Positions 1 through 35,839 of a DNA stretch of 35,839 nucleotides are shown here, piece after piece. This DNA is from Holdemanella biformis DSM 3989 (GTDB taxonomy: Bacteria; Bacillota_I; Bacilli_A; Erysipelotrichales; Erysipelotrichaceae). Location: the NCBI RefSeq assembly GCF_000156655.1, contig NZ_DS996844.1:1-35839 (forward strand), read 5' to 3'. Made by a program: the position numbers and the translations under genes. The notes beneath the pieces were generated by a model. The model worked only from the letters and a program-made list of their open reading frames with translations, had not been told where the DNA came from and made no database searches. Within the stretch, counting starts at the first letter, position 1, and each line of letters opens with the position of its first letter.

Positions 1-10
1 GGTATAAAAA

Positions 11-310
11 CTATTTCTCTTCTTCCTTCTTATTTTCTTCAGTTGTTTCTGTTTTTTCTTCAACAACTACCGGTTCTTCTGGCTTTTTAAAGTTCTCACT
101 AAACACACCTAAAGCATAGAAAAGCACACTAAAGCATAGTGATTGATAACATGTTGTGATCATATACATAACTAAATTCAATACATCAATATTTGTACTG
201 TAATATGAAATAAACGTATTATAGGCTTGGATTGCCGCATAACATGTATAAGCTAATGATAGAACGGCAAATACATTTAATAGAATCGTTAATGATTTTG
301 TTTTTTTCAT
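11..310 (-). CDS. Small two-TM membrane protein, acidic tail
   Basis: A 99-residue protein of unknown function. Two hydrophobic segments are visible (about residues 8-28 and 44-68), the second rich in Tyr, Cys and Met. They are followed by a highly charged C-terminal tail of about 25 residues made mostly of Glu, Lys, Thr and Val, which probably lies in the cytoplasm. The start is supported by an AAAGGGGGAT ribosome binding site just upstream. It lies downstream of the NdpA-like gene on the same strand, with an 80-base gap that holds a TATAAT box (359-364), so it probably has its own promoter. I recognise no family; the gene is credible because of its RBS, length and membrane profile. Confidence 0.7.
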   Translation of the reverse strand: MKKTKSLTILLNVFAVLSLAYTCYAAIQAYNTFISYYSTNIDVLNLVMYMITTCYQSLCFSVLFYALGVFSENFKKPEEPVVVEEKTETTEENKKEEEK

Positions 311-358
311 CTAAAATCCCCCTTTAAATAATGATATAATTAAACCACTATTTTTAGA

Positions 359-364
359 ATTATA
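359..364 (-). promoter_or_regulatory. Putative -10 box for the small membrane protein
   Basis: A perfect TATAAT on the minus strand in the gap upstream of the 99-residue protein. No good -35 box is seen at 16-18 bases, so this is only a candidate. Confidence 0.35.
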
Positions 365-389
365 CAAACTTAAATTCTTTCAGTTTATT

Positions 390-1406
390 TTAAGCAAACG
401 CATCATATGTATCATCATCTTCACATACAATTTGAATGACACGCTTTCCATCCACGACAGTCGATACAATCTTATCTGGATATTCTAATGCATCTGAACG
501 AATTGTTAATTCAATACCTTGTGATAGTTGAAATTTCTTTGTACGCTTATTATTTAAGCTTTCAGGAACCACCTTAAATTCCGTATCAAAATTTTTACGT
601 TCAGGAAGTGCTAATAAGCAATCTTTAATAACATCTTTCTCGATTTCTTCTTCACTAAAAGAATACGAATCAATCAATTGATCAATACATTGATTGTAAT
701 TTAATTGCTGCGGCGTATTCATCACATTCTGTAATTCACTTGATAACTTCACATAGTCTTTTTTAGAAACTGGCTCTACCGCACTTTTCAATTCATTATC
801 CACAGCCTTAAATGCTGAATACGTATTTTTGGCATCATCCCTAGCTTCATCCAATTCTAAAAAAGAAACCGTCCAATATTTAGCCATTGTATCCGAATAT
901 ACTTTAATATCCTTGAATACGATATGTGAATTGATTTCATACATCGAAAAAACAGCGTATTTCCATAATGATTTCTTATCCCCTGAAAAGCCATACTTCT
1001 TTGATAAATCACTTCCATCATACCACTTGGAATGTTCTACTTTGGCAACCACATATAAAAGTTCATCACTACTATTTTGTATTAAAACCTGAATCAAACT
1101 TCCCTTTTTCACACTCGAACCCATATGATAGATTTTTGCCTGTGCTAGACGCTCACTTGTCAAAAGCTTATCCGCAATACTATCTGTAAGCACTTCGCAT
1201 TTATCTTGATTTAAAGCCATTTGACGAATACAAGAAACCACTTGCGTTTGTTCATCATGAATGGTATACATTTTATTTTTCTCATTTGAATTTGCGTATT
1301 CAATATATTCTTTCACAAAGACTTGAAATTCTTCTGGCATCTCTTTTCTTTGTACCATATCATTATCTAAATCCAATATATGGAAGGATGTATATAAAAT
1401 TGTCAT
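390..1406 (-). CDS. NdpA-like nucleoid-associated protein
   Basis: A 338-residue soluble protein that resembles the 37-kDa nucleoid-associated protein family (YejK/NdpA, PF04245): overall length, an N-terminal alpha/beta half, a mid-protein stretch near residues 178-205 (WTVSFLELDEARDD followed by an AFKAVDNEL-type helix), and a C-terminal beta-rich segment ending in an acidic tail. Members bind DNA in the nucleoid; no enzymatic role is established. The start has an AAAAAGGAG ribosome binding site nine bases upstream. It is divergent from the CobW GTPase gene. The family call is from recalled similarity of pattern, without a profile search; a generic DNA-associated hypothetical protein is the alternative. 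Confidence 0.5.
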   Translation of the reverse strand: MTILYTSFHILDLDNDMVQRKEMPEEFQVFVKEYIEYANSNEKNKMYTIHDEQTQVVSCIRQMALNQDKCEVLTDSIADKLLTSERLAQAKIYHMGSSVKKGSLIQVLIQNSSDELLYVVAKVEHSKWYDGSDLSKKYGFSGDKKSLWKYAVFSMYEINSHIVFKDIKVYSDTMAKYWTVSFLELDEARDDAKNTYSAFKAVDNELKSAVEPVSKKDYVKLSSELQNVMNTPQQLNYNQCIDQLIDSYSFSEEEIEKDVIKDCLLALPERKNFDTEFKVVPESLNNKRTKKFQLSQGIELTIRSDALEYPDKIVSTVVDGKRVIQIVCEDDDTYDAFA

Positions 1407-1434
1407 AAAAAATTTACTCCTTTTTATCGCAAAT

Positions 1435-1440
1435 ATTATA
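1435..1440 (-). promoter_or_regulatory. Putative -10 box for the NdpA-like gene
   Basis: TATAAT on the minus strand, 28 bases before the ATG, in the short gap between divergent genes. A TTTCAA about 18 bases upstream is a weak -35 candidate. The same AT-rich patch (AATATTATAC) may also serve the plus-strand gene. Confidence 0.4.
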
Positions 1441-1464
1441 CAATAAGTAAAGGAGGTTTTGAAA

Positions 1465-2595
1465 ATGAAAAGAAAATCGATACCTATTTTATTACTAACC
1501 GGCTATTTAGGAGCTGGTAAAACTACTTTATTAAATCACATTCTAAAAAATCAAGAAGGATATAAAGTTGCGATTATCGTTAATGATATTGGTGAAATCA
1601 ACGTTGATCAAAAGCTCATTGATAAGAATGCACAAATTCAAAAAGAAGACACAGACGTTGTAGGTCTTACTAACGGATGTATTTGTTGCACACTAAAACT
1701 AGATCTTTTACAGCAACTTTCTGCACTAGCTTCATCCAACAAATTTGATTATATTATTATTGAAGCCAGTGGTATTTGTGAACCTATTCCTATCGCACAA
1801 ACCATCACAGCTGCCAATGAAACACTATATTCTAGAGGATTACCTGAATTATTTCACTTAGATAACATTATTTGTGTTGCCGATGCGGCAAGATTATCGA
1901 ATGAATTCAATTGTGGTAAACACTTATTAGAACCAGTAGAAGATGAAGATTCTTTAGACTCTTTATTGATGCAACAACTTGAATTCTGTAATACTGTAAT
2001 TTTAAACAAAGCAGAAACCGTTAATGAAGATGAGAAAAATGAAATCAAGGCAGTCATTCATAAATTATGCAAAGATGCTGGAATTATTGAGTCTAGCTTT
2101 GGCCAAGTTAATTTAGAAGAGCTTTTAAACACACATAACTTTGATTATGAAAAAGCTCAAAATAACATTGGCTGGCTTCATGAAATTGAAGAACACGAAC
2201 ACCACCATGATCATGAACATGTTGGTGAAGCCTTAGAATATGGTATTTCTACTTTTGTATGGCAAACAAGAAAGCCATTGGATTTAAAAAAATTCACAAA
2301 TCTATTAAACAACTATCCAAACGTCATTCGTACTAAAGGTTATGTATGGTTTGATAATCAGCCAGACTCTGCCTACTTATTTGAACAAGCCGGTAAATTA
2401 AATTCCCTTACAGAAGATTCATTATGGATCGCATCAGCACCAAAACAAGATCAAATAGATTTATTAAAGGCCAATCCTCAACTAGCCAAAAACTGGGATA
2501 AAGAATATGGAGATCGAATCAATCAATTGGTCTTTATTGGAAAGAATATGGATGAAGAACAAATAAAAAGACAGTTCAATGACTGTCTTGCATAG
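1465..2595 (+). CDS. CobW/COG0523 G3E-family GTPase metallochaperone
   Basis: A 376-residue GTPase of the CobW/YjiA/ZNG1 group, which deliver metal (often zinc, sometimes cobalt) to client enzymes. Visible motifs: Walker A GYLGAGKT (residues 13-20), the family metal motif GCICC with Cys72, Cys74 and Cys75, a nucleotide-specificity NKAE motif near 176, a histidine/glutamate-rich loop (EEHEHHHDHEH) near 230, and a CobW C-terminal domain over the last 125 residues. The ATG at 1465 sits eight bases after AGGAGG; a TTG six bases earlier would be too close to it. No cobalamin genes are nearby, so a zinc or other metal chaperone role is more likely than cobalamin synthesis. The client is not evident from context. 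Confidence 0.93.
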   Translation: MKRKSIPILLLTGYLGAGKTTLLNHILKNQEGYKVAIIVNDIGEINVDQKLIDKNAQIQKEDTDVVGLTNGCICCTLKLDLLQQLSALASSNKFDYIIIEASGICEPIPIAQTITAANETLYSRGLPELFHLDNIICVADAARLSNEFNCGKHLLEPVEDEDSLDSLLMQQLEFCNTVILNKAETVNEDEKNEIKAVIHKLCKDAGIIESSFGQVNLEELLNTHNFDYEKAQNNIGWLHEIEEHEHHHDHEHVGEALEYGISTFVWQTRKPLDLKKFTNLLNNYPNVIRTKGYVWFDNQPDSAYLFEQAGKLNSLTEDSLWIASAPKQDQIDLLKANPQLAKNWDKEYGDRINQLVFIGKNMDEEQIKRQFNDCLA

Positions 2596-2619
2596 GAGAA
2601 GAAATTCTCCTATTTTTTT
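2594..2619 (+). terminator. Rho-independent terminator after the GTPase gene
   Basis: AGGAGAA-GAAA-TTCTCCT hairpin (7-bp stem) that overlaps the TAG stop and is followed by TATTTTTTT. It also lies over the stop codon of the convergent TatD gene. Confidence 0.85.
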
Positions 2620-3293
2620 ATTAATTTTGAAAAGTTATGATCCAAAATACTTTCAACCTCAGAATACGATTGATTCTTTAACGAAGCCACCATCGTAATT
2701 TCATTTTTCAAAGCAGCCATATAATCGTCACTATCAATAGCCCATTTCACAGCTTCAATACCATCGGATTCCATAAGTAATTTATCCATAGATATTTGTT
2801 TTACTAAATGCGTTACTTCCTCTTCTTTTCCGATTGAAGGACCAATCGTGAAATAAGATACCACCTCATCATACTCTTTGACATAATCCATACATCCATA
2901 CCAATGTACAACATATGTATTTGGATATTTACGAATCAATTCAAGTATCGTTTTTTCCTGACCCTTTGTATGAAGAATAACGGGTTTATTTAATGCTTGT
3001 GCAAGCTGAAGTTGTTTTTCAAATACTTCTTTTTGAATTTTTAAATCTACATCACACCATACACTATCCATGCCAATTTCCCCTATAATGGGTGCCTTTT
3101 TTAACAAAGGAAGCATAGATTCAAAAGTATCTAAACTTGCATTCCAAGGATGTACACCACAAGAATAGAACAACTGCTTTTGTTGGACAAGTTCAAATTC
3201 TTTTTCATTTGCGACGTTACAAATCCCAGAAATATCATATTCATTCTGTAGCGCATTTATTTCTTTTGAATAATGATAATGTGCATCATGCAT
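2610..3293 (-). CDS. TatD-family metal-dependent hydrolase
   Basis: A 227-residue TIM-barrel hydrolase of the TatD group in the amidohydrolase superfamily. All metal-ligand motifs are visible in order: HYH near the N-terminus, GVHPW, GEIGMD, a His in VILHTKG, a His in VVHWYG, and an Asp in MESDG. It is shorter than typical TatD (about 255-265). I prefer the ATG at 3293, which has AAGG at normal spacing; a GTG at 3302 overlaps that site. It overlaps the end of the ABC ATPase gene by 8 bases, so it is translated with the TPP-riboswitch operon. TatD proteins are usually described as DNases, but this context suggests a small-molecule role in thiamine-precursor salvage (inference). The barrel class is certain; the substrate is not known. 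Confidence 0.85.
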   Translation of the reverse strand: MHDAHYHYSKEINALQNEYDISGICNVANEKEFELVQQKQLFYSCGVHPWNASLDTFESMLPLLKKAPIIGEIGMDSVWCDVDLKIQKEVFEKQLQLAQALNKPVILHTKGQEKTILELIRKYPNTYVVHWYGCMDYVKEYDEVVSYFTIGPSIGKEEEVTHLVKQISMDKLLMESDGIEAVKWAIDSDDYMAALKNEITMVASLKNQSYSEVESILDHNFSKLIKK

Positions 3294-4020
3294 GATTTTC
3301 ACCTTTTAATAATTCATAGACCTGTTTTTTCAAAACACTCTGAGAAAATAACCAATCTCTTGATTTCTTTTCTTTCGATAAATCAATTTCCTGCAAAATA
3401 CGACTTGGCTTATTCGATAAAATCAAAATACGATCCGATAGATATAAAGCTTCATCAATATCATGTGTAACTAATAAAGTCGTACGATTATAATTCTTTC
3501 TTAATTGTAACAACCAATCTTGCATATCATTACGCGTGATGACATCCAAAGCTCCAAATGGTTCATCTAATAAAAGAATATCCGCTTTACATAAAGAAGT
3601 CCTTAAGAAGGCTGCCCTTTGGCGCATTCCTCCTGAAAGACTAGAAGGATATGCATTTTCATATCCAGAAAGGCCAAATGTTTCAAATTCTTTTAAAGCT
3701 CTTTGTTTCATAGATTTATCATGATTGATTTCACCATATAAACATACATTATCTAAAATGGTTCTCCATTCCAGCAACAAATCATTTTGTGGCATATACG
3801 CAAAATGAGAGCTGACACCTTTAATACGTTCATCATCCACAAAAAGCTGTCCTGAATAATCTTCAATTAATCCGGCTAATATATTTAAAATAGTAGATTT
3901 TCCACAACCACTCGGACCTAGAATGGAAACAAATTCTCCTTCTTGAATAGAAAAAGAAATATCGTGCAATATTTCTTTTCCAGAAAATTCAAGATTTAGT
4001 TTTTCAACCTGTAGCTTCAT
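3286..4020 (-). CDS. thiZ: ABC transporter ATPase, ThiZ-type
   Basis: A 244-residue ATPase that would power import of a thiamine precursor. Motifs: Walker A GPSGCGKST (35-43), Q-loop MPQND (76-80), signature LSGGMRQR (128-135), Walker B ILLLDEP (148-154) and the H-loop VTHD. It belongs to the nitrate/sulfonate/taurine-type subfamily that pairs with NMT1-like binding proteins. Its ATG overlaps the binding-protein stop by one base (TAATG), so the two are translationally coupled. The thiZ assignment comes from the TPP riboswitch at the head of the operon plus the NMT1-type binding protein; from the ATPase alone one could only say ABC importer. Confidence 0.85.
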   Translation of the reverse strand: MKLQVEKLNLEFSGKEILHDISFSIQEGEFVSILGPSGCGKSTILNILAGLIEDYSGQLFVDDERIKGVSSHFAYMPQNDLLLEWRTILDNVCLYGEINHDKSMKQRALKEFETFGLSGYENAYPSSLSGGMRQRAAFLRTSLCKADILLLDEPFGALDVITRNDMQDWLLQLRKNYNRTTLLVTHDIDEALYLSDRILILSNKPSRILQEIDLSKEKKSRDWLFSQSVLKKQVYELLKGENHA

Positions 4021-5018
4021 TATTTTACAAACTCATTTGTATATTGGTCTTTCGCATCGATCTTGTGATCAATCAATCCTGTTTCATACATAAAATCTGT
4101 ATAATTATCCCATACAGAATCTTTCATAACACCCCATGAATCTGCATCTTTTGCATATTGGCTACTTAAGTATTTTTGGCTTTCCTTAAGGAATTTCAAA
4201 TCTGTATCTGTCAGAGCATCATCATGTAAAATTTCAGCTGCTTTACTTGGATGATCAATCGCATATTCATATCCTTTTTTAGTAGCTTCCATAAATTTTT
4301 GAATTGTATCCGAATTCTTTTTAATCATTTTATTGTTTGTGATAATTACTGGAGTATAGTAATCCAAACGGCTATCTAAATCAGCTAGAGGCATATAGTT
4401 TAAATCATATCCATCTTGTAACGCTTTAATAATAGCCCAACCATAGAATTCCCATCCTAGGTTCACTTTATTCTTTCCTACTTCATCACTAAGTCCTGCA
4501 ATACCAGATCCGTCTGATCCTACAATGTTTAATTTACTAAAATCAGCACCCGCTTCATTCATAACCGCTTTAATAACGGCTTCTTCACTTGGTGCTCCCC
4601 ATCCTGCATATGTCTTTCCTTCGAAATCCTTTACAGAATTGATGTTTGCGCTCTTCAAAGAAACAAATCCAGAAGTATTATGTTGAATAATTGTCGCAAT
4701 CGTTTTAATTGGAAGTGGATCTTCACTTGTCAAGGCATATGTAACATCTTCCTGATAAGAAACACCAAAATCAGCTTTTCCGGCTGCAACCATAGAAGTT
4801 GTCGCATTATCACCTGGTTCAATAATATCTACATCTAAACCAGCTTCTTTATAATACCCCTTGTTTTTTGCCACATAAAAACCAGTGTGGTTTGTGTTTG
4901 GTGTATAATCCAACATCAGTGTAACCTTAGTCAATTTGTCATCTGAATTTGATGTTTGAGCACAACCAACTAAGCTTAACGCTACAGCAGCTGCACACAT
5001 TGCTTTTAAAATTTTCAT
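4020..5018 (-). CDS. thiY: ABC substrate-binding lipoprotein, NMT1/ThiY-type
   Basis: A 332-residue extracellular binding protein of the NMT1/THI5-like family, predicted to bind a pyrimidine thiamine precursor (HMP or its formylamino derivative). It begins with a lipoprotein signal peptide whose lipobox LVGC places the lipidated Cys at residue 19. The mature part starts with the family pattern LDYTPNTNHTGFYVAKNKGYY, followed by GADFG-like and PSEEAVI-like elements. The start at 5018 is fixed by AAGGAGAAAG upstream and by the signal peptide; a longer frame back to 5117 only reads through the permease gene. It overlaps the permease stop as ATGA. Ligand identity rests on the riboswitch and family, not on visible binding residues. 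Confidence 0.88.
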   Translation of the reverse strand: MKILKAMCAAAVALSLVGCAQTSNSDDKLTKVTLMLDYTPNTNHTGFYVAKNKGYYKEAGLDVDIIEPGDNATTSMVAAGKADFGVSYQEDVTYALTSEDPLPIKTIATIIQHNTSGFVSLKSANINSVKDFEGKTYAGWGAPSEEAVIKAVMNEAGADFSKLNIVGSDGSGIAGLSDEVGKNKVNLGWEFYGWAIIKALQDGYDLNYMPLADLDSRLDYYTPVIITNNKMIKKNSDTIQKFMEATKKGYEYAIDHPSKAAEILHDDALTDTDLKFLKESQKYLSSQYAKDADSWGVMKDSVWDNYTDFMYETGLIDHKIDAKDQYTNEFVK

Positions 5019-5776
5019 TTTCTTTCTCCTTTTCGTAAATGTGGAAACAATATCTTTTCCAATAAAGACACCCCTAAATTCAATAGGATGCTCCAAAATA
5101 TAATCATCAATACACACGCAAAAACTTTATCTAACATATACCCATTTTTTACACGAAGCATATAATAGCCAAGTCCTGCTCTACTTGAAAGCCATTCACC
5201 TACGATAGCTCCGCCAACACAATAAGTAGCCGCTACTTTTAATCCTGAAAATAAGCCAATGGCACCAGAAGGAATCTTAACAATTTTATAGATTTGAAAT
5301 AGATTGGCACCGAAACTTTTTAATAAATTGATTTCTTTTTCACTCACTTGCGACAACGCATCCGTAAAGGATATCGCAATCGGAAAAAAGCACATAAATA
5401 TAACAATCAACACTTTGGGCAACAAATCAAACCCAAACCAAATTGAAAACAAAGGTCCTAAAACCATAATAGGAACGGTTTGTGTCACAATCAAATATGG
5501 ATAAATACTTGTCTTAAATGTTTTGGATAAATCCATGCCAATGGAAATCACAATCGCAAAGAAAGTACTAATCAATAGACCTAAAACAGATTCTTCCAAT
5601 GTAACAAGCGAATGTTGCATCAAAATATCCATATTCTCAATAAGTGCACTGATAATTTTTGATGGACTAGGCAAAATATAAAGTGAAATATCAAATGCAC
5701 GAACATATAATTCCCATCCACCAATCACTAGAATAAACACAAGCAACGGCATGACAATTCTACGATTTTTCTTCAT
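5015..5776 (-). CDS. thiX: ABC transporter permease, ThiX-type
   Basis: A 253-residue inner-membrane permease of the binding-protein-dependent transport family with about six hydrophobic segments. A cytoplasmic EAA-like loop (LLKSFGANLFQIYKIVKIPSG, read around residue 150) would contact the ATPase. It is the first gene after the TPP riboswitch and terminator, with a strong AAAGGAGG ribosome binding site at about 5782-5789. The next gene overlaps its TGA by four bases. Together with the binding protein and ATPase it forms a complete importer. The TGA stop here, inside a tight overlap, also shows that TGA is not a sense codon in this organism. Confidence 0.87.
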   Translation of the reverse strand: MKKNRRIVMPLLVFILVIGGWELYVRAFDISLYILPSPSKIISALIENMDILMQHSLVTLEESVLGLLISTFFAIVISIGMDLSKTFKTSIYPYLIVTQTVPIMVLGPLFSIWFGFDLLPKVLIVIFMCFFPIAISFTDALSQVSEKEINLLKSFGANLFQIYKIVKIPSGAIGLFSGLKVAATYCVGGAIVGEWLSSRAGLGYYMLRVKNGYMLDKVFACVLMIIFWSILLNLGVSLLEKILFPHLRKGERK

Positions 5777-5795
5777 GATTGCCTCCTTTCCAAAA

Positions 5796-5820
5796 TAAAA
5801 AAGGCACCCTAGAGTGCCAC
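5796..5820 (-). terminator. Riboswitch-controlled intrinsic terminator
   Basis: On the minus strand GGCACT-CTAG-GGTGCC (six pairs, one G-U) followed by TTTTTTATTTTG. It lies between the TPP aptamer and the first transporter gene, so it is the expression platform: thiamine pyrophosphate should favour termination. Confidence 0.88.
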
Positions 5821-5831
5821 TATCAATCGAT

Positions 5832-5901
5832 ATGACTCCCTACGCTAGAATTAACCAGATCAGGTAATAAGGGTTTTTCTCAGCAATTGCACCCCTGTCA
5901 T
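5832..5901 (-). promoter_or_regulatory. TPP riboswitch (thi box)
   Basis: The minus-strand sequence carries the conserved thi-box blocks in order: CAGGGGTGC, GCTGAGA, ACCCTT, ACCTGATCTGG and GCGTAGGGA. The ends ATGAC and GTCAT close helix P1. It binds thiamine pyrophosphate and, with the terminator just downstream, should repress the importer operon when TPP is plentiful. This is the main evidence that the ABC transporter and TatD gene belong to thiamine metabolism. Confidence 0.97.
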
Positions 5902-5923
5902 GTATGTTTTTACTTGCCTAAAG

Positions 5924-5932
5924 ATTATACCA
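5924..5932 (-). promoter_or_regulatory. Extended -10 promoter for the TPP operon
   Basis: TGGTATAAT on the minus strand, an extended -10 element (TGN-TATAAT) about 23 bases before the riboswitch begins. No clear -35 box, as is usual for extended -10 promoters. Confidence 0.6.
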
Positions 5933-5937
5933 CAATC

Positions 5938-6152
5938 TTAGACTAATTTATATTTCTTGCATATATCATCTACAATTTCATCTAAACTTTTACCATCCAT
6001 TGAAATCGAATCCATTTTTGATGCATACAAAGCATGGAAATAATCAAAATCCGCCTGTATTTCTCACATATAATATGCCTTATGCTTATTTAAATACGAT
6101 TGAGGAATGTGCAAAAGATTATCAAACTCCAATCGCTTAAAAATATTTTCAT
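5938..6152 (-). pseudogene. Decayed small gene, unrecognised
   Basis: The 200-base gap downstream of the RQC-minor-1 gene holds a broken reading frame. An ATG at 6152 with a GAGG ribosome binding site starts a frame that stops early. If one T is restored in the T5 run near 6142-6146 the frame continues as KRLEFDNLLHIPQSYLNKHK, meets one in-frame TGA near 6066, then runs on as EIQADFDYFHALYASKMDS and SLDEIVDDICKKYKL to a TAA at 5940. The sum would be about 71 codons. The C-terminal part looks like the end of a P-loop nucleotide kinase-like protein, but I cannot assign it. Two lesions argue for true decay rather than one sequencing error. Confidence 0.5.
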
Positions 6153-6160
6153 TTTAACCT

Positions 6161-6742
6161 CTACATATCCTTTCCGGCTATCTTATTTTCAACCTCTATA
6201 ATTCTTGCCGCAACTTTTTTCACTTCCAACATTTTCCATGCTTCTAAGTAAGGCAGAAATTTTTTTGTTCCATCTTTCTCTATTTTATCAAGCACACGCA
6301 TGACAACTTGTCTATTCACTTCTTTCATTTCAAAAATGACACGAGCCTTTTTTTCTTCTACATCTAAACAGATTCTCTGATAAAGTTCTTGGGCAAATGT
6401 TTCTTTTTCGATTTGCCATCCTTTTTCTGAAAATACCAATAAAGGAAGACGATAATCATATTCAATTCTAAGATAATCTTTCTTAATCATCCAATCAATG
6501 CATTTTGCGATATCATCCAACTTCATATCCTGATAGTATCCATAAGCAGGACATTCATTTAGTTTATGTTCAAATATCTTTTTATCCTTTGAACCCTTTA
6601 ATATTTTAGCCAACATACTTCTTCCGCCAGTTGAAATCAATTCATCTGCCCCTCTTAAAATCATCCGTATATCTTCTTGTGGCAAATCTTTAATTTCACC
6701 TGCATCAAGAACAACTGGCACTCTACGTACTTTTTTACTCAT
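6161..6742 (-). CDS. RQC-minor-1 family DNA-binding protein
   Basis: A 193-residue protein that resembles the stand-alone RQC winged-helix proteins named RQC-minor-1, related to the DNA-binding RecQ C-terminal domain. Supporting pattern: GADELISTGGRSMLAKILKG near 31-50, then a CPAYGYYQD segment and a WMIKKDYLRIEYDYRLPLL beta wing near 88-106, as in RecQ RQC domains. The last 80 residues are a charged helical region. It has no helicase motor, so it may act as a DNA-end or structure-binding accessory factor (inference). The start has AGAGGT upstream. It follows TraX by 13 bases and is probably in the same transcript. Confidence 0.65.
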   Translation of the reverse strand: MSKKVRRVPVVLDAGEIKDLPQEDIRMILRGADELISTGGRSMLAKILKGSKDKKIFEHKLNECPAYGYYQDMKLDDIAKCIDWMIKKDYLRIEYDYRLPLLVFSEKGWQIEKETFAQELYQRICLDVEEKKARVIFEMKEVNRQVVMRVLDKIEKDGTKKFLPYLEAWKMLEVKKVAARIIEVENKIAGKDM

Positions 6743-6755
6743 CTGTTCTTTACCT

Positions 6756-7466
6756 CTACATCATTACACGAATCAATCCACACAAAACTAAATGTCCCAC
6801 ATAGAACCAATAGAAGAACCATTTCATAAAAGTACTCTTTCCTCTTGTTCCATCATATAAAGACATAATTGGATATACTAAAACAATCCCAAACTGTAAT
6901 AAACCATAAACTACATCTATGCATAGACAATAAACAAAAACATACATAGAAATATACAAAGCCATACCTAATACTTGTTTTTTTAAATTACCTTGATTTT
7001 TGTAAATATGGTTTGTACAAAGAACTGGAAAACATGACCAGTCACTTGGAAATGCCAATAAACAAAGAATCAGAATACAACCTATTTTCTTTACATCTTT
7101 CCATTCTTGATCTTCTACCCACAAACCAATCACCGACAAGAATAATGGCCATATAATACTTGTCTGATTTAATAAAGAATCTTTTAAAGGAATCAAAGAA
7201 ATGCCAAAACAGAAGTTATACGCAAAGTGAGCAATGATTGAAAAAATCAATAATCTTTCTAAATATTTCTTTAAACTATGCGTATGTGTATAGCCTTCCA
7301 CCACCATAAACCACATGATAGGTGCTGCCACTCGTCCAATTAAATGAATCAATAAAAGCCACCAATACTTTTCATAATTCGGATAAAATGTAGTTGCGAA
7401 ATGATCCATAAACATCGCAATAATCGCAATCATCTTGATTTGATTTCCATTTAACTTTTTTGTCAT
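6756..7466 (-). CDS. TraX family membrane protein
   Basis: A 236-residue polytopic membrane protein of the TraX family (PF05857). The N-terminus has the family pattern LNGNQIKMIAIIAMFMDH, then HLIGRVAAPIMWFMVVEGY and a KYLERLLIFSIIAH segment; about eight membrane helices follow. The F-plasmid founder acetylates pilin, and chromosomal homologues in Firmicutes are widespread with unknown substrates; acyl transfer is a family-based guess. Its ATG overlaps the stop of the upstream membrane protein by four bases, so translation is coupled. No conjugation genes are nearby, so a conjugative role is unlikely here. Confidence 0.88.
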   Translation of the reverse strand: MTKKLNGNQIKMIAIIAMFMDHFATTFYPNYEKYWWLLLIHLIGRVAAPIMWFMVVEGYTHTHSLKKYLERLLIFSIIAHFAYNFCFGISLIPLKDSLLNQTSIIWPLFLSVIGLWVEDQEWKDVKKIGCILILCLLAFPSDWSCFPVLCTNHIYKNQGNLKKQVLGMALYISMYVFVYCLCIDVVYGLLQFGIVLVYPIMSLYDGTRGKSTFMKWFFYWFYVGHLVLCGLIRVMM

Positions 7467-9133
7467 CCTGTAACACCTTCTCCTACATTGGGTTCAAAGT
7501 GTGAATAAACAACATCTGCACCAAATAAAAGAAGTAAAACTAAACAGGCAGTAGATAATCTTTTATTTAAATGTTCTTTAACCCAGTTATCAATTAGTGG
7601 TGCAATCACATAGACAAAAGCCATACCACCAACGCCAAACACCAATAAACCTTCCGCACAAATTCTTCCATGAAGATTCAAGAAGTAACCCGTATAATCC
7701 CACCATTTTTGACCATTATGTGTCAATTCTAAAACGAGTCCAGTAAAGTATTCAATACATCCACAAAGAAGTACGGCCATACTAAATTCAACTTTGGGAC
7801 GTATTCTGAATCGTTTTAATAAAAGTAAAATCAAAATACAACCAAAACCATAAATAGGAATCCATGGACCATGTAAAACTCCGCGATTCACAAAACGTCC
7901 ATAGCTAATCATAGATAGACTCACTTCCCAGATCCATCCAACAAAACACATAAAGAAGAAACAGACTAAAATAGATGTTACTGTATAATTTCGATTTGGA
8001 TGTAAAACACGAAGATTTGACTTCTTATACGCCTCTTCAATTGGAGATAAACGCACTGGATAACATAATAAATACACTTCGGTAATCATAGTTTCAGCTT
8101 CCATTTTATTATAGGTATATCTTTCATATTGTTTTTCTTTAGAACTCAAATGAAAAATAATTCCAAAATTATCACACAAGAACTTTTTAATACCCGTATA
8201 CGCATTCTCCATTGGATTTTTCGCATTCAATGCCGCAATTACATCCGAATAGGTATTACGCATCAAAGCACTACTTGGTTTTTCAAATAAATACGTATCA
8301 TTTAAAATAGCACTTTGAAATTCTTTTCTTCTTAATGTATAAAATTCACACATTACTGACATACGATACATATTCGAATAAAATATAGCACTAATCCCAA
8401 ATGTACAAACATCCAAAATGTACCATCCAGCCATTGAAAATTGCCATTTAAAGCATTCAAACTTATGTCCCTTCATCATATTTCGAGATAAAGAAAGTGC
8501 ATCTTTTAAAGATATCGTCGGATTTTCGGCTAAGATATAATCCACTAAGAAATATACATAGTAAAAGTAGACGCCTCCTACAACAGTAAAGTTCATAATT
8601 GTCAAAATAATAGATTTAACAAGTTTCACAAGCGCAACATGCATCTGCTTTCGAATTCGCATTAAATAAACCAATCGATCAAGTGGAAGTTTTGCGTAAA
8701 CTCTTCCTTCCAAAAAGAGTCTGCGATTAATAACCGGCAATACATTCACAATATATACTCTATAGAACACAGATATACATAAACCTATTACGACAAAACA
8801 AATACTCGCAATATCTTTTGAATGAACAATGGTAGATAAACCTAAAAATAGTGTCTTCACAAAGGATCCTGAAGTAATTCCATTTACCACATGTGCAAAT
8901 ACACCGTTGGTCGTACCAAAGACGCCTTCAGGAAGTAAAGATGTCATCGACTTCACAAAAGAAGAGTGCATTAATAGACCTGAAACACTCTTGGCATTAT
9001 CTTGTTTTAAAAGGGATAACGTCGAACTAAATTCACTTCCCATAAGTACTGCCGCAAGACATAACACTAAATAGGTCGCATAATGTGTTTTTACATTTTT
9101 ATGTGCATTTTTCTTAATTTCTTTGAGTTTCAT
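7463..9133 (-). CDS. Fused DUF975-like and PF06541 membrane protein
   Basis: A 556-residue membrane protein with two halves. Residues 1 to about 275 look like a DUF975-type polytopic domain: KEIKKNAHKNVK at the N-terminus, then helices and an LKDALSLSRNMMKGHK segment before another helix. Residues about 385-556 match the PF06541 (CmpB-like putative permease) pattern: FFFMCFVGWIWEVS, NRGVLHGPWIPIYGFG and TGLVLE-KWWDY. Between them is a soluble linker of about 100 residues. Function is unknown for both. It has no Shine-Dalgarno sequence, and an extended -10 lies exactly six bases before the ATG, suggesting a leaderless mRNA. It heads an operon with TraX and the RQC-minor-1 gene. Confidence 0.8.
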   Translation of the reverse strand: MKLKEIKKNAHKNVKTHYATYLVLCLAAVLMGSEFSSTLSLLKQDNAKSVSGLLMHSSFVKSMTSLLPEGVFGTTNGVFAHVVNGITSGSFVKTLFLGLSTIVHSKDIASICFVVIGLCISVFYRVYIVNVLPVINRRLFLEGRVYAKLPLDRLVYLMRIRKQMHVALVKLVKSIILTIMNFTVVGGVYFYYVYFLVDYILAENPTISLKDALSLSRNMMKGHKFECFKWQFSMAGWYILDVCTFGISAIFYSNMYRMSVMCEFYTLRRKEFQSAILNDTYLFEKPSSALMRNTYSDVIAALNAKNPMENAYTGIKKFLCDNFGIIFHLSSKEKQYERYTYNKMEAETMITEVYLLCYPVRLSPIEEAYKKSNLRVLHPNRNYTVTSILVCFFFMCFVGWIWEVSLSMISYGRFVNRGVLHGPWIPIYGFGCILILLLLKRFRIRPKVEFSMAVLLCGCIEYFTGLVLELTHNGQKWWDYTGYFLNLHGRICAEGLLVFGVGGMAFVYVIAPLIDNWVKEHLNKRLSTACLVLLLLFGADVVYSHFEPNVGEGVTG

Positions 9134-9139
9134 ACATAA

Positions 9140-9148
9140 ATAATACCA
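9140..9148 (-). promoter_or_regulatory. Extended -10 of a probable leaderless promoter
   Basis: TGGTATTAT on the minus strand, six bases before the ATG at 9133. The expected transcription start falls on or next to the A of the ATG. No ribosome binding site is seen. Confidence 0.5.
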
Positions 9149-9185
9149 TATCTAGTGTAAAATATTTTCAAAAGAAAGGGGATTT

Positions 9186-9926
9186 ATGATGAATCCAATT
9201 ATTCAAAGCTTATTTGACCGCAAGTCGTGTCGCATTTTTAAAGATAAAGAAATATCCCAAGAAGAAAGAAAGTTGATATTAGAAGCTTGCATGCAGGCAC
9301 CGAGTGCAGGAAATCAACAAATGTATACTATCATTGATGTACAAGATCAAAAAGTGCAAGAAACACTATCTAAAACGTGTGACAATCAACCCTTCATCAA
9401 TCAAGCTAAAATGATTTTAATTTTCTGTGCCGACTTTCAAAAATGGTATGATTTATTTAAATATGAAAACTGCAACCCAAGAAAACCAGGCGTAGGCGAT
9501 TTATTACTAGCCACAACAGATGCGACCATTGCCGCACAAAATGCGGTTGTAGCTGCCGAAAGTTTAGGGATTGGATCTTGTTACATAGGGGATATTTTAG
9601 AACAGCATGATCTACATAAAGAATTATTAAATCTAAGTGAATATGTAGTGCCTGTATGCATGTTAGTACTTGGATATCCTGCAGAGGATCATTTTAAAAG
9701 ACAAAAACCCGAGCGTTGTAAATTAGAAGATATTGTTTGTGTCAATCAATATCATAGAAAAGACAAACAAGAATTAAAAAATATGTTTGAACATAAAGAT
9801 GGAAATAAAACATTAAATGAATGGGCAACAGCTTTCTGTAATCGAAAATACAATTCGGATTTTTCAAAAGAAATGACAAATTCTGTACAAAAATATATTG
9901 ACCAATTTAAAAGTGAAGTCGATTAA
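9186..9926 (+). CDS. Nitroreductase family FMN oxidoreductase
   Basis: A 246-residue flavoprotein of the nitroreductase superfamily, predicted to use FMN and NAD(P)H to reduce nitro, quinone or flavin-type substrates. Visible features: the N-terminal RKSCRIFKDKEIS pattern (FMN phosphate contacts), EACMQAPSAGNQQ near 30-43, and the C-terminal core AAESLGIGSCYIGDI followed by VLGYPAE. The last 50 residues are a charged helical extension. The ATGs at 9186 and 9189 share one AAAGGGGAT ribosome binding site, so the exact start is ambiguous by one codon. It converges on the OYE-type oxidoreductase. The physiological substrate cannot be told from sequence. Confidence 0.9.
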   Translation: MMNPIIQSLFDRKSCRIFKDKEISQEERKLILEACMQAPSAGNQQMYTIIDVQDQKVQETLSKTCDNQPFINQAKMILIFCADFQKWYDLFKYENCNPRKPGVGDLLLATTDATIAAQNAVVAAESLGIGSCYIGDILEQHDLHKELLNLSEYVVPVCMLVLGYPAEDHFKRQKPERCKLEDIVCVNQYHRKDKQELKNMFEHKDGNKTLNEWATAFCNRKYNSDFSKEMTNSVQKYIDQFKSEVD

Positions 9927-9936
9927 GACTTCACTT
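9911..9936. terminator. Shared bidirectional terminator hairpin
   Basis: Perfect 10-bp inverted repeat AAGTGAAGTC-GATTAA-GACTTCACTT containing the stop codons of both convergent genes. The minus strand is followed by a TTTAAATT run, the plus strand by ATTAATTT; efficiency looks better on minus. Confidence 0.75.
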
Positions 9937-11862
9937 ATTAATTTCTAATACGGCATGATACGCATCTTTAAATGCATCTAAGGCAATACCCGCTTTTTTA
10001 CAATCACCAACAATGTATGTAGGAATACCTAAATCTGTATACATACTTGTATCATTTGCCTTTGATCCTACAGCCATAATGACACTATCATATGGATATT
10101 CTTTGCCACTGGCAACAACTGCATGATCATCAATTTTTTCAACAGTTGCACTTGTTTCTATTGTGATTGGCATTTGTGCCATCGCAAATTGAGCCGTAAT
10201 TTGACGCAATGGTCCTAGATCCTGTAAAGCTTTTTCTTTCATTTCTAAAACAGTGACTTTCTTTTGTCTTGCAGCCAAGAATTCTGCTGTTTCAAAACCA
10301 ACAAGACCACCACCAATAATGACTACATTTTCGCCTAGTACTTCTACTTTTTCACTCAATACATCATGTGCAACAATGGCTTTTTCACTACCTTCAATTG
10401 GAAGTACAAATGGACTAGATCCAATCGCAACAATGAGTGCATCTGGCTTAATTTCTTCTAGCATTTCCTTAGTAACAACAGTATTTAAGTGCACCTCAAT
10501 TCCAGATTCTTGAACATCCAAAATCATTTTATCTACCGCATTCTTAAAGTCTTTTTTAGCTGAAATCGCTCCGGCCAATAAAAATTGTCCACCAAGACTT
10601 TCACTCTTTTCAAATAAAATTGGTGTATTACCTGTTTCTTTTAAATCTAGAGCTGCTTCCATACCTGCAATTCCACCACCTAAGATGACAACTTTTTTAG
10701 AAGCAGATCCAGGTTTTAAACCTAATGTATCCTCTTCTAATAAGCCAGGATTTCGCATACAAGTAATGTGTTTAATAGCTGGATTATATAAGGATGCACA
10801 GAATGAGTCATAACAACCTTGGTTACATCCGATGCAATAGCGAATTTGATTGACTTTACCAGCTCTAGCCTTATTACAGAAGTTGGCATCGGCAAGTTGA
10901 GCACGTGCCATGACAACTAAATCGGCCTTGTCATCTTCTAAGATTTTTTCGGCAAATTCAGGCGTATTGATACGTCCACATGGCATTGTCAACATACCTG
11001 TTTCTTTACGAATGCGCGCAGCATCTTCTACGTTAAATCCATTTTCAATATCAACTGGTGCCACTTCATATAGTGTTGCTGCCGTTAAGATATTTCCACG
11101 ACTAATATTTAATACATCAACACCGCATTCTTTGGCATCTTTGCAGAATTCAATCACTTCTTCTATTGTTAGTCCACCATCTAACATATCATCATGACAA
11201 TCCACACGCATGAATAGTGGCATATCTATTGGCATATTGGCACGAATCGATTTAATACATTCCAACGGGAATTTTTTACGATTTTCAAAAGATCCACCCC
11301 ACTCATCACTTCGATGGTTAATTCCACCTGAAAGCATAGAGTGTGGTAAATAGTTATGTGCACAATGGAATTCTAAACAATCAAATCCAGCTTCTACTGC
11401 ACGCTTTGCAGCTTGTCCAAACTTATCTATTATATCGAGTAATCTTTCATTTGTGATAGCTGGCACGGTATATTGTGGACTTAATGGTAAGTCATTGGGT
11501 ACTAAAATCTGAGCTGTTTGATCTGAAGCTACTGCTAATCCTCCTTGCCATAATTGAATGCAAGTTTTTCCTCCGGCTTCATGCACGGCATCATTTAATT
11601 TTTTAAATCCTGCAATGTATTTGTCTTCGGCAATCGACAAGAATCCAAAAGGTGCACTCGGGGCATCTACACTTGTAACTTCAATTGTATTTAATCCATT
11701 TCCACCTTTAACGCGAGCTACATGATACGCAATCAGCTTATCTGTAACACTTTTTCCATCTTCACTTTCCGCACTTTCATGCGTTCCCATCGCAGACATG
11801 ACAACACGATTTCTTAATTCCATACCACGAATCTGTATAGGTTCAAACAACTTGTCAAACAT
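9931..11862 (-). CDS. OYE-type NADH:flavin / 2,4-dienoyl-CoA reductase-like enzyme
   Basis: A 643-residue three-domain flavoenzyme. Residues 1 to about 330 form the FMN-binding Old Yellow Enzyme barrel (FEPIQIRGMELRNRVVMSAM at the start; HCAHNYLPH active-site region). Next comes a 4Fe-4S cluster site near 342 (CIGCNQGC, with a further Cys in CMRNPG). The C-terminal half has two dinucleotide folds, VVILGGGIAGMEAALDL and VVIIGGGLVGFETAEFL. This is the layout of 2,4-dienoyl-CoA reductase, trimethylamine dehydrogenase and the bile-acid enzymes BaiCD/BaiH. An AAAAGGAGGAG ribosome binding site supports the start. The substrate may be an enoate or enoyl-CoA; nothing nearby fixes it, and no bai genes are present. 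Confidence 0.9.
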   Translation of the reverse strand: MFDKLFEPIQIRGMELRNRVVMSAMGTHESAESEDGKSVTDKLIAYHVARVKGGNGLNTIEVTSVDAPSAPFGFLSIAEDKYIAGFKKLNDAVHEAGGKTCIQLWQGGLAVASDQTAQILVPNDLPLSPQYTVPAITNERLLDIIDKFGQAAKRAVEAGFDCLEFHCAHNYLPHSMLSGGINHRSDEWGGSFENRKKFPLECIKSIRANMPIDMPLFMRVDCHDDMLDGGLTIEEVIEFCKDAKECGVDVLNISRGNILTAATLYEVAPVDIENGFNVEDAARIRKETGMLTMPCGRINTPEFAEKILEDDKADLVVMARAQLADANFCNKARAGKVNQIRYCIGCNQGCYDSFCASLYNPAIKHITCMRNPGLLEEDTLGLKPGSASKKVVILGGGIAGMEAALDLKETGNTPILFEKSESLGGQFLLAGAISAKKDFKNAVDKMILDVQESGIEVHLNTVVTKEMLEEIKPDALIVAIGSSPFVLPIEGSEKAIVAHDVLSEKVEVLGENVVIIGGGLVGFETAEFLAARQKKVTVLEMKEKALQDLGPLRQITAQFAMAQMPITIETSATVEKIDDHAVVASGKEYPYDSVIMAVGSKANDTSMYTDLGIPTYIVGDCKKAGIALDAFKDAYHAVLEINK

Positions 11863-11900
11863 ATGATTCTCCTCCTTTTCGTATGTTAGCTTCTTATTTT

Positions 11901-11906
11901 ATTATA
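11901..11906 (-). promoter_or_regulatory. Putative -10 box for the OYE-type gene
   Basis: TATAAT on the minus strand about 38 bases before the ATG. The -35 region (TGTGAA at 17 bases) is weak. A TTGCTAACAATTG stretch lies in the spacer and could be a binding site, but this is not established. Confidence 0.45.
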
Positions 11907-11934
11907 CTTCAATTGTTAGCAATTTCACATATAC

Positions 11935-11967
11935 AAAAGAAAAAGAGCTGTCATTCTTTGACAACTC
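11935..11967 (-). terminator. Terminator of the SCIFF operon
   Basis: Minus-strand hairpin GAGTTGTCA-AAGAA-TGACAGCTC (9 pairs, one G-U) followed by TTTTTCTTTTG. It contains the TGA stop of the decarboxylase-family gene. Confidence 0.85.
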
Positions 11968-13279
11968 GTACAGTTTCAATACCATAATATTTCATGACTT
12001 CAACAGAAGACTCACCAATCACTTCACCTGGAATCACTGGAAGAATCGCTGGAGGACAAGATACAGAAACACTGGAGCATACTTGTCCTAAAGATTTAGA
12101 AACTTCTATCATTGTACTTGGCGCAAATAAAGCTTGGCGTACACTCATTACTTTTCTTGCACGTTCTAATTTATGAAATGAATTAAATACAACAGATTTC
12201 CGTTCAATTTTACATAAACATGTCTCTAATCGTTTTAAGTCATCCTTCGTATTATACGGAGATGGCATTAATACAATATAGTCTGAATCATAGAATTCAG
12301 GATAGATATCACATTCCATTAAAAAATTTGCGATTTCATTTCCAGTATAGCCAAACTCTTTCGTTGAAATCGTAATCTTCATAGGTTCACCAGATAAAAT
12401 CGTATATCCATGTTGAATCAAAGCATTCTTTAATACATCAACTCTTTGAATACATTCAGACAAGGATTTTTTAAACGTAGTATCCAACACCTCATTTGCA
12501 GCATCTAAAGATGCCATAATCAAATAGGATGGACTTGTGGAAGAAAAGTATTCCATAAAATGTTTTACGTCATTTTTCCATACTTGATTCAAAGAATCAC
12601 TTAAGTGTAAATAAGCTCCCCCTGTAAGTACAGGTAGTGTTTTATGAGCCGAATCACAACATAGATCAGCTCCCAAATCAATAGGATGTAAAGATGGTTC
12701 TAAAAAACGAAGATATGCACCATGGGCATTGTCTATGGCAAGTAATACATCATGCTTTTTACATATCGAAGCTAGAGATTTAATATCCAAAAGGTTTCCT
12801 AAATAGTCTGGATTTGTCAGATATACAGCCGTTGGATTGTTTTCAACAATTTCCTTTTCCAAAGTTTCTGTACTAATCGTACAAGATAAATAATCACTAT
12901 TTCCATATAGCCATTCAATCTCAAAATCTAAAAGTGCAGCAGCATGAATAAAGCTTCTATGGGCATTTCTTCCTGCAAGAATTTTAGGCTTCTTGCCTTT
13001 ACTTTTGGCATCTTGGCATAATATCGTGCACATCGTTTGAATACATAAAGTAGAGCCTTGCGTTGAATAATAGGTTGGACAGCCAAATAAAGAGGAAGCA
13101 TTTTGTTCACTTTCCTTAATGATTCCCTCTGCCGCAAACAACTCATCGGCTCCATAAATTTCTGTAAGATCCATTCCTTCAAAACCAAGAATGCCACAAC
13201 CTTTATGGCCTGGCATATGCATTCTTACAGGTGATTTTTCTTGATACGATTTAAGAAAATTAACAATCGGCGTCTTCAT
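11951..13279 (-). CDS. Orn/Lys/Arg decarboxylase-family PLP enzyme
   Basis: A 442-residue fold-type I PLP enzyme of the bacterial Orn/Lys/Arg decarboxylase group (SpeA/YaaO-like). Signs: HMPGHKG near 21-27, IYGADELF near 41-48, the cofactor-contacting AIDNAHGAY near 181-189, and the Schiff-base lysine in DSAHKTLP (Lys213). A C-terminal PxxPPAxxPVIPGE-like segment near residue 410 is also typical. It would make a polyamine precursor such as agmatine or cadaverine, but substrate choice is not readable. The first 20 bases overlap the end of scfB, so expression is coupled to the SCIFF maturase. The ribosome binding site is weak (GAAAGAAAA), consistent with coupling. Confidence 0.88.
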   Translation of the reverse strand: MKTPIVNFLKSYQEKSPVRMHMPGHKGCGILGFEGMDLTEIYGADELFAAEGIIKESEQNASSLFGCPTYYSTQGSTLCIQTMCTILCQDAKSKGKKPKILAGRNAHRSFIHAAALLDFEIEWLYGNSDYLSCTISTETLEKEIVENNPTAVYLTNPDYLGNLLDIKSLASICKKHDVLLAIDNAHGAYLRFLEPSLHPIDLGADLCCDSAHKTLPVLTGGAYLHLSDSLNQVWKNDVKHFMEYFSSTSPSYLIMASLDAANEVLDTTFKKSLSECIQRVDVLKNALIQHGYTILSGEPMKITISTKEFGYTGNEIANFLMECDIYPEFYDSDYIVLMPSPYNTKDDLKRLETCLCKIERKSVVFNSFHKLERARKVMSVRQALFAPSTMIEVSKSLGQVCSSVSVSCPPAILPVIPGEVIGESSVEVMKYYGIETVRVVKE

Positions 13280-14654
13280 GACTATTTTCTTTCATATCAC
13301 GAATAATGGCTACGGCAAGTGCACACTCTAGTCGTTTACAGAATAGTTCACACCCCTCTTTGTATACACCTTTGACAGATCCTGTCGCATGATATGCATT
13401 GGCTGCACATCCTCCAGAACAATAAAGTCTTGCCCAGCAATCTGCACATTCTTTACGTGCATATACATTACATGATGCAAATTCATTCTGGATCTTTTTG
13501 TTTGTGACACCCGTATAAATGTCTCCTAATTTAAAGGCTTCTTCTCCTACAAACTGGTGACAAGGGTACAAATCTCCCCATGGTGTAACGGCCATATATT
13601 CAGTTCCTGAACCACATCCTGAAATACGTTTATAAATACATGGTCCGCCCTTTAAATCAATCATATAATGGTAGAAAGTAAATGGATCTTTCTTATCGTC
13701 ATAATCAAGCATCAACTTTGCTAAATCTTCATATTGTTTCATAACAATTTCACGATCTGCCTTTGTTAGTGCTGCAGGATCATCTGACTTGGCAACCACA
13801 GGTTCCATACTTAATTCTCTAAAACCTAAATCTAACATTTGTTGCACATCTTTTAAGAAATCTGGATTGGCATGAGTAAAAGTACCACGCATATAGTAAT
13901 TTTTACCTTCACGAGCCTTTACTAGCTTTTGGAACTTAGGAACGATCGTATCAAAACTTCCCTTACCAGAATAATCCACACGATAACGGTCATGCACTTC
14001 TTTACGTCCATCTAAGCTTAATACAACGTTGCTCATTTCTTTGTTCGCAAATTCAATTACGTCATCATCAATCAACATACCATTTGTCGTTAATGTAAAG
14101 CGGAAATTCTTTCCGGCTTCTTTTTCAATGCTACGAGCATAGGCAACTAATTGTTTAACCACATCAAAGTTCATTAGTGGCTCTCCACCAAAGAAATCTA
14201 CTTCTAAGTTTCTGCGTGTTCCTGAATTTTCCACTAAGAAATCAAGAGCGCGTTTTCCTGTTTCAAAACTCATTAATGCACGGTCCCCATGGTATTTTCC
14301 TTGGCTTGCAAAACAATAAGAACAATTCAAGTTACAAGTATGGGCAATATGAAGACATAAAGCTTTAATAACGCCACTTGTCTTAGCTTTTAATTGGCCT
14401 GCCATAGGTTCATATGTATCTTCACTAAACAAACGACCTTGTTCTTTTAATTCTAAGATTTGATCGTAACATTCTTCTAATTCAGATGTTTCTACACTAG
14501 GATATTTCTCCTTCATTTCTAAAACCAAAGCATTTTTATCTTTATCTAAAAATTCAGCAATCATATCATAAGCAATTTCATCTACCGCATGAATACTTCC
14601 TGAACAAATATCCAATACAATATTCTGATTAAACATCTTATACTGATGAATCAT
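13260..14654 (-). CDS. scfB: SCIFF peptide maturase, radical SAM/SPASM
   Basis: A 464-residue radical SAM enzyme that installs thioether cross-links in the SCIFF precursor (ranthipeptide maturation; the studied homologue is CteB). Order: N-terminal peptide-recognition region (MIHQYKMFNQNIVLDICSG start), radical SAM cluster CNLNCSYC (Cys107, 111, 114), GGEPL at 156-160, and a C-terminal SPASM domain with many cysteines (347, 365, 395, 403, 406, 412, 416, 435, 439) for two auxiliary 4Fe-4S clusters. A GAGGAGG site eight bases before the ATG supports the start. The precursor gene lies 81 bases upstream and two hairpins separate them. Length and pattern match the SCIFF maturase family throughout. 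Confidence 0.96.
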   Translation of the reverse strand: MIHQYKMFNQNIVLDICSGSIHAVDEIAYDMIAEFLDKDKNALVLEMKEKYPSVETSELEECYDQILELKEQGRLFSEDTYEPMAGQLKAKTSGVIKALCLHIAHTCNLNCSYCFASQGKYHGDRALMSFETGKRALDFLVENSGTRRNLEVDFFGGEPLMNFDVVKQLVAYARSIEKEAGKNFRFTLTTNGMLIDDDVIEFANKEMSNVVLSLDGRKEVHDRYRVDYSGKGSFDTIVPKFQKLVKAREGKNYYMRGTFTHANPDFLKDVQQMLDLGFRELSMEPVVAKSDDPAALTKADREIVMKQYEDLAKLMLDYDDKKDPFTFYHYMIDLKGGPCIYKRISGCGSGTEYMAVTPWGDLYPCHQFVGEEAFKLGDIYTGVTNKKIQNEFASCNVYARKECADCWARLYCSGGCAANAYHATGSVKGVYKEGCELFCKRLECALAVAIIRDMKENSHEDADC

Positions 14655-14680
14655 CTATATTTCCTCCTCAAAATTTAAAA

Positions 14681-14730
14681 AAATGCTGCCTTAAAGGCGG
14701 CATTAAAAATGCCGAATCACTTCGGCATTT
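14681..14730 (-). promoter_or_regulatory. Tandem hairpins between scfA and scfB
   Basis: Two adjacent minus-strand hairpins. The first, AAATGCCGAA-GTGA-TTCGGCATTT (14707-14730), is a perfect 10-bp stem followed by TT. The second, TGCCGCC-TTTAA-GGCAGCA (14684-14702), has one mismatch and ends in seven T. The 3' arm of the first (GGCATT) can also pair with the 5' arm of the second (AATGCC), so the two can be mutually exclusive with a middle hairpin. Both look like partial terminators that would make the peptide more abundant than its maturase. Confidence 0.7.
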
Positions 14731-14735
14731 CTTAA

Positions 14736-14888
14736 TTACTTACTTTCTTTATTATTTTCGCAAGCTTGGTTCGCGATTCCGCAGCTAGTTTTACAAGCTG
14801 ATTGGCAAGAAGTTTGGCATTCTCCACATCCACCATTTTTTGCGCTTTCACACAAGTTACGAGTATCTACTGTATTAATATGTTTCAT
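14736..14888 (-). CDS. scfA: SCIFF ranthipeptide precursor
   Basis: A 50-residue cysteine-rich peptide precursor, six-cysteine-in-forty-five type. The core has the hallmark CGECQTSCQSACKTSC (Cys21, 24, 28, 32, 36) with a sixth cysteine at Cys43; the leader starts MKHINTVDTRNL, which the maturase recognises in this family. An extra cysteine, Cys13, lies in the leader, so there are seven. The radical SAM enzyme ScfB would link core cysteines to other residues by thioether bonds. Start: GGGGGT nine bases upstream. A consensus promoter lies 31 bases ahead of the ATG and a hairpin follows the stop. The family is near universal in Clostridia and its function is still unclear. Confidence 0.96.
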   Translation of the reverse strand: MKHINTVDTRNLCESAKNGGCGECQTSCQSACKTSCGIANQACENNKESK

Positions 14889-14918
14889 GATTATATACCC
14901 CCATATAAATTCACTTTT

Positions 14919-14947
14919 ATTTTAACACGCCAACCAAATAATATCAA
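14919..14947 (-). promoter_or_regulatory. Promoter of the SCIFF operon
   Basis: Minus-strand TTGATA, a 17-base spacer and TAAAAT, with TGT just before the -10 (extended element). Transcription would start about 24 bases before the scfA ATG. One of the best promoter matches in the window. Confidence 0.8.
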
Positions 14948-14978
14948 ATTAAAAAGGCATTCCGAAGAATACCTTTTT
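14946..14978 (-). terminator. Terminator of the MMPL operon
   Basis: Minus-strand AAAAAGGTATTC-TTCG-GAATGCCTTTTT (12 pairs, one G-U, TTCG tetraloop), running into TTTTTAATTT. It separates the MMPL operon from the SCIFF promoter. Confidence 0.9.
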
Positions 14979-14981
14979 AAA

Positions 14982-17348
14982 CTATTTAGAACTTTCTTCC
15001 TTAGTACGGAATACGTAACGACTCGTTACTGTAGCACCTTCTGGAGCACCAGAGTATGAAGCATATTCTTTATTCATAGCTTTGATTTCATTCATTACAC
15101 TTTGTAACGTTTCAAGTTCTCCAACACCTAAATCAACCTTTTCTTTTAATTGATCCAATCCTTCAGACTTGAATTGTTCATTACCCTCATACAATTGTTT
15201 AGCACCATCATTCAATGTTTCAAATGCCTTACCCAATGTATCTAATCCGTCAGCCATTTCATTAAATGTTCCACTCTGTCCAGCAAGTGTTCCAGTTGCA
15301 TCTGATAATGCACTAGCTCCACCATTTAATGTAGCATTGTTGGATGTTAATTTATCAATTCCATTATTTAATGCAACAATTCCTGGAGCAGTTTGTTTAT
15401 TCAATTCTTCTAGTCCTTCATCTAGTGATGATACCCCATCAGAAACATCTATTGCTCCATCTTTCAACTTTTTCATAGATGGCTGAAATTTATCCAAAAT
15501 TGTTTTCATTTTTTCTGCATCTGTAGTAGATGTTTCTAAAGTCTTTTGCATTTCCTTTAATTTTGCTGATGCATCATCCACCTGTTTTTTCAAGCCACCC
15601 AAAATTTCTTTATTTGCTTTAATCTGTTCATCTAATGGATCCAATGAATTTTTTAAAGTAGAAATTAAAGAGTTTAATTCCTTAACTTTATCCGAAGTTG
15701 AAGTTAATTCTGTTAACGTATTTAAATCGTTAATTGAATCAATTGCAGTCAATTCATTATTTAAATCAATTACATAAGAGTCTAATTTGTAAGCTTCTTC
15801 GTCTTTTCCTTCTGCACTCAAATCTGCTTGAGCCTGTTTGATTGTTGTAATTGATGACGTAATTGATGATTTTAAACTACTTTTTACTGCATTGATTGCT
15901 ACTTGATCATCTCTAATGGTTGCATTGTTATTTGCTACAATTTGATTATTATTCATCTCAGTTGCAACTATTTCAGATAAAGCCTGGTTTAATTGTTTCT
16001 CAGTACTTTCTAATCCAGCCAAAGAAGTATTCGCAGCTTCAAGAGACTTACTCATTGCACTTAAAGTATCCTTACCTTTTCCTAAAGCCTCAGACATTTT
16101 ATCTAGTTCTGTTATTGAATTAGTCAAGGTTGTGTTTAATTCTTCTGTTGTAGTAAAAACCCCTTGCCCGTAAAGAGCATTATATAAATTATTCAATCCT
16201 TCAGAAACAGAATTTGCTCCATCTTTTAAGCTTTGCTCTTTTCCTTCTTGTACTTTCGAAACTCCTTCATATGCAGTTTTAACACCTGAAGAAATACCAT
16301 ACATTGCCTTTGCGTTTACACCTAAAGTATCCACACCATTTGTATAAGCAGTTAAACCTGTTTGTAAGGCTTTAACACCATCATTTAATTGGATAGCACC
16401 TGCAGATAATTGTCTCACTTGATCAGATGAGCCTGTTAATGGAGCAGCTTGTTCTTTTAATTGTGTTGTTCCATCATACAATTGTTTAGAACCATCGATC
16501 AATTGATCATCCGCTTCAATTAATTGATCAATTCCATCTGTTAATTCAGATACAGAACCAATTTCACCTAATTCACTTGCCAAATCAATTTCATTTGTCA
16601 TACCAACCATGATAGAACCTAAATCAAAATTATTGACATCCGCTTCTACTGTTACATCATCACTGATTCCTAATTGATTGTTTACTTTATCTAAACCTGC
16701 AGATCTTAATGTTTCATTCAAGCCTGGAATATTCGCAAATGCCAACATTTCATTTGTTCCATCATTTACGATCTTACCAGATTCACACTTCACATTTGTA
16801 AAGTTACCAGTACTCATATTCAACATACCACCAGCTAAATAACTAGGGTGAATCACAATGGATTTTCCATTAATATTTTTTACTTCTGAATGGTTATTTG
16901 TGAAAGAAATAGTTAATTTCAAATGACCAGACTTACCTTCCATATCTTTTGCAGACATTTCCTGACCATCTAATTCATAACGAAGCTTAACAGACACAGG
17001 AAGTTGTTTTGTGGCTGTTCCTTCATAATACACATCATTTCCTTTCGCATTCCATGTATATGTATTTCCATTTTTTGAAGGTTTTTCATTTGATTTAATG
17101 TTCTTAACATCTGTTAAGTTTAAAGTTTCTTTAATATTATTAATTCCATCCTCATCATGTAACCAGCTAGATACGATTGTATCGCTAATAGAACCATCTG
17201 AGTTTAATACAGAATAAACAGTTTCTGTTTTTTCTGTAGGATTTTCATCATTATTTTGTGCAAATACAGTCACAGGCATCATACTTCCTGCCATAACTGC
17301 ACTCAACACTACACTACCAACTACTTTTACTGTATGACTTAAATTCAT
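14982..17348 (-). CDS. Secreted LxxG-heptad coiled-coil protein (YhgE/Pip-like)
   Basis: A 788-residue exported protein. It starts with a signal peptide (MNLSHTVKVVGSVVLSAVMA, cleavage likely after VFA near residue 31). A beta-rich domain follows (about 35-250), then long regions of xxxLxxG heptads, for example LIDGSKQLYDGTTQL and LNDGVKALQTGLTAYTNGV near 275-330 and a second block near 635-745, with a coiled coil of about 250 residues between. This layout resembles the extracellular part of YhgE/Pip proteins, but the C-terminus has no membrane helices. The start at 17348 has AAAGGAG upstream and lies two bases after the MMPL stop, so the two are co-translated. It probably works outside the membrane with the MMPL partner. 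Confidence 0.82.
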   Translation of the reverse strand: MNLSHTVKVVGSVVLSAVMAGSMMPVTVFAQNNDENPTEKTETVYSVLNSDGSISDTIVSSWLHDEDGINNIKETLNLTDVKNIKSNEKPSKNGNTYTWNAKGNDVYYEGTATKQLPVSVKLRYELDGQEMSAKDMEGKSGHLKLTISFTNNHSEVKNINGKSIVIHPSYLAGGMLNMSTGNFTNVKCESGKIVNDGTNEMLAFANIPGLNETLRSAGLDKVNNQLGISDDVTVEADVNNFDLGSIMVGMTNEIDLASELGEIGSVSELTDGIDQLIEADDQLIDGSKQLYDGTTQLKEQAAPLTGSSDQVRQLSAGAIQLNDGVKALQTGLTAYTNGVDTLGVNAKAMYGISSGVKTAYEGVSKVQEGKEQSLKDGANSVSEGLNNLYNALYGQGVFTTTEELNTTLTNSITELDKMSEALGKGKDTLSAMSKSLEAANTSLAGLESTEKQLNQALSEIVATEMNNNQIVANNNATIRDDQVAINAVKSSLKSSITSSITTIKQAQADLSAEGKDEEAYKLDSYVIDLNNELTAIDSINDLNTLTELTSTSDKVKELNSLISTLKNSLDPLDEQIKANKEILGGLKKQVDDASAKLKEMQKTLETSTTDAEKMKTILDKFQPSMKKLKDGAIDVSDGVSSLDEGLEELNKQTAPGIVALNNGIDKLTSNNATLNGGASALSDATGTLAGQSGTFNEMADGLDTLGKAFETLNDGAKQLYEGNEQFKSEGLDQLKEKVDLGVGELETLQSVMNEIKAMNKEYASYSGAPEGATVTSRYVFRTKEESSK

Positions 17349-17350
17349 AT

Positions 17351-19432
17351 TTATTCTCCTTTCGCTTCCATGTTTGATTCTGGCCAATTCTTTGTCGTCT
17401 TTTCGATGAACTTGTGGCAGAAAATCAACAATGAAGGTAATACCAATAAAATACTTACGACTGAAATTAAAGCACCACGTGCTAATAAAATGACTAATGA
17501 TTTAATTAAATCCATCTTAGCTACAAAGCTTACACCGATACATGCGGCAAAGAATGAGAATCCACTTGTCATAATGGAAACACTCGATTTTTCCATCGCA
17601 ATCAAAGCCGCTTCCTTAACCTTCTTACCATGCGATAACTCTTCTTTAAAACGCGTTGTCATTAGGATAGCGTAGTCAACGGTAGCTCCCAATTGAATGG
17701 TTCCGATAACCATACTTGCGATAAATGGAAGTGTAGTTTTTGTAAAGAATGGAATACCCATATTGATCGTAATCGCAAATTCAATTGTTAGTACTAAAAT
17801 GACTGGAAGTGCAAATGATTTAAATGTTAAGGCAACAATGATAAAGATCATAATGACTGATAATACGTTAACCATCGCAAAGTCTGTATTTGTTGTTGTG
17901 ATCAAATCACGTGTCATACTTCCTTCTCCACCAATCATACCCTTTTTATCATATTTATGAATGATGGTATCCATTTTATCTAACTGTGTATTTAATTCGT
18001 TTGTTGCAGCTTTATAATCACTGTTCACAACAATTAATTTCTTTCCACCATTTTGGAAAATATCCTTTACTACACTTGGAGTAAAGTTAGATGCAAGTCC
18101 TGGACCTACAAATTCTTCATAAGCCAATACATTATGAATTCCTTTTAAATCTTTGATTTCAGAACACATATTCTGAATTTCGTTTGTCGTTAATTTGTCA
18201 TCCACTAAAACGAAATGTGTTGTTGTCATATCAAATTTATCTTTTAACTGATTTGTACCAATGATACTCGCAAAATCACCTGGCATACCAGAAATCAAAT
18301 CATAATAGATATTTGTATGTGACTGTCCATATCCAAATGGAATGAAAATCAACACGAAGGCAACAAGAATCTTTTTATAGTGATGAATCACAAAACGAGG
18401 TACTCTATGTAACTCATTCAAAATTGTTTTATGTTTGTACTTTTCAATCGTCTTATCAAAGAACATCAACAAGCTTGGCAAAATAAAGATGGTTGATAAT
18501 ACACCAAGAACAACACCTTTTGCCATGACAATACCAATATCTCTACCTAGTGTTAACTGCATTACACACAAGGCAACGAAACCTGCAATTGTTGTGATTG
18601 AACTTGAAGTAATTGAAGTAAACGTAGCTTTGATAGCCTTTGCCATAGCTTCTTCATTTGGAAGTTTTTGTTTTTCTTCTTGATATCTATGTAATAAGAA
18701 GATGGAATAATCCAAAGTAACAGCTAACTGTAATACAACGGCCAAAGCCTTTGTGATATAACTAATTTCACCTAAGAATACGTTTGTACCAAAGTTATAA
18801 ACAATTGGGAAAATCATTCCTAGCATAAATACAACTGGAGCAATTGTACTCTCTAATCCTAAGAACAATACGACCATACATAATACAACCGCAATGCCTG
18901 CATAAATTGGTGTATCATGTTCTGTTTGATCTTTAGTATCTTCACTGATGGCTGACATACCACCTAAGTAACAATCATCTTTTGTATATTTTTTTATTTT
19001 ACTAATCGCATTCATTGTACGCATTGATGATGTTGGCTCTTTAAATGTAACAATCATCATTGTACTGTTGCCAGAATAAAGCATATCTTGAATGCTTTCT
19101 GGAATTGCCTGTTTTGGAACTGAAATATCTAATACATCATCTCTCCAAATACATTTTTCAACTCCATCAATTTTATTGATCTCTTCCTTAATTTTTGCGG
19201 CCTCTTGATCTGATTTATTGTTGACAACCAAGAAGTCTACACTCGATAAGTTAAAATCATCCCCAAGAATCTTTTGTGTTTTCATAGATTCTGAAGTTGA
19301 AGGTAAATAAGATAATAAATCGTAATTAATATTTGTATTGAAATAACCAATTGCGCTTGGAATTAATAGTATGATGGCTACGGCCAAAATCAAATTACGA
19401 TATTTAACTATCCATTTTGACATCTTATCCAT
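17351..19432 (-). CDS. MMPL/RND-family membrane transporter
   Basis: A 693-residue RND-superfamily protein of the MMPL type. It has two repeats, each with one leading helix (about residues 12-30 and 355-375), a large extracellular loop (about 35-165 and 380-505) and a block of five helices. The first block includes a TLDYSIFLLHRY segment with an Asp near residue 240, the second ATVDYAILMTTRF; these paired Asp-Tyr motifs are the expected proton-relay sites. The start has AAAGGTG upstream. The gene is controlled by the divergent TetR gene through an operator-covered promoter and is followed by the heptad-repeat protein. The cargo (lipid, peptide or toxic compound) is unknown. Confidence 0.92.
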   Translation of the reverse strand: MDKMSKWIVKYRNLILAVAIILLIPSAIGYFNTNINYDLLSYLPSTSESMKTQKILGDDFNLSSVDFLVVNNKSDQEAAKIKEEINKIDGVEKCIWRDDVLDISVPKQAIPESIQDMLYSGNSTMMIVTFKEPTSSMRTMNAISKIKKYTKDDCYLGGMSAISEDTKDQTEHDTPIYAGIAVVLCMVVLFLGLESTIAPVVFMLGMIFPIVYNFGTNVFLGEISYITKALAVVLQLAVTLDYSIFLLHRYQEEKQKLPNEEAMAKAIKATFTSITSSSITTIAGFVALCVMQLTLGRDIGIVMAKGVVLGVLSTIFILPSLLMFFDKTIEKYKHKTILNELHRVPRFVIHHYKKILVAFVLIFIPFGYGQSHTNIYYDLISGMPGDFASIIGTNQLKDKFDMTTTHFVLVDDKLTTNEIQNMCSEIKDLKGIHNVLAYEEFVGPGLASNFTPSVVKDIFQNGGKKLIVVNSDYKAATNELNTQLDKMDTIIHKYDKKGMIGGEGSMTRDLITTTNTDFAMVNVLSVIMIFIIVALTFKSFALPVILVLTIEFAITINMGIPFFTKTTLPFIASMVIGTIQLGATVDYAILMTTRFKEELSHGKKVKEAALIAMEKSSVSIMTSGFSFFAACIGVSFVAKMDLIKSLVILLARGALISVVSILLVLPSLLIFCHKFIEKTTKNWPESNMEAKGE

Positions 19433-19475
19433 ATCGAATCACCTTTTTTTCTATCCTTTCCTTTACTACGTGAAG

Positions 19476-19504
19476 AGTATAGTACCAAACTGACCATTAG
19501 TCAA
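19476..19504 (-). promoter_or_regulatory. MMPL promoter with overlapping palindromic operator
   Basis: Minus-strand TTGACT, a 17-base spacer, TATACT: a near-consensus promoter. The palindrome TGAC-N5-GTCA (19491-19503) covers the -35 box and part of the spacer, which is where a TetR-type repressor would block RNA polymerase. A related site lies before the tetR gene. Confidence 0.75.
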
Positions 19505-19554
19505 TATTTTTGATTTATTTTTTTATAATTCCAAATATACAATTGTTTTAATAT

Positions 19555-19567
19555 GTTCAATCGGTCA
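19555..19567 (+). promoter_or_regulatory. Second putative TetR operator
   Basis: GTTC-AATCG-GTCA, an imperfect copy of the TGAC-N5-GTCA palindrome with the same 13-base size, upstream of the tetR start. It suggests autoregulation. Confidence 0.45.
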
Positions 19568-19596
19568 TTTTTATTTGTATTTTCTAAATTATTGTT

Positions 19597-19602
19597 TATA
19601 AT
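19597..19602 (+). promoter_or_regulatory. Putative -10 box for the TetR gene
   Basis: TATAAT 16 bases before the ATG, with TTGTAT about 16 bases upstream as a weak -35. It would give a very short leader of about 10 bases. Confidence 0.35.
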
Positions 19603-19618
19603 AAGGATGGTGATAAGC

Positions 19619-20227
19619 ATGAAAAGTAAGATAATCGAAAATAAGAAAATAAAAGAAAACAACCTCTTACAGGCTGCCTTTAATCTATTCACAAAAGAAG
19701 ACATTACGAATGTCTCTGTAAATGATATTGTAAAGAGTGCAGGCGTCGCAAAAGGAACTTTCTATCTTTATTTCAAAGATAAATACCAAATTCGCGATAT
19801 TCTAATTCAAAAAGAAGCACATCGTCTTTTTGAAGAAGCCCACAAACAATTAGAAAAAAACGATATTCGTAATTTTGAAGACTCTGTGATTTTTTTGATC
19901 AATCAAGTATTGATTCGATTAGAAAACAATCCATTGATTTTAAAATTCGTTGAAAGAAACCTATCTTGGGGCGTGTTCCATGCCCAATTAAATACGGCTA
20001 TTGATAATGATAGTTTCAATCTTATAAAAGAATTTAACGAAATCGCAACCGCAAATGGATATGAATTTGAAAATTCAGAAGTCATACTCTACTTAATAGT
20101 TGAACTTACAGGAAGTACTTGCTACAACAGTATTCTTCATAGTCAACCCCTGCCGATTGAAGAATATAAACCCATTCTTTTCGATTCTATTCGAGCTATC
20201 CTTTCTCAAGGAAAGAAAAAAAGCTAG
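19619..20227 (+). CDS. TetR/AcrR-family transcriptional regulator
   Basis: A 202-residue TetR-type repressor. The N-terminal helix-turn-helix is clear: LLQAAFNLFTKED, then VSVNDIVKSAGVAKGTFYLYFKDKYQIRD near residues 37-60. The C-terminal two thirds are helical ligand-binding and dimer region. The start at 19619 follows AAGGATGGTG; an upstream ATG at 19553 would add a hydrophobic stretch absent from the family and read through the operator. It is divergent from the MMPL operon, with palindromic TGAC-N5-GTCA sites between, so it most likely represses that operon and itself until a ligand, perhaps the transported compound, binds. Confidence 0.92.
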   Translation: MKSKIIENKKIKENNLLQAAFNLFTKEDITNVSVNDIVKSAGVAKGTFYLYFKDKYQIRDILIQKEAHRLFEEAHKQLEKNDIRNFEDSVIFLINQVLIRLENNPLILKFVERNLSWGVFHAQLNTAIDNDSFNLIKEFNEIATANGYEFENSEVILYLIVELTGSTCYNSILHSQPLPIEEYKPILFDSIRAILSQGKKKS

Positions 20228-20239
20228 GACTCGCCTAGC
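20210..20239 (-). terminator. Terminator after the CaCA exchanger (minus)
   Basis: GCTAGG-CGAGT-CCTAGC hairpin followed on the minus strand by TTTTTTTCTTTCC. It spans the stop codons of both convergent genes. Confidence 0.75.
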
Positions 20240-21152
20240 GTACAATAATATAAATCATATAAATGACATATACGAGGATCATAAAGATCCCCTTTTTTCT
20301 TGTCATTGTATCTCCCTTTTTGGCAATGCCATAAATCAAAAGAGATACACCAATCAAGACAAAAGTATCAATAATATTTTGTGAAGTAGCCGCAATTGGA
20401 TGAATTGTACTTGAAGCACCTAAAATAAATAAGATATTCATTATGTTACTTCCAATCGCATTTCCTAAAGATAATCCACTCTCACCTTTTCTTGCCGCAA
20501 CAACACTTGTTACTAGCTCAGGTAAAGAAGTTCCAATCGAAACAACAGTTAAACCAATCAAAGTATCACTCATACCAAGCATAGCTGCAATCTGTTTTGC
20601 ACTATCTACAGTGATATCTCCACCCCAAATAATACACGCAACACCAATCACGATATAAATTAGGCATTTGATTCCCGATAAAGTTTCAACTTTCTCATCC
20701 TCAACACGATTCTTTTTAGCACTACGAATCAAATTTAAAATAAACAATACTAAACCGACTAAGAAGATAATACCTTCAAAGCGATTCAACATTCCATTCA
20801 ACACAAAAATTGAAAGTAAAATACTCACTAAAATATTGATTTTTAAATCACGATTCAAAATATCCTGATCCATTAAAAACGGAGTAATGACTGCACTTGT
20901 TCCAACCACAACCAACGTGTTGAAAATATTAGAACCCACAATATTTGAAATCGCAATTTCATTACTGCCCATTAAACCAGCTGTAATACTCACACTTGCT
21001 TCTGGTAAACTTGTTCCAAGCGCAACAATTGTCAAACCAATAATAACTGAAGGCACTTTTAATTTACGAGCCACACTTGCACTACCATCCACAAACAAGT
21101 CTGCACCCTTCATTAAAAGGACCATACCTAATACTAATAAAAGAAATACCAT
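20235..21152 (-). CDS. CaCA-family Na+/Ca2+ (cation) exchanger, YrbG-like
   Basis: A 305-residue membrane protein of the calcium/cation antiporter superfamily with about ten helices in two homologous halves. Each half has the alpha-repeat signature: ALGTSLPEASVSITA with SNIVGSNIFN, and SIGTSLPELVTSVVAA with GNAIGSNIMNIL, which form the ion-binding site (the Glu and Ser/Thr residues are intact). A charged loop sits between halves near residue 145. The start has AAAGGAT upstream and an extended -10 promoter. It is a paralogue of the plus-strand exchanger at 22463 but has no riboswitch, so the two are regulated differently. The transported ion, Ca2+ or another divalent, is not certain. Confidence 0.92.
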   Translation of the reverse strand: MVFLLLVLGMVLLMKGADLFVDGSASVARKLKVPSVIIGLTIVALGTSLPEASVSITAGLMGSNEIAISNIVGSNIFNTLVVVGTSAVITPFLMDQDILNRDLKINILVSILLSIFVLNGMLNRFEGIIFLVGLVLFILNLIRSAKKNRVEDEKVETLSGIKCLIYIVIGVACIIWGGDITVDSAKQIAAMLGMSDTLIGLTVVSIGTSLPELVTSVVAARKGESGLSLGNAIGSNIMNILFILGASSTIHPIAATSQNIIDTFVLIGVSLLIYGIAKKGDTMTRKKGIFMILVYVIYMIYIIVR

Positions 21153-21178
21153 TTTCTCAATCCTTTCAAAGTCACCTT

Positions 21179-21187
21179 ATTATATCA
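21179..21187 (-). promoter_or_regulatory. Extended -10 promoter for the minus-strand exchanger
   Basis: TGATATAAT on the minus strand (TGN-TATAAT), about 27 bases before the ATG. No clear -35 box. Confidence 0.6.
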
Positions 21188-21272
21188 CAGACGAAAAAGA
21201 AAAGAAGAGATTTTTCATCTCCTGGTATCCATTGTTACAAACATTGAACAAAAGAACGTGTCTTCTTTTTCG

Positions 21273-21292
21273 AAGCCATCTCTTTTCAGCTT
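21273..21292 (-). repeat. 20-bp direct repeat copy, downstream of the nuclease gene
   Basis: An exact 20-base copy of a segment inside the nuclease gene (21500-21519; minus-strand AAGCTGAAAAGAGATGGCTT) lies just past that gene's stop codon, 227 bases away in the same orientation. Flanking bases differ. Confidence 0.85.
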
Positions 21293-21295
21293 TAC

Positions 21296-22201
21296 CTAAG
21301 CTTTCATCAGCAGCTTTTCAATCGACTCTTCACTTACTGAGAAGATAGATGCGATAGCTTTAATTCCAAATCCCTTGTCCATCATTTTTCGATACATCTC
21401 AAGCTCTTTTTTCTCACTACCCTGTTCAATTCCTTGTTCAATGCCTTGTTCGATTCCTTTTTTTATTCCTTTAGCTTCCCATTCTTTTGACTTTACTTCA
21501 AGCCATCTCTTTTCAGCTTCACACATTTCAATCTCCTCCTTTTCCTCTAATTCTTCTAAATCCAACCATTCTACATCCGTTAATGTCTTGACGACTTTTA
21601 ACACACTGCTCTTCACAAGTCCAAAGCCATTACTCTTTTCTTCATAAATAGACTGATCATAAATACTTCGACATATATAGAATAGATTATACACGTCTTC
21701 TTCATTAAAATTATATGAAGTATTTCCTGTGATTTCAATCAGATTCATTTGGTAGTCATGGAAATAGGATTCAAATCTTTCATCCACCTCTACAAGCTGG
21801 GAAAGCTTGTTTGCAGCATTCCAAAGCTTTTCTCCTGTATAAAATACTAGGATATGCACCATGGGTAGTTTTTCTTTAGCCTTATTCTTCTTTAGCTTCT
21901 TTAACATTCTGTCATACGCTACAAACTCATATGCAGCCGCTCTTACAACCATTGAAGCATCCACATAACTTTGATTCTCAATAATGAATGCACTATAAAG
22001 ATTTCCATCATTGTACTTACGAATTACATCCACATGCTTTTCTAGATCCATATTTGAATCATTCATCTCTGAATCAAGTTCCATACAGTTTTCAGGTTTA
22101 AGAACTCTTTCTCCATCAAAGAAGTACGCATTAAAGAAGTCGACAAAATAGGCATTGTTTTCTAGAAATTCTTTCATTGTTTTGTCTTTAATTTTATTCA
22201 T
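21296..22201 (-). CDS. Rpn/PDDEXK_2-family nuclease
   Basis: A 301-residue protein of the Rpn / PD-(D/E)XK nuclease transposase family (PF12784-like), nucleases that promote RecA-independent recombination and are often variable in copy number. The N-terminal nuclease core shows DFFNAYFFDG near 21-30, Asp58 in HVDV, and IIENQ (Glu75, Gln77) as the ExQ form of the catalytic motif. A variable C-terminal region has a GIEQGIEQGIEQG repeat near 253-265 and ends in a helix-turn-helix-like segment (GIKAIASIFSVSEESIEKLL). GGGGGTGA upstream supports the start. It lies alone between the two exchangers. No terminal inverted repeats show that it is mobile by itself. Confidence 0.85.
   Translation of the reverse strand: MNKIKDKTMKEFLENNAYFVDFFNAYFFDGERVLKPENCMELDSEMNDSNMDLEKHVDVIRKYNDGNLYSAFIIENQSYVDASMVVRAAAYEFVAYDRMLKKLKKNKAKEKLPMVHILVFYTGEKLWNAANKLSQLVEVDERFESYFHDYQMNLIEITGNTSYNFNEEDVYNLFYICRSIYDQSIYEEKSNGFGLVKSSVLKVVKTLTDVEWLDLEELEEKEEIEMCEAEKRWLEVKSKEWEAKGIKKGIEQGIEQGIEQGSEKKELEMYRKMMDKGFGIKAIASIFSVSEESIEKLLMKA
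21421..21456 (-). repeat. Three 12-bp tandem units in the nuclease gene
   Basis: Three near-identical 12-base units encode GIEQ three times in the nuclease C-terminus. Such in-frame repeats are common in this family and can change length by slippage. Confidence 0.8.
21500..21519 (-). repeat. 20-bp direct repeat copy, inside the nuclease gene
   Basis: In-gene copy of the repeat at 21273-21292; it encodes the residues around EAEKRWL. Confidence 0.85.
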
Positions 22202-22314
22202 GTGATTTACTCACCCCCTATATCTAATACGAAATAAATTGATGTTTTTCTAGAAAACTTGCATTTGTTAAGATATTTTTACAATGAAACATAGATTTTA
22301 TTGAACAAAATATG

Positions 22315-22320
22315 TATAAT
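22315..22320 (+). promoter_or_regulatory. Putative -10 box for the Mn riboswitch transcript
   Basis: TATAAT with TG directly before it, nine bases upstream of the riboswitch AAAGGGAG. No good -35 at 16-18 bases. Confidence 0.5.
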
Positions 22321-22325
22321 ATGCT

Positions 22326-22413
22326 CATAAAGGGAGTAGCCTGCACATATATGTGTTTACAGCTTCGTCAATACGATATTAAATCCGGACTGTGATGAAA
22401 TGGCAAGACTTTG
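22326..22413 (+). promoter_or_regulatory. yybP-ykoY manganese riboswitch
   Basis: Conserved blocks of the yybP-ykoY aptamer appear in order: AAAGGGAGTAGC, a CTTCGTCAATACGA segment, and TGGCAAGACTTTGG. The two metal-binding loops would be brought together by helix P1 (AAAG at 22329-22332 with CTTT at 22409-22412). The 3' arm of P1 is also the 5' arm of the following terminator, so Mn2+ binding should prevent termination: an ON switch. The family is established as a Mn2+ sensor; the mechanism here is read from the competing pairings. Confidence 0.9.
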
Positions 22414-22443
22414 GTATATAAGACCAGAGTCTTTTTATTTTAT
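22405..22443 (+). terminator. Terminator of the Mn riboswitch
   Basis: AAGACTTTGGT-ATATAAG-ACCAGAGTCTT (11 pairs, one G-U) followed by TTTATTTTAT. Its 5' arm overlaps the 3' side of riboswitch helix P1, the expected expression platform. Confidence 0.85.
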
Positions 22444-22462
22444 CTGGTCCAGGAGGAACTAT

Positions 22463-23359
22463 ATGAACATAATTTTATTAGTATTAGGATTTATTCTACT
22501 GCTAAAAGGAGCCGATTGGTTTGTCGATGGAGCTAGTAGTATCGCCTCACGTTTTGGCATACCCCAACTGATTATTGGACTTACTATCGTTGCGATGGGA
22601 ACTAGTCTACCAGAAGCTTTTGTTTCTATTACTGCTGCTTTAAAATCCAATGCTGCCATTACAATTGGAAATGTTGTTGGAAGTAACATTCTAAATGTAG
22701 GAATCATTCTTGGCATTACAGCACTGATTCGTCCTTTACATATTCAAAATAGTACGATGAAATATGAAATGCCATTTATGATACTTGTAACATTTGTATT
22801 GATATTATTAGGTATCAACACAACAATTTCTCGTTTAGATGGAATTATTATGTGGTTATTCTTTCTTGGTTACTTATACTACATTTATAAAATGTCTAAG
22901 AATCAAATGGAAGAAACTGAAATCAAACAAACAAATCCTTTATTTATTCCACTCGGACTTGTATGTTTAATGATTGGAAGTAACTTTGCGGTAGATGCAG
23001 CTACAAACATTGCCATTTCATTAGGTGTCAGTCAAAGATTTATCGGCCTAACAATCGTTGCCTTAGGAACTTCATTACCAGAACTTGTCACTTCTGTAAC
23101 AGCAGCCAAAAAAGGCAATGCCGATATCGCGATTGGAAACATCATTGGATCGAATATCTTTAATATCTTATTTGTCGTAGGATCAAGTGCACTTATTACT
23201 CCCGTACCTTTTGAACCTCACTTTATTATTGATTCTTTTGTCGCAATATTGATTGGTCTTGTCCTTTATCTTTGCACTAAAAAAACAAGAGTACTCGACA
23301 AAAAAGCTGGTATACTCTTGTTGATCACATATTTAATTTACTTTATCTATCTTCTTTAA
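22463..23359 (+). CDS. CaCA-family exchanger under Mn riboswitch
   Basis: A 298-residue membrane antiporter with about ten helices, paralogous to the exchanger at 20235-21152. Alpha-repeat signatures: AMGTSLPEAFVSITAA with GNVVGSNILNVG, and ALGTSLPELVTSVTAA with GNIIGSNIFNILF. The ATG at 22463 follows AGGAGG at 22451-22456; an ATG at 22400 lies inside the riboswitch and is not a start. Control by a manganese-responsive ON switch suggests that this protein exports Mn2+ when it is in excess (inference), although the superfamily is best known for Ca2+. It overlaps the 3' end of the convergent mscL remnant by 27 bases. Confidence 0.92.
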   Translation: MNIILLVLGFILLLKGADWFVDGASSIASRFGIPQLIIGLTIVAMGTSLPEAFVSITAALKSNAAITIGNVVGSNILNVGIILGITALIRPLHIQNSTMKYEMPFMILVTFVLILLGINTTISRLDGIIMWLFFLGYLYYIYKMSKNQMEETEIKQTNPLFIPLGLVCLMIGSNFAVDAATNIAISLGVSQRFIGLTIVALGTSLPELVTSVTAAKKGNADIAIGNIIGSNIFNILFVVGSSALITPVPFEPHFIIDSFVAILIGLVLYLCTKKTRVLDKKAGILLLITYLIYFIYLL

Positions 23360-23736
23360 CAAATCACGAATCTCTTCTAATAAGACAACAGTATCTTCTT
23401 TTTTAGGTTCTTTTTGATCAAGTTGATCATTTGTTGTCTTTTTAAAATGTGCTAAAAACTTCAACATTGTAAAGATGCATGCTGCCACAATCAAGAAATC
23501 TACAACATTTTGAATAAAATTACCATACGTGATTGTAGCTGTGCCTACTCGAATTTTTAAACCGTAAAATCAAGTCTACCAATTAAAATTCCCACAATCG
23601 GCATCAATATATCATTTACCAAGGAAGTCACAATTTTTCCAAAAGCACCACCAATAATGACACCCACAGCCATATCCATCACATTGCCTTTGGCAATAAA
23701 CTCTTTAAATTCACTGATTGTTTTATTTGTCTTCAT
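23333..23736 (-). pseudogene. mscL: mscL, frameshifted (large mechanosensitive channel)
   Basis: A MscL gene with one frameshift. The first part reads [34 protein letters not shown] and stops at 23557-23559. One base inserted in ACGGTTTA (23559-23564) restores [36 protein letters not shown] and the conserved C-terminal VVLLEEIRDLLKKI, ending with TAA at 23333. Restored length is about 134 residues, normal for MscL. Family: a pentameric pressure-release channel. The start lies two bases after the symporter stop (TAGGATG), so it may be translated by coupling. The break is at a short run of G and T, so a sequencing error is quite possible. Confidence 0.9.
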
Positions 23737-23737
23737 C

Positions 23738-24949
23738 CTATTTTTTCTTTTTAAAATGTAAGGTCTGCTTTAATACAGTTGAACAAGCCAAGTCACCAAT
23801 GACATTCACACAAGTAGCTCCCATGTCACACAAAGTATTTACTGAAATATAAACACCTAGGATTTGATTTGTTGGAATTCCTGCAATTGGACACAATGCC
23901 GCAAAAGCAGCAATAGCACCACCTGGAACGCCTGGAGTACCAACACTTAACAATACGTTACAAGCAAGGACAGTTACCATTGTTCCAATACTTAAATCAA
24001 TACCTAAAGCTGTCGCAAAGAATGTAATCATAAATGACATCAAAATCGAAACAGCATCCATATTGATTGTTGCACCTAAAGGTAAAGTTAAAGATGTGAT
24101 TTCTTCAGGAATACCAATCTTTTCTGAAGCACACTTTAATGAAATAGGAATCGTAGCACTACTTGAACAAGTTCCAAACGCATTCAATCCTGCTGGTGCA
24201 ATATCTTTAAAAAATTGAATTGGACTATATTTTCCAAAGAATTTAACCATACCACCATAAACAATAAATGCATATAAATAGAACGTAATATACAATGCCA
24301 ATAATACTTGCCCTAATTGAAGCATTGTATCCACACCATTTGAATACATAACTGTGGCAATACATGCGAATACTCCAAATGGAGTCACATACATAATTTT
24401 ACTAATAATAAAAATAGAAATTTGATAAATGGAATCACACAAATTCACAAATGGATCTGCTTTTTCCTTGATAGCCAAACAAGCAAGTCCAATAATTACG
24501 GCAAAAGCTAATACTTGAAGCATATTTCCCGTTGCGAAAGCCTCTACTGGATTTGAAGGAATAATATTCTGTAAAGTATCCAACAAACCATTAAATGTAG
24601 CTGCTTCTACTTGCGTCTTAGTTGCCACAATATGTGCATTCTTACCCAAATGTAATAAACGAGGTAAAACCAATCCTAAACCAGAAGCCAAAGCTGTTGT
24701 ACCTGTATACCATAATAAGGCATGTAAACCAACTTTACCTGTTTTGGCAATATCTCCAATCCCAATAATTCCCATGACTAAACTTGTAAATACAAGTGGG
24801 AAAATCATCATTTTTAAGGCCGACATATATATGGAAGCAACAACGCTCAATGCGGTATTTGCCCATTCCGGCATTATAATCCCAACAATAACACCTGCAA
24901 TCAAGCCAATAAAAATGCCAAGTGTTATATTATATCCTTTCTTTTTCAT
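23738..24949 (-). CDS. Dicarboxylate/amino acid:cation symporter (DAACS)
   Basis: A 403-residue transporter of the glutamate/aspartate/dicarboxylate:cation symporter family (GltP/GltT-like), with about eight helices and two re-entrant loops. Diagnostic motifs: [13 protein letters not shown] (hairpin loop 1, about residue 280), [12 protein letters not shown] (NMDGT-like, cation site) and [13 protein letters not shown] (hairpin loop 2). The start at 24949 has GGAGGAG five bases upstream; a more upstream start at 24982 lies between the promoter and the RBS and is not supported. It has its own consensus promoter, and the mscL frame follows directly. Exact substrate (Glu, Asp, Ser/Thr or C4-dicarboxylate) is not predictable here. 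Confidence 0.93.
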
Positions 24950-24972
24950 AACTCTCCTCCAACAATGTAAAT

Positions 24973-25001
24973 ATTTTATCATATGACTACATATATGTAA
25001 A
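24973..25001 (-). promoter_or_regulatory. Promoter of the symporter gene
   Basis: Minus-strand TTTACA, a 17-base spacer, TAAAAT. The spacer holds ATATATGTAGTCATATG, which has some dyad character (ACATATATGT spans the -35), a possible operator. Confidence 0.7.
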
Positions 25002-25016
25002 AATTTACAAATACAC

Positions 25017-25044
25017 TAAAAAAGACACTGCCTAAAACAGTGTC
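25017..25044 (-). terminator. Terminator after polC
   Basis: Minus-strand GACACTG-TTTTAGG-CAGTGTC (7-bp stem) followed by TTTTTT. The loop contains the polC TAG stop, so this ends the ftsW-polC operon. Confidence 0.9.
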
Positions 25045-28000
25045 ATTTGATTTTCTTCATCCAATCCCTCTAAAGCATTCATTTCAGCTAACTTTTCAAC
25101 TAAAGTTTTTGAAAGCTGTGTACGCTTTAATACATCTTCCTTAGAAAGGAATGGTTTTTCTTCTCTAGCCTTTACAACAGATAAGCCTACGTTTGAACCC
25201 AAACCATCAATACTTGTAAAAGGTGGAATAATTGCTTTTGGATCATCTGGATCCACAATAAATTCGGTGGCTGCACTACGATTAATACTAATATTCGAGA
25301 ATCTAAAGCCACGTAAAACCATTTCTAAAGCAAGTTCTAACGTATCATAAATAGCCAATTCTTTATCACTTGGTTTTTGTGTTTTATCCTCTTTCATATG
25401 TTTGATATCCGCCATTCTTTGACGAATGGCAGCCTCACCTTGAATCATGGTCTGCACATCATAAGCATCACAACGAATACTAAAATACATACAATAATAA
25501 TGTACTGGCATATGTACCTTAAACCATGCAATACGCACAGCCATCATAACATAGGCAACCGCATGAGCCTTAGGGAACATGTATTTGATTTTTGTACAAG
25601 AATCAATAAACCATTCTGGTACATTGTTCGCCTTCATTTCAGTAACCCATTCATCTTTTAAACCTTTACCCTTACGGACACTTTCCATAATCGTAAATGA
25701 TAATTTTGGTTTAACACCATATCCCATTAAATCAACCATGATATCGTCACGACAACCAATAACTTCATTCAACTTACAAGTTCCATTATCAATCAAATCT
25801 TTGGCATTTCCCAACCAAACATCCGTACCATGAGACAAACCAGAAATAGTGACTAATTCCGCAAATGTTGTCGGCTTTGTAAGTTCTAGAATCCCACGAA
25901 CAAATGGTGTACCAAACTCAGGAATACCAGCTGCTCCAGTCACTTCATTATATTTTGTCGTATCGATTTTCAGTGATTCTGTCGTAGAAAAAATAGCCAT
26001 AGTTGCCTGATCATTCATTGGAATTTGACGAACATTGACTCCCGTAATTCGCTCTAACATTTTCATAGCCGTAGGATCGACATGCCCTAAAATATCAAAT
26101 TTTAAGATATTATCATGAATCTGGTGGAAATCGAAGTGTGTTGTTTTCCAAGTCGCATTTGGATTGTTTGCCGGATATTGAACTGGCGTAAAATCATGCA
26201 CATCCATATCCAAAGGTACAACGACAATACCACCTGGGTGCTGACCCGTTGTTCTTTTTACGCCTTCACAACCTTTGGCCAAATCTACACGCTTTGCCTC
26301 ATTAAAAGGCTCACACTCCATCTCTTCCTCATATCCTTTGACATATCCATATGCCGTTTTTTCCTGTACCGTACCTACAGTACCTGCTCTAAAAACGTGA
26401 TCATCACCAAATACTTCTTTTGTGTATGCATGGGCATTTGGCTGATATTCACCCGAGAAGTTCAAATCAATATCGGGAACTTTATCCCCCTCAAAACCTA
26501 AGAATGTTTCAAACGGAATATCCTGACCATCCCCACGCATAATTTCTCCGCATACTGGACAAACTTTATCCGGTAAATCAAAACCAGACTTAGCTTCATC
26601 TCCATCTAAAAATTCATAATGCTGACAATTCTTGCATACATAATGAGGTGTTAATGGATTTACTTCTGTGATATTTGACATTGTCGCAACAAAACTAGAA
26701 CCTACAGATCCACGCGAACCTACTAGATATCCATCATCATTGCTCTTTTTTACAAGTAAGTGTGAAATATAATAAACTACATAATATCCATGACCAATGA
26801 TACTATCCAATTCACGTGTTAATCGTTTTTCAACAATGTCTGGCAAATCTTTTCCATACCATTGGTGAGCTGTTTCAAAACAAATATCACGCAATTTTTG
26901 GTCTGACCCCTCAATATCCGGTGGATACAATTTATCCTTAATTGGAAAGATAGGTTCTGTTAATAACTTTAATTTATTTGTGTTTTCCACAACAACCTCA
27001 TAAGCTACATCTTCACCCATCCATTCAAATGCCTTCAACATTTCATCCGTTGTCAACAAATGCTGATTTGGATTGCTCGTAGCCTTACGCGCTTGCTTAT
27101 TATAAATATATAGAGGATGTCTAGCATTCCCAATTGCCTTGGCATTGATATACACATCACGAAGACGTTTCTCATTTGGATTTACATAATGTGCATCACT
27201 TGATGCGATAACCATCTTACCTGCTTCTTTTGCGGTATCATAAATAAACTGTAGATACCATTTTAAATCCTCCACATCCGTAATGCTTCCACGATCCAAC
27301 ATATTCTTATAACAATCTAATGGCTGTAACTCAATATAGTCATAATAGGCCATGGCTTCAAATAATTCTTTTTTACTTCTTGTATGAGCTAGTTCAAAAA
27401 TCTCACCATTTTGACAAGAAGAACCAATTAATAAGTTGCCATTATCCCACTTCTTTGAAATTTCTTCCTTAATAATACGTGGCTGCCCATTTTCTTTACC
27501 CATACTTACTAAATATTGTGTATGCGATAAAGTAATCAATTCAAACAACTCTTTTAAGCCATCTTTATTCTTGGCAAAAACGGTCATGTGATATGGACGA
27601 TTTCTTTCATAAGGCTTCTTGCTTGAATACTTTTCACATCCACCTTCCATATCCATCAATGTATCTAATGTTGCGTCATGGCCCAATTGATTCATCATAT
27701 TATACATGACTTGTGAAAGTACATCCGCATCATAATCCGCACGGTGCGCTCCTTCACCATCATAACTCACGCGATAGTGACGACATACACTTCCTAAATT
27801 AAAGCGTTTTTGTTCGTCTGGAAGCATCGCATATGATAGTGGTAACGTATCAATCACCGGATTGGTTAGTTCATCACGACCTGTTTTACGACACGCTGCA
27901 TTCATAAAGCCAACGTCAAAGGTTGCGTTGTGTGCTACTAAAATGGAATCCCCAATAAACTCTAACAATTCATCTAAGGCATCTTCGATTGGTTTTGCGC

Positions 28001-29345
28001 AATCCACATCATTTTGTGTAATATGCGTTAAATTTGAAATATGCGCAGGAATCGTTCGCTTTGGATTAATGAACATCTGTAATCGTCCAACCTCTTCACG
28101 ATTTTTGATTTTCACACCACCAAATTCAATAATTTCATCACGCGTATTCGAAAGACCCGTAGTTTCCAAGTCAAATACGACAAATGTTGCATCTTCTAAT
28201 CTTCGATGATCATTATTGTAGACAATATGATATTTAGAGTCCGCCACTAACATTTCACATCCATACAACATTTTAAATTCGCGATTTGGATTTTTTTTCG
28301 ATAAAGCTTCAATCTTGTGTTGAGCCATTGGAAAAGCCTGAACAACTTGATGGTCACACACACCAATTGAATCCATACCCCAATCATAGGCTTGTTGGAT
28401 AAATTCTTCGATAGCACAAACTCCATCCATTTCCGAAAAGTTAGAGTGTACATGCCACTCTGTCCTTTTCACCTTGGCATGATCTTCTCTTTTCTTTTCT
28501 TGTGTGATTTCAAGCTTTCTTACCATGAAAGAATCGCACTTAGAAAAAGAATCATACACTACTTCTCCCGTTAAAACGACGTGCATTCCTTTTTTTACAG
28601 ATTCAATTTCTTCAATTGGACATCTAGCTCCTTCAAAACGTTTGGCAACGATCGCATCATCATAATCACTGATATATAGCATCTGTAGTGTTTTACCACT
28701 TTTCATCACACGATTATCAATATCGAAAATATGACCTTCAATTTGAACATTCGAATAGCCAACACGTAAATCCCTAATATTATATTGTGTAGCCGATTCT
28801 TTTTTATAACTATTTGAAGAAGAATATTGTTTTTTAACCGGTTCTTGTTTTACAACAGGTGCAGCTACTTGCACCTTTGCCGTTTCAATCGCAATATTTT
28901 CCTCTACTTTTTTACATACAATTTCTTGATTGATACCCACTTCTTTTAACTTTTCTACCAAGCTTGGCAATGCTAAATTTAATGCTGCAAGTCTAGACTC
29001 ATCTCGTGTTGAAAAACAAATCGTATCATTTTCTAGATATGGATGTAAAAAACGGAAATCCTTCACATCACTATATTTTTCCACAAAATGATTCACATAA
29101 CGATCTAATTCATCCATTTCTACCGCATTATTTTTGGAATGAATATGCAACTTCACATGTACATGCAATGCAAGCTGCAACTTTGTGATGATCTGTTCAT
29201 ATACTTCTAAAGGAATTACATTCTCAAATTCTATATAAAACTCAACCATTTTATGTGTTGCATGAAAAATGGGATTCTCATAAAATGAGGCATTTTTAAA
29301 ATAAGCATATAATTGGGCATCTAATAATTTTTCAAATACTTCCAT
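25032..29345 (-). CDS. polC: DNA polymerase III alpha subunit, PolC type
   Basis: The 1437-residue gram-positive replicative polymerase with proofreading. Order: N-terminal domain (1-190), OB fold (about 195-280), PHP start TEWHVHSNFS near 297, DnaQ-like 3'-5' exonuclease inserted at VVFDLETTGL (391 onward), rest of the PHP domain with SSDAHY, zinc-binding cysteines (CKNCQHYEF and CPVCGEI), polymerase palm with DIDLNFSG near 956, fingers, and C-terminal region. Length equals that of Bacillus PolC. The MEVFEKLL start at 29345 lies one base after the rnc stop (TAAAATG), so it is coupled; a longer frame to 29438 only reads through rnc. Last gene of the operon. No lesions seen. Confidence 0.97.
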   Translation of the reverse strand: MEVFEKLLDAQLYAYFKNASFYENPIFHATHKMVEFYIEFENVIPLEVYEQIITKLQLALHVHVKLHIHSKNNAVEMDELDRYVNHFVEKYSDVKDFRFLHPYLENDTICFSTRDESRLAALNLALPSLVEKLKEVGINQEIVCKKVEENIAIETAKVQVAAPVVKQEPVKKQYSSSNSYKKESATQYNIRDLRVGYSNVQIEGHIFDIDNRVMKSGKTLQMLYISDYDDAIVAKRFEGARCPIEEIESVKKGMHVVLTGEVVYDSFSKCDSFMVRKLEITQEKKREDHAKVKRTEWHVHSNFSEMDGVCAIEEFIQQAYDWGMDSIGVCDHQVVQAFPMAQHKIEALSKKNPNREFKMLYGCEMLVADSKYHIVYNNDHRRLEDATFVVFDLETTGLSNTRDEIIEFGGVKIKNREEVGRLQMFINPKRTIPAHISNLTHITQNDVDCAKPIEDALDELLEFIGDSILVAHNATFDVGFMNAACRKTGRDELTNPVIDTLPLSYAMLPDEQKRFNLGSVCRHYRVSYDGEGAHRADYDADVLSQVMYNMMNQLGHDATLDTLMDMEGGCEKYSSKKPYERNRPYHMTVFAKNKDGLKELFELITLSHTQYLVSMGKENGQPRIIKEEISKKWDNGNLLIGSSCQNGEIFELAHTRSKKELFEAMAYYDYIELQPLDCYKNMLDRGSITDVEDLKWYLQFIYDTAKEAGKMVIASSDAHYVNPNEKRLRDVYINAKAIGNARHPLYIYNKQARKATSNPNQHLLTTDEMLKAFEWMGEDVAYEVVVENTNKLKLLTEPIFPIKDKLYPPDIEGSDQKLRDICFETAHQWYGKDLPDIVEKRLTRELDSIIGHGYYVVYYISHLLVKKSNDDGYLVGSRGSVGSSFVATMSNITEVNPLTPHYVCKNCQHYEFLDGDEAKSGFDLPDKVCPVCGEIMRGDGQDIPFETFLGFEGDKVPDIDLNFSGEYQPNAHAYTKEVFGDDHVFRAGTVGTVQEKTAYGYVKGYEEEMECEPFNEAKRVDLAKGCEGVKRTTGQHPGGIVVVPLDMDVHDFTPVQYPANNPNATWKTTHFDFHQIHDNILKFDILGHVDPTAMKMLERITGVNVRQIPMNDQATMAIFSTTESLKIDTTKYNEVTGAAGIPEFGTPFVRGILELTKPTTFAELVTISGLSHGTDVWLGNAKDLIDNGTCKLNEVIGCRDDIMVDLMGYGVKPKLSFTIMESVRKGKGLKDEWVTEMKANNVPEWFIDSCTKIKYMFPKAHAVAYVMMAVRIAWFKVHMPVHYYCMYFSIRCDAYDVQTMIQGEAAIRQRMADIKHMKEDKTQKPSDKELAIYDTLELALEMVLRGFRFSNISINRSAATEFIVDPDDPKAIIPPFTSIDGLGSNVGLSVVKAREEKPFLSKEDVLKRTQLSKTLVEKLAEMNALEGLDEENQMTLF

Positions 29346-29346
29346 T

Positions 29347-30031
29347 TTATTTAGCCATCTTTTCAAAAGCATCCTTAGCGGCTTTTTGTTCTGCTTTTTT
29401 CTTCGTACTACTTGTTCCTTGCCCCAATAAAATATCATCTAAATATACACCCATAGTAAATGTTGGAGCATTACTTGGACCTTTTTCTTCTAATAGTTTA
29501 TATTGAATCGTCTTTCTAGAGTCTGCTTGAATTACTTCTTGTAAATGTGTTTTATAATCTGTAACAGCCTCGCTTTTTTCTTGTTTAAATACAGGCTTCA
29601 TATATTTAGTCAAGATTTCATCACACACATGATATCCTTGATCAATATAAATAGCTCCAATACAAGCTTCAAACTGGTCAGCTAAAATACTTTCTCGATT
29701 TCTTCCACCCGTTTTTTCTTCGCCAACACCTAAACGCAAAAATTCATACCATCCTAGTTGTCTATTTAATACATATAGCGTAGATTCACATACCGTTTGT
29801 GCACGAAGTGTTGTCATTTGTCCCTCGCGCATTTTTGGTTCCATTAAAAAATAGTTGAGTTGCACTCCAAATTTGTAAAACTGAATCTCCCATAAATTCA
29901 AGTCGTTCATTATCATCCATTTGGCGATGATGTTCATTGGCATAAGAAGAATGTGTACATGCCTCTAAATAAATATCCTCATTTTTATATTTATATCCAT
30001 TTGCCTTTAACCAATCGATAAACTTTTCCAT
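29347..30031 (-). pseudogene. rnc: rnc, ribonuclease III, frameshifted
   Basis: Ribonuclease III in two frames. The 5' part (from the ATG at 30031) carries the catalytic signature ERLEFMGDSVLQI; the 3' part carries EGQMTTLRAQTVCE, GGRNRESILADQFEACIGAIYID and a double-stranded RNA binding domain (DYKTHLQEVIQ to KKKAEQKAAKDAF). They join if one base is removed from a run of six T (minus strand; 29846-29851). The joined protein would be about 227 residues, normal for the family. It processes rRNA and dsRNA. It sits between coaD and polC with TAAAATG junctions on both sides. Because the rest of the gene is fully conserved, an indel error in the homopolymer, or slippage at U6, is more likely than real loss. 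Confidence 0.93.
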
Positions 30032-30032
30032 T

Positions 30033-30509
30033 TTATTCTTCTCCTTTTTTAAGATCTTCTAATACACAAGCTGGAACAAATCCAGAAATGTTTTGTCCAT
30101 ATTTAAAGAGTTCTCTTACATTTGAACTTGAATATAAACTATATTCAGGTCGTGTAAATAGACAAACTGTTTCGATATTCTCATCCAATCTTGCATTCAT
30201 AAACGCCATATTTTGCTCGTATGTACAATCCACACCATTACGAATTCCACGTACCAGCACAGTAGCATTTACACTTTTACAAGCCTCTACTACTAATCCA
30301 GATTGAATTTTACATGTTACATTCGACAAATGTTTTGTCGATGCATTTAACCATGCAAGTCTTCTTGCTTCAGTAAACTCATTGTTCTTGTCTGAGTTTG
30401 GTGAAATAAAAACAACCAACTCATCAAACAATTTGCTTGCCCTTTCAATAATATCCAAATGCCCATATGTCACTGGGTCAAATGTTCCACAAAATGCTGC
30501 TATTTTCAT
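30033..30509 (-). CDS. coaD: Phosphopantetheine adenylyltransferase
   Basis: A 158-residue enzyme for the fourth step of coenzyme A synthesis: 4'-phosphopantetheine plus ATP gives dephospho-CoA. Nucleotidyltransferase motif GTFDPVTYGH at 8-17, substrate region VRGIRNGVDCTYEQNMAFMN near 89-108, and SSSNVREL near 127-134 (ISSTxVRE equivalent). Length is typical. Its ATG overlaps the rsmD stop by one base (TAATG) with GAGGAG upstream, and the rnc start follows its stop by one base. The rsmD-coaD pair is a common arrangement in Firmicutes. Confidence 0.96.
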   Translation of the reverse strand: MKIAAFCGTFDPVTYGHLDIIERASKLFDELVVFISPNSDKNNEFTEARRLAWLNASTKHLSNVTCKIQSGLVVEACKSVNATVLVRGIRNGVDCTYEQNMAFMNARLDENIETVCLFTRPEYSLYSSSNVRELFKYGQNISGFVPACVLEDLKKGEE

Positions 30510-31060
30510 TACTCATTCTCCTCTTTTTGATAATAAGAAATACGCGTAATACCGTATGTCTTTTCTTTATATTTTGTAAAAGAAGCGATCCTTTCAGGCC
30601 ACACCTCTTCTTCAAGGCTTTCCACAACAATAACTCCATCCAATTTTACCATATCTAAATCATCTAACTTCTGAATCAATTTTTCATTTTCCTGCTTTGC
30701 GTAAGGAGGATCAATATATACCACATCATATTTTAATGTTAGCCGCTCTAACACAGTAAAGATATTTCCACAAATAATCTTTGTTTCTTTATCCGCCTTT
30801 AAGTTTTTTACATTCTCCTTGATTACCGAGATAGCACCCTTATTATTATCGACTAAAGTCGCATGATCCATACCTCGACTTACAGCTTCTAATCCCATAT
30901 TTCCAGTTCCGCTGTAACAGTCTAAAAAGTTACCACCATCAAAAATATTTCCCAAACTTGAAAAGATAGCGCCTTTGATTTTATCTTGTGTAGGCCTAGT
31001 CGCATCATTTTTAGGACTCTTTAATGATCTAGAACCATATTTTCCCGCCACAATTCTCAT
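30509..31060 (-). CDS. rsmD: 16S rRNA (guanine(966)-N(2))-methyltransferase RsmD
   Basis: A 183-residue SAM-dependent methyltransferase that modifies 16S rRNA at G966 (E. coli numbering). N-terminal MRIVAGKYGSRSLKSP and RPTQDKIKGAIFSSL are typical; the SAM site is LDCYSGTGNMGLEA at 46-59, and the catalytic N-methylase motif DPPY is at 117-120. It overlaps the upstream ftsW-like gene by four bases (ATGA) and coaD by one base. Confidence 0.95.
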   Translation of the reverse strand: MRIVAGKYGSRSLKSPKNDATRPTQDKIKGAIFSSLGNIFDGGNFLDCYSGTGNMGLEAVSRGMDHATLVDNNKGAISVIKENVKNLKADKETKIICGNIFTVLERLTLKYDVVYIDPPYAKQENEKLIQKLDDLDMVKLDGVIVVESLEEEVWPERIASFTKYKEKTYGITRISYYQKEENE

Positions 31061-32265
31061 AATAAACGATCCATCTCCTTTCGTCTAATCGAACAAATAC
31101 AATTTTGTGCCAACCCCATTGTCAACATAATCGACATTAAGCTTGTTCCTCCACTACTAATAAATAAGAGTGGAACTCCTGTAAAAGGAATTAAGCAAGC
31201 AACGCCTCCGGCATTTAAGAAAAAGTGCATAAATAAATAAACGCCTGTTCCACCTAATATTACTTTATACATGTCTTCACTTGTTTTAAATGCATAATAA
31301 AATAAACGAATTTCAATCATTCCATATAATATAACTAAACCAAACAACCCAAAAACACCCGTTTCCTCAAGCAATACAGCTAGAATATAATCATTATCTG
31401 CCTGTGTTAAATAGCCATATTTTCGAGTTGAATTGCCTATACCTTTTCCACGAATATCTGAACTTGCGATACCATATAATGAGTTAGCAGGCTGATATCC
31501 ATCTCCATATACATCGGTATATGGATCTTTAAAATTTTCAACACGCACCGCAATATGAGCAAGCGATGTATGTTTTATAATTTCAGTACCAATATTTGTG
31601 ATTCCAAATAAGACAATAGCTGCTGCAACTGCTCCATAAACGAATAATTTTAATAATCGTTGCATACGTTGTAAAACCACATATCTAGGAATCATAATAC
31701 AAGATAGGAAAATAAAACAAATAATCACCAATGTTCCCATGTCTTTTTGCATAGCCACAATAAAAAATATAACAATAAATGCAGCCCATGCCTTTATAAA
31801 AAGATGGCCTTTTTCTTTTAACATGACTGTTTTTGTCTTAGCTCGATATAAGCACGTAGCACAAATTATCATAATCAATGGTTTTGCGAATTCACTTGGC
31901 TGTAAAGATATACCTCCAATCAAGATCCAGGCATGACTTCCTCCAATTTCCGCAGAAAAAAGCGGAAGTATCAACATAATCAAAAGGGCTATAATAATTC
32001 CGTTTTCCAATTTGGAATACCATTTAAAACGAAACCATCTATTCATAAACCACATCGCAATATATCCACATAACACAAACATGCATTGTTTCATCAGTAC
32101 TTTAGGAACAATATTGGGTGCAGATGTTGTTTTTCCTACGTTTGTTGAAATAATCGTGAATGTTCCAGCCAATAACAGAAGCGCAACCGCCCAATTTATA
32201 TATTTATCACATTTTGAATCCAATGCGAAAAACGATAATTTTGATCGCCGTTTTTGTTTGGACAT
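31057..32265 (-). CDS. FtsW/RodA/SpoVE-family SEDS protein
   Basis: A 402-residue polytopic membrane protein of the SEDS family, the peptidoglycan glycosyltransferases that polymerise lipid II with a class B PBP partner. About ten helices; diagnostic motifs are LQPSEFAKPLIMI near 135, a long extracellular loop with GKGIGNSTRKYGYLTQADNDYILAVLLEETG near 270, and PFTGVPLLFISSGGTSLM near the C-terminus. A charged cytoplasmic N-terminus (KQKRRSK) precedes helix 1. GGGGGGAT supports the start. Gene order (with rsmD and coaD) and the TGVPLPFxSxGG-like end favour FtsW over RodA, but I cannot separate them. First gene of the operon. Confidence 0.9.
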   Translation of the reverse strand: MSKQKRRSKLSFFALDSKCDKYINWAVALLLLAGTFTIISTNVGKTTSAPNIVPKVLMKQCMFVLCGYIAMWFMNRWFRFKWYSKLENGIIIALLIMLILPLFSAEIGGSHAWILIGGISLQPSEFAKPLIMIICATCLYRAKTKTVMLKEKGHLFIKAWAAFIVIFFIVAMQKDMGTLVIICFIFLSCIMIPRYVVLQRMQRLLKLFVYGAVAAAIVLFGITNIGTEIIKHTSLAHIAVRVENFKDPYTDVYGDGYQPANSLYGIASSDIRGKGIGNSTRKYGYLTQADNDYILAVLLEETGVFGLFGLVILYGMIEIRLFYYAFKTSEDMYKVILGGTGVYLFMHFFLNAGGVACLIPFTGVPLLFISSGGTSLMSIMLTMGLAQNCICSIRRKEMDRLL

Positions 32266-32289
32266 GATAATCCCCCCATCATAAATTCT

Positions 32290-32321
32290 ATTTTAGCATA
32301 TTTTCAAAAATCATTTGTCAA
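32290..32321 (-). promoter_or_regulatory. Promoter of the ftsW-polC operon
   Basis: Extended -10 TGCTAAAAT (minus strand, 32290-32298) with a TTGACA 20 bases upstream (32316-32321). The spacing is long, so the extended -10 may carry most of the activity. The -35 overlaps that of the divergent def promoter. Confidence 0.55.
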
Positions 32322-32343
32322 TAATTCGAAAATGCTATAGAAT
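32315..32343 (+). promoter_or_regulatory. Promoter of def
   Basis: TTGTCA, a 17-base spacer, TAGAAT. Transcription would start about 13 bases before the ATG. Confidence 0.7.
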
Positions 32344-32362
32344 ACTTGCGAGGATGATTACT

Positions 32363-32914
32363 ATGAAAATAACAAGCAAAGATATTATATTAGATACTGA
32401 TGAGCGAATTCGTATGCAAAGTGAGCCTGTTTCATTGCCTTTGTCCAATGAAGATAAAGAACTTTTACAGGCTATGTTAGATTATGTGCGTAATTCACAA
32501 GATGATGAAATTGCCAAAGCTGAAGGTTTACAACCAGCTGTTGGTATTGCAGCCGTTCAAGTCGGTGTTTTAAAACAAATGATTGCGGTTGTGATTCCTT
32601 ATGAAGATGGTGTAGATGAGGTCGCATTAGTCAACCCTAAAATCATTTCAGAATCTGTACAAAATGCATACTTAGATAATGGAGAAGGCTGTTTATCTGT
32701 AAAAGGTGAACATCCTGGTCATGTTTTCCGTCATGCTCGAATTAAAGTTCGTGGTTATGATTTGATTCAAGATAAAAATGTAACCATTTCAGCCGAAGGC
32801 TATTTCGCAATTTGCCTTCAACACGAAATTGATCACTTGTCAGGTACACTTTTCTATGATCACATTGATGCCAACAATCCTTGGAAAAGTGATGATGAGG
32901 CAGAAGTCATTTAA
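32363..32914 (+). CDS. def: Peptide deformylase
   Basis: A 183-residue metalloenzyme that removes the formyl group from nascent proteins. The three family motifs are intact: GIAAVQVG (motif I, near 61-68), EGCLSV (motif II, Cys110) and QHEIDHLSG (motif III, His154, Glu155, His158); Cys110 and the two His bind the metal. The insertion and length match the type 2 enzymes of Gram-positive bacteria. The ATG at 32363 follows GAGGATG; ATGs at 32354 and 32315 lie on or before the RBS or promoter and are rejected. It stands alone between its promoter and a terminator. Confidence 0.96.
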   Translation: MKITSKDIILDTDERIRMQSEPVSLPLSNEDKELLQAMLDYVRNSQDDEIAKAEGLQPAVGIAAVQVGVLKQMIAVVIPYEDGVDEVALVNPKIISESVQNAYLDNGEGCLSVKGEHPGHVFRHARIKVRGYDLIQDKNVTISAEGYFAICLQHEIDHLSGTLFYDHIDANNPWKSDDEAEVI

Positions 32915-32928
32915 GCTTCTGCTTTTTT
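32900..32928 (+). terminator. Terminator of def
   Basis: GCAGAAG-TCATTTAAG-CTTCTGC (7-bp stem, stop codon in the loop) followed by TTTTTT. Confidence 0.85.
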
Positions 32929-32942
32929 AAATTGACTAGCTT

Positions 32943-32951
32943 TGCTATAAT
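32943..32951 (+). promoter_or_regulatory. Extended -10 promoter of rnjA
   Basis: TGCTATAAT (TGN-TATAAT), about 38 bases before the ATG. No -35 box at proper spacing; a nearby TTGACT is only 8 bases away. Confidence 0.6.
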
Positions 32952-32988
32952 AACAATAGAGTCATTAAATTATAGAAAGAGGTCGAAT

Positions 32989-34794
32989 ATGCCAAAAACA
33001 CAAGAACAAACGTTTGGGCATGCATCGAACAAAAAACCATATCATGCAAAAAATCACGTTGAAAAAGGTGATACTTTGATCTATGCCTTAGGGGGATTAG
33101 GCGAAGTTGGTAAAAATATGTATTGCTACGAACACGAAAATGAAATCTGTATCGTAGATTGTGGCGTTTTGTTTCCAGGTGATGATTTATTAGGTGTTGA
33201 CTATGTTATTCCTGATTATCACCATTTGATTCGCATGAACAAAAAAAGAAAGTTTTTAGTAATTACCCACGGTCACGAAGACCATATTGGAGGAATTCCT
33301 TTCTTACTTAAACAAGTCCAGATTGACGCAATTTATGCACCTCGCTTTGCGAAGGCTTTAATTCTTAAAAAATTAAGCGAACATAAAGGACTAGAAAAAA
33401 CAAAAATTATAGAAATCGATGAAAATTCAAGTATTACTACAAAATACTTCAAAGTAGGTTTTTTTAATACGATCCACTCAATTCCAGATTCTTTAGGTGT
33501 ACATATCACATGTCCTAATGGATCTATCGTTCATACGGGTGACTTTAAATTTGATTTAACGCCTGTTGGAACAAATGCTGACTATCAAAAGATGGCATTT
33601 ATTGGTGTTACACAACCCGATTTATTAATGTCTGATTCCACAAACTCTGGAGTTGAAGACTTCTCTATTTCAGAAAGAAAAGTTGCCAATGAAATTCAAG
33701 ACATTATGCGTAAGACTAAGCAACGTTTAATTGTTGCCACATTCGCATCCAACGTACATCGTGTTGCCCAAATTATCGAGGCAGCTACTAAATTTGGAAG
33801 AAAAGTCATCGTCTTTGGACGAAGCATGGAAAATGTTGTTGATATTGGAAGAAAGATGGGTACGATCAAAGTCAAAAATTCAGACTTTTTAAGTCCAGAA
33901 GAACTTGCTCATACTCCAGATGACAAAGTATGTATTATTTGTACTGGAAGTCAGGGGGAACCACTTGCAGCTCTATCAAGAATTGCCAATGGTACACACC
34001 GCTTTATTCACTTAAAACCAGGCGATACAATTGTCTTCTCAAGTAATCCAATTCCTGGAAACCAATCCAGTGTCAATCGTGTTATTGATAACTTATTTAG
34101 ATCTGGTGCTACCGTACTTACAAAATCCATCTTGAATAACTTGCATACAACGGGACATGCTTCAAAAGAAGAACAAAAACTAATGTTACAATTAGTTCGT
34201 CCAACGTACTTTATGCCTATTCATGGTGAATATAAAATGTTGATGCAGCATAGACAAACCGCTATGGAAACTGGTATTCCAAAAGAAAACATTTTTGTAT
34301 GTGCCAATGGTGACATTCTTATTTTAAGAGATCACAAAGTACTACAAAGTGACTGGCGATACCAAGGTGATGATATCTATGTAGATGGAAATGATATTTC
34401 CGGATTATCTACAGCCGTATTAAAAGATCGTCGTATTTTAGCAGATAATGGTTTAGTTGCCGTTATTTTAGCTATTGATTCAAAAGAAAATAAAATCTTA
34501 ATGCGTCCTGTTATCGTATCGCGTGGATTTGTCTTTATTAAAGATTCACAAGGTTTAATCAAAGAAGCTGAATATATTGTAAATAATTCACTTCAAGAAA
34601 AGATGAAAGAAAAAACAACTTTCTCTGAAATTAAAAATTGTGTACGTTCTACTTTAGAACCATTCTTATATAAAAAGACACATCGAAATCCAATTGTAAT
34701 TCCAGTTATTTTAAATTCAAAACAAACGATGGAAGAACTTCAAAAGAATCGTAAAAGCTTCCATGCAAGAAAACCAAGAACAAAGACATCCTAG
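32989..34794 (+). CDS. rnjA: Ribonuclease J
   Basis: A 601-residue metallo-beta-lactamase/beta-CASP ribonuclease, the 5'-3' exo- and endonuclease that replaces RNase E functions in Firmicutes mRNA decay. Zinc motif HGHEDHIGG with His94, His96, Asp98, His99; HTGDFKFD motif near 180; beta-CASP SDSTNS and FASNVHR segments; HTTGHAS and FMPIHGEYKML as later motifs; C-terminal domain over the last 120 residues. The start at 32989 follows AAAGAGG; a frame back to 32932 crosses the promoter. A basic C-terminus ends the protein. J1 versus J2 cannot be told with certainty; J1 is assumed because the catalytic residues are complete. Confidence 0.93.
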   Translation: MPKTQEQTFGHASNKKPYHAKNHVEKGDTLIYALGGLGEVGKNMYCYEHENEICIVDCGVLFPGDDLLGVDYVIPDYHHLIRMNKKRKFLVITHGHEDHIGGIPFLLKQVQIDAIYAPRFAKALILKKLSEHKGLEKTKIIEIDENSSITTKYFKVGFFNTIHSIPDSLGVHITCPNGSIVHTGDFKFDLTPVGTNADYQKMAFIGVTQPDLLMSDSTNSGVEDFSISERKVANEIQDIMRKTKQRLIVATFASNVHRVAQIIEAATKFGRKVIVFGRSMENVVDIGRKMGTIKVKNSDFLSPEELAHTPDDKVCIICTGSQGEPLAALSRIANGTHRFIHLKPGDTIVFSSNPIPGNQSSVNRVIDNLFRSGATVLTKSILNNLHTTGHASKEEQKLMLQLVRPTYFMPIHGEYKMLMQHRQTAMETGIPKENIFVCANGDILILRDHKVLQSDWRYQGDDIYVDGNDISGLSTAVLKDRRILADNGLVAVILAIDSKENKILMRPVIVSRGFVFIKDSQGLIKEAEYIVNNSLQEKMKEKTTFSEIKNCVRSTLEPFLYKKTHRNPIVIPVILNSKQTMEELQKNRKSFHARKPRTKTS

Positions 34795-34812
34795 TGATGT
34801 CTTTTGTGTTTT
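34782..34812 (+). terminator. Terminator of rnjA
   Basis: AAAGACATC-CTAGT-GATGTCTTT (9-bp stem) followed by TGTGTTTT; the TAG stop is in the loop. Confidence 0.8.
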
Positions 34813-34813
34813 A

Positions 34814-34822
34814 TGATAAAAT
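34814..34822 (+). promoter_or_regulatory. Extended -10 of a probable leaderless promoter
   Basis: TGATAAAAT ends six bases before the ATG at 34829. The transcription start should fall on or next to the start codon, and no ribosome binding site is visible. Confidence 0.55.
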
Positions 34823-34828
34823 ATTTGC

Positions 34829-35668
34829 ATGACAAAGTTACAGAAACAAATGTTTATCATTATCGGTATTTTGTTTGTGATTGTATTCAGTATGGCCGCA
34901 TCTATAAGTATCGCAAAAAATGTAGAACCCGATAATTTGATTGTGCAATATAAAACACTACAAGACACTAAGATACCTGAATCTATGAATGATGTATCGA
35001 TTGTTTATTTTACAGATTTGCAGTATGGAAAATTTGAAAATAAAAAAAGAGCTAATAAGCTCTTTGATAAAATCGAACATTTAGATCCAGACATCATTAT
35101 TTTTGGTGGAGATCTATTTGATGAATCTTGTCAAATGGATCAAGAAGATATTGACTACATCACAAATAAACTATCAAAAATCAATGCTCCGCTTGGTAAA
35201 TTTTGTGTACTAGGTGAAAAGGATGAGGCAAATAATGATATTGTTCGTTCCATATTGAATCAATCTCAATTTGAAATTCTAGAAAACGAAACCATTCTTC
35301 TGTCTAACCAAAAGAGTGATGGCATTACATTAAGTGCATTATCAAACACACCAGATCCTAGTAAAATCACTGCTGCAGATACGCAATATAACTTATTAGT
35401 TACACATATGCCAGATACATTGATAAATGAAGAATTATCTACAAAATCCATCTCTTTAGCACTTTGTGGACATTCCCATGGAACACAAATCACATTCCCT
35501 ATTTTAGGAGGATATAAAACAATAGATGGTGCAAAATCATTAAATCGTTCTCGCGCCAAAAAGATTTCCTTTCCATATATCATTTCATCTGGTGTTGGCT
35601 GCACACATGTAAATCTTCGTTTTATGTCGACTCCTGAAATCTATTATTTCATGCTACAAAGTAAATAA
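34829..35668 (+). CDS. Metallophosphoesterase-fold protein, degenerate active site
   Basis: A 279-residue protein with an N-terminal membrane anchor (residues 8-28) and an extracellular metallophosphoesterase domain like YkuE. Motifs: YFTDLQYG (Asp63, but Gln65 where the family has His), GGDLFD (Asp95), GEKDEAN at 129-135 in place of GNH(D/E), VTHMP (His193) and CGHSHG (His215, His217). The motif I His and the motif III Asn and His, which bind metal or act in catalysis, are replaced, so activity may be lost or altered. No Shine-Dalgarno; an extended -10 is six bases from the ATG (leaderless). A terminator follows. The fold is certain, the function is not. Confidence 0.88.
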   Translation: MTKLQKQMFIIIGILFVIVFSMAASISIAKNVEPDNLIVQYKTLQDTKIPESMNDVSIVYFTDLQYGKFENKKRANKLFDKIEHLDPDIIIFGGDLFDESCQMDQEDIDYITNKLSKINAPLGKFCVLGEKDEANNDIVRSILNQSQFEILENETILLSNQKSDGITLSALSNTPDPSKITAADTQYNLLVTHMPDTLINEELSTKSISLALCGHSHGTQITFPILGGYKTIDGAKSLNRSRAKKISFPYIISSGVGCTHVNLRFMSTPEIYYFMLQSK

Positions 35669-35673
35669 ACACA

Positions 35674-35695
35674 AAAAGGTCCTTGTGGACCTTTT
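35674..35695. terminator. Bidirectional terminator
   Basis: AAAAGGTCC-TTGT-GGACCTTTT, a perfect 9-bp stem with A run before and T run after, between two convergent genes. Confidence 0.88.
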
Positions 35696-35839
35696 AAAAT
35701 AGAATTTTTCGTGTTGCCGGTGTACAAGATGCGATCAATTTTCCATCTTTGTAAGATTTTAATACTGGCGCATCCAAATTTAAAGCTTCATGGTAATTTT
35801 TAGCATCCATCACGACAAAACTTGCCGGATTTCCTTCTT
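35694..35839 (-). CDS. Cytosine deaminase-like amidohydrolase, C-terminal part
   Basis: The last 48 codons of a gene whose start lies beyond the window. The translation includes EGNPASFVVMDAKNYHEAL, then APVLKSYKDGKLIASCTPAT and a TAA stop at 35694-35696. This is the C-terminal beta segment of amidohydrolases of the cytosine deaminase/CodA type (compare G-x-x-A-x-L-V-V-x-A, ALRxxxPV and GKxIAxTxPA). The catalytic part is not visible, so the substrate is uncertain. It converges on the metallophosphoesterase gene at a shared terminator. Confidence 0.75.
   Translation of the reverse strand, partial: EGNPASFVVMDAKNYHEALNLDAPVLKSYKDGKLIASCTPATRKILF

Follow-up and report, generated by a model that had tools for sequence, protein, structure and literature searches.

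The window (the whole stretch of 35,839 nucleotides that was analysed) encodes a SCIFF precursor, scfA, with the gene for its maturase, scfB, as its neighbor, and we think it reasonably probable that the two form a functional operon for a six-cysteine ranthipeptide (SCIFF), within a Cys13/Gly37 subgroup in which a seventh cysteine acts in the leader. The peptide is a sound member of a known family, and its conserved Cys13/Gly37 variant may be new: the literature searched, in which subscription papers were mostly outside coverage, contained neither a description of this variant nor biochemistry on any Cys13 SCIFF. SCIFFs are present in most Clostridia, and both the role of the peptide and its bond are still disputed. 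The sequence-only reading called the function unknown, which is slightly outdated given the phenotype published for Clostridium beijerinckii, where disruption of the SCIFF genes lowers expression of sporulation genes and raises that of the agr locus (Chen et al., 2020, summarised in PMC8102284).

The precursor and its maturase

The translated scfA product (MKHINTVDTRNLCESAKNGGCGECQTSCQSACKTSCGIANQACENNKESK) scores 80.7 bits against TIGR03973, the equivalog model for the SCIFF precursor (cut-off 50; E 5e-23; model positions 1-43 of 43), and 82.2 bits against PF13165 (cut-off 27), with the whole model covered. The six family cysteines, C21, C24, C28, C32, C36, and C43, have the spacing shared by the relatives, within about 45 residues, and a ScfB maturase is encoded in the adjacent gene; scfA is the sole SCIFF detected in the genome. 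The initial identification of a SCIFF precursor is thus upheld by scores well over both cut-offs, as is that of a seventh cysteine in its leader, Cys13 being found beside the six family cysteines; the position first given for the gene is exact, but the strand was missing from it and is in fact the minus strand. A search of the PDB using the peptide alone returned a chance match only, and Rfam and tRNA scans gave no match at the scfA-scfB locus.

The next gene, scfB, begins 81 nt downstream of scfA. Its product scores 752.6 bits against TIGR03974 (cut-off 425), a threshold that no other gene in the genome passes, and it matches CteB both by sequence (5wgg, E 1e-156) and by modeled fold (Z 48.1, RRE included, with 51% identity over 440 aligned residues). 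Together with the N-terminal RRE it has the radical SAM motif CX3CX2C (C107, C111, and C114) and the SPASM cysteines, all of these cysteines being invariant across clades. A search for plasmid-borne scfB gave no convincing copy, the best record being chromosome-sized.

It is likely that scfA starts its own transcript, because a promoter-like site lies ahead of it and a terminator-like hairpin closes the upstream gene (Table 1); the promoter is a consensus match only, in a region with fewer such matches than its shuffles. Between scfA and scfB there are two tandem stem-loops, and in relatives 119 of 143 such intergenic regions contain a fold with z < -2. These stem-loops likely act as a partial terminator, which would yield more precursor than maturase.

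The MMPL-family transporter, heptad-repeat protein, and TetR-like regulator upstream of scfA were not seen beside a SCIFF in other loci and are therefore probably unrelated to it. Elsewhere in the window, a flavoenzyme exceeds the cut-off for the BaiCD bile-acid model, and an ABC transporter is probably for thiamine-precursor uptake, since a TPP riboswitch precedes it.

Table 1. Features of the scfA region, with positions numbered along the window
Feature	Position	Strand	Remarks
ABC transporter with substrate-binding protein	3286-5776		behind the TPP riboswitch
TPP riboswitch	5820-5906	-	RF00059, 67.7 bits
Flavoenzyme	9931-11862	-	BaiCD model, 977 bits (cut-off 825)
Orn/Lys/Arg decarboxylase-family gene	11951-13279	-	start overlaps scfB end by 20 nt
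scfB, SCIFF maturase with RRE, radical SAM, and SPASM domains	13260-14654	-	TIGR03974, CteB match
ScfB Cys17 codon, in RRE	14604-14606	-	common in Cys13 clade
Two tandem stem-loops between scfA and scfB	14682-14732	-	T-rich sequence after each; z -3.9
scfA, SCIFF precursor	14736-14888	-	50 aa; TIGR03973 and PF13165
Gly37 codon of scfA	14778-14780	-	residue 37 is Gly throughout the window's clade
Cys13 codon of scfA, TGT	14850-14852	-	seventh cysteine, in leader; direct sequence reading
Sigma-70-like promoter, consensus match	14919-14947	-	TTGATA, 17 nt, TAAAAT, extended TG; 31 nt before scfA start
Terminator-like hairpin	14949-14980	-	closes upstream gene
MMPL-family transporter, heptad-repeat protein, divergent TetR-like regulator	14982-19432, 19553-20227	-, +	upstream of scfA

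Distribution and inheritance of the leader cysteine

A SCIFF over the cut-off is encoded in 248 of the 291 Clostridia genomes of an even draw, and Cys13 is present in 25 of the 291, or about 10% of the SCIFF bearers, as counted with a DNA pattern anchored on core residues; a looser pattern of cysteine spacing was dropped in its favor, its matches being mostly low-complexity chance. Among 315 Erysipelotrichales genomes only 11 have a SCIFF, ten of them with Cys13 and the remaining one with Cys17. The view that other SCIFFs have no leader cysteine therefore fails as a general statement, and Lys13 in the best-studied SCIFF, CteA, probably lies behind it; Cys13 is indeed a minority state in Clostridia, but it is not private to the window's peptide and marks a large subgroup. 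The best 80 relatives in named genomes nearly all have Cys13 (a share that is not a frequency, as these relatives were picked by similarity), and they come mostly from gut metagenome-assembled genomes, the labels of which are Clostridia, Oscillospiraceae, or Ruminococcus. Outside the Cys13 groups, residue 13 varies between Lys, Asn, Glu, Ala, and Ser. Leader Cys17 occurs in three further SCIFFs among the non-Cys13 peptides read from the Clostridia draw, and the loci with Cys17 in place of Cys13 (L002, L211, and L231/L240) stand on separate branches.

On the ScfB tree the Cys13 state changes three times, as two gains and one loss. The first gain is placed at the base of the clade to which the window belongs (40 rows, support 97), and the second in a separate clade, whose members have Thr37 and an extended C terminus and within which Cys13 has changed once to Ser13 (genome G860). 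This Thr37 extension group comprises the loci L163-L169, L235, L242, and L114, with the Clostridia genomes G912, G754, G841, G729, G777, G799, G926, and G860; its scfA sits between a gene for a small membrane protein and a hexapeptide-repeat (gamma-carbonic-anhydrase-like) gene, which precedes secD, and its scfB is elsewhere in the genome.

Cys13 is kept in 102 of 102 distinct DNAs of the window's clade, so that the comparison proposed at the outset finds it conserved in close relatives. Across 97 Cys13 rows, codon 13 has switched between TGC and TGT 23 times with no amino-acid change, while the same tree carries 21 amino-acid changes at residue 14, 19 at residue 18, and 18 at residue 8; these rows were selected by their Cys13 state, and the fair measure of loss is the larger tree of 115 Gly37-type rows, on which that state changes a single time. 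The simplest reading is that Cys13 is held by purifying selection, because its codon keeps changing without consequence for the protein while residue 14 varies. That Cys13 is neutral or simply inherited along the lineage, with no function, seems very improbable: the variability of residue 13 elsewhere does indicate a site that tolerates many residues, but the silent record of the codon and a second, independent gain both speak against this already disfavored explanation. Having arisen two times and since been kept as strictly as residues of the core, the leader cysteine would offer a clean mutant for work on leader and maturase.

The ScfB tree also places Erysipelotrichales rows in four separate places among the Clostridia, which, with their patchy distribution, points to repeated transfer of scfA-scfB into this order. 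The decarboxylase-family gene that follows scfB seems to have traveled with them. Its product scores 119.8 bits against PF01276 (cut-off 27), and the PLP lysine motif SAHKTLP (S-x-H-K) is kept in 29 of 29 members of its subfamily. The gene comes directly after scfB in 69 of 72 loci of the Gly37/Cys13 type; where Gly37 is not accompanied by Cys13, this order is found in 3 of 14 loci, and it is absent from all 38 Thr37 loci. In the loci read, no decarboxylase-family gene ever stands beside a Thr37-type SCIFF, and seven other Gly37 loci have a different paralog directly upstream of scfA. All 26 Gly37/Cys13 genomes tested encode the window's subfamily, as do the three genomes in which it is linked to a SCIFF without Cys13; a search of other genomes gave distant paralogs only. 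In the Erysipelotrichales genomes the flanking genes vary while the three genes remain together, and the decarboxylase-family tree scatters this order over several places, matching the ScfB tree; scfA, scfB, and the decarboxylase-family gene therefore appear to be a cassette transferred among gut bacteria. The constancy of the link gives genetics a first entry point to what the subgroup does. We regard as quite improbable the fuller scenario in which Gly37-type SCIFFs are a mobile three-gene pathway, with a chemical role for Cys13 and a decarboxylase-family enzyme that acts on the peptide or is controlled by it.

The cross-link and the proposed role of Cys13

Reports of the SCIFF bond differ, with Cys32-Thr37 found in vitro and Cys32-Thr34 by co-expression (PMC8172795). 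All 213 loci read have Thr34, and 134 of them, including the window, have Gly at position 37. With this Gly, the window's peptide is barred from a Cys32-Thr37 link, which leaves Thr34, so that for the question of topology Gly37 matters no less than Cys13. The existence of a clade without Thr37 and with invariant Thr34 suggests that, of the two acceptors published, natural variation favors Thr34.

In the characterized system, the CteA leader consists of residues 1-18 and adds a beta strand to the RRE of CteB (PMC6231123); the Aux I iron of CteB has an open site, which is filled by CteA Cys21 (PMC6231123; PMC8326336) and lies 33 Angstrom from the RRE (PMC6231123). To model the pair we used the read-through translation of the window's scfA and scfB, which share one frame, aligned with in-frame read-throughs of relatives. 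The model has a mean pLDDT of 84.8, with lower confidence in the core, and predicts a leader strand at residues 4-7 and a helix at 12-18 (pLDDT about 79 and 73); the model of a Lys13 pair has the strand at 4-6 and the helix at 12-17. Since both models predict a leader strand and a helix, residue 13 would, in SCIFFs of the Cys13 and the Lys13 type, come after the strand bound to the RRE and before the core.

We propose that leader residues of about 4-7 join the RRE of ScfB as an extra beta strand, that the short helix 12-18, with Cys13 as its second residue, brings the core to the active site, and that ScfB would then, on the pattern of CteA, join Cys32 to a carbon of Thr34, Thr37 being absent. 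Cys13 itself would most plausibly act within the leader, as a contact or a thiol by which the precursor is positioned or handed over, and not as a new cross-link donor. Such a function in recognition of the leader or in hand-over, with the cross-link unchanged, is the one that we favor from the models, and it is also the least certain step, in which our confidence is evenly balanced. The sequence-only reading had raised altered cross-link topology or binding of a maturase cluster; this finds no support, the cluster cysteines of ScfB being identical in clades with and without Cys13 and the leader having the same predicted fold with Lys13. Cys13 could still be retained in the mature product, depending on where the leader is cut.

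A chemical role, with Cys13 either retained as a seventh thiol or engaged in an additional thioether or disulfide, would give the subgroup a different product and would suit a residue that arose twice independently and is kept as strictly as the core cysteines. We nonetheless consider it unlikely, as residue 13 lies inside the leader by the CteA definition, Ser13 has replaced it once in the second clade, and the cysteines of the core and of the ScfB clusters are unaltered. That Cys13 briefly ligates the iron at the open site of Aux I and thereby gates the loading of the core is more doubtful. The precedent is that a peptide cysteine does fill this site in CteB; however, that ligand, Cys21, is present and invariant here, which would make Cys13 redundant, and Cys13 is placed within a helix in the models and eight residues nearer the RRE, itself far from the open site in CteB.

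In the maturase, ScfB Cys17, in the RRE, was a candidate partner for Cys13. It is found in 32 of 40 Cys13-clade rows and in 2 of 18 sister rows, most others having Asn or Tyr at this position where the window has Cys; it was rejected as a partner, being missing from eight of the 40 clade rows and from the whole second clade. A co-variation search for a partner gave none that was significant; for Cys17 significance is lost once shared descent is allowed for, the paired test being limited to three independent comparisons.

Comparison with known systems

The freyrasin precursor PapA and its maturase PapB share with the window's pair the ranthipeptide class, radical-SAM thioether chemistry, and a related maturase. 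PapA is built on Cys-X3-Asp, whereas the window's core has no Asp, and so none at X3 spacing after its cysteines; a freyrasin-type identity was rejected on this ground and on the score against the PapB model (287.9, below the cut-off of 340). The decarboxylase-family protein matches the Orn/Lys/Arg decarboxylase-family protein of S. aureus (PDB 2x3l) over its whole length, with the motifs HMPGHKG and SAHKTLP in common, but belongs to a subfamily of its own that is linked to Gly37-type SCIFFs.

A close likeness is to the thermocellin system of Clostridium thermocellum. ScfB keeps all the radical-SAM and SPASM cysteines of CteB (PDB 5wgg, 5why), and the precursor shares with CteA, the thermocellin precursor, and with Tte1186a its length, the MKHI start, Thr34, an adjoining ScfB, and the cysteine spacing C-2-C-3-C-3-C-3-C-6-C. 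It differs from both in having Gly37 in place of Thr37, and from CteA in having Cys13 where the latter has Lys13 (PDB 5wgg chain B).
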